IMG/VR virus record: IMGVR_UViG_3300029953_000619
Span: 1-51,637 of that record
Source of the DNA: a virus
DNA length: 51,637 nt
Reading direction: 5' to 3' (one strand)
Each line of letters opens with the position of its first letter. Position 1 is the first letter of the stretch. The position numbers and the translations under genes are program-made. This document shows positions 1 through 51,637 of this stretch, in pieces. The notes under the pieces were generated by a model. The model searched no databases. It saw only the letters and a program-made list of their open reading frames with translations, and was not told the origin of the DNA.

Positions 1-388
1 AAATATTGTTTGTGGCTGCTGCAAAAGTGTTATTGGTTGCCGTCACAATCGCAGCGTTCAACGTCACCACATTTGCTGCCAGGGCCTGCACCGCCTGGTT
101 GGTGATTGATGCTGTGACAAAGCCGTTAGTAGTCGGAAGCCCAGTCAATCCAGCGCCATTACCCGCAAACACATTCGCCGTGTTCGTCGCCGTTACCTGC
201 GCGATGAAAGCGACAGAGTTGTTGCTGTTCACGTTGCCGCCGCCGCCCCCGCTGCCGTTGGTAATGCCCAATTGAGCAGCCCCATTAGTCACGATGTAGC
301 CATCTTTGTTGGTCGTCCAAAAGTTGTTGTAAACCGCGCTGGCGTTTAGGGCCACCAGCATTACCAGAGTTGAAATAATTATTTTCAT
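1..388 (-). CDS. Fibre-like exported protein, 3' end cut by window edge
   Basis: The frame opens at the ATG at 388-386, two bases after the stop of the upstream gene, and stays open to base 1 (129 codons visible). The N-terminus is signal-peptide-like (MKIIISTLVMLVALNASA). After it come Asn, Thr, Ala and Gly-rich segments, a poly-Gly stretch and a GNGAGLTGL motif. The same motif recurs in the fibre gene at 37527-39467, so this is probably a tail-fibre or surface-adhesin-like virion protein. A secretion-type N-terminus is unusual for a phage fibre. The role is inferred from composition, motif and position after tail genes. Confidence 0.7.
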   Translation of the reverse strand, partial: MKIIISTLVMLVALNASAVYNNFWTTNKDGYIVTNGAAQLGITNGSGGGGGNVNSNNSVAFIAQVTATNTANVFAGNGAGLTGLPTTNGFVTASITNQAVQALAANVVTLNAAIVTATNNTFAAATNNI

Positions 389-389
389 A

Positions 390-3300
390 TCAAGATTGAA
401 TGATGCCAAACCAAGATTGAGTCAAAACCGACCATGCGTAAAGTTGAATATTCGGGCTGTCTTGAACCCAAAGACCCGCTGCGTTTCCGGGATTGGGCGC
501 ATTTCCGGGGGCAGAAGATGTTCCACGTAGAACACTGCTATTGGTGGAAACAATGGGGAACGCGATGTTTGCCGCCGTGCCCGTGATGAACGGAAGCCAA
601 ATTTGCTGTTTCACACTCCACGCAAAAAGCTGGGTTTCCGGGTTGTCTTGATAGTACAACGCGGGCTGGGTTGGAATTGGAGGCGACGCCACCGGGATAG
701 CCACGCCGCCGATGATGATTTGGCCGCCTTGCAGATAAAACTGGCTGGTGGCAATCGAAACTTCATCAACAATGACCGGGAGCCATGTGTTTTTGATCTT
801 GCTCCAAAACCACAAGGACGGGCTTGCGCCATCCGTGTAATAAAACGCCACGCTGGCAGAGTTGGGGGGGAAGCAGACGCCAATCGGGTTTGGGCTGGGG
901 CCAGCGAACAAACTTGGCGGGGGAGGTGGTGTAAAGGCCATGGGAGTTGTGACGGGGTTGCAGACGGGGGGATGGTACTCGGATTGCTCAATGGCCTCGC
1001 AGCGGAATCGGCCACCTAAAAAACGGTAATACCCGGTTGCCTGAATTTTGACTTGGAAAGTGTAGCCTTCGCATAATGGTCGCTTGTTGTGAGGGTCGCA
1101 AACATTCATGTCCGGCTTCGGCAAACCAATTCGAGGGCGAAATCCAGGGTCTGATGTGCCGTCATAATCAATGGTGAACGATGCCCACGGAACCCAGTCC
1201 GGCCACTGGTCCGACAGGTAAAAAATCTGAAATTGCACGTCACTGGTGATTGAGTCGATGTAAATCTCTCCATAAGTCAGCCGCTTGTATTGGTCGTGGC
1301 CCTCATCTGCCCCGCCGTCGAACAGTGCAGGAGACTCGAAATAGCTGGTTATCGGAGTAATCCCATTGTCTTCGGTCAAAACCAAAACTGGGTTGACGGT
1401 CGGCATGATCTCCACCAACTGAATAAACCCAAGCGTCGAATCCAAGGCCAGGGCAAAGCACCTCTCGCCCCCGTTGAAGGCGTCTCCGGTAATGAGTTGC
1501 AAGATGTTTGTCCCCTGCCATTCGCCATCATAAACGGCAGGCTGCTTTCCGGACATGCCGCTATACGGGTCGAAATTCAGGGCGATGATGGACGGGAAAT
1601 AAACCCCCCGAGCCGCCTGAATGGGGTTGGCGGTCAGCAAGAAGCGGTTGTCAAAATTGACGGACGAGCAATAGCCAAGCAGTAAATCATTTTCACCTTC
1701 AATCAGGGTGGCCATTTCCCGGCTTACCGGGGTGTTCCCCCATCGGTCGAAGTCCAGACGGGCAAGTAATAGCGACCGGATCTGTCCGTCGTAAGACCGG
1801 AAAAGCAAATCTCCGCTGGCCTGAGTGACCGCGCTTTGGCTCACGCCTCCGGCTTCGGCGAGGGACACGGCTTGAATGGGGTTGGTCAGGCTTGCCCACG
1901 TTGTCCGGTCAACCGGCGCATTGCAGGAAAAAACCAGCTTGCTGGTGAGGACTTGCAGCGGCCCCTGTCCAAGTGAAACGTCCAACTGGGCAATGAACTG
2001 CATCGCCTGAATGAATCCCGAGTTACCGGGAACGGTAAACGAGCCACCGCCCGCCAGCATGTCGTTTTCCGAGACTTTCAACACCGAATCCCGCCCTTGG
2101 TAGGTTAATTGATTGCCCGACGCCCCGCCAACAATGTCCCCCGCCATGTAAGTTCGGCCATCCGGCAAAGACATCCAGTTGCGCCCCATGCCATACACGC
2201 CCATTTTTCCGGCAGGCAGTTCCGGCACGGTAGTGATGTTGGTTCCGTTGGCGATGATATTCCCCTGCGTGTCGTTGAGGTTTTGGACGTAGATGTAGCT
2301 GCCAGTTGTCCCGGTGTTCGGAGTGCCGACGCCCTGGATGACAAAATAGTAAACAACATTTTGGGACGAGGTTGCGGAAACAATTTGGTATTGGGTTGGA
2401 CTTGCTCCCGGTGCGGCGATGAGGCTTAGTGCCGACTGAACTGATTGCGCCGAATTGGCAACCCCCGAACTGTTATTAGTCGGGTAGGTGAATACCGATG
2501 TTGGAGAATTTACAAATGCCGTCCCGTTGGCATTTTTGATAATTGTGACCAATTCCGCCTGAGTGCCGCCGCTTGGACTCGACGGGTTTATGGGTATGGC
2601 GGTGCTTTCCCCTGTCACCATCTGGCATTGAATTTGACTCCCTTGAATCGGACCAACAATCAGCGTCGCATTGCCTGAATTGACCGAGATGGTTTGCCCA
2701 CTGATTTGACCCGTGGTACCATTCACGGTTCCCTGTGTCAGTCCCGCAACGGATGAAACCGTCAGGGTGACGTAATTCGTTGCCGCCCCAACCATGTTTT
2801 GCCCGGTCGTGGCGGTGAATGAAAGTGTTTGAGTATTGACGTTGCCGTAATTGCTTTTGACCGATATGGACGGAATGAAAACCGTGTAAGACCCTTGCGG
2901 GACGGACGCGCCGCCGGCTGGATAGCAGGTAATTGACGTAACCAATCCCGTCACAGTGCCGGAAGTCGTCAGCGATTGAACGATGCAATTAATACCGCCG
3001 ATAACAATCGTTCCGCCAACATTTACTATGGCAAGCTGGCTCGCATTTCCATATTCGTAGGCCCCTGAAGCAACCTCCGTTGATCCATTGATGCCGCCAC
3101 CGCCAGTGTTTGGCGTTGAAAAAGTAGCCGATGTGTAGGTGTTTACCGGCAACGCGGGAAATGTGTTTGTGCTGGACCCTCCGCTATTAATAGCCCCCAA
3201 AGTCGCCCCGGTGATAAACCCAAGAACATTGGAATCGGCATAAAAAGTCGTGTTTGGATTGATCGAATCGCCGGATGCAATCGAAGTCGTCACCAAATCC

Positions 3301-3698
3301 AAAGACACGGGATAATACCCTGATGACGAGCTGGTTGTTTGATACGATTGAAGGTAATAAAGCTGGTTGTTTATCAGCACGGTTTTCCCGGCATAGTTGC
3401 TGACGTATTGATTGCTGGCGGTTTGCTGGGCGGTGGCCGGTTCTATGGTGTAAAGCACCCAGCTTCCAATCGCGGGGACAATGTTTACGGAAGTCGTAAC
3501 GCCCGTCGTGGTGGTGGTGTTCCCCGTCAGTTGGCCGATGGTTTGCTGGGTGTTGCCAATCGAGACGGAAATAAAATTCGAGTTCGGGTCGGTGGCATCA
3601 TAAAACACCGGATTGTGAAGGCCGTCATTCCAGATAACCCAGCTTTCCGACTGCCAAAGCCAGTGTTGCAGCGCGGTGGATGATTGCTGAATTGGCAT
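390..3698 (-). CDS. Beta-propeller tail (nozzle/stabilisation-type) protein, main part
   Basis: 1102 residues. The middle carries motifs I associate with phage tail nozzle/stabilisation propellers: RDSVLKVSENDMLAGGGSF, DRTTWASLTNPIQAVSLAE, GDLLFRSYDGQIRSLLLAR, WGNTPVSREM and FDNRFLLTANP. The N-terminus (WVIWNDGLHNPVFYDATD) looks like the continuation of a propeller that normally begins in an upstream domain; that domain sits in the preceding gene, 3700-5154, one base away. Residues about 935-1102 hold three copies of a repeat built on LYYQDNPETQLFAWSVKQQIW, probably a surface module. It likely sits at the tail tip and partners the tail-tube-A-like protein at 50071-51099. Family assignment is from memory of motifs. 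Confidence 0.8.
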   Translation of the reverse strand: MPIQQSSTALQHWLWQSESWVIWNDGLHNPVFYDATDPNSNFISVSIGNTQQTIGQLTGNTTTTTGVTTSVNIVPAIGSWVLYTIEPATAQQTASNQYVSNYAGKTVLINNQLYYLQSYQTTSSSSGYYPVSLDLVTTSIASGDSINPNTTFYADSNVLGFITGATLGAINSGGSSTNTFPALPVNTYTSATFSTPNTGGGGINGSTEVASGAYEYGNASQLAIVNVGGTIVIGGINCIVQSLTTSGTVTGLVTSITCYPAGGASVPQGSYTVFIPSISVKSNYGNVNTQTLSFTATTGQNMVGAATNYVTLTVSSVAGLTQGTVNGTTGQISGQTISVNSGNATLIVGPIQGSQIQCQMVTGESTAIPINPSSPSGGTQAELVTIIKNANGTAFVNSPTSVFTYPTNNSSGVANSAQSVQSALSLIAAPGASPTQYQIVSATSSQNVVYYFVIQGVGTPNTGTTGSYIYVQNLNDTQGNIIANGTNITTVPELPAGKMGVYGMGRNWMSLPDGRTYMAGDIVGGASGNQLTYQGRDSVLKVSENDMLAGGGSFTVPGNSGFIQAMQFIAQLDVSLGQGPLQVLTSKLVFSCNAPVDRTTWASLTNPIQAVSLAEAGGVSQSAVTQASGDLLFRSYDGQIRSLLLARLDFDRWGNTPVSREMATLIEGENDLLLGYCSSVNFDNRFLLTANPIQAARGVYFPSIIALNFDPYSGMSGKQPAVYDGEWQGTNILQLITGDAFNGGERCFALALDSTLGFIQLVEIMPTVNPVLVLTEDNGITPITSYFESPALFDGGADEGHDQYKRLTYGEIYIDSITSDVQFQIFYLSDQWPDWVPWASFTIDYDGTSDPGFRPRIGLPKPDMNVCDPHNKRPLCEGYTFQVKIQATGYYRFLGGRFRCEAIEQSEYHPPVCNPVTTPMAFTPPPPPSLFAGPSPNPIGVCFPPNSASVAFYYTDGASPSLWFWSKIKNTWLPVIVDEVSIATSQFYLQGGQIIIGGVAIPVASPPIPTQPALYYQDNPETQLFAWSVKQQIWLPFITGTAANIAFPIVSTNSSVLRGTSSAPGNAPNPGNAAGLWVQDSPNIQLYAWSVLTQSWFGIIQS

Positions 3699-3699
3699 G

Positions 3700-5154
3700 T
3701 TATGAATTTATGACGGTCACAGAGCAAACAGTTGCCGCCGTTGGCCCGTTGCTGGTCGATGTTTCCAGATACATGCTGGTATAGGTGTTTGTGGCAGGTA
3801 TGTACCCCGGCAAATAATATTCGGTTACTTGACCGCCAACATAAAAAGTCGGGTCGTATCCGGTGTTTGTGGTGTTGACCAAATAAATCTTGCCCGACGA
3901 AATTGAAAGATTGATATAAAATCCGCTATAATTTGAAACCGTGACGAGATTTGCCCCCAAGGTCACGCCATATTCATTTGACGCGACAGATGTTCCCAGC
4001 GGACCAACGGCTTTGACGGTGTAATAATAAGTGTTCCCCGCCGCCGCTGTTGCGTCTTGATAGGAGCTTCCAGTGATTCCCGTTGCGATTGGGGTTCCCG
4101 ACTCTCCGCCGCTGGAGGTTCCCCGATAAACATTGTAAGAAGTGGCTCCCGATGATCCGGCCCAATTCACGGACACATATCCAGTTGTGAAACTGGGTGA
4201 AGATTGAACCGGTGCGGCCGGTGGGACAGAGGAAGGAGTGGCGCTGACTTCACTGGAAAAGGCACTGTAACCGACGGAATTGTGCGCTTTAACAACGTAA
4301 AAATATTTCGTTCCGTTGGATAGCCCCGTGTCTTGGTAGCTGCCCGCGCTTAATGCCGAGGCTATGGGTGTGCCTGACTCGCCGCCAGACGTGGTGCCCC
4401 TATAAACGTAGTAGGTCAATCCGGCAACCTGATTCCATGAAATGGTAATTGTCGTGTTTCCGGCCAATGCCGAAACGCCGGTCGGGGCGTTTGGCACGGA
4501 AAGCGTTGGGGTTGCGCTGACCTGCGTTGAATTGCTTCCCGTTCCTGATGCTGAATTTGCCGAGACGACGTAGTAATAAGCCGTGCCATTGATGGCGGTT
4601 GTGTCCAGAAACGAGTTTGTCCCCGATGCAAAATCAGTCCCGTAAGGACCGCCAGATGCGGTGCCCCGCGAAATGTTGTAGGACGTTGCGTTTGCAACCG
4701 CAGTCCAATTCAGTTGGACCTGACCATTGCCGGCGGTGGCCACCACATTTTGAGGCGTGCCAGGCAACCCGGCATCGGAGGCTAATCCATTTACCTGCGT
4801 CACAACCGCATTGCCAAAAGCATCCGGCACGATCTGAAAAAGGTTTCCACCGATTGCAACCACAATGCTTCCAACCCCGTTGTCTGGAGTGTAATAGCAA
4901 GCGCCTTGAAAAAGTCCGGTTTGAAAATTGGACTGAGCAACCGCCGCTGTTAAAAATGTTGGACAAACCGGGGATGCGGCGAACGTCAAATTGATGGCCC
5001 GCATGGCAGGCCGGGTTTTAACGAAATCCCCCCGGTTGGTGAGATTAAAAGCGTAGCCCATCTGGGACGGCTTGAGTTTCAAGGGGTCTATCCCCGAGTT
5101 CATTCCCAAGTCGAAGCTGCCAAGCGTGTCAAAAATTGGCTTTTTCTCGCTCAT
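3700..5154 (-). CDS. Propeller N-terminal segment fused to three fibronectin type III domains
   Basis: 484 residues. The first 110 or so (DLGMNSGIDPLKLKPSQMG, then FVKTRPAMRAINLTF) match the usual opening of phage beta-propeller tail proteins. Residues about 130-400 are three fibronectin type III domains, each with a QLNW/ISWNQ/VSVNWAG strand and a YNISRGT/YYVYRGT/YNVYRGT strand; domains two and three share TSGGESGTPIA. The last 85 residues form an unrecognised domain. The gene starts with an ATGA overlap to 5151-5441 and ends one base before the next gene, so it is probably coupled to it. It looks as if the propeller gene was split where the FN3 block was inserted. FN3 domains on virions often bind surface glycans. 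Confidence 0.8.
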   Translation of the reverse strand: MSEKKPIFDTLGSFDLGMNSGIDPLKLKPSQMGYAFNLTNRGDFVKTRPAMRAINLTFAASPVCPTFLTAAVAQSNFQTGLFQGACYYTPDNGVGSIVVAIGGNLFQIVPDAFGNAVVTQVNGLASDAGLPGTPQNVVATAGNGQVQLNWTAVANATSYNISRGTASGGPYGTDFASGTNSFLDTTAINGTAYYYVVSANSASGTGSNSTQVSATPTLSVPNAPTGVSALAGNTTITISWNQVAGLTYYVYRGTTSGGESGTPIASALSAGSYQDTGLSNGTKYFYVVKAHNSVGYSAFSSEVSATPSSVPPAAPVQSSPSFTTGYVSVNWAGSSGATSYNVYRGTSSGGESGTPIATGITGSSYQDATAAAGNTYYYTVKAVGPLGTSVASNEYGVTLGANLVTVSNYSGFYINLSISSGKIYLVNTTNTGYDPTFYVGGQVTEYYLPGYIPATNTYTSMYLETSTSNGPTAATVCSVTVINS

Positions 5155-5441
5155 CCGTAGATAAAATATTGAAACGAACTGGTTTCCGTGTTGGACGTGG
5201 AATTTACCGTAAGCGTGCCCGCGCCGACATTTTGGGTGACGTACAGCGTTCCGACGGTGCCGGTTGCGGAGGTGCGCTGGACGACAATAAATGACGCGCT
5301 GGTAAGCACGGCGGAAATGACCGACGCCCCGGCAACCAGTGTTCCGGTGCCAGTTTGAGGGGCGGGTGCCGCCGCGCCTTGTGGTCCGGGGATGTTGACC
5401 GGAGCCGGATTAACCGAACAACCGCAAGTGTCGTTTAGCAT
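5151..5441 (-). CDS. Small Ala/Thr-rich virion-type protein
   Basis: 96 residues. It starts with a Cys-containing DTCGCS segment, then a Pro/Gly/Ala stretch including GPQG, then a Ser/Thr/Val-rich beta-type domain ending in FQYFIYG. It overlaps the downstream FN3/propeller gene by ATGA and opens the tail operon. I do not recognise the family; the position suggests a small tail accessory protein. Its start codon lies inside a TTTAGCATA motif that recurs 44 bases upstream (5479-5487), which may be an operator. Confidence 0.65.
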   Translation of the reverse strand: MLNDTCGCSVNPAPVNIPGPQGAAAPAPQTGTGTLVAGASVISAVLTSASFIVVQRTSATGTVGTLYVTQNVGAGTLTVNSTSNTETSSFQYFIYG

Positions 5442-5481
5442 AAAATATTGAGTTTCTAAGCAAAAATGCTACGTTGCCTTT

Positions 5482-5509
5482 AGCATAAGGCTAAAAATCG
5501 CAATGTCAA
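5482..5509 (-). promoter_or_regulatory. Candidate promoter for the 5441 tail operon, with 17-bp dyad
   Basis: On the minus strand, -35 TTGACA (5509-5504), a 16-base spacer, then -10 TATGCT (5487-5482). Bases 5479-5495 form an inverted repeat, TTTAGC-ATAAG-GCTAAA, overlapping the -10. The -35 overlaps the first codons of terminase on the other strand, so the same 61-bp gap serves two divergent genes. No good promoter for terminase itself is visible. Confidence 0.45.
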
Positions 5510-7284
5510 ACCTCACAATTTCGCGTTACGGGAAAAAATGGGCTGGTTATACGTCTCTTCAAATCGAATTTTATTGCATCCAACAAGGGGCCAAATGGTG
5601 CAAAGAGCAAGGCCGTTCACTTTTCCACCACTACCGGGAAGCATTCAAAATACTCTGGCCGGAAGACGACTTTCACCGTTGGAATGAGTTGGTTTTGAAG
5701 CGGTATTGCGAGCAGGATATTTTGGTACTCCTTGGATCGTCAGATTCCGGCAAAACGGATTCTATGTCCAAGATAGTCTTATGCGACTATTGGGCGTTCC
5801 CTCAAAAAACTCTCTGGCTGGTGTCCACCACGGAAGGGCGGGGGGCGGAGTTGCGCATTTGGGGGCATATCAAAGACCTTTTCAACCGGGCTTTGCAAGC
5901 TGGCCACGATCTACAAGGCCATCCGATTGACCACATCAAAACCATCACCACGGACACGATTGACGATGACGGCGAGCTTGCCCGTTCGCTGAAGCGCGGA
6001 ATCATCATCATCCCGTGCAAATCCGGCGGGGTGGCGTCCGGCCTTGCGCCCTACATCGGAATCAAAGCCCCGCGCCTCCGCCATTGTGGGGATGAAATCG
6101 CGGTGATGACCGATTCGTTTCTCAATGCCTATTCCAACTGGTACGGGAAAGCCGACTTCAAGGGAATCATGGCCGGGAATTTCATGGAGACAGACGATCC
6201 GCTAGGCATTGCTTCTGAGCCGGTGGATTCGTGGGACTCGTTTGTTGACGACAAAAAAACGCAGGAATGGCGCTCCCGCTGGTACGACGCCTGGGTGATT
6301 GCCCTTGATGGCCGGGACTCGCCAAACTTTGATTTCCCGTCAGACCCGCCGCGCTACTCATATCTGATTTCTGAAAAGAAGCTGAACATGATTAAGCGGA
6401 CTAAGGGCGAGGACTCTTGGGAATGGTATTCCCAGTGTGTCGGAAAGCCGTCCAAAGGCATGGATGTTTGGCGGGTTATCACCAAGGCGTTTTGCGAGAA
6501 AAACGGGGCGTTCGGTGACGTGATTTGGAAGAACTCAAATCACACTTTGATTTACGGACTTGACCCGGCTTACGGCGACGGGGACAGGTGCGTAGGCCGC
6601 ATGGTGGAATTTGGCGAGGACATTAACGGCAATATAATATTGAAAGTTTACGAGCCGGAAATAATCCCGATCAAAATGAACGCCAACGCGGAGGCTGAGG
6701 AACAAATTGCCATTTACATCAAGTCGCGATTGGACGCGCTGGGCATTCCTCCGGAGAATTGCTTTTACGATTCGTTTGGCCGTGGCACTTTGGGGTTTCA
6801 GTTTGGCAAGTTGGGCATCAACCCAGTACCCATTGATTCAGGCGCACAGCCCACCAACCGGCCCGTCCAGTCCGATTTGTACATCGAAGAATCCAACGGG
6901 CAAAAACGGTTGAAAATGTGCAAAGAGCATTACCGCAAGTTCATTACGGAAATGTGGTTTTCTGTCCGCCTGGTCGTGGGTTGCGGTCAGGTCCGGGGGA
7001 TGGACTTGGACACAGCGAAGGAAGGCCAGTCCCGTAAGTTCACCAAGGACAACGGACTGATTGAGGTTGAGCCGAAAAAGGACATGAAAAAGCGGCTGGG
7101 TCGGTCGCCTGACCTTTTTGATAATCTCGCCATTTGCGTCGAGGGTTGCCGCCAGCGCGGATTGAAAATCAAAATGCTTGGCGAGATCACGATTGAGCCG
7201 CGCAACGGCGTGATGGATTGGTTTATTGCCAGACAGAAAAAGTCCCTTGAAAACCGATTCAAGGGACAGTTGCAGAATGTTTAA
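5503..7284 (+). CDS. terL: Terminase large subunit
   Basis: 593 residues, normal for the family. The ATPase has a Walker A GSSDSGKT at residues 78-85 and a likely Walker B ending in DE (197-198, context RHCGDEIAVM). The RNase H-like nuclease shows Asp354 (GLDPAYGDGDR), Asp423 (YDSFGRGT) and Asp537/Asp540 (PDLFDNLAI). It would drive DNA packaging through the portal and cut the concatemer. It is the only plus-strand gene in the first 18 kb, flanked by minus-strand morphogenesis genes, and its stop overlaps the 3' end of the scaffold-like gene by 4 bases. No small-terminase gene is recognisable beside it. Confidence 0.93.
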   Translation: MSNLTISRYGKKWAGYTSLQIEFYCIQQGAKWCKEQGRSLFHHYREAFKILWPEDDFHRWNELVLKRYCEQDILVLLGSSDSGKTDSMSKIVLCDYWAFPQKTLWLVSTTEGRGAELRIWGHIKDLFNRALQAGHDLQGHPIDHIKTITTDTIDDDGELARSLKRGIIIIPCKSGGVASGLAPYIGIKAPRLRHCGDEIAVMTDSFLNAYSNWYGKADFKGIMAGNFMETDDPLGIASEPVDSWDSFVDDKKTQEWRSRWYDAWVIALDGRDSPNFDFPSDPPRYSYLISEKKLNMIKRTKGEDSWEWYSQCVGKPSKGMDVWRVITKAFCEKNGAFGDVIWKNSNHTLIYGLDPAYGDGDRCVGRMVEFGEDINGNIILKVYEPEIIPIKMNANAEAEEQIAIYIKSRLDALGIPPENCFYDSFGRGTLGFQFGKLGINPVPIDSGAQPTNRPVQSDLYIEESNGQKRLKMCKEHYRKFITEMWFSVRLVVGCGQVRGMDLDTAKEGQSRKFTKDNGLIEVEPKKDMKKRLGRSPDLFDNLAICVEGCRQRGLKIKMLGEITIEPRNGVMDWFIARQKKSLENRFKGQLQNV

Positions 7285-8582
7285 CGATTACCTGCCGCCA
7301 AGGCGTCAAACGCCTTGTCAACGTCCGAAAGACTGGCATTGCCGGATGTTTCCCGGTTTGGCGCGGTTTCCTGGCCATTTCCCGGCTGAGACGATTTAAA
7401 TCCGTCCAGCTTGGATTGCAGGTCTTTGACCTGTTTGGCCAGTTGCTTGTTTTGGAAGCGCACCCGGTCGAACGCGCCCGCCTTGTTTCGGATGGCGGCA
7501 TGAAGTTTGACCTTCGCCTTGGGGTGGAGTCTGCCGTTTACCATGTCCTTTTTAACAAAGTCCGGCAGCTTTTCAAACTCGGACGGCGGCAGGGCGTCGA
7601 ACGCCAAGTCAGCCAGCCGGTAGCCGCGATCAAGGATGTCGTTTTCCTCGTTTGCGCCTTCGGTCGGCTTGAAGATTTCCGGCAAGCCCTCCTGACCAGA
7701 CCGCACAGAATCCCCAAAGTCTTTGGCCAATTCCTGCTGGAATCTGGTTTGCTGCTCCATCTGCTGCTTTTGCCGTTCGCTGCCCTTGGTTTTCCACTCG
7801 TTCAGGGCGTTGTTGCGAGCCTCAAATTTTTCCAACACCGCTTGGCGAGCGGCGTTGATGGCGGATGCTTTTACGCCCGTGCCAAAAAGCTCTTCAATCT
7901 TGGCGGCGGCGGCGTCCGGGTCGCTGATTTGCATGATGGCGTTAAAATCTTCGGCGGTGGCGCGGCGAACGTTCCCATCCTCCCCGGTGATGTTGTACTG
8001 ACTGGCGATTTTCTGCCCGCGCTCGAAAGCATCATTGAACGGCTTGACAAATTGATCCTGGTACTCGGTTGACTTGGAGTAGTCGGAGAATTTGACGGCC
8101 TCCTCAAGCTCTTGCGCACGCTTTTCGGCGGCGGTCAGCTTGGCGGAAAACTCTTTCTCCTTTTCCTCATTAGGCTTCCACGTCTTTTCCTTTTCCTGAT
8201 ACTCCTGCAACTTGCGGTCAAGTTCGGCCCGCTCTTGTTTCAGCCTGTCGTAGGCTTCCCGGAGGCTTGCGGCTTTCGCCGGTTTGGCGGCGGCAGGTTT
8301 CGAGTCGTCAGCCTTCGGTTTGTCGGCCGGTTTTGCGGCAGGTTTGTCCGGCGTTTCGAGTGGGGCATCATCCTCGTTGGGTGTGTCATTGGGTTTCGGG
8401 GCGGGGGGTGTTGGAGTTTCCGGCGGGGTGTCGGCATCCAAAGCGTCAAATGCGCTGTATGCCGTGTCGAGATTCGGGGTTGAGCGGATGCCGCTATTGG
8501 GTGCTGGCGCGTCCATGACGGCAGCACCACCGCCACCGGTAGGGGCATCACCAATCAGATTCGGATAAAGTCGGCGCAGCAT
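7281..8582 (-). CDS. Scaffold-like capsid assembly protein
   Basis: 433 residues. Residues 1-110 are Pro, Ala, Asp and Lys-rich and probably disordered. Residues about 110-190 are a charged coiled coil (RLKQERAELDRKLQEY). A long helical middle follows, and the end is Gly/Asn-poor with FDALAAGNR; an FDAL motif also occurs near the N-terminus. This acidic, helical, low-complexity pattern fits a phage scaffold, but no diagnostic motif is present. The capsid gene is far away at 40224-41966, which is unusual for a scaffold. It is the last gene of the 9332 operon and overlaps terminase tail to tail. Confidence 0.6.
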   Translation of the reverse strand: MLRRLYPNLIGDAPTGGGGAAVMDAPAPNSGIRSTPNLDTAYSAFDALDADTPPETPTPPAPKPNDTPNEDDAPLETPDKPAAKPADKPKADDSKPAAAKPAKAASLREAYDRLKQERAELDRKLQEYQEKEKTWKPNEEKEKEFSAKLTAAEKRAQELEEAVKFSDYSKSTEYQDQFVKPFNDAFERGQKIASQYNITGEDGNVRRATAEDFNAIMQISDPDAAAAKIEELFGTGVKASAINAARQAVLEKFEARNNALNEWKTKGSERQKQQMEQQTRFQQELAKDFGDSVRSGQEGLPEIFKPTEGANEENDILDRGYRLADLAFDALPPSEFEKLPDFVKKDMVNGRLHPKAKVKLHAAIRNKAGAFDRVRFQNKQLAKQVKDLQSKLDGFKSSQPGNGQETAPNRETSGNASLSDVDKAFDALAAGNR

Positions 8583-8585
8583 AAA

Positions 8586-8888
8586 TCAGTTCTGTTCGGG
8601 GTTAATAACCGCTTTGGCTGTGATGACGCGATAGGCACCACTCACTATGGAATGAAGGCACGGGATGCAAATGGGAGCAACCCAAAAGTCAGGCAGATCC
8701 GCCGGGGCGACGAGCGGCTTTTTGACTTTGACCGACAGTTGGGCGTGAAGCATCGCGGTGCAATCTTTCCCGTTTGAAATCACGACAAGGTGATCGGGGA
8801 AGTTTTGAAACGGCTTTCCGCACACATGGCACGGTTGCGGTTCAGGTGGGTTGGAGTTCGCCTGTGCTGGTACGTTTTTGCGGCTCAT
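8586..8888 (-). CDS. Small zinc-binding-type protein
   Basis: 100 residues with two Cys pairs, CHVCGKPF near residue 19 and CIPC near residue 78, a spacing suited to one zinc site. The start lies 47 bases inside the upstream gene, in another frame. It sits just before the scaffold-like gene in a compact operon. Function unknown. Confidence 0.65.
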   Translation of the reverse strand: MSRKNVPAQANSNPPEPQPCHVCGKPFQNFPDHLVVISNGKDCTAMLHAQLSVKVKKPLVAPADLPDFWVAPICIPCLHSIVSGAYRVITAKAVINPEQN

Positions 8889-9108
8889 TGGCTAAGGTTA
8901 GGTTTTGGAGTGTGGAAAGGACGGATTTTGCACCCTGCCGCCGCCATTCGTTCGCGGCGGCTTGCTCAGTGGTCGCCGGCATGTCAAGGGTGACGGTGGT
9001 AAATTGGAGCAGGGCAGCATCCAACGCGGCTTGGAATTGGGCGGAGTCGGCAAGATCCTGCCACGTTTTACCGTGCGCTGACTTTAGAAAGCGTTCTCGG
9101 GGTGTCAT
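8842..9108 (-). CDS. Small helical protein of the portal-terminase region
   Basis: 88 residues opening with MTPRERFLKSAHGKTWQDL, then a mostly helical, Ala and Gln-rich body. The start overlaps the previous stop as ATGA (9105-9108), which fixes it. Similar short proteins with an MTPRERFL start sit near portal genes in other phages as I remember them; no function is known to me. Confidence 0.65.
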   Translation of the reverse strand: MTPRERFLKSAHGKTWQDLADSAQFQAALDAALLQFTTVTLDMPATTEQAAANEWRRQGAKSVLSTLQNLTLANEPQKRTSTGELQPT

Positions 9109-9332
9109 TTCTTTGGCCCCCCGCCGCCAAATGAGCGCGTCACGGTTTGCATGAGGGTTGCGGGCGGGCGTCCTGCCCCGGCACGTTTGCCGCCCCGTCC
9201 GGGTCCAGCAACCTGCCCTTTGGCCTTTTTAGTGGCGACTTTGAAAAGGATTGCGCCCGCCTTCTGGGGTGTCATGCCGGGAGGATACGGAATCCCGCCG
9301 GGATACGGGGTTAAATTTGGTGCATCAGCCAT
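9105..9332 (-). CDS. Small basic protein with AT-hook-like motif
   Basis: 75 residues: a Pro/Gly-rich start, a Lys-rich centre and a GGKRAGAGRPP motif near residue 48. This resembles the AT-hook-like segment seen in some small terminases and DNA-associated phage proteins, so a packaging-related DNA-binding role is possible, but it is too short to call a small terminase. The ATG lies 6 bases after a predicted -10 box, so the mRNA may be leaderless. Confidence 0.6.
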   Translation of the reverse strand: MADAPNLTPYPGGIPYPPGMTPQKAGAILFKVATKKAKGQVAGPGRGGKRAGAGRPPATLMQTVTRSFGGGGPKK

Positions 9333-9338
9333 AAGGTG

Positions 9339-9366
9339 AATATAGGTGAATTGCGTTGAATGTCAA
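9339..9366 (-). promoter_or_regulatory. Sigma70-like promoter giving a probably leaderless mRNA
   Basis: Minus strand: -35 TTGACA (9366-9361), 16-base spacer, -10 TATATT (9344-9339), then 6 bases to the ATG at 9332. Only the -35 overlaps the end of the ATP-grasp gene. It would drive the 9332-to-7281 unit separately from the portal operon. Confidence 0.65.
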
Positions 9367-10646
9367 ATGACTTTGGCGGGGTCTGGCAGTTCAATGCCGA
9401 TACCTTCCGAATCTTCCATTTTTTGAATGAGTTCGACAAGGGCGGTGGTGTCCGAGCTTACCCCGTCCGGCAACTCGCTAATCCGGTCTTTGAGGGTGTC
9501 AATGGCTTCCTCCATGGTGTCGCCCGTCGCCACAATCCAGCCGATCATGGAATCCCGGTCTTCCGTGGGCGGGAAGCACAATTTGCCGTCAACCTCGCAA
9601 CAATTCCCGCACTTCACAAACTGGCGGATTTCCTGTGGAAATTCAGCAATGCCCCAATGCCCGGCATCGGTTTTAAGATTCAGCGTGGTTTGGCATCCGT
9701 ATTTGTGCTCGTGTTCCATCTGGACCAGCTCGCCATGGGCACCTTTCCAGATAATTTCCGGCCAGTTGGTAACGAGTTCCGCCATGACCTGCGAAGGTGG
9801 CGAGCCAAGGCGACAGGTCGGGTCGATGAAGAAAAACGAATCATCGGTTATCCGGATCTCGGTGGAAAAATTGTTGCGGTAATGCAACTTTTTGAACATC
9901 GGAGAAAACGCCTCGCTGACTTGGCGGATTTGCTCAGGCAGTTTTTTGTAATCCCGAATCTCGCACAAGTAGCCCTTGTCCTTGTTTTCAAAGCCATAAA
10001 TGGCTTGGTTGGGGTATTGGCCGTCAACGCAAAAACCGTCGTAACCATCCTCAACATCCGCGTCGATTGGGTCAAAGACCATGAATTTAATCTTGCTGCC
10101 AAACGGTCCAAACTTGGTTGTCCATTTGGCCAGCTCCAAATAGCTGGCGTCCCAGTTGACCCAGTGAAAGGTTTCAAACGTGCCTCGGAATTTTGACACT
10201 TTGATATACTGGTGTTCGCGGCCTTTGAGAAACTTAGCCAAGTCATCCAATCCGGTAACTCGCTCATGTGGAGCCACGGGCAGGCCCACGCTTTTGATGG
10301 CGTCCATGAAATAATCGCGGTAAACCTCCAAGTTGTCACCATGGCGTGAACCCCACACCGGTTTTCCGATGGACTCTAAATAGGTTTGGGCGTCGGCATA
10401 GCCAATGTCGGGGAAAATGAACAGGTCAACTTCGTTTATTAAACGCGGGATGGCGTTCACGGGATCACCCGCCCGCTCCACGTTTTCAAACCCGTCGCCA
10501 ATAGTGCAAGCCCCGATGGTTGGAAATGAGCATTCTTCCGGTGAAGCGTAGTAGGTCTTCTTGAACGTGCGAGAAAGCATGTCCGCCCACGGGAAAAACA
10601 ATCCGTGGTCGCACACCAGCACCGAAAGTTCTTCAACGGATTTCAT
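9363..10646 (-). CDS. PurD-like ATP-grasp enzyme
   Basis: 427 residues. The layout resembles phosphoribosylamine-glycine ligase: an N-terminal domain ending in FIFPDIGYADAQTYLESIGK, a central segment with GLPVAPHERVTG and YIKVSKFRGTFETFHW, metal/ATP-site-like residues in FSTEIRITDDSFFFIDPTCR, and a C-terminal part with MIGWIVATGDTMEEAIDTL. Catalysis would be ATP-dependent carboxylate-amine ligation; the substrate is unknown and purine synthesis is unlikely from the context. It lies in the head operon with ATGA overlap to a zincin-like gene, downstream of portal and glycosyltransferase-like genes, so modification of a virion or host component is a reasonable guess. Confidence 0.7.
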   Translation of the reverse strand: MKSVEELSVLVCDHGLFFPWADMLSRTFKKTYYASPEECSFPTIGACTIGDGFENVERAGDPVNAIPRLINEVDLFIFPDIGYADAQTYLESIGKPVWGSRHGDNLEVYRDYFMDAIKSVGLPVAPHERVTGLDDLAKFLKGREHQYIKVSKFRGTFETFHWVNWDASYLELAKWTTKFGPFGSKIKFMVFDPIDADVEDGYDGFCVDGQYPNQAIYGFENKDKGYLCEIRDYKKLPEQIRQVSEAFSPMFKKLHYRNNFSTEIRITDDSFFFIDPTCRLGSPPSQVMAELVTNWPEIIWKGAHGELVQMEHEHKYGCQTTLNLKTDAGHWGIAEFPQEIRQFVKCGNCCEVDGKLCFPPTEDRDSMIGWIVATGDTMEEAIDTLKDRISELPDGVSSDTTALVELIQKMEDSEGIGIELPDPAKVI

Positions 10647-11023
10647 GGAAGCTCGTTAAGTTTCCGCTCGTATTCAGCCCAATCAATCCCCAATTCAGCG
10701 GCGAGCAGCCTTTCCAAATTGGTTGCGAAAAAATGCTCTTTGCGGTAAGGCGCGGCGGGGTCATCTCCGGGTTCGTCTTTATTTCCCGGCTCTCGATGAA
10801 GCTCGAAAGACTTGTCAAAATTGTCCACTTGCTCGCAGGTTATCCCGCGTTCCTCACATAGCGCAACTTCGATCAACTCATGCAAGGCCACCAGCAAGGC
10901 GAACTTCTCGCCAATTTCCTCAGACACTCGAACCACCAAAGTCCCGTCGGGTCCGCGCCGCCAGTCGCCAGCGGTGGGGTACGCTTGTTTGTCATGCGGA
11001 ATGGTTTCAATCACAATTCTCAT
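10643..11023 (-). CDS. Zincin-like small phage protein (HELIE motif)
   Basis: 126 residues. It contains ALHELIEVALC near residue 48, followed by an Asp-rich loop (EPGDDPAAPYRKEH), and ends in LGIDWAEYERKL. This HELxE arrangement with a downstream His occurs in a phage family I remember beside portal genes. It looks like a short metallopeptidase fold, but the second His of a classical HExxH is Glu here, so activity is uncertain. ATGA overlaps link it to both neighbours. Confidence 0.7.
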   Translation of the reverse strand: MRIVIETIPHDKQAYPTAGDWRRGPDGTLVVRVSEEIGEKFALLVALHELIEVALCEERGITCEQVDNFDKSFELHREPGNKDEPGDDPAAPYRKEHFFATNLERLLAAELGIDWAEYERKLNELP

Positions 11024-11160
11024 GCTTTTCCTTTCTTCTTAGCCTTCGGATCACGTTTCAATTTCCGTTCGCGGGCATAGTCCTGCTTGGTTTGGCGCGG
11101 CACTTCCGGCAGCGGGGTTTTGATGGCCGTCCGGTATTCCAAGAATGGTCCGTTACTCAT
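11020..11160 (-). CDS. 46-residue Lys/Arg-rich protein
   Basis: A short frame beginning MSNGPFLEYRTAIKTPL and ending in a Lys-rich tail (DPKAKKKGKA). The ATG overlaps the portal stop (ATGAGTAA), and its TGA overlaps the next ATG (ATGA), so it fits the operon exactly; this is the main evidence that it is real. The strongly basic C-terminus could bind nucleic acid. Alternatively it is a substrate or partner of the nearby ATP-grasp enzyme. Neither role is shown. Confidence 0.65.
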   Translation of the reverse strand: MSNGPFLEYRTAIKTPLPEVPRQTKQDYARERKLKRDPKAKKKGKA

Positions 11161-13576
11161 CGCCGCCCCCATCCGTTGGCGGCTGCGCCGGGGTGGCCAG
11201 CGCTTTCAACCGGCTATTGGCTGTTTCCACGGCGGTCTTGTGAACATCCTTGACCAGTCCGTGAGCATGTTCGGCGTCCGCATGGCGTTGCTTCATTTCC
11301 CAATCAATTTGACGCTGGGCGGCTTTTACCGCGTGTTCCTGCTGCTTGATTTGCAGCTTGGTTGCCGCCATGGCCTTCGTCGCCTGAATCTTCGCGGCAT
11401 CTTTCGGGTCCATTTGCGGGGCACGGCCTTGCGCCTGCTTTTTCTTCGCGGCCTCGGCGGCTTGTTCGGCCAGTGCCTTGACCTGATTCATGATCCTGGC
11501 CAAACCATCTTTGATCTTCTTGATGGTTTCTTTCAACGTCTTGTCGTCGGCGCGGCCTTTGACGTGGTACTGAACCTGGCCCTCAAGTATTTTCAGATGC
11601 GCGGTGATACCGTTGCCGCCGGGTATGGGTTGGCCCTGGATGGTTTGACCGGCGCAGTTTTGCAATCCCATGACTTCATCGGGGGTGATGGGGACACCCT
11701 CACTTTGAATTTGACCGACTCGAACCGCCATGGCAGCAAGCAGGGCTTCGCAGAATTCGTCATGATTTACTCCTTCTTCAAGGTTCATTGGCAGACCAGA
11801 CAAAAGCAATCCTGCCGCAAGCTGGGCGGCGGTGACGGTCAACGACGTTTGCGGCTCGTCCGGCACCAGCCGGTTAGCCAAAGCGTAATCGTCGGTGTCA
11901 ATGGCCAGACCCATGCGCAAAATCTGGCGTTGGGCGGACGGGTCGAGCTTGGGGAAGTATAGCGCCATGATGCGACCCATCATGTTTTGCTGCATCACCT
12001 TGTTTCCGCCGCCGATGATTTTGGCAGGCTCGACGCTCCACCGCTCCACGTCCAAAGCCTCCATTGGCACCCCTTGACGCAGGCAGGCGGCGCGGAATTT
12101 CTTGGCGTCAACGCTGGTTGATTCTTCCGAATCCATGCACATGCGGCGGCAAATTTCGCGGTATTTGATGCGCTGGTAAAGATACGCCTGGCCCAGCATC
12201 GCAGAAATCATGGACGAAGAATTTGCCGCTTTGGCCATCGTCCGCGTGGCCGTCTCACTGTCCCCGCGCTCCGAGTCAAACGCATTGACAAAGCTCTCTG
12301 AATTTTTGGCGATGGTTTGGCCGGTCATTTGCATGACTTGCGCCATTAATGCGGCGGGCGGCTCCCATCGCTGATCTCGTGGAACAAACGTGAGTCCATC
12401 CGGCAGCGGGGTTTTGTCGGTCAGGTTAACCCGCAAAGCCCTCTCCGCATCCGCCAGATTGTTGATTTTGAAATATTGCATGGACGCTTCAAACGCGGAT
12501 TCGGTGAATTTGCATTTAAGGCGGTTTTCCAAGTGGCACACGGAATAAAGCAGGTATCCCATGGATCTGACCGAATGATAAGGAAACGGGGCGACGGCAG
12601 AGCAATCAGCAAAACTCCATTGGGCTATGTGCTCCAGCTTTCCAGCATACAAAGGATTGTTGCGCCTTTCGGAATCGTAAAGGAATTGAGACTTTTCCAA
12701 TCCGTATCGCTTGTAGTCCGGTGATTTGCTGGCCACGTCCGCCACCAGTCCGCCCGCCCCCGGAAATCCCCACACGTCCAACACCATTTTTCTCCGCCAG
12801 CCGGTATGCTTGTCCGACTTGTCGAAATAAAACAGGTCGTATACGTCCACGGTGGGCACGGTGTCGCTGGCGTACAGCCCACCGTCTTGTTTGATGCGTT
12901 CGTTTTGCTTTTCCGGCGACCACACTTCCGGCCAGTTGTTGCCCAAAAGCATTTGCGCCTGCTGGTCAACCCAGCGAATCGCCGCCTCGACGACGGGGAT
13001 GTTCCAACCGGGGTCAACATTGGGGCCGCTGATTTGCTGAACCAACTCGCGGGCGGTGTAAGAACGAAAACGCGCAAAAAATTGCAGGTTTTCCATGGAG
13101 CAAAGAGTGTTTGACGGGACGAGGGAATCCTCGATGGCATCCGAACGGGGGTAGGGCGTGGTTTCGTCCGCCCAAGAAAACGGGTCGATGCCGTGCAATA
13201 CTTTTTGGGCAATCCCGCTCCGCTCGTTTTCCATGAATTGCAGATTGTTCCGCAATATCCGGTTTAATTCCTTGGTGATGGTCATCCCCCATCCCTGCCG
13301 CTTCCACGCGGGGCCGTGATCGACTTCGACAATCACCAGCGGGTCGGGCACCAAAAACGCCTGCGTGAATTGACGGCGGCAGTCATGCGCCAATTCGGGT
13401 CCCGTCAGAAAGTTGTTGTTAATGGCAATGTTGCCGTCCTCAACCTCTTCGCGGGTATAGGGCGGGGCACCGTTGAAAAGATTGTTGATGAGGGCGCGGT
13501 TCTGGCGTCTTGGCCAATCAGCCAAAACTAACTCAAATACCACCTGTTCAACTGAGGATGCCGTGTCGAACTTCAT
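11153..13576 (-). CDS. Portal protein
   Basis: 807 residues from the ATG at 13576, which overlaps the previous stop as ATGA; an in-frame ATG at 13594 is possible. The size, the position and the sequence architecture fit the portal of short-tailed phages: an N-terminal alpha/beta region (INNNFLTGPELAHDCRRQF), a central core with long helices, and a C-terminal Ala/Gln/Lys-rich coiled coil from about residue 690. It would form the dodecameric DNA channel and docking site for terminase. There is no single diagnostic motif, so the call is by overall pattern. Confidence 0.8.
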   Translation of the reverse strand: MKFDTASSVEQVVFELVLADWPRRQNRALINNLFNGAPPYTREEVEDGNIAINNNFLTGPELAHDCRRQFTQAFLVPDPLVIVEVDHGPAWKRQGWGMTITKELNRILRNNLQFMENERSGIAQKVLHGIDPFSWADETTPYPRSDAIEDSLVPSNTLCSMENLQFFARFRSYTARELVQQISGPNVDPGWNIPVVEAAIRWVDQQAQMLLGNNWPEVWSPEKQNERIKQDGGLYASDTVPTVDVYDLFYFDKSDKHTGWRRKMVLDVWGFPGAGGLVADVASKSPDYKRYGLEKSQFLYDSERRNNPLYAGKLEHIAQWSFADCSAVAPFPYHSVRSMGYLLYSVCHLENRLKCKFTESAFEASMQYFKINNLADAERALRVNLTDKTPLPDGLTFVPRDQRWEPPAALMAQVMQMTGQTIAKNSESFVNAFDSERGDSETATRTMAKAANSSSMISAMLGQAYLYQRIKYREICRRMCMDSEESTSVDAKKFRAACLRQGVPMEALDVERWSVEPAKIIGGGNKVMQQNMMGRIMALYFPKLDPSAQRQILRMGLAIDTDDYALANRLVPDEPQTSLTVTAAQLAAGLLLSGLPMNLEEGVNHDEFCEALLAAMAVRVGQIQSEGVPITPDEVMGLQNCAGQTIQGQPIPGGNGITAHLKILEGQVQYHVKGRADDKTLKETIKKIKDGLARIMNQVKALAEQAAEAAKKKQAQGRAPQMDPKDAAKIQATKAMAATKLQIKQQEHAVKAAQRQIDWEMKQRHADAEHAHGLVKDVHKTAVETANSRLKALATPAQPPTDGGGDE

Positions 13577-14295
13577 ATCGGCAAAGTACCCCATTTCCTT
13601 GCGTTGGCAAGGTTGCTTTCAAGGTCGTGGTGCATGGTCCACTTCAAAGACTCGACTTCAAACCGGAATCCGGGATGCACCGGGACGCGCTCGGAAATTA
13701 TTTTTGTTCTGATGCCCTTGCGCTTGCAGTGCCAAGCCATCCACCATTCAAAACTCCCCAAAGTCCCGTCTTCGCAATTGCACTGAAAGTCTTTGAACAC
13801 GTTGCCAAATCGGGTGTCGGCAAAGAAAATGTCCGTCGAAAGGGACGGCTCATCCTCTTTCCACTTGTTCCCGGCATACCCCGCCGCCCGGTATTCCATG
13901 TCGTTGAAAATGTCGATGATAACCCGCTCATCGCATAGAAATGAATCCAGGCAAACCTTCACATACCGCGTGGTTTCCCTGTCGATGTTTCGGAAATACT
14001 GGTATCCGGTTTGCATCTTGCAGTAATCGCCAAATGACCAGGCCTCTCCGCCAACATTTACCGGCGACGGCTCAACGATGATTTGCTTTGCCCGCGTCAG
14101 TCGCAAATCCTCGTGCATGTCCGAACACACAAACACCGCTTGCCAGAGCAATTTGCGGTAGGACTTCAAAACCTGATAATAAGGCAGCAAATAATCCTGC
14201 CGGTTATGTCCACAGATGATGAAGTTGACGCGCATGGGATTTAAGAAATCTTTGGGCATGGCCGCAATTCGCTCGCTTACAGTGGTCACGCTCAT
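13573..14295 (-). CDS. Glycosyltransferase-like protein (GT-A type, tentative)
   Basis: 240 residues. It begins with a Rossmann-like strand and turn (RVNFIICGHNRQDYLLPYY), continues with VFVCSDMHEDL and a region YVKVCLDSFLCDERV, and ends with acidic and aromatic segments (SFEWWMAWHCKRKGI). This pattern resembles nucleotide-sugar transferases, but I cannot point to a sure DxD. It sits just upstream of portal with ATGA overlaps on both sides, in the same operon as a GT9-like gene. It may add a sugar to a virion or host molecule. Confidence 0.5.
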   Translation of the reverse strand: MSVTTVSERIAAMPKDFLNPMRVNFIICGHNRQDYLLPYYQVLKSYRKLLWQAVFVCSDMHEDLRLTRAKQIIVEPSPVNVGGEAWSFGDYCKMQTGYQYFRNIDRETTRYVKVCLDSFLCDERVIIDIFNDMEYRAAGYAGNKWKEDEPSLSTDIFFADTRFGNVFKDFQCNCEDGTLGSFEWWMAWHCKRKGIRTKIISERVPVHPGFRFEVESLKWTMHHDLESNLANARKWGTLPI

Positions 14296-15086
14296 CGACC
14301 GAACTTCCTTTCACGCTCCATGCGGCGCAATGCTTCAAGCGGGGTTTCGCCGGGAAGCATATCAATTCCACACCCAACACACCCGCCCTTCCATGAACCA
14401 GTCCCTTCCCCAACTTCGCCGTCAAACTTCACATCAATCGAAGTTCTGGATTTTGACAGTGGAATAATTGGCCACCACAACGCACGCCATGTCATTCTCG
14501 ACACATGAACTGTTGCCTTCCGCCGCTGGATTTCGCCGTTTTTTCTGGTGTAGGTGTAATCATAAACTTCCGACACTGTTTTTTCGACCAGCTCCCTTTC
14601 TTTCATCCGATAAAAAATATCCTGACCCAACCTATTCAAGTGCCTGCCTTCAACGTAAACCGGCTTGGCAACATTCTCCGCTTTGTGTTCCAAAACTTCG
14701 GTGGTATAATGCTCCAAATCCCAAGGAAAACGGTAGGTGATATTCTTCTCCCACCACGGCATTCCCCTGCTCCATGAATGCTCATCCACCCATACCGACA
14801 ACCAAAGAGTGTTGCTGTGGATGGCAATCCCGCATTTATGCGGAGATTTCAGCCGCACCACAAACGGAATTGAAAGCCACACCGAAAACAGCCATGGGAT
14901 GCCCAATGCGAGCATCAACCCATCGTCAGAATCTCCCGCCGAAACATAGGCATGACAGAAAGTTGAATTGCGACCAATTTGCCACTCAATACGAGAGCAC
15001 GCCGCCCCGCCGACGCGCCGTAGCCACGCCCGTCCGGACCAAAATATTGATCGAGGTTCGTTTAGATTTTGAGATGTTATTTTCAT
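14292..15086 (-). CDS. Conserved phage protein of unknown function (GCVGC motif)
   Basis: 264 residues rich in Trp and Arg. The end carries GEVGEGTGSWKGGCVGCG followed by DMLPGETPLEALRRMER, a signature I remember from uncharacterised proteins near portal genes of many phages. Aromatic strands in the middle suggest a beta-rich fold. ATGA overlaps tie it to both glycosyltransferase-like neighbours. Function unknown. Confidence 0.7.
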   Translation of the reverse strand: MKITSQNLNEPRSIFWSGRAWLRRVGGAACSRIEWQIGRNSTFCHAYVSAGDSDDGLMLALGIPWLFSVWLSIPFVVRLKSPHKCGIAIHSNTLWLSVWVDEHSWSRGMPWWEKNITYRFPWDLEHYTTEVLEHKAENVAKPVYVEGRHLNRLGQDIFYRMKERELVEKTVSEVYDYTYTRKNGEIQRRKATVHVSRMTWRALWWPIIPLSKSRTSIDVKFDGEVGEGTGSWKGGCVGCGIDMLPGETPLEALRRMERERKFGR

Positions 15087-15949
15087 GTGTTGTAATTCGA
15101 GCTTATGAAGTTATTCAACTTGCCCAGCAACGCCCTGGCTTTCCGATACCGGATGGAAGTCATGCAGTTTTTGGACGGGGCGGACATTCCCCAATCCCCG
15201 TTGGCATCATGCAAATAGGCGATAAACCGCACGGGTGACGCGGCAGCAAGATGCAGGTGCATGGTATCAATCGTCACCAGCAGTTTCGCGGCGTCAAACA
15301 GGCCCAGAAGGTCATAGGGTTTTTCCGCCACAATCTTTGAAAGGTCCACCAGAAAATATTTTTCCTTCCATTTGAAAATTTCCTGTTCCACCTCGGGCCG
15401 GGCGGCAAGTGACGACGTGTGCCCCTGCATGGCGTAGAGCAGCACAGGAAGGTCTTTTTTGTTCGCCCGCAAGGTTTCGGCCACCAGCCGTTTTTCCCGG
15501 CTCCGGTTGCGGCTGTCGAACACGAGCGGAAGGCGGTTCATCAAGTCCAGCGGAACGCCCGTCCGGTCAAAAATGGCGTGCTGGTACGATTTCCACTTGG
15601 TAAAATTGACGTGGTACGTTTTGCCGCGAAAGCTAACTGAGGAATCCAGCGGGTTCATGGGGGTTTCCGGAACTTCTTTTCGAGGGTCCATCCAAAATCG
15701 CAACACGCGGGGATTCAGTTTGTTCTCCAATGCGTATTGCGCGGCCAGCTTGTAATTTTCGCCCGTGTCATCCGGTATCACCGCCGTTTCAACGTAGCCC
15801 ACCCCGTCGTAAATACCGGCGAATTTTGAAGAGGTTATGACCAGCGGCTTGACGCCATCGCTGTCGGCAATGTGGCGAAACGCGGGCAGCGCGATAATCG
15901 AATCACCGTACCGCCCCAGCAAGGTGAAGGCTTTTTGATTTTTACTCAT
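15083..15949 (-). CDS. GT9-like (heptosyltransferase-type) glycosyltransferase
   Basis: 288 residues from the ATG at 15949, which overlaps the previous stop (ATGAGTAA); an upstream in-frame ATG at 15991 would run 50 bases into the previous gene. The N-terminal LLGRYGDSIIALPAFRHI and the C-terminal block with DLLGLFDAAKLLVTIDTMHLHLAAAS resemble the two nucleotide-binding halves of ADP-heptose:LPS heptosyltransferases (GT-B fold). It probably transfers a sugar, but donor and acceptor are unknown. Confidence 0.7.
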   Translation of the reverse strand: MSKNQKAFTLLGRYGDSIIALPAFRHIADSDGVKPLVITSSKFAGIYDGVGYVETAVIPDDTGENYKLAAQYALENKLNPRVLRFWMDPRKEVPETPMNPLDSSVSFRGKTYHVNFTKWKSYQHAIFDRTGVPLDLMNRLPLVFDSRNRSREKRLVAETLRANKKDLPVLLYAMQGHTSSLAARPEVEQEIFKWKEKYFLVDLSKIVAEKPYDLLGLFDAAKLLVTIDTMHLHLAAASPVRFIAYLHDANGDWGMSAPSKNCMTSIRYRKARALLGKLNNFISSNYNT

Positions 15950-16304
15950 TGGTGATCCAGCATTGAGGATGAAGTTTTGCCCGCAATTCAACCGGCATGT
16001 TCAATTTAATCACCGGCAACGGGCACCAGATTTTTATGTTCAATGGGCAATCGCAACCCGAGCAGGTGTGCAAATGAGGATCAAGGGATGTCTGGCATCC
16101 GTTTTTCCTCAAAGTCTCCCGGATGCCCGACAAGGTGGTAAAATATTCCGGCCAGCGTTCATGCCATCGGGCACGGTTGTTCATCGGGCAGGTTCCACAG
16201 ATTGCCGCCCGCTTATCCGCCAGCCCAGGCGGCACTGTTTCCAAACCGGCCCCAAACCACGTGGCCAGCGTTTCAGCGCCGATGATGAAATTACGCAACG
16301 TCAC
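15942..16304 (-). CDS. Cys-rich protein of the glycosyltransferase cluster
   Basis: 120 residues from GTG at 16304, chosen because it overlaps the preceding stop as GTGA. Cys pairs occur in ICGTCPMN, TCSGCDCPLNIKIWCP and PQCWI, which suggests one or two zinc sites or a metal cluster. Proteins with this CxxC layout sit next to glycosyltransferase genes in other phages as I remember them. Function unknown. Confidence 0.7.
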   Translation of the reverse strand: MTLRNFIIGAETLATWFGAGLETVPPGLADKRAAICGTCPMNNRARWHERWPEYFTTLSGIRETLRKNGCQTSLDPHLHTCSGCDCPLNIKIWCPLPVIKLNMPVELRAKLHPQCWITNE

Positions 16305-16636
16305 TTCCCGCCCCCGCAACAAGTTTTCCCAGCCTTCACATCCGCCCGCAAATTCACATTCACATTCTCCGGCACCGGACGGCCATCGACTTGCACAATG
16401 TAGGAAGCCGCCCCCGGAATCAAAGCCACCCGAGCCGCGTTTTGCTCGTCCACAATGTCCGCCACCACTCCGGCGTCCGTTGGTAGTCCGAGCTTGGGAT
16501 TGGCGTTCGCCACCTCAATGTAACCCGAAACGGCGGCGTTAAAACTCCAATACTGCTGCTCCGCCTTAAGCTTGCGGAAACGCACGATAAAGCCATTGGG
16601 TGGCACGGTCTGGCGGTTTTTAAGGCGATATTTCAC
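16301..16636 (-). CDS. Small conserved phage protein
   Basis: 111 residues beginning KYRLKNRQTVPPNGFIVRF after a GTG start at 16636 that overlaps the previous stop as GTGA. The ORF can be extended upstream, but only across the previous gene. The C-terminus ends CCGGGK. The sequence is mixed beta and helix with no known motif. Confidence 0.65.
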   Translation of the reverse strand: MKYRLKNRQTVPPNGFIVRFRKLKAEQQYWSFNAAVSGYIEVANANPKLGLPTDAGVVADIVDEQNAARVALIPGAASYIVQVDGRPVPENVNVNLRADVKAGKTCCGGGK

Positions 16637-16836
16637 GGCTTGCCCTCCACTCTCACCGGCTCGACCGCCACATTCAACACGGGCTTGAACCACTCCGCAA
16701 TGATGTGATTTGCCACCGCCGTCGGACTCGGCCTCGCCGCTGGTTGCGCCACCGGCAAGGCCTCAATGTAGTCGGATATCCGCCGCTCATTCTCAGGTGT
16801 CAACTTGATTTGCACATGCGCACTATTCACCATCAT
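16633..16836 (-). CDS. Small ribbon-helix-helix-like protein
   Basis: 67 residues: a short strand (HVQIKLTPENERRISDYIE) followed by a Pro-rich linker and a second helix (SPTAVANHIIAEWFKPVL). This resembles a ribbon-helix-helix DNA-binding fold and could be a small regulator of the late operon. The family is not certain. Confidence 0.55.
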   Translation of the reverse strand: MMVNSAHVQIKLTPENERRISDYIEALPVAQPAARPSPTAVANHIIAEWFKPVLNVAVEPVRVEGKP

Positions 16837-16906
16837 TCAATCAGTGTCAACTGCAAACAGGCGGGTCCGGCATGGCGGGGACGGTCCGAGCGGTTCCAAA
16901 GGATGG

Positions 16907-17092
16907 TTAATTTTCCGAAACATCCTCCGACTTTCCGCCCGGTATCCGCTGAATCCATTGCCACTTCACAATCTCCATCACCCCGCAGATTTGAGCCACC
17001 GTCAAATCCGGGAACTGGTTAATCGTCGCCTCCAATGCCTTTTGAAACTCCCATGTGTCAGAAGATTTGTCGGAAGGAAATACGTTCAGCAT
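16907..17092 (-). CDS. Small hypothetical protein
   Basis: 61 residues, mostly helical (FQKALEATINQFPDLTVAQI), starting at ATG 17092. It is flanked by 40- to 70-base gaps rather than overlaps. No family recognised. It is kept because it lies in line with the operon and no better frame exists on either strand. Confidence 0.5.
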   Translation of the reverse strand: MLNVFPSDKSSDTWEFQKALEATINQFPDLTVAQICGVMEIVKWQWIQRIPGGKSEDVSEN

Positions 17093-17132
17093 ATGTTTAA
17101 GAAAGGGAGCTTAGTCGCCTCGCTCCATTGGT

Positions 17133-17378
17133 TCAGGTTGCGGCTTGTGTCGAATCGGGGATTGTTGCCGCCGCGATGTCGTCAATGTGCAGACAGTTTT
17201 TCAGGTCTGCGTAATGAACGTTTGTCATCGGCCACGGTATGATTACCCCGTTGCAATCACTGCCACCTTCGGCTTTGGCTCCCGTCAAAACACCGGCAGC
17301 AAGCCTGTCTCCGGGATTGCTGCTGAGGTGTATGATTAGGTCGCCGTTCTTTGCTTCTCTGCCGTTTTTATAGTGCAT
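17133..17378 (-). CDS. Small hypothetical protein
   Basis: 81 residues with a beta-type N-terminal half (MHYKNGREAKNGDLIIHLSS) and DCNGVIIPWPM in the middle. The leader has GGAG 11 bases before the ATG, one of few purine-rich leader boxes in the window. A KNGREAKNGD opening is seen in other small phage proteins as I recall. Function unknown. Confidence 0.55.
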   Translation of the reverse strand: MHYKNGREAKNGDLIIHLSSNPGDRLAAGVLTGAKAEGGSDCNGVIIPWPMTNVHYADLKNCLHIDDIAAATIPDSTQAAT

Positions 17379-17674
17379 GGTATTTGACGCTCCCTAACAA
17401 GTTGCTGAAGCCAACAGCGGGAGTTCCTGCTGGTTCCAGATTCGGTTTGCACTCGAAAGTCATTTAAAAATGTGCTCTCAAATGTGTTACTGTAACGCCT
17501 ACCGCGTGGCCGTCCACCGAATCCGGTCCCCCCGCCGGGTGGGGTGGGGGCGGTCGCCTGAAAAAAGAATGCTTGCCATTGGTCCCGGCGTCCAACCATC
17601 GTATATTACTTTAACGATAACCATAATGATGCACAACATCTCTTATCTTCACTTCACCAATAATGGCGCGGCGA
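17379..17674. other. Intergenic stretch without a convincing gene
   Basis: About 296 bp between two minus-strand genes. It has G/C-rich runs around 17526-17550 and an imperfect hairpin near 17413-17437. Two overlapping ORFs of about 90 residues (one per strand) have repetitive, unconvincing compositions. I see no clear promoter or terminator. Confidence 0.4.
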
Positions 17675-18004
17675 TCACCACTCAGGCACCGGCGGCGGCA
17701 GGCTCGCAGGGCCAGCACCACGGCGGGAGGACTGGCGCGGGCGCATGACGCCGGCTTTGGGGAGCACCATTGACCACAACCTGTCCTTTGCGGCGACCAG
17801 GCTGCACAACGTCTCGACATCGACGGGTTGGGCCAGCAGCCGGTCAATCACATCAATTTGCGCGAGAGTCGTTCCAGACCGCAAATCCAACTGCTCTTGC
17901 GGGGTGCTGGCGTTGCGGCGAGCGGCGCGGCGAGCGTTTCTGGCTGCGGTGGCGCGAGCTTGCATTTCTCGGGCATTTTGGCGGGTAAATGGCGGTGCCT
18001 TCAT
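17675..18004 (-). CDS. Small basic protein, first gene of the leftward late region
   Basis: 109 residues from the ATG at 18004, beginning MKAPPFTRQNAREMQARAT. The N-terminal half is an Ala/Arg helix (NARRAARRN) and the rest is helical. A TTG start at 18016 is possible. I remember phage proteins with a TRQNAREMQ start but no function for them. The ATG lies 8 bases after a weak -10 box, so the transcript may be leaderless. Confidence 0.6.
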   Translation of the reverse strand: MKAPPFTRQNAREMQARATAARNARRAARRNASTPQEQLDLRSGTTLAQIDVIDRLLAQPVDVETLCSLVAAKDRLWSMVLPKAGVMRPRQSSRRGAGPASLPPPVPEW

Positions 18005-18012
18005 TTGCAATG

Positions 18013-18041
18013 ACAATGCAATGACTTTGCGGGTTTGTCAA
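18013..18041 (-). promoter_or_regulatory. Candidate leftward promoter
   Basis: Minus strand: -35 TTGACA (18041-18036), 17-base spacer, weak -10 CATTGT (18018-18013). The ATG at 18004 follows by 8 bases. Divergent from the promoter at 18231, so the 18017-18269 gap is a two-way control region. Confidence 0.4.
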
Positions 18042-18226
18042 CAGGTGACTTGGTTCCACCGGGTGAGGTGATCGGATGGGAGACAGATGGGTTCAATGGT
18101 TAATCTCATGGGGACTGGTCCTGGTCGTGAGACGTGAACGATGACCGGGGGACAGCGGCGGGGGGAGAAGCCAAAGGCTCAAAATTCCCGTCTTTATCTG
18201 TATCTGTATGCGTTTGTCTTGCATTT

Positions 18227-18275
18227 TGTCTGGACATTTGTCCTAGACAGTTCTATACTTGTCCTGACTATGACA
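18227..18275 (+). promoter_or_regulatory. Rightward promoter overlaid by three TGTC-GACA dyads
   Basis: Plus strand: -35 TGGACA (18231-18236), 17-base spacer, -10 TATACT (18254-18259). Three dyads TGTC...GACA lie at 18227-18236, 18239-18249 and 18260-18275, covering the -35, the spacer and the start region. This is how a repressor-controlled phage promoter would look. Confidence 0.6.
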
Positions 18276-18488
18276 CCGAATACACTGAAAACATTGAGGA
18301 AAATAAGGCACCGATTAATGCGACTTGAGGAAATGGCGTGCTGCACGGGCGGATTTGACAGCGAGATTGAAAAAATGGAGCATTACCGGGAGAAGACGCT
18401 TCAATTCATCATGCAGCAGATTGATGATGCTCACGCGGAGGGTCTCGGGCTTGGTAGGCATGAGGCTCAACAGGGGGATGCGCGATGA
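18270..18488 (+). CDS. Small helical protein before the replication gene
   Basis: 72 residues from the ATG at 18270 (MTPNTLKTLRKIRHRLMRLEEM), mostly helical with a Lys/Arg-rich N-terminus and a His/Gly-rich end. The frame is open further upstream, but the promoter at 18231-18259 makes this start likely, 10 bases after the -10. It overlaps 18485-18994 as ATGA. Function unknown. Confidence 0.55.
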   Translation: MTPNTLKTLRKIRHRLMRLEEMACCTGGFDSEIEKMEHYREKTLQFIMQQIDDAHAEGLGLGRHEAQQGDAR

Positions 18489-18994
18489 ACGGCTTTGCGT
18501 TGCTTTGGGGCAAGATCCTGGATTCGTCACTTTGGCGGCAGGAGTCGAAGGAAACAAGGCTGGTCTGGATTACCATGCTGGCCATGAAAAACAGTGAGGG
18601 GAAACTTTGGTCGTCGGTTGTCGGGCTGGCGGATCGGGCAAAGGTCACACTGGAGGAATGCAAAGAGGCCTTGGCAATTCTCTCGTCACCAGATGCCGAG
18701 GACACCAGCGGCGTGGACGAAGGCCGGAGGATTCGGCAGATACAAGGCGGCTGGGAGATTGTGAACCACGACATGTATCGATTCAGCACCGAAGCCAAGC
18801 GGGAATTTTGGCGGCAGCAAAAGGCGGAGCAAAGAGCGGCTGAGGCGGCAAAGAAGGCAAGGCGGAAGGGGCGGCGCAATACCGGCGATGACGGCAAACC
18901 GGCCAGCCATGCTTACAAGGCGAGGGAGCGGGCAGCAGTGGCCGAATACGAAAGGAGCGGCACCGGAGAGGCGGCACCGCTCAATGCTGGGTAA
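18485..18994 (+). CDS. Winged-helix replication-initiation-type protein (DnaD/DnaT-like)
   Basis: 169 residues. Residues 1-100 (LLWGKILDSSLWRQESKETR and LVWITMLAMKNSEGKLWSS, then a CKEALAILSSPD helix) match a phage winged-helix domain found at the N-terminus of replication or primosome-loading proteins. The rest is a basic, disordered tail rich in Lys, Ala and Arg. It probably helps recruit host replication proteins. It is followed by a hairpin and a converging operon. Confidence 0.75.
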   Translation: MNGFALLWGKILDSSLWRQESKETRLVWITMLAMKNSEGKLWSSVVGLADRAKVTLEECKEALAILSSPDAEDTSGVDEGRRIRQIQGGWEIVNHDMYRFSTEAKREFWRQQKAEQRAAEAAKKARRKGRRNTGDDGKPASHAYKARERAAVAEYERSGTGEAAPLNAG

Positions 18995-19000
18995 CATTTC

Positions 19001-19019
19001 CCCCGCTCCTAAAGCGGGG
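19001..19019. terminator. Hairpin between converging genes
   Basis: CCCCGCT (19001-19007), loop CCTAA, AGCGGGG (19013-19019): a 7-bp perfect GC-rich stem between the plus-strand gene ending at 18994 and the minus-strand gene ending at 19026. No T run follows on either side, so factor-independent termination may be weak. Confidence 0.45.
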
Positions 19020-19025
19020 TGATGG

Positions 19026-19238
19026 TCAGGCCGTGCAATGTTCGTAAGCTTTGCGCCGGCGCTCCATCTCCTGATTTTCTTCGGCCATGAATAATTGCTC
19101 GTGCCTGGCCTTGGCCTGCCTGGTTGCCAATTCTGCCGCTGCCAATGCCCTCCGGGCTTCATTCTCGGCTGTCCGGCAGGCGTTCAGTGATTCCTTTGCC
19201 CGGCGCAATCTGGTTTGGTTCTCAGTTTCGTTTTGCAT
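19026..19238 (-). CDS. Small coiled-coil protein
   Basis: 70 residues from ATG 19238 (MQNETENQTRLRRAKESLNA), almost entirely a charged Ala/Arg/Glu helix. The frame extends upstream, but this ATG follows the previous stop by 7 bases and has the usual A/T-rich leader. Last gene of a four-gene minus-strand operon. Function unknown. Confidence 0.55.
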   Translation of the reverse strand: MQNETENQTRLRRAKESLNACRTAENEARRALAAAELATRQAKARHEQLFMAEENQEMERRRKAYEHCTA

Positions 19239-19245
19239 AATATTG

Positions 19246-19503
19246 TCAATGGGTGGATTTAGGGGACTGGATGGCATAATCACCATCCGAACGGGTTTCA
19301 AACCACTTTGCGACCCCGTTTTTCACGATGGCGAATTGATTGCCGGTGTACCAGCGAGGCTCCCCGCCAACCCGGCGAAAGATTGCCCGAGGGAATAGGT
19401 GATGGCCTTTAGCTTCATCCTTGGCCGCTTGGCGGTCGGCGTGCCAGTCGGCAATTGCGAGTTGAGCCGCATTGGGGAGAATTGTTCCAAGTGGAGCTAT
19501 CAT
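19246..19503 (-). CDS. Small hypothetical protein
   Basis: 85 residues from ATG 19503 (MIAPLGTILPNAAQLAIADW). Helical start, then a beta-type second half with WYTGNQFAIVKNGVAKWFE. Its leader, CACCCCGCCAAATT just before the ATG, matches that of the gene at 19703 in the last 13 bases, which supports this start over upstream ones. No family recognised. Confidence 0.6.
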   Translation of the reverse strand: MIAPLGTILPNAAQLAIADWHADRQAAKDEAKGHHLFPRAIFRRVGGEPRWYTGNQFAIVKNGVAKWFETRSDGDYAIQSPKSTH

Positions 19504-19526
19504 AATTTGGCGGGGTGATGGGAGGG

Positions 19527-19703
19527 CTATAAGGTAATTTTCCACCCCGGATGGCTGAACACTGAATCTCCAATCCAGTGCTTTGGGGCCGGCAGCCATT
19601 TCTTGTGTACCTCGTCAAAATATGTCGAGGTCGATTTAATGATGAGGTGGGGAGACATATCAGCCAGGCCCAGGATGTTTTTAAAACGGTCAGGTTTTTT
19701 CAT
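19527..19703 (-). CDS. 58-residue protein
   Basis: A short frame starting MKKPDRFKNILGLADMSPHL and ending SHPGWKITL. It follows the previous stop by 12 bases and has the shared CCCCGCCAAATT leader. It contains several Trp, His and Lys residues. No known family; the precise operon fit supports it. Confidence 0.6.
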   Translation of the reverse strand: MKKPDRFKNILGLADMSPHLIIKSTSTYFDEVHKKWLPAPKHWIGDSVFSHPGWKITL

Positions 19704-19715
19704 AATTTGGCGGGG

Positions 19716-19862
19716 TTAAATTTTCTCGATTGCAAAATTGCCCGAATGCGTCCCGGTCAGCCGGTAGCCGAGCGTGAGAAGCCGGTTGCTACCCCAGCCG
19801 AGATATATAGAGCCGGAGATGATTCCTGCGAGCGTGGATTTGGCCTGTTGTTCGTTTGTCAT
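19716..19862 (-). CDS. 48-residue protein, first gene of the minus-strand operon
   Basis: Starts MTNEQQAKSTLAGIISGSIY and ends GNFAIEKI. The centre (LGWGSNRLLTLGYRL) could be amphipathic. It is first after the operator-promoter at 19903-19931. A small early regulator is possible but not shown. Confidence 0.55.
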   Translation of the reverse strand: MTNEQQAKSTLAGIISGSIYLGWGSNRLLTLGYRLTGTHSGNFAIEKI

Positions 19863-19902
19863 ATTTCAGTTTCGGTTAAATGTTTTTCGTTCCAACAGGG
19901 AC

Positions 19903-19931
19903 AATTTACTACAGGATAGTGAGCAATGCAA
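19903..19931 (-). promoter_or_regulatory. Leftward promoter with 17-bp operator
   Basis: Minus strand: -35 TTGCAT (19931-19926), 17-base spacer, -10 TAAATT (19908-19903). A 17-bp near-dyad, TTACTACAGGATAGTGA (19906-19922), fills the spacer and touches the -10. The matching site sits on the divergent promoter at 20049. Confidence 0.55.
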
Positions 19932-20048
19932 ACAAATAATGAATAAATCTTTTGGCGTTATTCCGTGCCCGTTTCCACTTTATACACCTGCAATCCGTCC
20001 AATGTTTGCAACGGTTTTAAAGCATTTGAAATTATTTTAACATTTTTG

Positions 20049-20076
20049 TTGCATTCTTACTACAGAATGGTAAAGT
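20049..20076 (+). promoter_or_regulatory. Rightward early promoter with matching operator
   Basis: Plus strand: -35 TTGCAT (20049-20054), 16-base spacer, -10 TAAAGT (20071-20076). The operator copy TTACTACAGAATGGTAA (20057-20073) differs from the one at 19906 at 3 of 17 positions. It would drive the long early operon starting at 20113, with a 30-base leader. Nothing else is evident in the 19863-20112 gap. Confidence 0.6.
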
Positions 20077-20112
20077 GATTGTGTTGGTAGAAACAATAAC
20101 ATTACTTTAGCT

Positions 20113-20355
20113 ATGAATATTTTAACCTCTCCCGTCCCTCATTGCGGAACCGTCCGCCTTGTCCGCTTTGTCCGGCCTGCCGGTGTCCCGACCTCGTTGT
20201 TGCTCGTCAAGGGCGATTACCACCCCGATGACGCGACCGTCATCCATTTTTGCCACGAATCTCCCCGCGTTGCGTACCGGGCATTCTCCACGATTGTGCG
20301 GGCCAAAAATAACGACCGCCGCAAAATCACCCTTCCCAAAATTTGCAGCAACTAA
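20113..20355 (+). CDS. Small hypothetical protein, first early gene
   Basis: 80 residues (MNILTSPVPHCGTVRLVRF), beta-rich, with a basic C-terminus (NNDRRKITLPKI). It follows the operator-controlled promoter directly, so it is probably expressed first after infection or induction. I do not recognise the family. Confidence 0.6.
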   Translation: MNILTSPVPHCGTVRLVRFVRPAGVPTSLLLVKGDYHPDDATVIHFCHESPRVAYRAFSTIVRAKNNDRRKITLPKICSN

Positions 20356-20389
20356 CCCCACAATTTAACCAAATAACCAAAATAACATT

Positions 20390-20803
20390 ATGCAAGCCAT
20401 CATCACAAAATTCCTGCCCGCCACAAACTTCAAAGGCAGCCGCATCAAAGCCATTTGCGAGCGCGGCAGTATCACCATCAGCGCGGACAGCGCATTGAGC
20501 GGCGAACATGCCCACATTGCCGCCGTCAACGCGCTGGTTGCCAAATTCGTCAAAGAGGATAAGGCGCGTTACGGGGACGAGCGCAACCCGTGGCAGTGCG
20601 TCCGCGCCTGCGGGCAATTGCCGAACGGCGATTATGCGCACGTCGCCGCCGATCCTGAAAAGCAGGTGATTGTGGAATTTCCGAATCACGACGAAAAGAC
20701 GCGGTTTAAAACCTACCTCAAAGACATTCAGGCGACTACTTCGACAGTCACCGGGCTATCCGCCGGCCTTGGTTGCTCGTCCCTCCGGCATGTCCTGATT
20801 TGA
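20390..20803 (+). CDS. Conserved small phage protein, MQAIITKFLPATN type
   Basis: 137 residues. The N-terminus reads MQAIITKFLPATNFKGSRIK, then AICERGSITI. I recall similar openings in small early proteins from environmental phage and Verrucomicrobiota-type contigs. The leader is AC-rich without a Shine-Dalgarno box and the ATG is preceded by ATT. It is followed by an 8-bp hairpin at 20816-20839. Function unknown. Confidence 0.65.
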   Translation: MQAIITKFLPATNFKGSRIKAICERGSITISADSALSGEHAHIAAVNALVAKFVKEDKARYGDERNPWQCVRACGQLPNGDYAHVAADPEKQVIVEFPNHDEKTRFKTYLKDIQATTSTVTGLSAGLGCSSLRHVLI

Positions 20804-20815
20804 ATCCCCCGAAAT

Positions 20816-20839
20816 CGCCGGGCGCGTGAGTGCCCGGCG
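20816..20839 (+). other. Perfect 8-bp stem hairpin after the 20390 gene
   Basis: CGCCGGGC (20816-20823), 8-base loop, GCCCGGCG (20832-20839). No T run follows. It may be a partial terminator, an RNA-processing site or a stabiliser between early genes. Confidence 0.5.
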
Positions 20840-20852
20840 CGGTCGGTGAATA

Positions 20853-20892
20853 CAAACCAAACAGCCGGGCGACCGGCGGAAAGAAAAATATG
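20853..20892 (+). repeat. 40-nt leader repeat, copy 1
   Basis: Ends with the ATG of the 20890 gene. It holds GCCGG-GCGA-CCGGC (20864-20877), a stem with a GNRA tetraloop, then GGAAAG and an A-rich run. Copy 2 lies at 21121-21160 and differs only by two single-base indels. It is probably a shared translation or stability element. Confidence 0.7.
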
Positions 20893-21087
20893 AAAACGAT
20901 TAAGCCTGTTGAAAAATTGACGGAGAAAAACTCGCCCGTTGGAAAACGAATTGTGTCGGGGGCCTATGGTGCCGGTCTTTGTATTGGAGCAACTAAGAAC
21001 TTCTTGGCCGTTGAGTTTGACAGTGGTGTTGAAACCACAGTTGACCGGAGTGGCAACCTTCATTTTGAGCGTCCCGCAAAATATTAA
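20890..21087 (+). CDS. Small hypothetical protein
   Basis: 65 residues from the ATG that ends the leader repeat (MKTIKPVEKLTEKNSPVGK). Lys-rich start, then a beta-type segment (FLAVEFDSGVETTVD). The ORF can be extended upstream, but that extension runs through the leader hairpins. Function unknown. Confidence 0.6.
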   Translation: MKTIKPVEKLTEKNSPVGKRIVSGAYGAGLCIGATKNFLAVEFDSGVETTVDRSGNLHFERPAKY

Positions 21088-21120
21088 CTACCTCCTCCCG
21101 GTTCGCCGGGGAATAAAAAC

Positions 21121-21160
21121 CAAACCAACAGCCGGGCGACCGGCGGAAAGAAAAAATATG
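21121..21160 (+). repeat. 40-nt leader repeat, copy 2
   Basis: Same GCCGG-GCGA-CCGGC hairpin (21131-21144), GGAAAG and A-run as copy 1, ending at the ATG of the 21158 gene. Just upstream, CCCGG-TTCG-CCGGG (21097-21110) is a second hairpin with a UUCG tetraloop. Another CCCGGC stem (21508-21525) precedes the 21536 gene. Confidence 0.7.
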
Positions 21161-21280
21161 GCAACTAAAAAAGTAAATATCAAAAACAAAAACGCTGGAA
21201 TCCGCAATGCTTTTTACCAGTCCACCGGCCGCAAGGCAAAAACGTTGCGGGAAGCAAAAGCCTATTTCGGGATCAAGTAA
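21158..21280 (+). CDS. 40-residue basic protein
   Basis: Starts MATKKVNIKNKNAGIRNAFY and ends ALTREAK-like Lys/Ala residues before YFGIK. Basic and helical, so it may bind nucleic acid. The duplicated leader at its start codon is the best evidence for it. Confidence 0.55.
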   Translation: MATKKVNIKNKNAGIRNAFYQSTGRKAKTLREAKAYFGIK

Positions 21281-21297
21281 CCCCTGGCCAATCCTCC

Positions 21298-21531
21298 ATG
21301 AAACACACATTCGCCATAGAAGTCAAAAGGGGCATTACCGCGGCACGGCTTAAAGCATGCATAGATGCTTATGTCAGGTTGCACTTTGACGCGCAAGCCC
21401 CAGGCGTTCCGGGTGCAATCCATTTGAAATCGTCGCGGCTCCTGTCCGAAACAAACGAAACCAAAACAATCGAAATTGAATCCGAGTTCGTACAAACCCA
21501 ACCCCCTCCCGGCGGGCAAGCCGGGGAATAA
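21298..21531 (+). CDS. Small hypothetical protein
   Basis: 77 residues (MKHTFAIEVKRGITAARLKA) with a mixed alpha/beta start and a Pro/Gly-rich end (TQPPPGGQAGE) whose coding bases form the hairpin at 21508-21525. No family recognised. Confidence 0.55.
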   Translation: MKHTFAIEVKRGITAARLKACIDAYVRLHFDAQAPGVPGAIHLKSSRLLSETNETKTIEIESEFVQTQPPPGGQAGE

Positions 21532-21535
21532 AATT

Positions 21536-21859
21536 ATGAATAAAATCGAACACACTCCGCCACCTTTGGCGCAACCCCTATCATTTGGCATGACCCCATG
21601 GCACATGGGGGCCGACAATGATGGATGCTGGGGAATCTGGACACGCAAATGCGAAAAGCCCGGCAGCCTGAATCATTTTGCGATTGCGGTTGGAATCCAG
21701 GACGAGCGCGAAGCCGCTTTCATCGCCACCGCCTGCAATGAACACGCCGCGCTGGTGGCTGTGGCCGAGGCGGCGCGCAACCTGACGTCCGACAACGGCG
21801 GGCGCGCGCTGGATGCCGCGCTGGCGCGTTTGGCCGAGGTACAGGGAGGTGCAAAATGA
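21536..21859 (+). CDS. Small hypothetical early protein
   Basis: 107 residues from ATG 21536 (MNKIEHTPPPLAQPLSFGMT). The middle holds WGIWTRKCEKPGSLNHFAIA and DEREAAFIATACNEHAALVA, the latter a helix pattern common in small phage early proteins. It overlaps the next gene as ATGA. Function unknown. Confidence 0.65.
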   Translation: MNKIEHTPPPLAQPLSFGMTPWHMGADNDGCWGIWTRKCEKPGSLNHFAIAVGIQDEREAAFIATACNEHAALVAVAEAARNLTSDNGGRALDAALARLAEVQGGAK

Positions 21860-22074
21860 GCGCACCACTTTACACCGTGCGCCACACACCGGCGACACTA
21901 ACCGCGAATGAGCGTTATTACGCCAAACGCGGCGACGAGGCGGAAATGCTGCCGTGCGCGACGCCAAACGAGGCGCTTGAAATCTCCACGTTCCTCAACG
22001 AGCCGCATCGGGCGGCGGAACTATCCGCCATGTTTTGGCGCGAATTTCCAGGCAAAATTGACCCCCTAAAATAG
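21856..22074 (+). CDS. Small hypothetical early protein
   Basis: 72 residues (MSAPLYTVRHTPATLTANER) with an Ala/Glu-rich helical half. The start is fixed by the ATGA overlap. No motif recognised. It is last before the regulator's promoter. Confidence 0.55.
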   Translation: MSAPLYTVRHTPATLTANERYYAKRGDEAEMLPCATPNEALEISTFLNEPHRAAELSAMFWREFPGKIDPLK

Positions 22075-22087
22075 TCGCTTAATTCTT

Positions 22088-22115
22088 TTGACATCTCACT
22101 AATCCGTGGTACTAT
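22088..22115 (+). promoter_or_regulatory. Promoter of the XRE regulator
   Basis: -35 TTGACA (22088-22093), 16-base spacer, -10 TACTAT (22110-22115), then 7 bases to the ATG at 22123. The mRNA would be leaderless or nearly so. Confidence 0.6.
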
Positions 22116-22122
22116 TTTGAAA

Positions 22123-22308
22123 ATGAAAACATTCCAAGACAAAATCACCCAAGCGCGTGCGCGTGCGGGGCTGAACCAAGAGCAGACAGCCGCACTGTTG
22201 GACGTGTCCCAGCAAGCCGTGTCAAAGTGGTGTGCGGGCGTCTGTGAGCCGTCAAAGTTGATGCAAAACGCGGTTCTCGAAAAACTCAAAGCGAAAGGAA
22301 CAAAATGA
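22123..22308 (+). CDS. XRE-family helix-turn-helix regulator
   Basis: 61 residues. The helix-turn-helix region is MKTFQDKITQARARAGLNQE, then QTAALLDVSQQAVSKWCAG, a typical XRE domain of Cro/CI type with no separate oligomerisation domain. It has its own promoter, so it may be expressed apart from the early operon. It is a good candidate to bind the TTACTA operators at 19906 and 20057, but no binding data exist. An in-frame TTG at 22117 is an alternative start. Confidence 0.85.
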   Translation: MKTFQDKITQARARAGLNQEQTAALLDVSQQAVSKWCAGVCEPSKLMQNAVLEKLKAKGTK

Positions 22309-22514
22309 CCATCCCCAGCGACAACAACCCTTTGAAGGACCACGGCGACGCTGACGACCTGTCCCGCGAGGGCATCAGCGAACCTCATCCGCTGCCCGAG
22401 GATTATTACCACGACCAAAACCACAAGGACAGCATCTGCATTTTTTGCTGGGTGATTGTCGCCTCGCTGGTGCTGGGACTGGTCATGTTGATCGCGCATT
22501 TTTTCAGCAAATAA
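22305..22514 (+). CDS. Small membrane protein
   Basis: 69 residues. The first 40 are hydrophilic (MTIPSDNNPLKDHGDADD), followed by one transmembrane helix (ICIFCWVIVASLVLGLVMLI). It overlaps the XRE gene as ATGA. A single-span early membrane protein might be a superinfection-exclusion factor, but this is a guess. Confidence 0.65.
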   Translation: MTIPSDNNPLKDHGDADDLSREGISEPHPLPEDYYHDQNHKDSICIFCWVIVASLVLGLVMLIAHFFSK

Positions 22515-22543
22515 TTTCGGTAAACCATTAACAAAAAAATATT

Positions 22544-22885
22544 ATGGGACTGGACACTTCACACAACTGTTGGCATGGACCTTATTCGTCATTTAACAAC
22601 TTTCGGCGCAGCATCATGCTGGCCCTTGGAAATCCACCGCTTGACAGCATGGAGGGTTTTGGGGGCAATACCCCTTGGTCCGAGATTAAGGACAAATCGC
22701 TAAACGCGCTGCTGAATCATTCGGATTGCGACGGCAAAATTGACAAGGAGGGCTGCCGCGAATTGGCCTTGGCGATTGAAAAGGCGTTGCCCCTCTTTAA
22801 TGATGAGACTCGGCGCAAGGCTGCCCGATTCGCAGCAGGATTGCTTGAAGCGGCAATGCTGGGGGAAGATGTTATTTTCAATTAA
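22544..22885 (+). CDS. MGLDTSHNCWHGPYSSF family protein, copy 1
   Basis: 113 residues opening MGLDTSHNCWHGPYSSFNNF and carrying LLNHSDCDGKID in the middle. The family is widespread in phages as I remember it, with unknown function; the conserved Cys, His and Asp residues suggest a metal site or enzyme. A paralogue lies at 29161-29499. The leader is A-rich and ends in ATTATG. Confidence 0.75.
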   Translation: MGLDTSHNCWHGPYSSFNNFRRSIMLALGNPPLDSMEGFGGNTPWSEIKDKSLNALLNHSDCDGKIDKEGCRELALAIEKALPLFNDETRRKAARFAAGLLEAAMLGEDVIFN

Positions 22886-22971
22886 TCACGGTTGCGCGTG
22901 CCTTCTCACGCGCTCATTAACCAGAGTGCCGATTACGGCATTCCGTTTAGCGAAACAAAAACATTACATTT

Positions 22972-24186
22972 ATGAGCGATACCAAAACCATTGAATTAGA
23001 AATTGTCGAGACCGATCAAAAGCTGGCTCAAGCCGCCCAGCAAACTGGACTGGAAAAGCCCGCAACATCACAACTTGTGGCCGCATTCCAGCCGATTTAC
23101 GCGAAAGCCCGGACGGCGATTGATGCCGCCAAGGGCGTGGCTGAATCTGTGAAAGACGCAACGTGCGTCACGCAGATTCGCAAATCCCGCGAATGCCGTC
23201 TGGCGATTCGCGCCGTGCGCATCGAGAGCGAGAAAACGCGCGTGGCGCAAAAGCAGCACGCCCTGCTTTACGGAAAAGCGGTTGATGGGTTTCATAACAT
23301 CCTCATGGCCGACTTGTCCCCGGTGGAAACAGCTTTGCAGGAGGCGGAGGACTTCGCGGAGCGCGCCGAAGCCGCGCGCTTGTCGGAACTCAAGGCCGAG
23401 CGCGAAAAGGTCTTGCTGCCGCTGCTGGAATCGCCGGTTGTGACCGACCTGTCAATCCTCACGGAAAGCGATTTTGCCAAGCTGGTGGCCTACGCCAAGC
23501 TTTTGAAGCAAGCCAAGATCGAAGCCGCAGCGAAGGCGGAGGCCGAAGCCAAGGCCAAAGCCGAGGCGGAACGGTTGGAACGTGAGCGCATCGCCGCCGA
23601 AAATGCCCGGTTGAAAGCGGAGGCCGAAGCCCGCGAAGCCGCTGCCAAAGCGGAGCGCGAGGAAGCCGCCCGCAAGCTGGCCGAGGAACGCGCGGCGGCG
23701 GAAGCGGCTCGCAAGCTGGCTGAGGAAACGGCCCGCAAAGAGCGGGAGGCCATCGAGGCGAAGGCCAAGGCCGAACGCGCGGCGGCGGAAGCCAAGGCGC
23801 GGGAAGAACGCCTTGCCGCCGAAGCGCAAGCGCGGAAGGAGCGGGAACGGTTGCAGGCCATCGCGGATGAAGAGCGCAAGAAGCTCGCTGCCGCCGAAGC
23901 TGCCGCCAAGGCTTTGCGCGACGCCGAGGCCAAGCGGGTGGCTGATGCCGAAGCGGAAGCCAAGCGCCTGCGGGACGCGGAAGCCAAGCGATCCGCCGAG
24001 GTTGCCGCCGCCGCACGGAAAGCCGCCGCCGCGCCGGACAATGCCAAGGCAAAGGCATTCGCGGAACACCTGCGGGCCATGGACCTGCCGAAGTTCAACG
24101 CGAAGGCATTCGACCTGCTGCCCTCCAAAATCGAGGCTCTGGCCAAGTGGGTCGAGTCGCAAATCTCAACCGGGGAGCTACTGTGA
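22972..24186 (+). CDS. Long coiled-coil protein beside the recombination genes
   Basis: 404 residues. Residues about 1-170 are globular; residues about 175-350 are an uninterrupted Ala/Glu/Lys/Arg coiled coil; the C-terminal 50 (FAEHLRAMDLPKFNAKAFD) are globular again. It sits directly upstream of the ERF gene with GTGA overlap, where phages often carry a partner protein of the annealing system. Role otherwise unknown. Confidence 0.65.
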   Translation: MSDTKTIELEIVETDQKLAQAAQQTGLEKPATSQLVAAFQPIYAKARTAIDAAKGVAESVKDATCVTQIRKSRECRLAIRAVRIESEKTRVAQKQHALLYGKAVDGFHNILMADLSPVETALQEAEDFAERAEAARLSELKAEREKVLLPLLESPVVTDLSILTESDFAKLVAYAKLLKQAKIEAAAKAEAEAKAKAEAERLERERIAAENARLKAEAEAREAAAKAEREEAARKLAEERAAAEAARKLAEETARKEREAIEAKAKAERAAAEAKAREERLAAEAQARKERERLQAIADEERKKLAAAEAAAKALRDAEAKRVADAEAEAKRLRDAEAKRSAEVAAAARKAAAAPDNAKAKAFAEHLRAMDLPKFNAKAFDLLPSKIEALAKWVESQISTGELL

Positions 24187-24917
24187 AACCAGCCAGCGAA
24201 ATAGCGGTCGTCGAGCCTCAAGCGGTGGCGATTACCGGACCTGCTCCGCAACTGTCCATCCAAGCCGCCTTTCAAGCCATCATTTCCGGCGACCTGTCGC
24301 ATGAGAAGCTGGAAATCATCCAAAAATTGCTGGCCATGGATGCCGAAAAGCAGTTCATCCAAGCCTACAACCGAATGATGGGGCGCATCCCGATCATCGA
24401 GGCCAAGAGCGTTATCCCGAATCGCGGGAAGTACGCCAAATTTGAGCACATCATGGAAATCATTTTGCCGATTTTGAAGAGCGAAGGGTTTGCCCTTTCC
24501 TTCACCAGCGAAATGATTGAAACCAATCCCCCGAAGATCAAGGCGACTTGCACCATTTCGCACACGGGCGGGCATAGCCGCTCGGGTTCATTCACCTGCC
24601 GTGTCGGCGGGCGGTCTGACTCGGATACCCAGTCCGATTGCAAAGCCGCCACCACGGCCAAGCGCAACGCCATGAACCAGCTTTTAAACATCGTCATCAC
24701 CCAGGACGTAATGACCGAGGAGCATGATGCCGGGATGGAATCGGAAAACTTCATCGACACGGCGAAGGCGGCGGAGTTTGAAGAGCGGTTGCTGGCCACG
24801 GGCAGCGACTTGGACGCCTTCCTAAAATGGGTTGACGCGCCGAATTTTGCGCGATTGCCCATCGCCAAGCTGGCCGACATTGAAAGCATGATTCGGCGGA
24901 AGGAGAAAACATCATGA
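24183..24917 (+). CDS. ERF-family single-strand annealing protein
   Basis: 244 residues from GTG 24183 (KPASEIAVVEPQ), overlapping the previous stop as GTGA. ERF-type motifs: YAKFEHIMEIILPILKSEGF, then GGHSRSGSFTCRVGG, then SDTQSDCKAATTAKRNAMNQ, then LLNIVITQDVM. It would anneal complementary single strands left by the exonuclease at 25105, forming a Red-like pair. Confidence 0.85.
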   Translation: MKPASEIAVVEPQAVAITGPAPQLSIQAAFQAIISGDLSHEKLEIIQKLLAMDAEKQFIQAYNRMMGRIPIIEAKSVIPNRGKYAKFEHIMEIILPILKSEGFALSFTSEMIETNPPKIKATCTISHTGGHSRSGSFTCRVGGRSDSDTQSDCKAATTAKRNAMNQLLNIVITQDVMTEEHDAGMESENFIDTAKAAEFEERLLATGSDLDAFLKWVDAPNFARLPIAKLADIESMIRRKEKTS

Positions 24918-25108
24918 AGGGCAAACGCATTAAAACCTTTGAGCAGTTGGCCAAGGCGGCGGACGAGCGCAAAAGCATCGTTTGGGGCAGTACAAACTAC
25001 AAAGGCTGGAAGCCGACCCCGGCCATGTGGGCATTGAATTGGAGCGGCGGTTTTATTCGGAACGTTTTGCATTGCGGCATGTGGATTTACAAAAAGGCCA
25101 AACAATGA
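24914..25108 (+). CDS. Small protein inside the recombination operon
   Basis: 64 residues (MKGKRIKTFEQLAKAADERK), with a WGSTNYKGWKPTPAMWALNW aromatic segment. It overlaps both neighbours as ATGA and sits between the annealing protein and the exonuclease. It may assist them, but the function is unknown. Confidence 0.65.
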   Translation: MKGKRIKTFEQLAKAADERKSIVWGSTNYKGWKPTPAMWALNWSGGFIRNVLHCGMWIYKKAKQ

Positions 25109-25806
25109 AAATCCACACGGAATTTTCCCAAAATTCGGACGCATGGTTTTCCGCCCGCGCCGGGGTCATCACCGCCAGCGAGGTTAAAGCCCTTGTGACG
25201 CCCACTTTTAAAGTGTCCAAAGGCGACGGGGTGCAAACCTATCTGGCGCAAAAGCTGGCTGAATGGTGGCTTCAGGCCCCTTTGGACAAGTTTAACAACT
25301 TCGACATGGAGCAGGGCCAGATACTTGAAGCCGAGGCGCGGCGGACCTATATATTTGAGACGGGCGAGCAATTGCAAACTGTTGGTTTTATCACGTCGGA
25401 CGACGGGGTTTTAGGTTGCTCGCCGGATGGCCTGATGCCGGACCACGGCGCGGAGATCAAATGCCCGCAGGCGAAAACTCACACGTCCTATTTGCTGGAT
25501 GGGATTTTGCCCACGGAATACGGGCCGCAGGTCCAATTCAGCATGTACGTCACCGGGTTCAAAACGTGGCGATTCATGAGCCACCGCCGCAAGTTCCCGC
25601 CGTTCATTATCACGGTTGAACGCGACCCAGTTGCCCAAACGGCGATCGCCACCGCGCTGGCCGGCTTCCTGCCGATGTTTGAAGCGGCCAAGGCAAAACT
25701 GCTTGCCCTTAACGGCGGAGTGCGTCCACCAAAGCCCGAGGCTGCCATAACGCCCGAAGAATACATGCGGCGTAACCCTGACCCCAACTTCGACGGGAGA
25801 CATTAA
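25105..25806 (+). CDS. Lambda-type (YqaJ-like) exonuclease
   Basis: 233 residues; the ATGA overlap fixes the start. Motifs: QNSDAWFSARAGVITASEVK, EQGQILEAEARRTY, GFITSDDGVLGCSPDGLMP, then GAEIKCP (the D/E-E-x-K catalytic region) and PTEYGPQVQFSMYVTGF. It would resect double-strand ends to give single strands for the ERF protein. Confidence 0.88.
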   Translation: MKIHTEFSQNSDAWFSARAGVITASEVKALVTPTFKVSKGDGVQTYLAQKLAEWWLQAPLDKFNNFDMEQGQILEAEARRTYIFETGEQLQTVGFITSDDGVLGCSPDGLMPDHGAEIKCPQAKTHTSYLLDGILPTEYGPQVQFSMYVTGFKTWRFMSHRRKFPPFIITVERDPVAQTAIATALAGFLPMFEAAKAKLLALNGGVRPPKPEAAITPEEYMRRNPDPNFDGRH

Positions 25807-25818
25807 CCCACGCGATTT

Positions 25819-26199
25819 ATGCCCATATCTCAATTTGAACTCCAGCAGATGCAAGCGCGTCTGGCGATCAACCGCAACCAAAAGGCCGCGAGCGCGTGCG
25901 AAAGCACAGCCATGGGCGTGGACAAGGAAAGCGATTTGCACAGCGACATTCTGGCCGATTGCCGGCAGCGGGGCTGGATTGCCCTGCATGGTTCCATGGC
26001 GCAGACCACCGGACGCACAGAAGGCGAGCCTGATTTTTGCATCCTTGCCGACGCTGGCCGCGTATTTTTCATTGAGTGCAAGACGAGGGTTGGGAAGCTG
26101 TCCCCGGCGCAACATGCCATGGCCCATTTTGCGGAAAAACTCGGGCACAAAATCCACCTTGTCCGAAACATGGCTCAATATTTGGAGATTGTGAAATAA
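25819..26199 (+). CDS. VRR-NUC-type nuclease
   Basis: 126 residues. The core is GEPDFCILADAGRVFFIECK followed by TRVGKLSPAQHAM, a typical VRR-NUC/PD-(D/E)xK arrangement with an Asp and an EcK pair. These small nucleases act on recombination or replication intermediates. It lies 13 bases after the exonuclease gene. Confidence 0.85.
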   Translation: MPISQFELQQMQARLAINRNQKAASACESTAMGVDKESDLHSDILADCRQRGWIALHGSMAQTTGRTEGEPDFCILADAGRVFFIECKTRVGKLSPAQHAMAHFAEKLGHKIHLVRNMAQYLEIVK

Positions 26200-26201
26200 T
26201 T

Positions 26202-26447
26202 ATGACCGTTAACCACACCATCACACGCGACGAAGTTGAAATTGAAATCACCTGCGAGGTTAAAATGTGGGGCGGGGCGAAGGGTGCCCGCGATTCATTC
26301 GGGGTGCCGCTTGAGCCGGACGATGAGCCTGAGGCGGAGATAATTTCCGTGACGCCGGACATTGAATTGACCGAGGACGAAGAATGTGCGATCCGCGAAA
26401 AGGCTTTTGATCAAGCGGCGGATGAGGCAAATGATTTTGAGGAATGA
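26202..26447 (+). CDS. Small acidic protein
   Basis: 81 residues from ATG 26202 (MTVNHTITRDEVEIEITCEV). Very rich in Asp and Glu toward the C-terminus (ELTEDEECAIREKAFD). The segment resembles an acidic phage protein with a beta-strand start; no function known. Confidence 0.65.
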   Translation: MTVNHTITRDEVEIEITCEVKMWGGAKGARDSFGVPLEPDDEPEAEIISVTPDIELTEDEECAIREKAFDQAADEANDFEE

Positions 26448-26448
26448 C

Positions 26449-26697
26449 ATGAAACTTTACAAACAACTGCCCAATCCGCCGAAGTCGCCAATCATCGGAC
26501 AGTTTACCGTTCATAACAAAGTGGCGGACTTCTGGACGCCGGACGCCACCAAGGGCAGCTTGGTGGCTGAGTTGCGATTTCCTGAAATCGTTCACGCTTC
26601 GAGCGAGGGCATTTTCCTTAAAGGCTATGAGCCTGCTGGCGTTGACAAAACCGGACGGGAAATCACGAAATATCAGGAGTGGTGGATGCTTTATTGA
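26449..26697 (+). CDS. Small hypothetical protein
   Basis: 82 residues from ATG 26449 (MKLYKQLPNPPKSPIIGQFT), one base after the previous stop; beta-type with WTPDATKGSLVAELRF and a WWMLY end. No family recognised. Confidence 0.6.
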   Translation: MKLYKQLPNPPKSPIIGQFTVHNKVADFWTPDATKGSLVAELRFPEIVHASSEGIFLKGYEPAGVDKTGREITKYQEWWMLY

Positions 26698-26720
26698 ATT
26701 TACGGTAACAAACAAAAACT

Positions 26721-26921
26721 ATGAAACCAAAAACTGCAAAAGACTGGGAGAATCTGGCGGAAGCGGCGATGAGTGCCGGGCTTAAAGTCCTTGCCAAGGA
26801 GGCTAAAAAGAACAATGCACCTTTTGAAGATTACGAGGATTCCCGGTGGGACCTCTTGAAATCGTACCAGAAATCCGGGTGGATCGCCGCCGCCAAATTC
26901 ATCGCCCGCAAACTAAAATGA
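26721..26921 (+). CDS. Small helical protein
   Basis: 66 residues (MKPKTAKDWENLAEAAMSAG), charged helices, ending FIARKLK. It overlaps the next gene as ATGA. Function unknown. Confidence 0.6.
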   Translation: MKPKTAKDWENLAEAAMSAGLKVLAKEAKKNNAPFEDYEDSRWDLLKSYQKSGWIAAAKFIARKLK

Positions 26922-27634
26922 AAACGACACCTCTATTATTCAAAGCGGAGATGGTCCGCGCCATCCTTCTCGAAATCGACCCGAAGACGCAGACAAGGCG
27001 CACAGAGGGGTTAGATGCTGTGAATGCCGCGCCGGATGATTGGAAGCCTCTTTTTATTCATCCCGTTACCTGGATTAAAAACCAAAAGCCCACCGTTCAG
27101 TTTTTGAATATTCGGACTAGATTGATTGTGGATTGCATTTCTAAAAAAGGAATGCCCGGCGATCAAATATGGGTGAAGGAGACGTTTTGCTACGACGACT
27201 TTGGAGACCCGATTTACCGCGCCACCGAACCGGATCAGGGGTGCAGTCACCCAGAAGATATGTCGCCATGGAAACCCTCAATCTTCATGCCGCGCAAATC
27301 CTCCCGCATCACCCTTGAGCTAACCGAAGTGAGGGTGGAAAGGCTGAATGAGATCAGCGAGGCGGATGCCATCGCGGAGGGGGTTAATCCGCACGTTGAG
27401 GCCAAATGGTGGCAGGGCTACCGCAAAGACGACCCGCTCATGCACACCTGCGCAGAGGCGGACGAAAACGGAAACCCGCCCGATTGGATAATCGAAGCCA
27501 AGCCTTATCGGGATTTGTCCCACCTAAATCGAACCGCAAAGCAGGAATACGCAATCCTCTGGGAATCCATCAACGATCCCGGCTCCTGGGCGGCAAACCC
27601 TTTCGTATGGGTGTACGAGTTCAAAAAGCTATGA
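26918..27634 (+). CDS. ASCH/PUA-type conserved phage protein
   Basis: 238 residues from the ATGA-overlapping ATG. Motifs: MKTTPLLFKAEMVRAILLEI, then KTQTRR, GDQIWVKETF, FMPRKSSRITLELTEVRVER, LNEISEADAIAEGV, and an end with WESINDPGSWAANPFVWVYE. I recall this pattern from an abundant phage family with a PUA-like (ASCH) fold, which may bind modified bases or RNA. Function unproven. Confidence 0.8.
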   Translation: MKTTPLLFKAEMVRAILLEIDPKTQTRRTEGLDAVNAAPDDWKPLFIHPVTWIKNQKPTVQFLNIRTRLIVDCISKKGMPGDQIWVKETFCYDDFGDPIYRATEPDQGCSHPEDMSPWKPSIFMPRKSSRITLELTEVRVERLNEISEADAIAEGVNPHVEAKWWQGYRKDDPLMHTCAEADENGNPPDWIIEAKPYRDLSHLNRTAKQEYAILWESINDPGSWAANPFVWVYEFKKL

Positions 27635-27999
27635 GACGCTTCACCAATAATTACAATTCGGACGGCAAGGAAAAACGCCGCCAAGCACGGGAAGCGGCTG
27701 GGAATAAATGCATCCGATGCGGATCGCCGTCCGTCCCCGGAAAGATCCTCACCACCCACCATTTTGACGGCGACAAATCGAATGATGAATGGTGGAATTT
27801 GCTGGCACTATGTCAGGTTTGTCACTTGCAAATCCAAGGCAGGGTGGACCCGGAAACGCCGTGGTTTCTGCCTCACTCGGAATGGATCAAGCCTTATGTG
27901 GCTGGATTTTACGCCAGTAAATATGAGGGCAGGAATATTACCCGCGAGGAAGCGGAAACCCGAATGACCACATTGCTCGCCTATGAACTTAGAGCGTAA
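27631..27999 (+). CDS. HNH endonuclease
   Basis: 122 residues from ATG 27631 (ATGA overlap). CIRCGSPSVPG, then LTTHHFDGDKSNDEWWNLLA, then CQVCH form the HNH core with two CxxC zinc pairs. It could be a free-standing (homing-type) nuclease or act in packaging or recombination. Confidence 0.82.
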   Translation: MRRFTNNYNSDGKEKRRQAREAAGNKCIRCGSPSVPGKILTTHHFDGDKSNDEWWNLLALCQVCHLQIQGRVDPETPWFLPHSEWIKPYVAGFYASKYEGRNITREEAETRMTTLLAYELRA

Positions 28000-28225
28000 C
28001 CCCATAACCATCGCCCGCGAGCAGGGTCGCAAGGCGGGACTGGACCCGAAGCTGCATCTCGGATTAAACCCCCATGTCAAGGGACGCGAGCCAGCCTTAT
28101 GGGAAGCATGGCGGCAGGGATACGAATCCACCGTTGAGCGGTTCACCGTCCAGACAAAGGCAAAGTTTGACGGCATTCCGCATGGGGGCACGGAAGATTT
28201 CCCCAACAAACCACTTGACGGATGA
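27983..28225 (+). CDS. Small hypothetical protein
   Basis: 80 residues starting within the HNH gene (17-base overlap), MNLERNPITIAREQGRKAGL. Charged and helical, with a Trp-rich WEAWRQGYES segment. The TGA overlaps an ATG of the doubtful next frame. Function unknown. Confidence 0.6.
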   Translation: MNLERNPITIAREQGRKAGLDPKLHLGLNPHVKGREPALWEAWRQGYESTVERFTVQTKAKFDGIPHGGTEDFPNKPLDG

Positions 28226-28707
28226 AAACACTTGTGCGGTGCTTTGAACGTCAGATGCTCATTAGCGTGAGCGAAAGTGATCGATGCAAAATTTCTCCGT
28301 GTCACGGGGTAAACTTCTTCGACCGATCCACCCACGCTAACGTGACACGGGAATACTTTTCCCTCTCTGACCGCGTAACCACTGGAAATCGCTTTGGGCG
28401 AGCCACTGGCGAAGGAGCGGCGCTCATGGACAGCCAACATGGGACAGCGAGTGCTGATAGCCGCAAGCGGCCCTTTTGGCTTAATGCGGGGTGTTCGGGT
28501 AGTCTGCGAGAAAAGACTAGGGTCGGCTCTGGTGAACCGTTGCCCGTGGCCCGTAAAAAGCGAAGCGAACGACCGACGGAAACGGTTGCGCCAAAGCTAA
28601 TGCTTCCCAATTTAAGGTTGGGGGTATTATGCTCGCTCACTCCCTCCGAAAACTGTTGGTCAAATGCGGGTGAAGTAAAGGTTTTAAGTCTTTGTCTTAT
28701 GTCTTAA
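28222..28707 (+). ncRNA. Candidate structured RNA covered by a doubtful 161-codon ORF
   Basis: The frame begins with ATG 28222 overlapping the previous stop, but its composition is Ser/Arg/Leu-rich, its third positions show no clear preference by eye, and the opposite strand is also open for 112 codons (28302-28640). The DNA is full of complementary segments. TTAGCGTG (28262-28269) pairs with CACGCTAA (28333-28340); CCGTGTCACG (28297-28306) pairs with CGTGACACGG (28341-28350); AACCGTT (28535-28541) pairs with AACGGTT (28581-28587); CCCAA pairs with TTGGG (28606-28622). The first two helices interleave and abut, as in a pseudoknot. I cannot decide between a fast-evolving protein and a large RNA; RNA looks a bit better. 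Confidence 0.4.
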
Positions 28708-28734
28708 TTCCCTTTCTTAACTTTTTATCTTATT

Positions 28735-29097
28735 ATGAATTGCAGATATTGCGGACAATTAATAATCGGTGATTCCGTAAAAACATTGGCTTACTGGAAC
28801 CAAACGACGGATATATGCCACGCCGAATGCAAGGCCATCGGAGAGCGGACAGAGGCTTTTGATTGCCAGACCATTGATGCCGATTGCAACGACTGCAAGC
28901 ATTTTCAGCGCGGCAACCTGATTCAAAACTGGCTCTCCGATATGGCGGACGGGAAAGCCACAAAGCGGCTGGTCAACATGGGAATTTTTAACGGAATGTG
29001 CCAGCGCTTTAACACTCCCGCGAAGGCTTTCCCGAAAATGTCAACCGGGAGGAGCTGCTTTGAACACCGAAGAAATATCCCTAGAGTTGTCGCATGA
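28735..29097 (+). CDS. Cys-rich, probably zinc-binding protein
   Basis: 120 residues. CRYCGQLI near the start, then CHAEC, DADCNDCKHFQRGN and a C-terminal MSTGRSCFEH give several Cys/His pairs typical of phage zinc-ribbon proteins. The leader is pyrimidine-rich and ends TTATTATG with no Shine-Dalgarno box. Function unknown. Confidence 0.75.
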   Translation: MNCRYCGQLIIGDSVKTLAYWNQTTDICHAECKAIGERTEAFDCQTIDADCNDCKHFQRGNLIQNWLSDMADGKATKRLVNMGIFNGMCQRFNTPAKAFPKMSTGRSCFEHRRNIPRVVA

Positions 29098-29160
29098 GCT
29101 TTTGCAACCGAGCCGAACCGAAGAAACTACATATCCAATAACAATTAACACAACAACATT

Positions 29161-29499
29161 ATGGGACTTGAGACTACACACAACTGCTGGCATGGGCCTT
29201 ACTCGTCATTCAACCAATTCAGGTGTGCGATTGCCCTTGCAGCCGGGTTCAATCTTGAAGAGATGGAGGGATACGATGGAGGGCGCAAATGGGAGTCGCT
29301 TCCACCAAATAAAATCCATTTGCTTTTAGATCATTCCGATTGCGAAGGAAGGCTTGATTGGAAGCAATGCGGGCATATCGCGGAATCCTTCATTGAGTTG
29401 TACCCACGTTTAGACCCTCGATGGCAGGTGGAAGCTAGGCAATTCGTCAAAGGACTTCGACTGGCCAGAAAACAAAAGAAAAGCGTGATTTTCAGCTAA
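29161..29499 (+). CDS. MGLETTHNCWHGPYSSF family protein, copy 2
   Basis: 112 residues beginning MGLETTHNCWHGPYSSFNQF with LLDHSDCEGRLDW further on. It is a diverged paralogue of 22544-22885, sharing the N-terminus and the HSDC region but not the middle. A and C-rich leader ending ACATTATG. Function unknown. Confidence 0.75.
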   Translation: MGLETTHNCWHGPYSSFNQFRCAIALAAGFNLEEMEGYDGGRKWESLPPNKIHLLLDHSDCEGRLDWKQCGHIAESFIELYPRLDPRWQVEARQFVKGLRLARKQKKSVIFS

Positions 29500-29557
29500 C
29501 TAAATAGGGATGGTCCACCTAGTCTTTTGCAGTTGTCTTTAATTCTTAAATATTATT

Positions 29558-29950
29558 ATGGAAACAACATCACACATTAACGGTCCCCACTCTCTGGAAA
29601 CACGGGAGAATCAGGTGGATTACGAAATCATCAATCGGCCTTTTGAGGTCAGGGCCGAGGCAGTTCTGGCTGCGTGCTTTATCGGAATCCACCATTGCCC
29701 TGAAATCAAAAAGGCGTCCGACAGTTGGTCAACGAACATTTTTAGCGGCCAACTCTCAACCTTTGATTACGACCAGTTGACGCGGCTTGTTTTCGCCGCG
29801 CACAAATATTGCATCCGGGTATCCATTCACAATAGCGGACCCAGATTGGTGAAGATTATTGTGTCTGACCGGAAAACCCGCGTCGGTGGAATCTCAGAGC
29901 GGCATCCAACATTGGCCGAGGCGATTGAATATATTTTGCCAAGGATTTAA
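29558..29950 (+). CDS. Hypothetical protein
   Basis: 130 residues (METTSHINGPHSLETRENQV), alpha/beta, with FAAHKYCIRVSIHNSGPRLV and a C-terminal helix (TLAEAIEYILPRI). Leader TTAAATATTATT before the ATG. No family recognised. Confidence 0.65.
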   Translation: METTSHINGPHSLETRENQVDYEIINRPFEVRAEAVLAACFIGIHHCPEIKKASDSWSTNIFSGQLSTFDYDQLTRLVFAAHKYCIRVSIHNSGPRLVKIIVSDRKTRVGGISERHPTLAEAIEYILPRI

Positions 29951-29998
29951 CCAACAACCCCCGTCGCCGCCTGACCAATTACAACAAGCAATGAGTTT

Positions 29999-30205
29999 AT
30001 GAGCGAACTTGACGAAATTATAATGCCGGAAGATTTCTTTGCGAGATATGTCACTACTCGCAGAAAAATGCGAAAACTGTGTGACCGTGTTTTACGGCAG
30101 GAAATGGCTTATTGGAATTACCCGTGGCGGGGCCGTCACGATGCGGCAAACGTGCTTTCCTGCCCTCACGAATCCTATCTGGCAACCCTTTCCGTTAACC
30201 ATTAA
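29999..30205 (+). CDS. Small hypothetical protein
   Basis: 68 residues (MSELDEIIMPEDFFARYVTT), then a basic segment RRKMRKLCDRVLRQEMAYWN. It ends 10 bases before the 30216 gene. An overlapping frame is longer, but this one has an exact fit and a plausible start. Function unknown. Confidence 0.55.
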   Translation: MSELDEIIMPEDFFARYVTTRRKMRKLCDRVLRQEMAYWNYPWRGRHDAANVLSCPHESYLATLSVNH

Positions 30206-30215
30206 CCAACAAATT

Positions 30216-30410
30216 ATGAGCAAACAAAGTGAAGCAAAAATCAAACAAGGATATGTCCCGAAGGCTATCCCTCAAACGTGTGCAAATTGCGCATCCTTGG
30301 AAATTCTACCTCAAACCAGTGATTTTTCAGCCGCTGGATTGCGCTGCAAAATCGGCGGATTCGCCGTCAAGAAAATGGGCACCTGTAATGAGTTCAGCGG
30401 GAAACCTTGA
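30216..30410 (+). CDS. Small Cys-rich protein
   Basis: 64 residues (MSKQSEAKIKQGYVPKAIPQ) with CANC and later LRCKIGGFAVKKMGTC, suggesting one zinc site. Its 19-nt leader-start TTAACCAACAAATTATGAG is identical to that of the 30427 gene. Function unknown. Confidence 0.65.
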   Translation: MSKQSEAKIKQGYVPKAIPQTCANCASLEILPQTSDFSAAGLRCKIGGFAVKKMGTCNEFSGKP

Positions 30411-30426
30411 TTTTAACCAACAAATT

Positions 30427-30603
30427 ATGAGTGAGAACGAGATGAAAAAAGCCGGTGATAAAATATACAGCATCCTGCAAAAAGCAGGGGCAACCTTTCA
30501 AGAGGGATATTTTATTTTGGAGTCCGTGCGCGTGGTGATTAATATTTACCACCGCAAGGACGTTGAGGAAAAAGTCAGAAACCCTAACCCACCCACCCCA
30601 TGA
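30427..30603 (+). CDS. 58-residue protein
   Basis: Starts MSENEMKKAGDKIYSILQKA, alpha/beta, ending PNPPTP. Same 19-nt leader as the previous gene and an ATGA overlap with the next, so both ends are well supported. Function unknown. Confidence 0.6.
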   Translation: MSENEMKKAGDKIYSILQKAGATFQEGYFILESVRVVINIYHRKDVEEKVRNPNPPTP

Positions 30604-30818
30604 CTGAAAAACAATTCAAGCCACCATGGCAACCGATGAGCACCGCGCCGAAGGATGGCCGTGTCGATTTATGGTGGATAGACCGCCGTTTTGTGGACTG
30701 TTACCGCGACCCTATTGACGGAGGATACAGGCACATGACGCACTTTAACCAGCTAATCATGGTTGAAAGCCCCACCGCATGGATGCCACTGCCCGACGCA
30801 CCGAAGGAGATGCCATGA
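30600..30818 (+). CDS. DUF551-like small phage protein
   Basis: 72 residues. WQPMSTAPKDGRVDLWW near the start and AWMPLPDAPKEMP at the end recall the WIPVSERLP...W-PLP-P pattern of DUF551-type phage proteins. ATGA overlaps on both sides. Function unknown. Confidence 0.7.
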   Translation: MTEKQFKPPWQPMSTAPKDGRVDLWWIDRRFVDCYRDPIDGGYRHMTHFNQLIMVESPTAWMPLPDAPKEMP

Positions 30819-31006
30819 GTGAAACAAAATGCCAGTGCCGCCGATGCCATCGGGAGCGGACAGACTCCGGTCCATTCCCGAGATTTGCGACCTTCACCGT
30901 CTGCGAATGGTGCGGCAACAAACGGTGCCCCCATGCGGACGACCACCGATACCAATGCTCCGGCCACAATGGCACAAACCAAATCCCCAAACTGATACCC
31001 ACCTGA
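30815..31006 (+). CDS. Small zinc-finger protein
   Basis: 63 residues (MSETKCQCRRCHRERTDSG) with CRRC, CEWCGNKRCPHADDH and a final C, giving two likely zinc sites. Proteins with a CEWCGNKRCPHA motif are common in phages as I recall. The gene ends the run before the 31007-31243 RNA-like gap. Confidence 0.7.
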   Translation: MSETKCQCRRCHRERTDSGPFPRFATFTVCEWCGNKRCPHADDHRYQCSGHNGTNQIPKLIPT

Positions 31007-31025
31007 TTTATGATCGAAAACACAG

Positions 31026-31100
31026 CCGAAAATCGGATAATTGCTTGATTTAGTGGAGCTTTTGGGGTATGTTCCCCGCGTCACCGCAAGGTGTCCGGGG
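31026..31100 (+). ncRNA. Two hairpins in the 31007-31243 gap, one with a GCAA tetraloop
   Basis: CCGA-AAA-TCGG at 31026-31036 is a short hairpin. At 31074-31100, CCCCG pairs with CGGGG around an inner CACC-GCAA-GGTG, giving a two-tier stem with a GNRA tetraloop. The gap also holds a possible 12-codon peptide frame at 31010. No protein gene is convincing here. Confidence 0.5.
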
Positions 31101-31146
31101 TTGGAAGCCCTGAGAAAAATGCAGTCTATGGTACACAATAACAAAC

Positions 31147-31232
31147 ATTCAAGGCACTCCATGCCGACAACGGTCCTTCGCGGGTTCGCTCGCAAGCTGC
31201 TACCGCTTCCAACGGTATGGAGTGCCTTGAGT
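31147..31232 (+). ncRNA. 20-bp stem hairpin ahead of the replication gene
   Basis: ATTCAAGGCACTCCATGCCG (31147-31166) pairs with the complementary strand at 31213-31232 over 20 positions, two of them G-U. The 46-base loop contains CGGT/ACCG (31171-31174 with 31202-31205) and GCGGG-TTCG-CTCGC (31180-31193), a UUCG-capped stem. It ends 11 bases before the likely start of the replication protein, so it could control its translation or be a separate small RNA. Confidence 0.6.
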
Positions 31233-31243
31233 CTTTACCCCCT

Positions 31244-32110
31244 ATGCCCCAACGCTTCCTAAAACCCGGAATCCGCCAATCCCGCCGCTGGAATCGAGTC
31301 GGCTGGCTTGCCCAGTCGCTTTACGTCCGGCTGGTGACGCTGGTTGACGATTTCGCCCGGTACGAGGCGGACCCGGAGCTTTTGCGGTCTGAATTGTTCC
31401 CCTACGGCGACCCTGACGGCAACCCCATACAATTGACAGCAATTGACAGCGCTTGCGAGCAACTAGCAGAAAAGGACATGGTTCACTTTTACATTCACGA
31501 TGGTGTAAAGTATTGTCAACTAAAGCGTTGGACGGAGCGGACAAGGGCAGAAAAAAGCAAATATCCTGCCCCTTTGACAACAGTTGCTGTCAAATGCCAG
31601 CAAACCGCAGCAATTGCTGCTTCCCCGTCCCCGTCCCCGTCCCCGCCATCGACAGAAAAGAGAGAGAGAGAGGAAAACTTCCATCAATGCCCGCCAATGA
31701 CGCGAACGGAATTCAACACCCTTTGCCAGTTGCGAGCGGTCCCCGCGGACTGCGCGGAGTGGTTTTGGAACACGCACGACGCCGTGAACTGGTTGGACGG
31801 ACAGAAGCGACCAATCCAGAAGGTCGAGCCGCTGCTGATGCGCACGCTGGCGAGCTGGCGCGCCAATGGTGGGGCCGGCAATGGAAAGGCACCGAACGGG
31901 ACGGGTCAATCGCCCAACCGGCCTAAAACCCCGATGGACTTGAAAACCATCATCCAGGCAAAAGAGACGCTGGCCGGGGAGATCCGCAAAAAACATTGCA
32001 GCGATGTGGCCATGGGGGACAGTTGGACCAACGCCGAAAAGAAAGCCGAATATTTCAAACTTAAACGCGAGGTTAAAGAATTGAACACCCAAATCTCATC
32101 CATGGCATGA
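31244..32110 (+). CDS. Winged-helix replication protein with inserted repeats
   Basis: 288 residues from ATG 31244 (MPQRFLKPGIRQSRRWNRVG). The N-terminus resembles phage replication initiators as I recall, and an upstream in-frame ATG at 31217 lies inside the hairpin stem. Residues about 45-90 form a winged-helix-type domain (LYVRLVTLVDDFARYEAD). A Ser-Pro repeat linker follows near residue 127, then an acidic/basic run, then a C-terminal domain (PMDLKTIIQAKETLAGEI). The linker DNA carries candidate iterons, as lambda O does, so it may bind its own gene as an origin. Confidence 0.75.
   Translation: MPQRFLKPGIRQSRRWNRVGWLAQSLYVRLVTLVDDFARYEADPELLRSELFPYGDPDGNPIQLTAIDSACEQLAEKDMVHFYIHDGVKYCQLKRWTERTRAEKSKYPAPLTTVAVKCQQTAAIAASPSPSPSPPSTEKREREENFHQCPPMTRTEFNTLCQLRAVPADCAEWFWNTHDAVNWLDGQKRPIQKVEPLLMRTLASWRANGGAGNGKAPNGTGQSPNRPKTPMDLKTIIQAKETLAGEIRKKHCSDVAMGDSWTNAEKKAEYFKLKREVKELNTQISSMA
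31431..31645 (+). other. Candidate replication origin: iteron-like repeats inside the initiator gene
   Basis: AATTGACAGC occurs twice in tandem (31431-31440, 31441-31450). TTGACA or TGTCAA recurs at 31514-31519, 31574-31579 and 31588-31593: five hexamers in 161 bp. GCAGCAATTGCTGC (31607-31620) is a 14-bp palindrome. TCCCCG x4 (31622-31645) and AG x7 (31659-31672) follow. Confidence 0.5.
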
Positions 32111-32559
32111 AAAGCGTAAAAATTATCCTGAACCAGTCCGGCTACGGGAAGCAAATCCAGTCCGAAAAGTGGATTCAGTTTTCCAAGCAAATCCGCAGCC
32201 TCCGCGACGTGTGCGAATGCTGCCGCCAAGGCGACCGGCAACTTCAGGTGCACCACCTGTTTTACGACCCGGCCCGAGACCTTTGGGATTACACCAACGA
32301 GGAATTGGTGGTGCTTTGCGATACCTGCCACCGCGATTTACATGAAAGCTTGAAAGAGTTTCGGAAACACGTTTTCCGCTATTTGACACCCCGGACCCTG
32401 CAAGTTTTAAATGGTGCGCTGGAGGTCGGACTGACCCGCTACAATCCTCTGCTTTACGTTCACGCGCTGGCGGAGTTCACCGGCAACGAGCCGCTGGTCA
32501 ATAATCATGCGCGGGCGTTTGGGGCGAAAAATGCGAAAGAAATGCGGGAAAACCAATAA
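32107..32559 (+). CDS. HNH-type endonuclease
   Basis: 150 residues, ATGA overlap with the replication gene. CECCRQGDRQLQVHHLFYDP and ELVVLCDTCHRDLHE carry the CxxC pairs and the HH...H core of an HNH nuclease. The C-terminal half is basic and helical. Role could be homing or DNA processing. Confidence 0.75.
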   Translation: MKSVKIILNQSGYGKQIQSEKWIQFSKQIRSLRDVCECCRQGDRQLQVHHLFYDPARDLWDYTNEELVVLCDTCHRDLHESLKEFRKHVFRYLTPRTLQVLNGALEVGLTRYNPLLYVHALAEFTGNEPLVNNHARAFGAKNAKEMRENQ

Positions 32560-32566
32560 TACACCT

Positions 32567-32632
32567 ATGAGCAAAACCAAAATCAAACCGCCGAAGGGCT
32601 GGCGGGTGTTGCGGAAAGGCAAAAAGAAATGA
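32567..32632 (+). CDS. 21-residue mini-gene
   Basis: MSKTKIKPPKGWRVLRKGKK plus one Lys, with a stop overlapping the next ATG as ATGA. It resembles the PKGWRVLRKGE motif that begins longer phage proteins, so it could be a shortened remnant or a tiny leader peptide coupled to the DUF3310 gene. Confidence 0.45.
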   Translation: MSKTKIKPPKGWRVLRKGKKK

Positions 32633-32967
32633 GCGCGAACAAAGTTAAACCGCCGAAGGCGACACTTGGACAGCTTGTGACCGAAGCGCACAAGGCTGGC
32701 GTAAAATTCAGCATCTCGCTTGAGGATAAATCCGTGCATCACCCCGCGCACTACACCAGCCATCCGAGCGGCGTTGAGTGCATCCAAGTCACCCAGCACA
32801 TGAACTTTTGCCGTGGCAACGCCATGAAATACATTTGGCGGGCAGGGGACAAGGGCAACGAGGTTCAAGACCTTCAAAAAGCCATCTGGTATCTCGAATG
32901 TGAAATCAAACGTATCCAGACTGAAACCACCAAACAAGCGGCCAAAGATTTGGCAATGGCATCCTGA
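32629..32967 (+). CDS. DUF3310 family protein
   Basis: 112 residues. SVHHPAHYTSHPSGVECIQV, then CRGNAMKYIWRAGDKGNEVQ, then DLQKAIWYLECEIKR form the DUF3310 pattern known in many phages. It probably belongs to nucleotide or DNA metabolism, although the activity is unknown. Confidence 0.85.
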   Translation: MSANKVKPPKATLGQLVTEAHKAGVKFSISLEDKSVHHPAHYTSHPSGVECIQVTQHMNFCRGNAMKYIWRAGDKGNEVQDLQKAIWYLECEIKRIQTETTKQAAKDLAMAS

Positions 32968-32970
32968 TTT

Positions 32971-33306
32971 ATGAACCCGAACAAAACAAAGCAGTTGGCC
33001 GAAAAGATGGGGTGGAAACTCCGAATCAAACCGAAGTCTATTAAGCCGGGCGACTGCTGGATGATTGGCGATCAGCTTGTGATTTACCCGGCGCATGGAA
33101 AGTCTCGTCGCTACTGGAATCCTGAAACCAGAAACGCTGACATGGTGGAGTTGATGGAGAGGCTTCTGAAAACTCACCCGTGCGGATTTACAATCCACGG
33201 TCAAGGGGAGGGATTTGGGATTGTCGCCAAGGAAGATGTTTACGCACCCACCCTCCGCGCCGCCGTCGTTTCATTCGCTTGCAAAGTTTGGGGGATCGAA
33301 GAATGA
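32971..33306 (+). CDS. Hypothetical protein
   Basis: 111 residues (MNPNKTKQLAEKMGWKLRIK), basic, with PGDCWMIGDQLVIYPAHG and a C-terminal FACKVWGIEE. It overlaps the next gene as ATGA. No family recognised. Confidence 0.6.
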   Translation: MNPNKTKQLAEKMGWKLRIKPKSIKPGDCWMIGDQLVIYPAHGKSRRYWNPETRNADMVELMERLLKTHPCGFTIHGQGEGFGIVAKEDVYAPTLRAAVVSFACKVWGIEE

Positions 33307-33707
33307 ACCCAAAATTCGCCAAACCACCAGAGCCAACGCCGTGGGACACCGGAACGCTGGTCCCCATGAAAACCACGACCGACGCCCTGCTCGAAAAATA
33401 CCCGTTCGCTGATGCCGAACGCTTGCGCCAGATCGAGGCTGAAGCCGATTTTGAGCGGAGGGGGGAGGCATCTCAAGTGACCTCCATCGCCATCAAACTC
33501 GGATTTGACCCTAAAGCGTTCATGGCCATCAAGCGAGAGACTCGGATGGTGCTGTTTCCTCAAAAGACCAAGAAAAAACACGGGCCGTCAAAAGGGCAGG
33601 GCGGACGCCCAAACAAATTGGGGCTGGCCAAAGGTCTGAACGCCAGGGACCACACGGAATATGTCAGACAATGGCGGGCGAAGCGGAAGGCTAAAATAAA
33701 TTTATGA
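33303..33707 (+). CDS. Basic DNA-associated-type protein
   Basis: 134 residues from the ATGA-overlapping ATG 33303. A helical N-terminal half (FADAERLRQIEAEADFERRG) and a basic C-terminus with GPSKGQGGRPNK and DHTEYVRQWRAKRKAK. The GGRP segment is AT-hook-like, so DNA binding is plausible. Role unknown. Confidence 0.6.
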   Translation: MNPKFAKPPEPTPWDTGTLVPMKTTTDALLEKYPFADAERLRQIEAEADFERRGEASQVTSIAIKLGFDPKAFMAIKRETRMVLFPQKTKKKHGPSKGQGGRPNKLGLAKGLNARDHTEYVRQWRAKRKAKINL

Positions 33708-34132
33708 ACGAATCTAAAATAATTGGAAACCATCTACTTTCGGAAGAATGTCGCAAAAAATTCGCAGTCGGAGAGTTTAGCCCGCGATGGAAATTGTTAA
33801 ACTCACGACGATTGACAGCCGGGCCATATGCCAGCACGCCGGAGGATGGTTTTAACGGCATGTTTTTTCTGTCCATTTTTGGAGCCAAGGTTAAGGCTAT
33901 GGCGTCCGATGGTGGTGGGTGGCGTCATGTGTCGGTGAGCATTGATAAATGCTCCCAGCCGCCAAGCTGGGCTATAATGTGCGCGGTTAAAGACCTGTTC
34001 TTTGAGCCTGAGGACTGCGTAATTCAATTTCACCCGCCGAAATCTGATTACGTGAATAACCATACCGGCTGCCTTCATTTATGGCAACCGATTGGCGTTC
34101 CTATTCCAATGCCGCCGAAAGAGTTTGTTTAG
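33704..34132 (+). CDS. Conserved phage protein (DUF7694-like, tentative)
   Basis: 142 residues. GGGWRHVSVSIDKCSQPPSW, then VKDLFFEPEDCVIQFHPPKS and YVNNHTGCLHLWQP match a phage family I believe is DUF7694; the HPP and HLWQP motifs are the key marks. Last gene of the plus-strand early block. Function unknown. Confidence 0.75.
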   Translation: MNESKIIGNHLLSEECRKKFAVGEFSPRWKLLNSRRLTAGPYASTPEDGFNGMFFLSIFGAKVKAMASDGGGWRHVSVSIDKCSQPPSWAIMCAVKDLFFEPEDCVIQFHPPKSDYVNNHTGCLHLWQPIGVPIPMPPKEFV

Positions 34133-34159
34133 CGGTCCCCGGCGAAGGCGAGGATTAAT

Positions 34160-34660
34160 TCACCACCCCACCGGCAACAGCCGGGGCGAGTGACCAAGCT
34201 CAGCCGGTGAAACCTTGGAATCCTCACACCGGATTAGCGGCAGCAACGCCGGGGCGACCTTGCGAATCGCCTGCATGTCCGCTTCTGAGCAAAACACGTT
34301 CTGCTCATCGGTCGCGGGCAGATCCAGGGCGTACTCAAACAGCCCGGCGATGCTGTACCCCTGAACCGACGGCCCGCTCGTGGTGATGTCGAAATATCGC
34401 TCAAACTGGGCGGCAATGTCTGGCGTCATGCCCTCTAAGGTGAAAAGGTCGATTCCCGGCACCTCGGCCGGGTTTAAGGCGCGGCAACGCATCTTCGGGT
34501 AATAACACTCCCAAATAGTCTTGCCGTCGCTCCTGAGCCAGCCTGCGTGCGTCCATTGGCCACGGGTGATAAATTGGATGGGTTGACCCAGTATGTCCCC
34601 TGGGTGGACGCGCCAGAGGGCGATTAGCGGCTGAGGGAATGGGAGGGTTGCGAGGTTCAT
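34160..34660 (-). CDS. Papain-like (NlpC/P60-YiiX type) peptidase, possible lysin
   Basis: 166 residues. FITRGQWTHAGW supplies a His and NVFCSEADM supplies a Cys, an order typical of circularly permuted NlpC/P60 or YiiX-like peptidases. A papain-like enzyme here, at the end of the lysis-type cluster, could cut peptidoglycan peptides. Note the His precedes the Cys. Confidence 0.7.
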   Translation of the reverse strand: MNLATLPFPQPLIALWRVHPGDILGQPIQFITRGQWTHAGWLRSDGKTIWECYYPKMRCRALNPAEVPGIDLFTLEGMTPDIAAQFERYFDITTSGPSVQGYSIAGLFEYALDLPATDEQNVFCSEADMQAIRKVAPALLPLIRCEDSKVSPAELGHSPRLLPVGW

Positions 34661-34671
34661 AAAATCAAAAT

Positions 34672-34703
34672 CCCGCCCGGAGAACTGGAAAACTCCGAGC
34701 GGG
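34672..34703 (-). terminator. Intrinsic terminator after the Acb2-like gene
   Basis: On the minus strand, CCCGC/GCGGG (34703-34699 with 34676-34672) and an inner CGGAG/CTCCG pair around a 10-base loop, with one mismatch. ATTTTGATTTT follows. It lies between the 34737 gene and the peptidase, so it probably attenuates transcription into the latter. Confidence 0.65.
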
Positions 34704-34736
34704 TGTTGGTGGGCGAAACATTAAAACGCCCGAAGG

Positions 34737-35075
34737 TTAAAGTTTCAGGCCGTCCGCCGTCGGTTCGATCTTGGTGTTCGACGGATCTTTGCTGTTGGGG
34801 TACGGGTTGGGCGACGCGCCGGGATTTTCCTCGTTGATGCGCTTGAGATCCATACCCAGCCACATGACCGCCTCCGTGAGTTTGGTAACGACAATGGACC
34901 GCTGCGGAGATTCATCCATGGACTTGACCACTTGAATCGTTTGGTCAATATCCCGCCGCAGGCTTTTGACCAGCGAAATTCCATTAGCGATGCGGGTAGG
35001 CTCGTCAAAGAACACGGTTCCGGGTTGATTCAATTCGACTGGTCCACTTTGAACGCTAGGGGATGATGGCGACAT
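34737..35075 (-). CDS. Acb2/Tad1-hairpin-like protein (candidate anti-CBASS)
   Basis: 112 residues from the ATG at 35075 (MSPSSPSVQSGPVELNQPG). The helical part ISLVKSLRRDIDQTIQVV, then PQRSIVVTKLTEAVMWLGM matches the R...TKLxEAVMWL mark of Acb2/Tad1-hairpin proteins, which bind cyclic nucleotides made by CBASS-type defences. The C-terminus (PYPNSKDPSNTKIEPTADGL) recalls related phage proteins I remember. An upstream in-frame start would overlap the lipoprotein gene. Activity is inferred from motif only. Confidence 0.6.
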   Translation of the reverse strand: MSPSSPSVQSGPVELNQPGTVFFDEPTRIANGISLVKSLRRDIDQTIQVVKSMDESPQRSIVVTKLTEAVMWLGMDLKRINEENPGASPNPYPNSKDPSNTKIEPTADGLKL

Positions 35076-35121
35076 GTTTATTTGGTGTTTTTGGTTAAGC
35101 GGTTTTCGCCGGGTTGCGTGA

Positions 35122-35613
35122 TTAGTGAGTTGCGCCCGTGGCTGGAATGACCGCCGTGCTCGTGATGGCCGAATTTGTTCCACTGCCCTGATTCACGTAA
35201 GCATTCCCGGACGCAAACTGGCCATTCAAGCCGAACCAGAAGGGCACAGCCTTGTTTTGCAATCCCCCGGCCTCAGAGATGTTCGGCGCATAAATGGCGT
35301 TGGTCGAAGTTGGTATCAGCCGGAAAGTGGAGTGGTTCAGCCCGAGCTTCACATTCGGGAAGGTCGAGGAATAACTGGAAAGCGTGGCGGCGAATCCGTA
35401 AACGTCTTCCTCGCCCAAAAGAGCATAACCGTCGGGCAGGAAAAGCCGCGCCTTCGTGACTGTGGTAACGGTCTTGGCGGGCGTGATGACATTGGTCGAG
35501 CCGGTGAGGGCATAGACGGCGGGCGTATTAACGGTGATGGTTTCGCGGGTATAGCAGCCGGTGATGGACACGACCAGCGAGACGGCGAACAGGGAGGATA
35601 GGAGTTTTTTCAT
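35122..35613 (-). CDS. Secreted lipoprotein
   Basis: 163 residues from ATG 35613 (MKKLLSSLFAVSLVVSITGC). The signal peptide ends in a lipobox (SITGC). The remainder is Ser/Thr/Asn-rich, with FRLIPTSTNAIYAPN and KAVPFWFGLNGQFA near the middle. It sits beside the lysis cluster, so a spanin-like or envelope role is possible. An upstream in-frame ATG exists. Confidence 0.75.
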   Translation of the reverse strand: MKKLLSSLFAVSLVVSITGCYTRETITVNTPAVYALTGSTNVITPAKTVTTVTKARLFLPDGYALLGEEDVYGFAATLSSYSSTFPNVKLGLNHSTFRLIPTSTNAIYAPNISEAGGLQNKAVPFWFGLNGQFASGNAYVNQGSGTNSAITSTAVIPATGATH

Positions 35614-35699
35614 GTTAAATTTTTGAGAATCGGATTGATTAGCCATTAATATGAACACATCGCATTTACAACGCTGGCGTCACACACATCAACCCTATT

Positions 35700-35917
35700 G
35701 ACATTCTCAATTGCCATTGGAAAGGGCATTGTTTATGCGAAATTGGCGGCGCGAGCAATAGTCAGCTTGCAACTTCGGCTGGGTAAGCCGACATGTTTTC
35801 CATATTCCAGCTTTCGCCGGTCAGTGAACCCTTACACCATCACGCCATTCTGTTAAATCACTGTGGGCGAGCGGCACTTTCACAGCCCTTTCGCTGCTGC
35901 CGCCTGCCCCTGCGGTT
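35700..35917 (-). ncRNA. Candidate structured RNA C
   Basis: Downstream of the promoter at 35951-35924 on the minus strand, four hairpins occur. TGCCGC/GCGGCA encloses CAGC/GCTG (35871-35903). CAGTGA pairs with TCACTG (35822-35863). A CCGGC/GCTGG stem has a GAAA tetraloop (35807-35820), and AGCCG pairs with CGGCT (35776-35790). No believable protein frame covers them; a 78-residue ORF here is weak. The 3' end is unknown. Confidence 0.5.
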
Positions 35918-35923
35918 AAACTG

Positions 35924-35951
35924 ACCCTAACACAATTCCGACGACTGTCAA
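35924..35951 (-). promoter_or_regulatory. Promoter C: TTGACA-N16-TAGGGT
   Basis: Minus strand: -35 TTGACA (35951-35946), 16-base spacer, -10 TAGGGT (35929-35924). The upstream 15-mer TAATTTTATTTGACA is identical to the one at promoter B. The spacers differ. Confidence 0.55.
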
Positions 35952-35969
35952 ATAAAATTAGCGCGGAAA

Positions 35970-36054
35970 TATAAAAGACACCGGCCAACAGGCGATTGCA
36001 GTCCACGCAACCTGTTGGCCGGTAGGGACGCGGGGCTCTACAATTAACTCGCGA
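35970..36054 (-). ncRNA. Candidate small RNA B, about 85 nt, with own terminator
   Basis: Begins about 7 bases after the promoter B -10 box. Near its 3' end, ACCGGCCAACAGG (36023-36011) pairs with CCTGTTGGCCGGT (35992-35980) over 13 perfect base pairs, and TTGC/GCAA extends it inside the 18-base loop. GTCTTTTATATTT follows. Promoter, compact body and intrinsic terminator make a complete small-RNA gene. No protein frame. Confidence 0.6.
35980..36023 (-). terminator. Terminator of small RNA B
   Basis: 13-bp perfect stem, then T-rich GTCTTTTATATTT on the minus strand. Confidence 0.65.
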
Positions 36055-36060
36055 CAATTG

Positions 36061-36088
36061 ACCCTAATGCAAAGCGGCGAATTGTCAA
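36061..36088 (-). promoter_or_regulatory. Promoter B: TTGACA-N16-TAGGGT
   Basis: Minus strand: -35 TTGACA (36088-36083), 16-base spacer, -10 TAGGGT (36066-36061). The upstream TAATTTTATTTGACA overlaps the stop of the 54-residue gene. Confidence 0.6.
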
Positions 36089-36094
36089 ATAAAA

Positions 36095-36259
36095 TTAAAC
36101 CGTCACGCGGTCGTGGAAACGGAAAGCCTCGTCCTCGGTGAGCTTGTTCCGCTTCATGCGGGCATAGATCGTGTGGTACTTCACACCCTTGGCCGCGCAC
36201 TTGGCGCGTAAGCCTGCGGGGTCTGCCTTGCGGCCTGATTTGCCTTTTTTGCCTGACAT
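36095..36259 (-). CDS. 54-residue basic protein within the RNA cluster
   Basis: Starts MSGKKGKSGRKADPAGLRAK and includes CAAKGVKYHTIYARMKRNKL, a helix-turn-helix-like pattern, ending TEDEAFRFHDRVTV. It is read from a structured leader (36260-36490) behind promoter A. It could be a small DNA- or RNA-binding protein. The coding frame is clear, with a basic composition unlike the flanking DNA. Confidence 0.65.
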   Translation of the reverse strand: MSGKKGKSGRKADPAGLRAKCAAKGVKYHTIYARMKRNKLTEDEAFRFHDRVTV

Positions 36260-36490
36260 AGTTTGAAATTGGCTGGGAGATAGCGATTTGCGCGCCGGAC
36301 TTATTACGGTCGTCAGCTTACATGCCCTATGACCGCTCTATAAGTGTCGGTTGCGACCCGACCGTGGGCCTAACCCACGCTCACTCCCAATAAATCGATT
36401 AACCAAGCCATGGCCCGCCGCCAAAAGTTATGCTCTGCGGGTCGTTGCAAGCCGTCTGGACTAGGAGCACCGCCCAAACGGAACTTGGTA
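36260..36490 (-). ncRNA. Structured leader / candidate RNA A
   Basis: Follows promoter A. ACCAAG (36489-36484) can pair with CTTGGT near 36400, closing a folded domain with TGCTC/GAGCA inside. Three further hairpins follow: GTGGG-TTAGG-CCCAC (36364-36378), GTCGG/CCGAC with a 7-base loop (36346-36362) and CGGTC/GACCG (36307-36335). It is either a long 5' UTR of the 54-residue gene or an independent RNA. A plus-strand ORF here (36410-36616) is not convincing. Confidence 0.5.
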
Positions 36491-36496
36491 TGCCAA

Positions 36497-36524
36497 ACCC
36501 TACCATGCTCCCGCGAGTTGTCAA
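36497..36524 (-). promoter_or_regulatory. Promoter A: TTGACA-N16-TAGGGT
   Basis: Minus strand: -35 TTGACA (36524-36519), 16-base spacer, -10 TAGGGT (36502-36497). Same two boxes and spacing as promoters B and C. Confidence 0.55.
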
Positions 36525-36558
36525 TGGATAATCCAACTGTTAGGGGATTCCGAATGGT

Positions 36559-36918
36559 TCACTTCGGCGGAGCCGTGCCAGCCGCCGAGGTCTGCGATTC
36601 AGGAACGACGGCTTGAAGCGTATCCTTCACCACTGGCTGACTGGGAAGGGACGCACCGGCAACGTGCGCCACAAGGCGAGCCAGACCACTAGACCCCTCC
36701 GCCGTCGAATTTTTCAGGGCGAAATTACGAATGTACTGGGCAATCGCCTTGACCGTGAGCGCCGCAACGAGCAGGGATGCCCCGTCGATTTTGATGCCAA
36801 AATCACTCAGCAGCTTGCCAAGGTCTTGAGCAGTCGAATCCGGCACGGGGACGGCATTGGTTTGTGCCGCGCATGAAAGCGCGGTCATGGCGATAAGGGC
36901 GATGGTTATTTTTTTCAT
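36559..36918 (-). CDS. Small exported or membrane protein
   Basis: 119 residues (MKKITIALIAMTALSCAAQT): signal peptide or possible lipobox, then a second hydrophobic segment (GASLLVAALTVKAIAQYI). It overlaps the upstream gene as ATGA. Two hydrophobic segments and the place in the lysis cluster suggest a holin- or spanin-like role, not proven. Confidence 0.65.
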   Translation of the reverse strand: MKKITIALIAMTALSCAAQTNAVPVPDSTAQDLGKLLSDFGIKIDGASLLVAALTVKAIAQYIRNFALKNSTAEGSSGLARLVAHVAGASLPSQPVVKDTLQAVVPESQTSAAGTAPPK

Positions 36919-37220
36919 AAATCAGTCGAATCAATGCGGTCAATGTCCTCCGGCGTGAGTTTCCTTTTATGCTTTCGGTGCGGGTTCTGCTCGTCTCTCA
37001 AAAACTTGTCCCACGCCTTTAGCTTCAAATGACGCAACCGGATTTTGTAGCAGACCAGAATGAGGGCACCTACGCCCAGCAAGAGCGCAACCAGTCCATT
37101 GATGGCGTCCACCAGATGAGCGGCATAGCCCGACAGTCCAACCCCAGCCGCCAGCAGTCCCCAATTTTCTTTTAGGTGTTGCATCATAAATCCCTCACGC
37201 CCGGTTTGGGTTGTGTTCAT
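36915..37220 (-). CDS. Holin-like membrane protein
   Basis: 101 residues with two likely transmembrane segments (LLAAGVGLSGYAAHLVDAI and GLVALLLGVGALILVCYKI), then a Lys/Arg-rich cytoplasmic tail. This fits small phage holins. ATGA overlaps join it to both neighbours. A later Met (residue 12) could be the start. Confidence 0.65.
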   Translation of the reverse strand: MNTTQTGREGFMMQHLKENWGLLAAGVGLSGYAAHLVDAINGLVALLLGVGALILVCYKIRLRHLKLKAWDKFLRDEQNPHRKHKRKLTPEDIDRIDSTDL

Positions 37221-37522
37221 TGGGCATTAAAAGTCAATGTAAACAGGTTGGTTCCGCCTTGCGGATTGTTTACCGATGTAATCGTAAGTGTGTGTTGTAT
37301 TCCGGGCGCACCAAAGAAAGCATTAAGAGTCGGCCCCGGAAACGTCTGCTGCCCCGCCGCATTCGTGATGGCCGCGAATTGGTTTCCCCAGTAGACGGCA
37401 GCCGCTCCGGTCAATGTAACGGGCACAAAAACGACGTTGGTCACCGTTACGGTGTTAGTCGTCACCTGTTGACCATAGACTGATAACGTCAATAATGATA
37501 AGAGGATGATGAATGGCTTCAT
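37217..37522 (-). CDS. Small secreted protein
   Basis: 101 residues. Signal peptide MKPFIILLSLLTLSVYGQQ, then a Thr, Val and Asn-rich beta domain with FFGAPGIQHTLTITSVNNPQ. It follows the large fibre gene by 4 bases and overlaps the holin-like gene. Function unknown; the composition recalls fibre tips. Confidence 0.65.
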   Translation of the reverse strand: MKPFIILLSLLTLSVYGQQVTTNTVTVTNVVFVPVTLTGAAAVYWGNQFAAITNAAGQQTFPGPTLNAFFGAPGIQHTLTITSVNNPQGGTNLFTLTFNAQ

Positions 37523-37526
37523 GTTT

Positions 37527-39467
37527 TTATTGCTTGTCTACAAGAGTTTGGTTGATTTGCGCCACCCCGGTGGCATTCGTCAATGCCCACAGCGAGTTAG
37601 GGGATACAACTTGGGTCGTCACCCAATTGGTAATTATCAATGCTCCAACACCATACGTTGCACCCCACTGTGAAAACTGAGGCTTTGTTATTCCGGCCGT
37701 TGTCCAATCAGCGTTACTTACGATTATATTAATTGCCGTGGACAAGGTTGCGTTTTGTGTAACTGTGCCCGGCACCGTCACAGAGAACCTTGCATTTGGC
37801 CCAATGTTCCACGCTCCCGGCATCGGGTCGTTGGTGGTGCAATAAACGTTGGCTGTATTCGTCGGTGCCGTCATTGGATAGATGGTGACTGATGTGCCGA
37901 CAATGGAGGTTGTCTTTGCAGCCGCGCCAAACGTTGAAACCGATGGGCTAAGGACAACGCCATTTGCCCCGCCGTCTTGTAAATCAAGGGTACCGTCCGG
38001 TGCATTAAGGACACCAAACCCACCATGTAATAGCACGGTAGTGTTTGCAGTGGACGCCCCGAGCGATTGCGTTTGGGCAGTGTTCGTGCTCGCTCCGATG
38101 GTTGGATACAGCCCGAAGATCGTCACCCCGTTAGTCTGGTGTAACTCGTTTCCATTAGTGCTGGTCACAACCCCCACTGGTCCACTTGCGCTGGTAATCA
38201 GATTACTAAACTGGGTTGCGCTGGCTGGTGTCAGATTGGTAAACGCACCACCGCCCGTGGCGTAATTCGTGCTGCCGGTGAATACGCCAGGATTGCCACC
38301 GGTACTATTCGTCAGAACCGGCACACCGTTGACTGTGGGCAACGCCCCGACGGTTGCCAGCGTGTTCGTAATCGTGCCGGTTAGTTGCGCGGCATTCAGG
38401 CTGGTCAAGCCCGCGCCGCTGCCGAAATATTGGCCAGCGAGCAGGGCCAGACCGTTCGTGCCCAGCGTTAGATTGATATTGGTGGGGTTGGAAGCCGTGC
38501 CGATTCCCCAGGCGAAACTCGCGTTTGTCCCCTGTCCGGTGGGGATGACCTGGTCATTCCAGACCGACGGGTCCGCCGTGCCCCAAACCAGGCCAACGCC
38601 ATTGGACTGCCCGCCGGTGATTTGGTTCGTGTAAAACGGGCTGTTGTAGTACGCCCCGAAATAATTGCTCACTGGCTGGTCAGTGGTGACTCCTGGCCGG
38701 TTGATATACCAGCCCGTTTCCGCCGCGCCGTTGGTGCTGCCATTGAAAATTTGCGGGGCGACATACGTGTTCGTGTTGCCCGAAATGGTCATGGCAATCA
38801 GCGCATTGTTGCTGACAGTGATGCCGGAAGGATTGTAACCAATGGCCGTGGCGGTGACGTTGGTCAGGCCGGAGCCGTTGCCGGTGATGACTCCATTGGT
38901 TGAAATGCTCGCCACCACCACCCCGTTGGAAATCAGTTCCAAAGTCATGTTGGTCCAGAGCAGGTTCTGCGAGGCCTTCCAATTCTGCCCGTCCCAATGC
39001 AGGAGGCTGCCACTTGTGGGAGTGTTGGTGGATAGTTGGGCTTCGTAGTTGGTGGCACTGAAGCCGCTCAGGGCCGCGCCGGGCACGATCCCCGTAAGCT
39101 GGCCAGCCGGTATGCTGGTAAGGCCCGATCCTGAGCCGGTAAAGGTCAGTCCGACGATATTTCCAGAAACATCAATCGACGCGCCGCCACCAAAACCAGA
39201 AAGCGAGGAAAGAGTTGCGCTGCCAGCATTCAAAATGCTCCAATTTCCGCCAACGCTGGATTCTCTAACATTTCCATTGGCGTCGATTCCAAACGTAATT
39301 CCGGTGTTGGTAACACCAAGTCCCTGCTGGAAATTTACGCCGCCCGCCGGGCCGACTTGGGGCAATATGCTGCCGGAATTGGTTGTCCATCCGTTGCGCT
39401 GATAGCTGGTTTGAGAAAACCCCCGCAACCCAAGGAGGATTACGAGGGTGAAGATGAGCTTTTTCAT
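37527..39467 (-). CDS. Tail-fibre-like exported protein
   Basis: 646 residues from ATG 39467 (MKKLIFTLVILLGLRGFSQT), a signal-peptide-like start. The body is Asn, Thr, Gly and Ser-rich with repeated GSGLTSIPAGQLTGIV, GNGSGLTNVT and GSGAGLTSLNAAQLTGTI motifs, known in adhesin- and fibre-like proteins of environmental bacteria and phages. The C-terminus (ALTNATGVAQINQTLVDKQ) is unremarkable. It probably recognises the host, although the secretion-type N-terminus is odd. Confidence 0.7.
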   Translation of the reverse strand: MKKLIFTLVILLGLRGFSQTSYQRNGWTTNSGSILPQVGPAGGVNFQQGLGVTNTGITFGIDANGNVRESSVGGNWSILNAGSATLSSLSGFGGGASIDVSGNIVGLTFTGSGSGLTSIPAGQLTGIVPGAALSGFSATNYEAQLSTNTPTSGSLLHWDGQNWKASQNLLWTNMTLELISNGVVVASISTNGVITGNGSGLTNVTATAIGYNPSGITVSNNALIAMTISGNTNTYVAPQIFNGSTNGAAETGWYINRPGVTTDQPVSNYFGAYYNSPFYTNQITGGQSNGVGLVWGTADPSVWNDQVIPTGQGTNASFAWGIGTASNPTNINLTLGTNGLALLAGQYFGSGAGLTSLNAAQLTGTITNTLATVGALPTVNGVPVLTNSTGGNPGVFTGSTNYATGGGAFTNLTPASATQFSNLITSASGPVGVVTSTNGNELHQTNGVTIFGLYPTIGASTNTAQTQSLGASTANTTVLLHGGFGVLNAPDGTLDLQDGGANGVVLSPSVSTFGAAAKTTSIVGTSVTIYPMTAPTNTANVYCTTNDPMPGAWNIGPNARFSVTVPGTVTQNATLSTAINIIVSNADWTTAGITKPQFSQWGATYGVGALIITNWVTTQVVSPNSLWALTNATGVAQINQTLVDKQ

Positions 39468-39469
39468 GG

Positions 39470-39862
39470 TTAGAATATTTGCGTCCAAGTCGTTCCGTTA
39501 TTTTGGGACACCCAGCCAGTGCCCGCCGCTGTGTTGACGTAAAAAGCCCCCGTGGTTGTGCCGTTGGTTGGGTTGACGGTGCCGTTTGAAAATCCGCCCG
39601 AGCCGCCACCCCCGCCGCTCACGTTTTGCCCGATGATTTGCAGGAGTGCCAGCTTCAAGGCGTGCTGTTCGCTGGCGAAGCCGGTGTAACCGGCCACGTT
39701 AGCAGCGGACAAAAGAGATTGGTAGTCAGTGGCCACAGAGGGAGCAACAGTGAAGGCGATGTATCGCAACAACGCCAGTTCCAGAACATCCGCCTCCGAT
39801 GCGAAACCGGAGTAGCCCGCCGCGTTGGCGGACGCAAACAAAGATTGAAAATCGGTTGCCAT
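39470..39862 (-). CDS. Small virion-type protein with tandem repeat
   Basis: 130 residues. Two copies of about 37 residues occupy the first 80 (ATDFQSLFASANAAGYSGFA and ATDYQSLLSAANVAGYTGFA), followed by a Gly-rich linker and a beta-type end (GAFYVNTAAGTGWVSQNNGT). The end recalls the Trp-rich repeats of the propeller gene. It lies between the capsid unit and the fibre gene. Confidence 0.65.
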   Translation of the reverse strand: MATDFQSLFASANAAGYSGFASEADVLELALLRYIAFTVAPSVATDYQSLLSAANVAGYTGFASEQHALKLALLQIIGQNVSGGGGGSGGFSNGTVNPTNGTTTGAFYVNTAAGTGWVSQNNGTTWTQIF

Positions 39863-39865
39863 GGT

Positions 39866-40162
39866 TCATTTGGCCATCGCGTCAAGCCCGCTCATGGCGG
39901 ATTGCATGTCCCCCGAATCTTCGGGCGCATTGCTGTTTTCGTCCTTCGATTCGTCTTTTTTGCAGTATTCAACCTCAATTTCGTCGCCGTGAATGGCCAC
40001 GATTTTGACGCAACACTCCGCGCCCGGCTCCAAGTCGCCAGCCTTGCCAAAAAAGGATTTCGGAAGCAAGGATGTTTCCGCGCCATCGTCTTGCGGCTTG
40101 TCAGCCATCGGCTTGTCGGCAGACGTTTCACCGCCTTCGTTTGGGTCCATGTAATCAGGCAT
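39866..40162 (-). CDS. Acidic protein downstream of the capsid gene
   Basis: 98 residues (MPDYMDPNEGGETSADKPMA), strongly acidic at both ends, with AECCVKIVAIHGDEIEVEYC in the middle. Small acidic proteins often follow the capsid gene in related phages as I recall. Function unknown; an assembly accessory role is likely. Confidence 0.6.
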   Translation of the reverse strand: MPDYMDPNEGGETSADKPMADKPQDDGAETSLLPKSFFGKAGDLEPGAECCVKIVAIHGDEIEVEYCKKDESKDENSNAPEDSGDMQSAMSGLDAMAK

Positions 40163-40189
40163 AATGAGGCAAGGTCAAAAAGGTTGAAA

Positions 40190-40217
40190 GGGGTGGCCAG
40201 TTTTACCCGGCCACCCC
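40190..40217 (-). terminator. Intrinsic terminator after the major capsid gene
   Basis: Minus strand: GGGGTGGCC (40217-40209), 10-base loop, GGCCACCCC (40198-40190), a 9-bp perfect stem, then TTTCAACCTTTTT. A clear factor-independent terminator directly after the capsid stop at 40224, so the next gene may depend on read-through. Confidence 0.8.
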
Positions 40218-40223
40218 ACTAAC

Positions 40224-41966
40224 TCAGGTGGTCGCGCCCCACGGGATCTCCACGTCGTAGCAGGTGCCCGTAAGCGTGATTTGCGTCCCGTTGGCGGCAG
40301 CAGCCCAAGTGCCCAGCACGGCGACCTGAGCGTTCAACGCCGCAACCAGGAGCGGGATGGTGTTGACGATGCCCTGCACGGGGTCGTTGTTGACGTAACC
40401 AATCTGCTCATGATCGGTCGGGTCGTCGTTGCAGGTGATCGAGTTGGCCGGGATGTAATACCCGCCGTTGAACGGAGAATATCCATTCGTGACCGCCACG
40501 GGGGTAAACGTGAGTGTGTTCGTAACCGGACCCGCGCAAGTCGGGGGCAGGGAACTGTAATTCTGCACGGGATACGGATAGTTGGAATCCGGCACGCCGG
40601 CCGTGATTTCCGCCACAATCGCCGCCGTGGCCTTGTGCATGATGAGTTCGGAAAACTCGACGTATTTCGGCATGTAGGCCATTTTGAAATCCGCGATGAA
40701 CTGGCCTTTGTTCCGGCGTTTGTTCTCAATGACGTTGCCATTGGAATCCGCGCCGAGGTTGTCCATTACGAACTGCCATTTGCCGCCGAAATTGCGGGAG
40801 CTATACGGCATTTCCGGGTTGACCGGGGTGGCGTCCGCCATCAAGCACGCACCCGCCGCACGGTGCCAAATGACCGTCCAGCGGTACTGAGCCGCCGGGT
40901 AGGCCGGGTTCACGTCGTCTTTGGTTCCCGCCGCGCTGCCAGCGCCGGAAGACGTTTCATTGATGTACGGCAACACGAGGTTGTAGCGGTAGGAGGTCGT
41001 GCCCCAAGGGAACGATCCGCCCACGGTGCCGACGTAATTGAACCGGAGTGAGAACGGGTCAACGCGCACGGCGTAATTGCCGAGCTTGCCGGTGAAGTTG
41101 TACTTCCAGTATTTGGAAGTGGCATCCCAGCTTTCAAAACGCCAGTTGCCGGAAACTGAGGGGTTGTCGCCGGGACCGACGCCAACCTGACCGCCGAGGT
41201 GTTCCAAATCCCACAGGGTTTCAAGGTCAGTCACCAACTCGATGAGCGGGGGCATGTCCTTGAACGGCTGTTTGCCGAAATAGCCGATTTGCATGAGGGG
41301 TTGAACCCGGCGTTGCAACATCTGCGGGGTGAGCCGGTAAATGGCACTCGGATTGACGTTGGTATCAATGTAGGCTTCCGACAGGGTGCCGCCGTTTTCG
41401 ACGGTTTGCAGCCATTGATATTGGAAGGTGCCCGCGCCAGTCGCACCGCTGGAAGTGGTGCCGGACGAGGAAAAGCCGAAGAACTGGTTGGCAACCCACT
41501 TGTTTTTGCAGTTTTGCGCCACGCGCTTCCGCAAAAAGTTGGAATTAATTGCCGAGGTCGCCGGTTTCAGAATGTCGGAAATGATTTGCCGAAATTGCTG
41601 CTTGGCATGGGTGACGTGCATCTCCTGATCGAAGCACAGAAGCGGGGTCGCCCAGTATTGCTGTTCGAGGAAGTACACCGTCCGGGTGCTGCCCCAAGTG
41701 ATGTAGTTTTCCGTCTTGTCGCAAGGGGTGCCGAGACAGTTGCCAGCCTGAACGGGCGTCCAGACCTTGGTAACGTCAGGCCAGACGTGGTTGAAACGGT
41801 CGAGGGTGTGTTCGGTGCCGGAATAGGCTTCAAACGTCCCAGTTTCGACGTGGAGAATCCAGCCGTCCTCGGGCCGGATGTCCTCAAGGATGAGCTTGTC
41901 GAACACAGGTGTTTGATTCACCAACAGTTGGGTAAATTGCTTTGCGCTTAAAATTCCGCTTGCCAT
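40224..41966 (-). CDS. Major capsid protein (likely)
   Basis: 580 residues. The N-terminus (MASGILSAKQFTQLLVNQTP) and central segments (RAAGACLMADATPVNPEMPY and PKYVEFSELIMHKATAAIVA) fit a large capsid protein of short-tailed phages as I recall. It forms its own unit: long leader, own promoter and strong terminator, as expected for the most abundant protein. No diagnostic motif; the call rests on size, composition and this isolation. Confidence 0.7.
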   Translation of the reverse strand: MASGILSAKQFTQLLVNQTPVFDKLILEDIRPEDGWILHVETGTFEAYSGTEHTLDRFNHVWPDVTKVWTPVQAGNCLGTPCDKTENYITWGSTRTVYFLEQQYWATPLLCFDQEMHVTHAKQQFRQIISDILKPATSAINSNFLRKRVAQNCKNKWVANQFFGFSSSGTTSSGATGAGTFQYQWLQTVENGGTLSEAYIDTNVNPSAIYRLTPQMLQRRVQPLMQIGYFGKQPFKDMPPLIELVTDLETLWDLEHLGGQVGVGPGDNPSVSGNWRFESWDATSKYWKYNFTGKLGNYAVRVDPFSLRFNYVGTVGGSFPWGTTSYRYNLVLPYINETSSGAGSAAGTKDDVNPAYPAAQYRWTVIWHRAAGACLMADATPVNPEMPYSSRNFGGKWQFVMDNLGADSNGNVIENKRRNKGQFIADFKMAYMPKYVEFSELIMHKATAAIVAEITAGVPDSNYPYPVQNYSSLPPTCAGPVTNTLTFTPVAVTNGYSPFNGGYYIPANSITCNDDPTDHEQIGYVNNDPVQGIVNTIPLLVAALNAQVAVLGTWAAAANGTQITLTGTCYDVEIPWGATT

Positions 41967-42209
41967 AGGTTGTTACACGATAAAGGGTTAAGTTGTGGAC
42001 GTTGACCGTCCGTTTATCCTTTTGTGTGAAGCCAACCACAGGCAGGGTGCCTTTTCCCGCGTTTACGGGAGCTAAAGTTTGGTTGCTGGTGCCAGTAGCG
42101 CGAGGGCAAGGTTACGAACCTTTTAACCGGCGTGGATACCGGATTGCCAAACTTTCCGCAAATCAAAGAGCTATGGGAGAACTAACACGCCTTTTGCGCA
42201 TTGTCAAAT
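41967..42209 (-). other. Long structured leader of the capsid gene
   Basis: 243 bp between the internal virion gene and the capsid gene. It includes short hairpins (GGCA/TGCC, CCCG/CGGG, GGTT/AACC, CCGG/CCGG at 42127-42142) and no protein frame worth calling. If the promoter at 42207-42180 is used, the capsid mRNA has a leader of about 205 nt. Confidence 0.45.
42180..42207 (-). promoter_or_regulatory. Candidate capsid promoter
   Basis: Minus strand: -35 TTGACA (42207-42202), 16-base spacer, -10 TTAGTT (42185-42180). The -10 is weak, but the -35 is perfect and the 16-base spacer matches most other predicted promoters in the window. Confidence 0.45.
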
Positions 42210-45200
42210 TTATCTTTTCACGCCAAGCAACTTGTCTACCTCCCGCTGGACTCCCGGCGGCAGTTTCTCAACTTTGACAGGCAGCTTCTCGCGCAAAAAC
42301 GGCAATCCGCTTTCGAGGTATTGCGTCACTCCATGCGGATCGCGCTTAATGGGATTCCCGTTTGCGTCGCGGTCCTGATAATTTGCCGCCTCCTGAATGA
42401 GTTGCGGGATGAGCAAGCTTTTGACGTGCGTCCCAAGGGCGTAATCTTCGCTCGACGGTCCCGATAACTGGCTGACAAATTCCGTCGCGCTACCAACGGG
42501 GGACTGATTAAGCAACCCAATCGAACCAGCCACAAGGCCAGCCGTCAACCCGCGTTTCTCGCCGGTCTTTTTGATCTTTGACGCGGCGATTGCCCCAATG
42601 GTGTGCCCAAGTTGAGCAACCGAAATCATGGGATTATGCAAAAGTAATCCGGGGATGTTGTGGCCCATAATGCGGGCACCGGCAACCCCAGCCTGATCGG
42701 GCCGACGCTTTTCGCCGGGTTGGTAAAACCCGCCAAACGTGCCGTTTCCGCCGTTGTTGTATCCGTCAAAGAATCCCCACAGCAACATGCCGAAGCCGAT
42801 TGATCCGTATTTGAAATGTCGGGCGATGGCATCTGCTTCCTCAGGCTTGAGATTTTCCAGTCCAGCCTTGACAGCCGCTCGATATTTGACGGTGCCCGTA
42901 ATCAGTCCAAACGCATTTTCCAGCGTTTGCTTCATGTAATTGAATGGCACGGTCAGGATGGGGAATTCAATCCGGCCAACCGTGGCCAGTGCTTTTCCGG
43001 TCAAAGTCGGTTTTCCGGTTGCCTTCGACGGATCTTCCCACCGTTTGAACATCTGCCGGATGCCGTTGGCAACCTTGTTCTGCTCCAAAAGCAAAGCCCT
43101 GTCCGAATCCAAATAGGCATCTTTGGCCAAAGCCAGTTGGGTAAACGGGTCGGTAATGTCCGCGCCATTCTTGGCCGCAAAGTTCATCCGTTTGGCAAGG
43201 GAGTTTTCAAACGCCACCCGGCGCAACGGGGATTTGATAACCTCGTGGATTTGCTGCGGGATGTTATGCCATTGCCAGCCTTCCTCAAGTCGGTTGGAGT
43301 ACGCGGTTTTCAGGTCGGACTTGCCCGTTCGCAAAACGCTCCATGCGTCTTGGATGCCTTTAGTAAAGCCTTTGGCTACCGCACGGGACAGAATCGGCAA
43401 ACTGTTTTCGCCTTCGCTGGGTGCCTTTTCGGCCACGTTACGCAAGCCGGGGAGGCGGTTGATATTTCCAGTCAACTCCCCGCCAATCATCGTTGCAATT
43501 CTGGTCGGGGTGTACGCCGCCAGCTTGCCCAGCACGTTGACACCGGACAGCACGGAGAACCGCCGCACATTTGAAACCCAGTCAAACGCCCGTTCGGTTT
43601 TGGGCAGGTTGGCCCGTTTCCAGTCGCGCAGCCGGGCTTTGAATTTCTTGGAAATGGCTTCTTTTTCAGCGAGCAACTTTTGAGCTTCGGCATCCATTGT
43701 GATTGGACGTTTTGGCTTGGTCGCATAATCCTTTTCATCCAATCGCCGTTGGTATTCCTCAATGGAATCTTGCGCTCGCTTCTTCCATGCGGCCAGCCGC
43801 TCAGCATCGGACATGCCCGCCCGTCCGAAAATAGCGTCGAATTGCTCTTTCAGGGCGTCGCGCTTAGCCTTCAACGCTTCGATTGCTGGATTGGTTGGGC
43901 GTGTGGATGGCGTTTTAACGTCTCTGGTTTTGGACGATATTTGACGCTCCAAATCATCAATCCGTTTTTTTAAGGCTTTTTCTTCGGCGCGTAATCCCGC
44001 CGCCAACGCATTAGCGTCCCTCACTTCGGGGACAACGGATGGCTGGGAGCTTTCGCGCAAAGCCGCCCGGCGGTCTTTTAATTCCTGCAACCGCTGGCGT
44101 CGAATCTCGATTTCAGGGTCAAGCGGACCCATTTCCCCACTCGGCTTGCCCGGTGGAAATATTTCTCCCGTTTTTAATTGTTCCTCGACTTTTTTAATCT
44201 GACTGTCAAGTAAAGCGGTTGCGCGTTTGACCTTTTCCGCGTGAGATAATTCCGAGTTGAAAAACACCTCGTCATGCTGCTTTTTAAGCTCATCCCGTTT
44301 GGCCTTCAAGTCAGTCAACTCTTGATCTGGCACAAGCTGGCGGCGTTCTTTGACAATCCGCTCGCGCGTCTCTATTTCTTTCGTCAGGTCTTTTATCTGA
44401 TTTTCGACAACGGTTTTGGCCGTCTGCAAAGCGGAACGCAACTCCGATTCAGGGTCGCGTGACGTGTAGCCACCTTCCTTTTTCTTTTCAGCAACCTGCT
44501 TTTGCAACCGGCGTTCTTCGTCGCTGGGTGTCCGGCGTTCAAACCCAGTCTTGAGCGGTGCCTTTCCTGCCGCCATGTCCTCAAGTTTTCCAACCTGCTG
44601 CATCTGGCCTTTTAAGTCACGCAACACGACTGAAATTACATCCTTCGACACTTGGCGAAAATCCCCGTAACCGCTGATGGCATCCATAGCCTCGCGGCGG
44701 GTAATCTCAGGGTCAAATTCCTGCAATGCCTGATGCACGGCATCAATCAAAGCGTCACGGCCACGGATACCCTGCTCGACAAAGGTTTTGGCGAGTTGTG
44801 CCACGTCGTTGGTAATGTCCCCACGCTTCCCGGTTTTGAATTTCTCGGCAATCTTCGCTTTGATGGTTGTTTGCTTCGTGGGCACGTCCATTTTTGCAAC
44901 GACGCGCTTGACCTTGGCTTTGATGGGCGGTGGTGCAGTCTCCGCCAAGTCGTCAACTTGCTTCTGGCTGGCTTCGTAAATGGTTTGCAGATGAGGCTTC
45001 ACCGCGTCCCCGAGGTCTTCCACCATGCGGGCGGACCACTTAGCGAAATCCAGCCCGATGTGGGCAATGTGCGATGCCCCGATAATGGCGGCATCGGATA
45101 GCATGGTCGGGTCAATGAATGCGCTGGTGCGCCTCCACCGCTCCATCGAGCGTTTGCGAGCCGCGTCCGCCGCCGTGTCCAACTTGGCGACAAATTTCTC

Positions 45201-48086
45201 CGCCGTTTTGATGATAATGTCAGGAATGGTCGGCTTGGTTGACCGCTCAATATCAGCCAGCACTTTCGCCGCTTCCAATTCGGAAATGCGTTTGTCCTTT
45301 TCGGTGATGTGCTGCTGCAAGGCATCCGAAATGCGCTTGTACTTGGCGGCGTCTTCCAAAAGTTGCTGCCGTTCCGAGTTGGTCAAATCGCTACCCTTGG
45401 CGGCACGCGCCAAACGCTCCTGAGCCGCAAACGAGTAATCCTCTTGTGCCACGGCCTGCCGCCAGCGGCCCTCGCGCCCCCACTCGCTGCCCCGCTCTTT
45501 GATGGCGTCGAGCAACTTATTGAACTCATCCGAGAACCGGGCAACTTCAACTTGCGCCTGCGCTTTTCCTTCCGGCGTTTTCTCCGTCCACGTCCGTTCC
45601 GCCGCGTTATTCAGAGCATTGCCCAAATCCACCTTGTACTTGAGCAGCAAGGCGGATTCGTCGCCGGTCAATGACCGCCTGGGATTGGCCATGATGGCAT
45701 CCGCAATCCGCTTGGCTTCCAATGGATTCGAGTTGACGGCCTTCTGCCAAGCCGCGCCCATTTCCTGCCGGTCGGTCGGGGTCGCCTCGGGCAATCCCAT
45801 GGCGACGCGCTCCAAGTCTGCCGTCGCATTTTTGAGTGATGTGCCGCTTTCGAGCGATTCAGGAAGCTCGCCCCGCGTGCCTTCGCTCGCCGTTTTAGCT
45901 CCCGGACCTTGGGGGATGGGAGATGGATCTGTCTGTGTTTTTGGCTCAATCCCAAGTGCGAGTTTTGCTTTTGCCGATTGCTGTTCTAAATCCTCTGCGG
46001 AGCGGTCAAAAAACTCCATTCGTTCTTTGGCGGACGCGAGGTGTTTTTGCTCTTCCGCCAAATCCGATTTATGGTGTGGTGTTTGCTTTTTGAGGCGATT
46101 CAGCTTGTCAATTCTGGACTGCGAATCATTCATTGCGTCACGCCGCTCTTGGGCTGTCTCCCTTGCTCGCTGCGCCTGCGCCTCTAGCCGTGCCGCGTCG
46201 GTGTGCTTGTATAATTCTTCGGCAAACGCTTCGGCCTGTGCTTTTTCTTCGGGGGTTTCCAGTGATGCAATTTGTCGTTTAGTCGCCATGTAGGCTTTGG
46301 ATGCACCGCCAAATGCTTCAATGGCTTTTTCGGGTGTTACTTCCCGTTGTCCAGATGGAACATGGACTTTGCCAACCGTTTTAGAACTGGCATCAAGAGC
46401 TTTAACTTTCTGCCAAAGCGATGTCAAAGTGTCCCCATCTCGAAAGCTTTTGGTGGTGCCGTCTCCGGGAATGTCCATTGTGACCCTTCCCTCACCAGAC
46501 GACGCCAGAGCCTTGATAAACCATTTAGCCTCTTCTTCCGTGTCAAAACTTGCCCGCTTGGTATCGCTATTGCCTCCCGGTCGTTTGGCAGTTGCCTTGA
46601 ATTTGTTTCCAACTTTCTCAATGGTTCCAAAGGACACGCTTCCAAGGCTGCGGGCAGTCCATTCGCCGGGGTGATCTGCAAGTGGTTCAATAGTCGTTTG
46701 AGATTCCTCAATGCCCTTATTGATCTCATCCTCGACCCTTTGAATATAGGCCGCTTTAACTTCCTTGGCCGGTCGCATACCCTCGTTATGAACCACGTCG
46801 GAAACGTGTTCGGCTACTTTGGCGGTGGCTGAGGCAGGAGTGTCTATGGACTTGGCTCTTGGTGCCTTCCCTTGATTTTTAGAGGGTTCTCCCGTAGCTT
46901 TCGGTTGGCCGGGCTGCTTTTCTACTGCTATGTCTGGCAACTTCGCTCCTACGGGAGACTCCAAAGATGGGGTGGCTTTCTCAATCGCTGGTTGAGGGGG
47001 CTTGACGCTTTCAGGCGGTTTAACCTTAGTCCAAGGACTATTCGGACCAACACGCTCAATCTCACCAGTTTTTTGAAGTGTATCAATCGCCGCTTGCGCA
47101 CGGGCATAAGGCAACTTCGCTTTTCGCTGTAACTGGGACAGTCCAATCGTACCGTATTGATCGAGAATTGAACGCGCTGCTACTAAGTCCGGTTCCGCCC
47201 CCCCGGCTGGTGCCGTGGCCGGAGGGGACGGTGGAATTTGAGGTTTCTCAGCAGGTGTTACGGGTGGCTCCGAAGGTTGATTTTTGTCAGAAATACTAGG
47301 TATTTTTTCTGACAGGGGAGGGGTGGCAGTTGTTAAATTTTGCTTAACAACTGGCCCAGTTACTTGCTCTTTGGACGGAGCAAGGTCGTCAGGGTCGGTC
47401 CCTGCGTCCACAGCGGGCATCACGGGAGGCTTTGCGCCTTGGGGGGTTGCCATCACCCTGCCAGTGGCCAACGGGCCTTGTACGGGCGAAATAGGGGGCT
47501 TGGCGGCGGTCGGGACGGGCTTTCCTGTTAATTGGGTGAACTCATGTTCTCCCAGCTTGCCCGCCATGAATGCACTCAGGGCGACATTTACAATGGTATC
47601 GTTTACCGCCTGAATATCCTCGTCCGTTGCATGAGCAGGGTCGTCCGCAATCTTATTGACTTGCGCCATCAGGCTTTTACCGCCTTCGACTGCCCCGCCA
47701 ACCATGTCGTACAGAAACTTTGCCCGCTGGACCAACCCAACGCCGGGAGTAATCGCCGCTGCTGATTGGGCAATGCCCATGGGGGATGTGAGAAACTGGC
47801 CCAAACCCGCCGCGCCACGTTCTGCCGCCCGCACCGGAGCCATCAATCCTTTGCCGCTGGGCACCTTGTTCGGGTCAATTCCAAGCGGGGAAATGTTCAA
47901 TTCCTCGGATGTCGCATCCCAATTTCCGCCTGCCTGCGGTGGTCCGCCTGCGGTGGTGGATGGCCTGACCGGCATCGGTCGCAACAATGCTTCCGACGTT
48001 ATGGGCGAGACTTTAGGGGTGGGCGCAGCAGCCCAATCCGGCACTGTTTCGGTTTCTTGCGCCCAATCTGGAATGGTATCGGCCAT
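42210..48086 (-). CDS. Giant internal virion (ejection-type) protein
   Basis: 1958 residues, by far the longest gene. The order is: a Pro-rich, repeated IPDWAQETETVPDWAAAP start; a hydrophobic Gly/Ala patch (residues about 85-150); Pro-rich linkers; a winged-helix segment near residue 309 (ILDQYGTIGLSQLQRKAKLP) like FtsK-gamma-type domains in phage proteins; long Lys/Glu coiled coils; and a C-terminal globular part (VAFENSLAKRMNFAAKNG). This matches large multidomain proteins packed in phage heads and ejected with DNA. It precedes the capsid gene. Confidence 0.75.
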   Translation of the reverse strand: MADTIPDWAQETETVPDWAAAPTPKVSPITSEALLRPMPVRPSTTAGGPPQAGGNWDATSEELNISPLGIDPNKVPSGKGLMAPVRAAERGAAGLGQFLTSPMGIAQSAAAITPGVGLVQRAKFLYDMVGGAVEGGKSLMAQVNKIADDPAHATDEDIQAVNDTIVNVALSAFMAGKLGEHEFTQLTGKPVPTAAKPPISPVQGPLATGRVMATPQGAKPPVMPAVDAGTDPDDLAPSKEQVTGPVVKQNLTTATPPLSEKIPSISDKNQPSEPPVTPAEKPQIPPSPPATAPAGGAEPDLVAARSILDQYGTIGLSQLQRKAKLPYARAQAAIDTLQKTGEIERVGPNSPWTKVKPPESVKPPQPAIEKATPSLESPVGAKLPDIAVEKQPGQPKATGEPSKNQGKAPRAKSIDTPASATAKVAEHVSDVVHNEGMRPAKEVKAAYIQRVEDEINKGIEESQTTIEPLADHPGEWTARSLGSVSFGTIEKVGNKFKATAKRPGGNSDTKRASFDTEEEAKWFIKALASSGEGRVTMDIPGDGTTKSFRDGDTLTSLWQKVKALDASSKTVGKVHVPSGQREVTPEKAIEAFGGASKAYMATKRQIASLETPEEKAQAEAFAEELYKHTDAARLEAQAQRARETAQERRDAMNDSQSRIDKLNRLKKQTPHHKSDLAEEQKHLASAKERMEFFDRSAEDLEQQSAKAKLALGIEPKTQTDPSPIPQGPGAKTASEGTRGELPESLESGTSLKNATADLERVAMGLPEATPTDRQEMGAAWQKAVNSNPLEAKRIADAIMANPRRSLTGDESALLLKYKVDLGNALNNAAERTWTEKTPEGKAQAQVEVARFSDEFNKLLDAIKERGSEWGREGRWRQAVAQEDYSFAAQERLARAAKGSDLTNSERQQLLEDAAKYKRISDALQQHITEKDKRISELEAAKVLADIERSTKPTIPDIIIKTAEKFVAKLDTAADAARKRSMERWRRTSAFIDPTMLSDAAIIGASHIAHIGLDFAKWSARMVEDLGDAVKPHLQTIYEASQKQVDDLAETAPPPIKAKVKRVVAKMDVPTKQTTIKAKIAEKFKTGKRGDITNDVAQLAKTFVEQGIRGRDALIDAVHQALQEFDPEITRREAMDAISGYGDFRQVSKDVISVVLRDLKGQMQQVGKLEDMAAGKAPLKTGFERRTPSDEERRLQKQVAEKKKEGGYTSRDPESELRSALQTAKTVVENQIKDLTKEIETRERIVKERRQLVPDQELTDLKAKRDELKKQHDEVFFNSELSHAEKVKRATALLDSQIKKVEEQLKTGEIFPPGKPSGEMGPLDPEIEIRRQRLQELKDRRAALRESSQPSVVPEVRDANALAAGLRAEEKALKKRIDDLERQISSKTRDVKTPSTRPTNPAIEALKAKRDALKEQFDAIFGRAGMSDAERLAAWKKRAQDSIEEYQRRLDEKDYATKPKRPITMDAEAQKLLAEKEAISKKFKARLRDWKRANLPKTERAFDWVSNVRRFSVLSGVNVLGKLAAYTPTRIATMIGGELTGNINRLPGLRNVAEKAPSEGENSLPILSRAVAKGFTKGIQDAWSVLRTGKSDLKTAYSNRLEEGWQWHNIPQQIHEVIKSPLRRVAFENSLAKRMNFAAKNGADITDPFTQLALAKDAYLDSDRALLLEQNKVANGIRQMFKRWEDPSKATGKPTLTGKALATVGRIEFPILTVPFNYMKQTLENAFGLITGTVKYRAAVKAGLENLKPEEADAIARHFKYGSIGFGMLLWGFFDGYNNGGNGTFGGFYQPGEKRRPDQAGVAGARIMGHNIPGLLLHNPMISVAQLGHTIGAIAASKIKKTGEKRGLTAGLVAGSIGLLNQSPVGSATEFVSQLSGPSSEDYALGTHVKSLLIPQLIQEAANYQDRDANGNPIKRDPHGVTQYLESGLPFLREKLPVKVEKLPPGVQREVDKLLGVKR

Positions 48087-48089
48087 GGC

Positions 48090-49187
48090 TCACATTGATT
48101 GCAGAATGGCGTCTGATGCACCAGCTCCAAATTTCGCATCAAACTTCGCTTTAAGCTCTGGATGCGCCACAAGGTAAGAAATGTCGGAACTACTCGGTTT
48201 TTGAGATTCTGCCGCCGGTTTTCGCATAAACTGCAACTGCCCAGGTTGTCCAGGGTGGGGAAACATATCAGGAACTCCAACGCCATCCGGGTGCTCCAAG
48301 GGGGACACATTCGGCGGCGGGGGCGCTAATTTATTATTATTTGGGTTTGAATTATTTGCCCCTGCAAGGATGGTTTTTATTTCATCGACTGTTAACGGTT
48401 TGGGTTGCGAAGGAAGGGAATGAGCTTGGATGCCCGCCTTGGGTGGATTGGTTGCGGTGATCGCCCCGCCTTGGGTTGGCGTGCCCGGTGGCGGCGGTGG
48501 ATTTCCAGCCAGGGGCAACGCGGCATCGGTGGACACCAGCGCTTGCGCGGCTTGCTGGTTCAGTGAAACCGCTTCATCCGCAAGTTTTTGGGCGTCGTCG
48601 TTCAATTTCTGTTTTTTGGCGGCATCTTGCTCGCCCAAGGCTTGCCCCCGCAACTGACCGGCCAGCGTGAGTTTTGCGCCAGCTTGAATTTTGTAAGATT
48701 CGGCTTGGTTCTTGCGCTGCAAATTTTGCTCAATCGCCGCCTTGGCATCCGCCTTGGCGTCCGCTTGCGCTTTTAGCTTCGCTTGCGCATCACTCCGAAT
48801 ATCGCCCTCTTTGGTAGCCGATTGTTGGAATTTAGACGCCGCTTCTGCCGCCTGCTGTGCCAGCTGGTCTTTTTGAAAGCCAAGCTGGCTTTGACGGTAG
48901 GCGCTCAAAACATTGTCCTGCTGCATTTTAATCAGGAAGTCATTCTGATTCTTTTGTTGGGTCACTTGCGCATTAACCGCCGCCGCTTTTTGGATTTGCT
49001 GCAATCGCTGGTTTTCTTGAGCAATCGCGGCGGCTTGCGAAATGGCCCGTTGCTGCTCTTGCTGCTGGAATTGGTCAACGCCAATGTCGGTGGCGCGTTG
49101 CGACTCGCCCGCCCGATCGCCGGATTCGGTGGCGGCAAGGAATGAATTAGGAGAAACGTCCAACCACGGCGGAATTTGTGCGGCCAT
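48090..49187 (-). CDS. Internal virion protein, coiled coil
   Basis: 365 residues from ATG 49187 (MAAQIPPWLDVSPNSFLAAT), one base after the previous stop. A Gln/Ala/Lys-rich coiled coil dominates residues about 40-210, followed by a Pro-rich segment (PLAGNPPPPPGTPTQ). Probably an internal or ejection protein like its neighbours. An upstream TTG start would run into the previous gene. Confidence 0.65.
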   Translation of the reverse strand: MAAQIPPWLDVSPNSFLAATESGDRAGESQRATDIGVDQFQQQEQQRAISQAAAIAQENQRLQQIQKAAAVNAQVTQQKNQNDFLIKMQQDNVLSAYRQSQLGFQKDQLAQQAAEAASKFQQSATKEGDIRSDAQAKLKAQADAKADAKAAIEQNLQRKNQAESYKIQAGAKLTLAGQLRGQALGEQDAAKKQKLNDDAQKLADEAVSLNQQAAQALVSTDAALPLAGNPPPPPGTPTQGGAITATNPPKAGIQAHSLPSQPKPLTVDEIKTILAGANNSNPNNNKLAPPPPNVSPLEHPDGVGVPDMFPHPGQPGQLQFMRKPAAESQKPSSSDISYLVAHPELKAKFDAKFGAGASDAILQSM

Positions 49188-49188
49188 A

Positions 49189-50067
49189 TCAGTATCCCCC
49201 TCCAAAATCGTAAACCGCGTAGGGGTCCGTGCTTGTGTCGAACTGGCCAGCCCCCGGCGCGGTGAAATTGTTCAAGGTGTTGTAATTGCTGGCGTCGTAG
49301 CCGTATTGCGGGGCGACGGTTGTTGACGCGGGCGGAGTCACGCCGGGAGCAAAGCCCGCCCCTCCCGTTGTTCCTGTGTTCATGTTCCCGCCGAAGCTAT
49401 AAGTATAATACGGGTCCGACCCGCCTCCGGTATTGCTTGCCACGTTGGAAGCGTAGTCACTGTTGGCCAAGGTGTTCGGATTGGTAAACCCGGCATAGCT
49501 GGGATTGGTCGAGTACCCGGCTCCGTAACCGCCGCGAGCTTGAACAAGCTGCTGCTGATAGTTTTTTTGCAACTGGTCCGCCGCCGCCGTTGGATTGGGG
49601 GCCGCCGCCAGTGTGGCGTTGGATTGGGCAACATCAGTTGCCAAGGCTGGGTTGGTTGTCGTTGAGCCAACGCCGGTCAGGAATGACAGATAATCCGCCG
49701 TGCCCTTTTGGGTCAACGCTTCCGAGTTTAGCCCCAATGACTCCAAAAGGTTATTTGTCGCCAGTCCGCTGCCGGGCGCACCGGATGCGACTCCCTGAGT
49801 TGCCGCCGCCTCTTCAAGTTGCGATTGGACCGATCCAGGAACCTGACCCGCAATCTCGCTTTGGATATTGGACGCCACACCAGATGTCAGCGGATTCAGT
49901 CCGCCGGGCACAAGGTCGTTTACCTGCGTGTAGGTATTTGGGGCAACGGTTGTGGCCCCCGGCACGGCCCCGTAGGCTCCGCTGCCGGTCTGCGGGGCGG
50001 TCGGCAACGCGCCATACGATGTTAGCGACGGGAAAAGCGGGTTGGACAGGCTGGGTTGGGTGGCCAT
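49189..50067 (-). CDS. Internal virion protein, Ala/Thr/Gly-rich
   Basis: 292 residues (MATQPSLSNPLFPSLTSYGA), Gly, Thr, Asn and Ser-rich with Tyr-rich repeats (SYDPYAVYD-like end). The middle includes a Gln-rich helix (PTAAADQLQKNYQQQLVQAR). It lies between the tail-tube-A-like gene and the coiled-coil gene, the usual place of internal proteins in short-tailed phages. Function inferred. Confidence 0.6.
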   Translation of the reverse strand: MATQPSLSNPLFPSLTSYGALPTAPQTGSGAYGAVPGATTVAPNTYTQVNDLVPGGLNPLTSGVASNIQSEIAGQVPGSVQSQLEEAAATQGVASGAPGSGLATNNLLESLGLNSEALTQKGTADYLSFLTGVGSTTTNPALATDVAQSNATLAAAPNPTAAADQLQKNYQQQLVQARGGYGAGYSTNPSYAGFTNPNTLANSDYASNVASNTGGGSDPYYTYSFGGNMNTGTTGGAGFAPGVTPPASTTVAPQYGYDASNYNTLNNFTAPGAGQFDTSTDPYAVYDFGGGY

Positions 50068-50070
50068 AAT

Positions 50071-51099
50071 TCAAATCATTGTTCCGATGTTTTGGCGTTC
50101 GGGCCGCGCATTTCCAAACGGGCGGAAAGAGACGTTGAATTGCTCAATCGGATATTTGTTGCGAAGACCGTAATTTAGCTCACGAATCGCGGAAAGCTCG
50201 TATTTCTGGCCTTCGTCAATCTCCCCTGCCTCTTTCAGCTTAATCGCGGAAACCATGTCAGTCAGTGCGTCCGCGTCTTCTATCAAAACCAAGTCTTGCG
50301 GGTTGGACACGGGGACGAATTGCAATTTAACCAGCGCCTCCACGCGGTAAGGCGCGGACGGGCAATGTTTGCGCCCCTGCAAGTGGGAAACGACGTAATC
50401 AGGATTGGTGTCCGTTGGCCGGTAATAGGCCAAATCCCGCAAAACCGAATTGGCGGTGTCGATGGCAAATCCGCGCACCACCCCGTTTGTGACCGGCTTG
50501 ACGACGCGGGTAACGATTTGGAAACAAACTGGCGTGTCAGTGAACGGGTAGGCCAAAGTCACCACCAAACCGTCCTGCCAAGTGCCGTCTTGGCGAAGGG
50601 TGTTGATAATTTGCCCGTTGGCATCCTTCCCCAAAATGGTGATGGTTTTTCCGGCGTCCGTCGGGTTGTCGATGTAAATCCGCAGCGGCATCGGATAAAG
50701 CGGGTCCAACTGGTTGAAAACCGGACTGGTGGCGTTAAAATCCGCTCGTAATTCCCCGTGCTGATACACCCGTCCAGCCTGTTCGTAAGCCCACGCCCAT
50801 TCCCGGTGACGATGTTCGTCGTAAGGCATGAACTTGTACCAATGGTTGTACAAATCCACATGCCGCCCACAAACATTCATGGCCAGAATGGAGCCGACGT
50901 AATTTGGCCATGTCACCGTATTTCCGTAAGCCGCGCAAACAATCGGTTGCACGGTGCCGTAAAAATTCCCCCGCTTGAGCAACATGCGGGTCGCCTTGTT
51001 CACGAGCGAGATAAACTCCGTGCTGTTGCCGCAAGAAGACGCCACCTGCAACAACCTTTCGTTGTTGCTCTGCAAATCCGCCAATGTGGTAAGTGACAT
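50071..51099 (-). CDS. Tail-tube-A-like (head-tail adaptor) protein
   Basis: 342 residues. Motifs I recall from this family: LVNKATRMLLKRGNFYGTVQ near the start, then NTVTWPNYVGSILAMNVCG, DAGKTITILGKDANGQIINT and VKLQFVPVSNPQDLVLIEDA. These proteins pair with the beta-propeller tail protein, here at 390-5154. It probably forms the ring between portal and nozzle. Confidence 0.75.
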   Translation of the reverse strand: MSLTTLADLQSNNERLLQVASSCGNSTEFISLVNKATRMLLKRGNFYGTVQPIVCAAYGNTVTWPNYVGSILAMNVCGRHVDLYNHWYKFMPYDEHRHREWAWAYEQAGRVYQHGELRADFNATSPVFNQLDPLYPMPLRIYIDNPTDAGKTITILGKDANGQIINTLRQDGTWQDGLVVTLAYPFTDTPVCFQIVTRVVKPVTNGVVRGFAIDTANSVLRDLAYYRPTDTNPDYVVSHLQGRKHCPSAPYRVEALVKLQFVPVSNPQDLVLIEDADALTDMVSAIKLKEAGEIDEGQKYELSAIRELNYGLRNKYPIEQFNVSFRPFGNARPERQNIGTMI

Positions 51100-51100
51100 A

Positions 51101-51601
51101 TTATGATACGGCGATAATGTTTAAAGAAGCGTCCAAAACAGTGGTTGTCGGCACAGGGGACGGATTGTAATTTGACGGAAAAGTTACAACCGATGTTGGC
51201 GTGCTGCCGGGAATATTCACGCTTAACTGGGTGCCGTCCGCAAAACTCAAAAACGCGGCATTGCCAAGGCTGGTCCCGGTTACGGTGATAATCCAAGGCC
51301 CGGAGCCGGAAACCACGCCCAAAGAAGCCGTGGGTGGTGCCACGTCCAAAATATTCGTAACCGCATTGGATTGCGAGGCTATCAGGCTGTTTATCAGATT
51401 TGCAATAGTCTGGCAGTTTGCGTTCAAAAACGTAAATGCGAATCCGTAAGCCGCGCCATTCCCGGTAATATTGAACGCAACCGAATTGCTGCTGATGCCG
51501 CTTATCGCCTGGTTGACAGCCCACACGTTTGAGATTTGAGAAAGCAAAAAACTTTGCTGGTTCCCATTCGCATCTGGCGGAAATATGATTGTTCCGGTCA
51601 T
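51101..51601 (-). CDS. Virion-type protein with Ig-like end
   Basis: 166 residues (MTGTIIFPPDANGNQQSFLL), Asn/Thr/Val/Ser-rich. The C-terminal half (GSGPWIITVTGTSLGNAAFL) resembles an IPT/Ig-like strand pattern. It overlaps the partial upstream gene as ATGA and precedes the tail-tube-A-like gene. Function unknown. Confidence 0.6.
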   Translation of the reverse strand: MTGTIIFPPDANGNQQSFLLSQISNVWAVNQAISGISSNSVAFNITGNGAAYGFAFTFLNANCQTIANLINSLIASQSNAVTNILDVAPPTASLGVVSGSGPWIITVTGTSLGNAAFLSFADGTQLSVNIPGSTPTSVVTFPSNYNPSPVPTTTVLDASLNIIAVS

Positions 51602-51637
51602 GGCTTTAATTCAATTTGCAGCACCGCGTTACTGTAC
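51598..51637 (-). CDS. 3' end of a gene cut by the window edge
   Basis: Thirteen codons ending YSNAVLQIELKP-stop, with TGA overlapping the next ATG as ATGA. The overlap is the evidence that this is the end of a real gene; nothing else can be read. Confidence 0.5.
   Translation of the reverse strand, partial: YSNAVLQIELKP

Follow-up and report, generated by a model that had tools for sequence, protein, structure and literature searches.

What would three copies of one promoter-like sequence be doing in a gene-poor stretch of a viral genome? The question is raised by a locus in an IMG/VR virus record, the whole analyzed stretch of which (51,637 nt) is referred to here as the window. A motif scan of the whole window for exact TTGACA-N16-TAGGGT found three copies, all on the minus strand and with identical spacing, at 36524-36497 (P1), 36088-36061 (P2) and 35951-35924 (P3), as described in the first-pass annotation. 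The expected number is 0.01, and none of 100 dinucleotide shuffles contained three copies. The unusual density of promoters claimed for the region is real by this measure, and the same type of promoter also occurs elsewhere in the window, at three more TTGACA-N16-TANNNT sites. When two mismatches were allowed, five matches were found in the window compared with 2.6 expected, and therefore only the exact form is significant. RNA synthesis is predicted to start near 36490, 36054 and 35917 for P1, P2 and P3, respectively.

Two of the copies, P2 and P3, sit inside a 42-nt direct repeat with 76% identity. They have in common the 15-mer TAATTTTATTTGACA, again in line with the earlier description, plus TTAGGGTCA. 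The AT-rich upstream block (TAATTTTAT at P2), the -35 box and the -10 box are identical between them, and the spacers are mostly different. Retention of boxes alongside a diverged spacer is as expected of boxes under selection.

The same architecture is used more widely in this phage. Perfect pairs of TTGACA and TANNNT with spacers of 15-18 bp number six in the window, against about 0.15-0.2 expected per spacing, and all six have a 16-bp spacer; none with a 15-, 17- or 18-bp spacer is present. Outside the cluster, TTGACA-N16-TACTAT (22088-22115, plus strand) lies directly 5' of the gene that heads the rightward set, an XRE/Cro-like regulator (22117/22124-22308), TTGACA-N16-TATATT (9339-9366, minus strand) is 6 nt 5' of the ATG of a 75-aa ORF, and TTGACA-N16-TATGCT (5482-5509, minus strand) is 40 nt 5' of the ATG of a 96-aa ORF. 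Since these sites have different TANNNT boxes, TAGGGT appears to be one -10 variant used by the phage. The promoters of the Cro-like regulator (22088-22308, plus strand) and the 75-aa protein (9366-9105, minus strand) end 6-8 nt before the ATG, and so their mRNAs are predicted to be leaderless. The 96-aa ORF (5151-5441, minus strand) has a Pfam match (PF24146, 1.1e-7) to the C-terminal domain of K1 capsule lyase, a tailspike-type domain found here in a small separate gene with its own promoter-like site.

The likely host provides a context in which to read these boxes. Rightward genes between 22 and 34 kb encode the Cro-like regulator (HTH_3), an Erf-like annealing protein, a YqaJ/RecE-like nuclease, HNH nucleases and a replication initiator. 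A tail protein is encoded by the leftward genes, as is a large conserved protein (40224-41966) that is matched by no family and is presumed, from its position and conservation, to be the capsid protein. No integrase was seen in the phage. A 166-aa protein downstream of the cluster (34160-34660, minus strand) has THAG and FCSE motifs and, in our reading, resembles a permuted NlpC/P60 cysteine peptidase, with no Pfam match. Relatives of the presumed capsid protein occur in 79 viral loci, and its sole relative among sequenced genomes (66%) is in a Pedosphaera sp. (Verrucomicrobiota) assembly, on a single 7.4-kb contig of a metagenome-assembled genome. Because of this relative, the host is likely to belong to the Pedosphaerales.

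Exact TTGACA-N16-TAGGGT has three matches in eight genomes of the host family, and each is a short distance 5' of a gene start: two genomes have it at rpsT and one at ppdK (gene names are our reading of the translated starts). Across 293 genomes of the host order, TTGACA and TAGGGT are separated by N16 79 times, by N17 44 times and by N13 19 times. Among the loci listed, a promoter-like position, defined as lying in no long open frame and no more than 120 nt from a gene start, was found for 11 of 30 N16 sites, 15 of 30 N17 sites and 1 of 19 N13 sites. Many of the N16 matches in the order precede rpsT, ppdK, aspartokinase and similar genes by 24-60 bp, and the rpsT and ppdK sites recur across species with the -35 box, spacing and -10 box kept and the spacer varying. 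Twenty further host loci, mainly at rpsT and ppdK, were hand-picked, many for their similar spacers, and serve as an illustration rather than a sample. The reversed motif is found in the 293 genomes at about the same frequency as the motif itself; many single host matches would therefore be due to chance, and it is the tests of spacing and position that carry the argument. Counting promoters in parts of one host genome gave too small a set (140 upstream regions) to be informative. No mapped promoters for Pedosphaerales were found in the literature searched, a search that most subscription papers fell outside.

The spacing preference, along with the positions 5' of rpsT, ppdK and aspartokinase in the host order, is the reason why we consider the three sites very probably ordinary host promoters of the housekeeping sigma70/sigmaA type. 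They pair TTGACA with TANNNT within the 15-18 bp range, and the same boxes stand at conserved positions 5' of host housekeeping genes in a manner that depends on spacing. Like promoters of this type, the phage sites have a perfect -35 box, the TA...T frame of a -10 box and, at P2 and P3, an AT-rich block 5' of the boxes; furthermore, the boxes are the same as those before host rpsT and ppdK. They differ in having a spacer of 16 bp, where the textbook sigma70 spacer is 17 bp, and a -10 box whose central letters are GGG. The original reading, one promoter type present three times in a gene-poor stretch, is probably right.

The cluster is flanked by genes for a secreted or membrane protein of 119 aa (36559-36918) and for a lipoprotein (35122-35613), and each promoter precedes a different kind of element. 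P1 (predicted RNA start ~36490) is followed, 237 nt past its -10 box, by a 54-aa ORF, p54. The intervening leader (36260-36490, minus strand) holds short ORFs only, such as MAWLIDLLGVSVG at 36411, and its fold is not clearly above shuffles (z -0.4 to -1.4). A possible 13-codon leader peptide, MAWLIDLLGVSVG (36411-36370, minus strand), has its stop inside a small hairpin, GTGGGTTAGGCCCAC, in this leader. The 54-codon gene that had been placed in the cluster is present at 36259-36095 on the minus strand; its GC content by codon position (0.55/0.45/0.75) matches that of the presumed capsid gene (0.53/0.45/0.75). Structure prediction gives three helices (pLDDT 79), and DNA binding by p54 is a guess from its sequence. 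No protein family matched p54, and a fold search with its model gave no useful match.

P2 begins directly after the p54 stop codon. Its predicted product is a short RNA of about 75-85 nt (35970-36055, minus strand), with no good ORF, that would end in a hairpin and T-rich stretch. The hairpin has a 13-bp perfect stem, ACCGGCCAACAGG/CCTGTTGGCCGGT (35980-36023, minus strand), located about 30 nt downstream of P2, and GTCTTTTATATTT comes next on that strand. No other perfect stem in the window reaches 11 bp (with loops of up to 24 considered), and the segment 36056-35965 is predicted to fold much more stably than its shuffles (z -4.3). The T tract on its 3' side is imperfect, and the hairpin is likely to be an intrinsic terminator. 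P3 is followed by a leader of ~300 nt (35614-35917, minus strand) that is moderately structured (z -2.5, -2.1), the folding of segment 35920-35800 being moderate (z -2.5). The strongly folding segments reported between and after the promoters are therefore borne out at 36056-35965, to a moderate degree at 35920-35800, and not clearly in the P1 leader. The first ordinary gene 3' of P3 encodes a predicted lipoprotein of 163 aa (p163; 35122-35613, minus strand) with a signal peptide and an SITGC lipobox, for which no family match was found.

Taken as a whole, these elements are probably explained by host-type promoters that serve a small insert in the late region, with a p54 mRNA, a short RNA and a lipoprotein mRNA as products. 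Such promoters would open the insert, which lies towards the end of the late region, to the unmodified host polymerase without dependence on late control. P1 would give the mRNA of p54, the predicted three-helix protein of 54 aa. The short RNA from P2 would terminate at the hairpin with the 13-bp stem, and the same hairpin would insulate P3, from which the lipoprotein mRNA would start. Three promoters in this arrangement are unusual, and plausible as part of a late-region insert.

Morons are extra phage genes with their own promoter and terminator. The cluster resembles such accessory loci in being a small extra unit near the late genes, with its own promoters predicted by sequence, a terminator-like hairpin with a T-rich tail and a lipoprotein product. 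Unlike them, it has three promoters in a row, and no lysogeny genes are shown. In a study of their expression in lysogens, accessory loci of this kind are described as often highly expressed while most phage genes are repressed (PMC7067206). The insert could in the same manner be expressed early or in lysogeny, with the lipoprotein, for example, acting at the cell surface; such a moron-like role has a little less than an even chance. Ltp (PMC3952083) is an example of a phage surface lipoprotein that excludes other phages. The 163-aa protein is similarly a small predicted lipoprotein with its own predicted promoter, and no sequence relation is established. A spanin-like function in lysis is as possible for it as phage exclusion.

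Comparison with other viruses found no independent relative of the cluster. It is found in one other record only, 100% identical over 8.3 kb, and in none of the 79 loci with relatives of the presumed capsid protein except this identical record, which is also the only source of relatives of p54 and the 166-aa downstream protein. DNA similarity to annotated phages was not found. In related loci p119, p54 and p163 have no relative; the nearest relative, L005, carries other genes there, and its flanking genes differ too, so that no empty site is demonstrable. In the search of related phages for the motif, proposed at first pass, a single distant relative, L067, has it in non-coding DNA, and other exact matches are nearly all in coding DNA. 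A scan of all viral contigs for an extended motif found 19 stretches, all inside open frames except that in the identical record. Two looser viral scans found at least 149 distinct sites, with at least 16 outside long open frames, and L067 is the only non-frame site with a hairpin among the matches listed. On the minus strand of L067, at 6871-6790, its one TTGACA-N16-TAGGGT is followed by a hairpin, CCACCCAGC/GCTGGGTGG, at a distance similar to that at P2. The perfect stem of this hairpin is 9 bp long, the predicted fold has 12 pairs, and z is -4.5. A second promoter-like N16 site in L067, with TATAGT, is at 4397. Overall, the motif does not occur beyond chance in non-coding DNA of other phages.

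These comparisons allow other explanations to be weighed. The cluster might be mainly a noncoding RNA locus, in which P2, and perhaps the P1 and P3 leaders, give rise to regulatory RNAs, with the proteins of lesser importance. The lack of a good ORF in the P2 RNA, its strong hairpin and the similar arrangement in L067 would fit this; against it, Rfam gave no convincing match, the hairpin is accounted for as a terminator, folding of the P1 leader is not clearly stronger than that of shuffles and the common architecture rests on two phages. We consider this unlikely. More doubtful still is a narrower proposal, that the small-RNA unit of the window and L067, taken as distantly related Verrucomicrobiota phages (a host-type TTGACA-N16-TAGGGT promoter, ~30 nt, then a strong hairpin; 75-85 nt), acts on the host as a regulatory or decoy RNA beside a small DNA-binding protein.

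TAGGGT had been suggested to mark a phage-specific promoter class, which a phage-encoded or phage-modified polymerase would read, timing expression of the cluster. All three copies share this -10 box and the other N16 sites of the phage have other boxes. However, the same -35, spacing and -10 precede housekeeping genes in many Pedosphaerales, rpsT and ppdK among them, so that the motif is not confined to the phage, and the phage itself mixes TANNNT boxes. Furthermore, the phage proteins scanned, a set with part of the small ORFs, matched neither a sigma factor family nor one of RNA polymerases, and the absence of the motif beyond chance outside coding DNA in other phages also argues against a widespread phage class. 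The suggestion is not upheld, and a class of this kind is very improbable. That the boxes are chance occurrences or decayed repeats without activity, for which the lack of independent relatives of the cluster and the sequence-based promoter reading could be cited, is hardly credible given three exact matches against 0.01 expected, the boxes and spacing kept between P2 and P3 where spacers differ, and the same form in host promoters.

Reading the sites as host-type promoters corrects a likely misreading, as TAGGGT here is no sign of a phage polymerase. Two phages, this one and L067, do not make a family, yet the short RNA merits a test. Pedosphaerales are abundant soil bacteria that have hardly been cultured, and the comparison offers a picture from sequence of their housekeeping promoter, TTGACA-N16/17-TANNNT, recurrent at rpsT and ppdK in many species. 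It also suggests that phages of the Pedosphaerales may use promoters of this host form.
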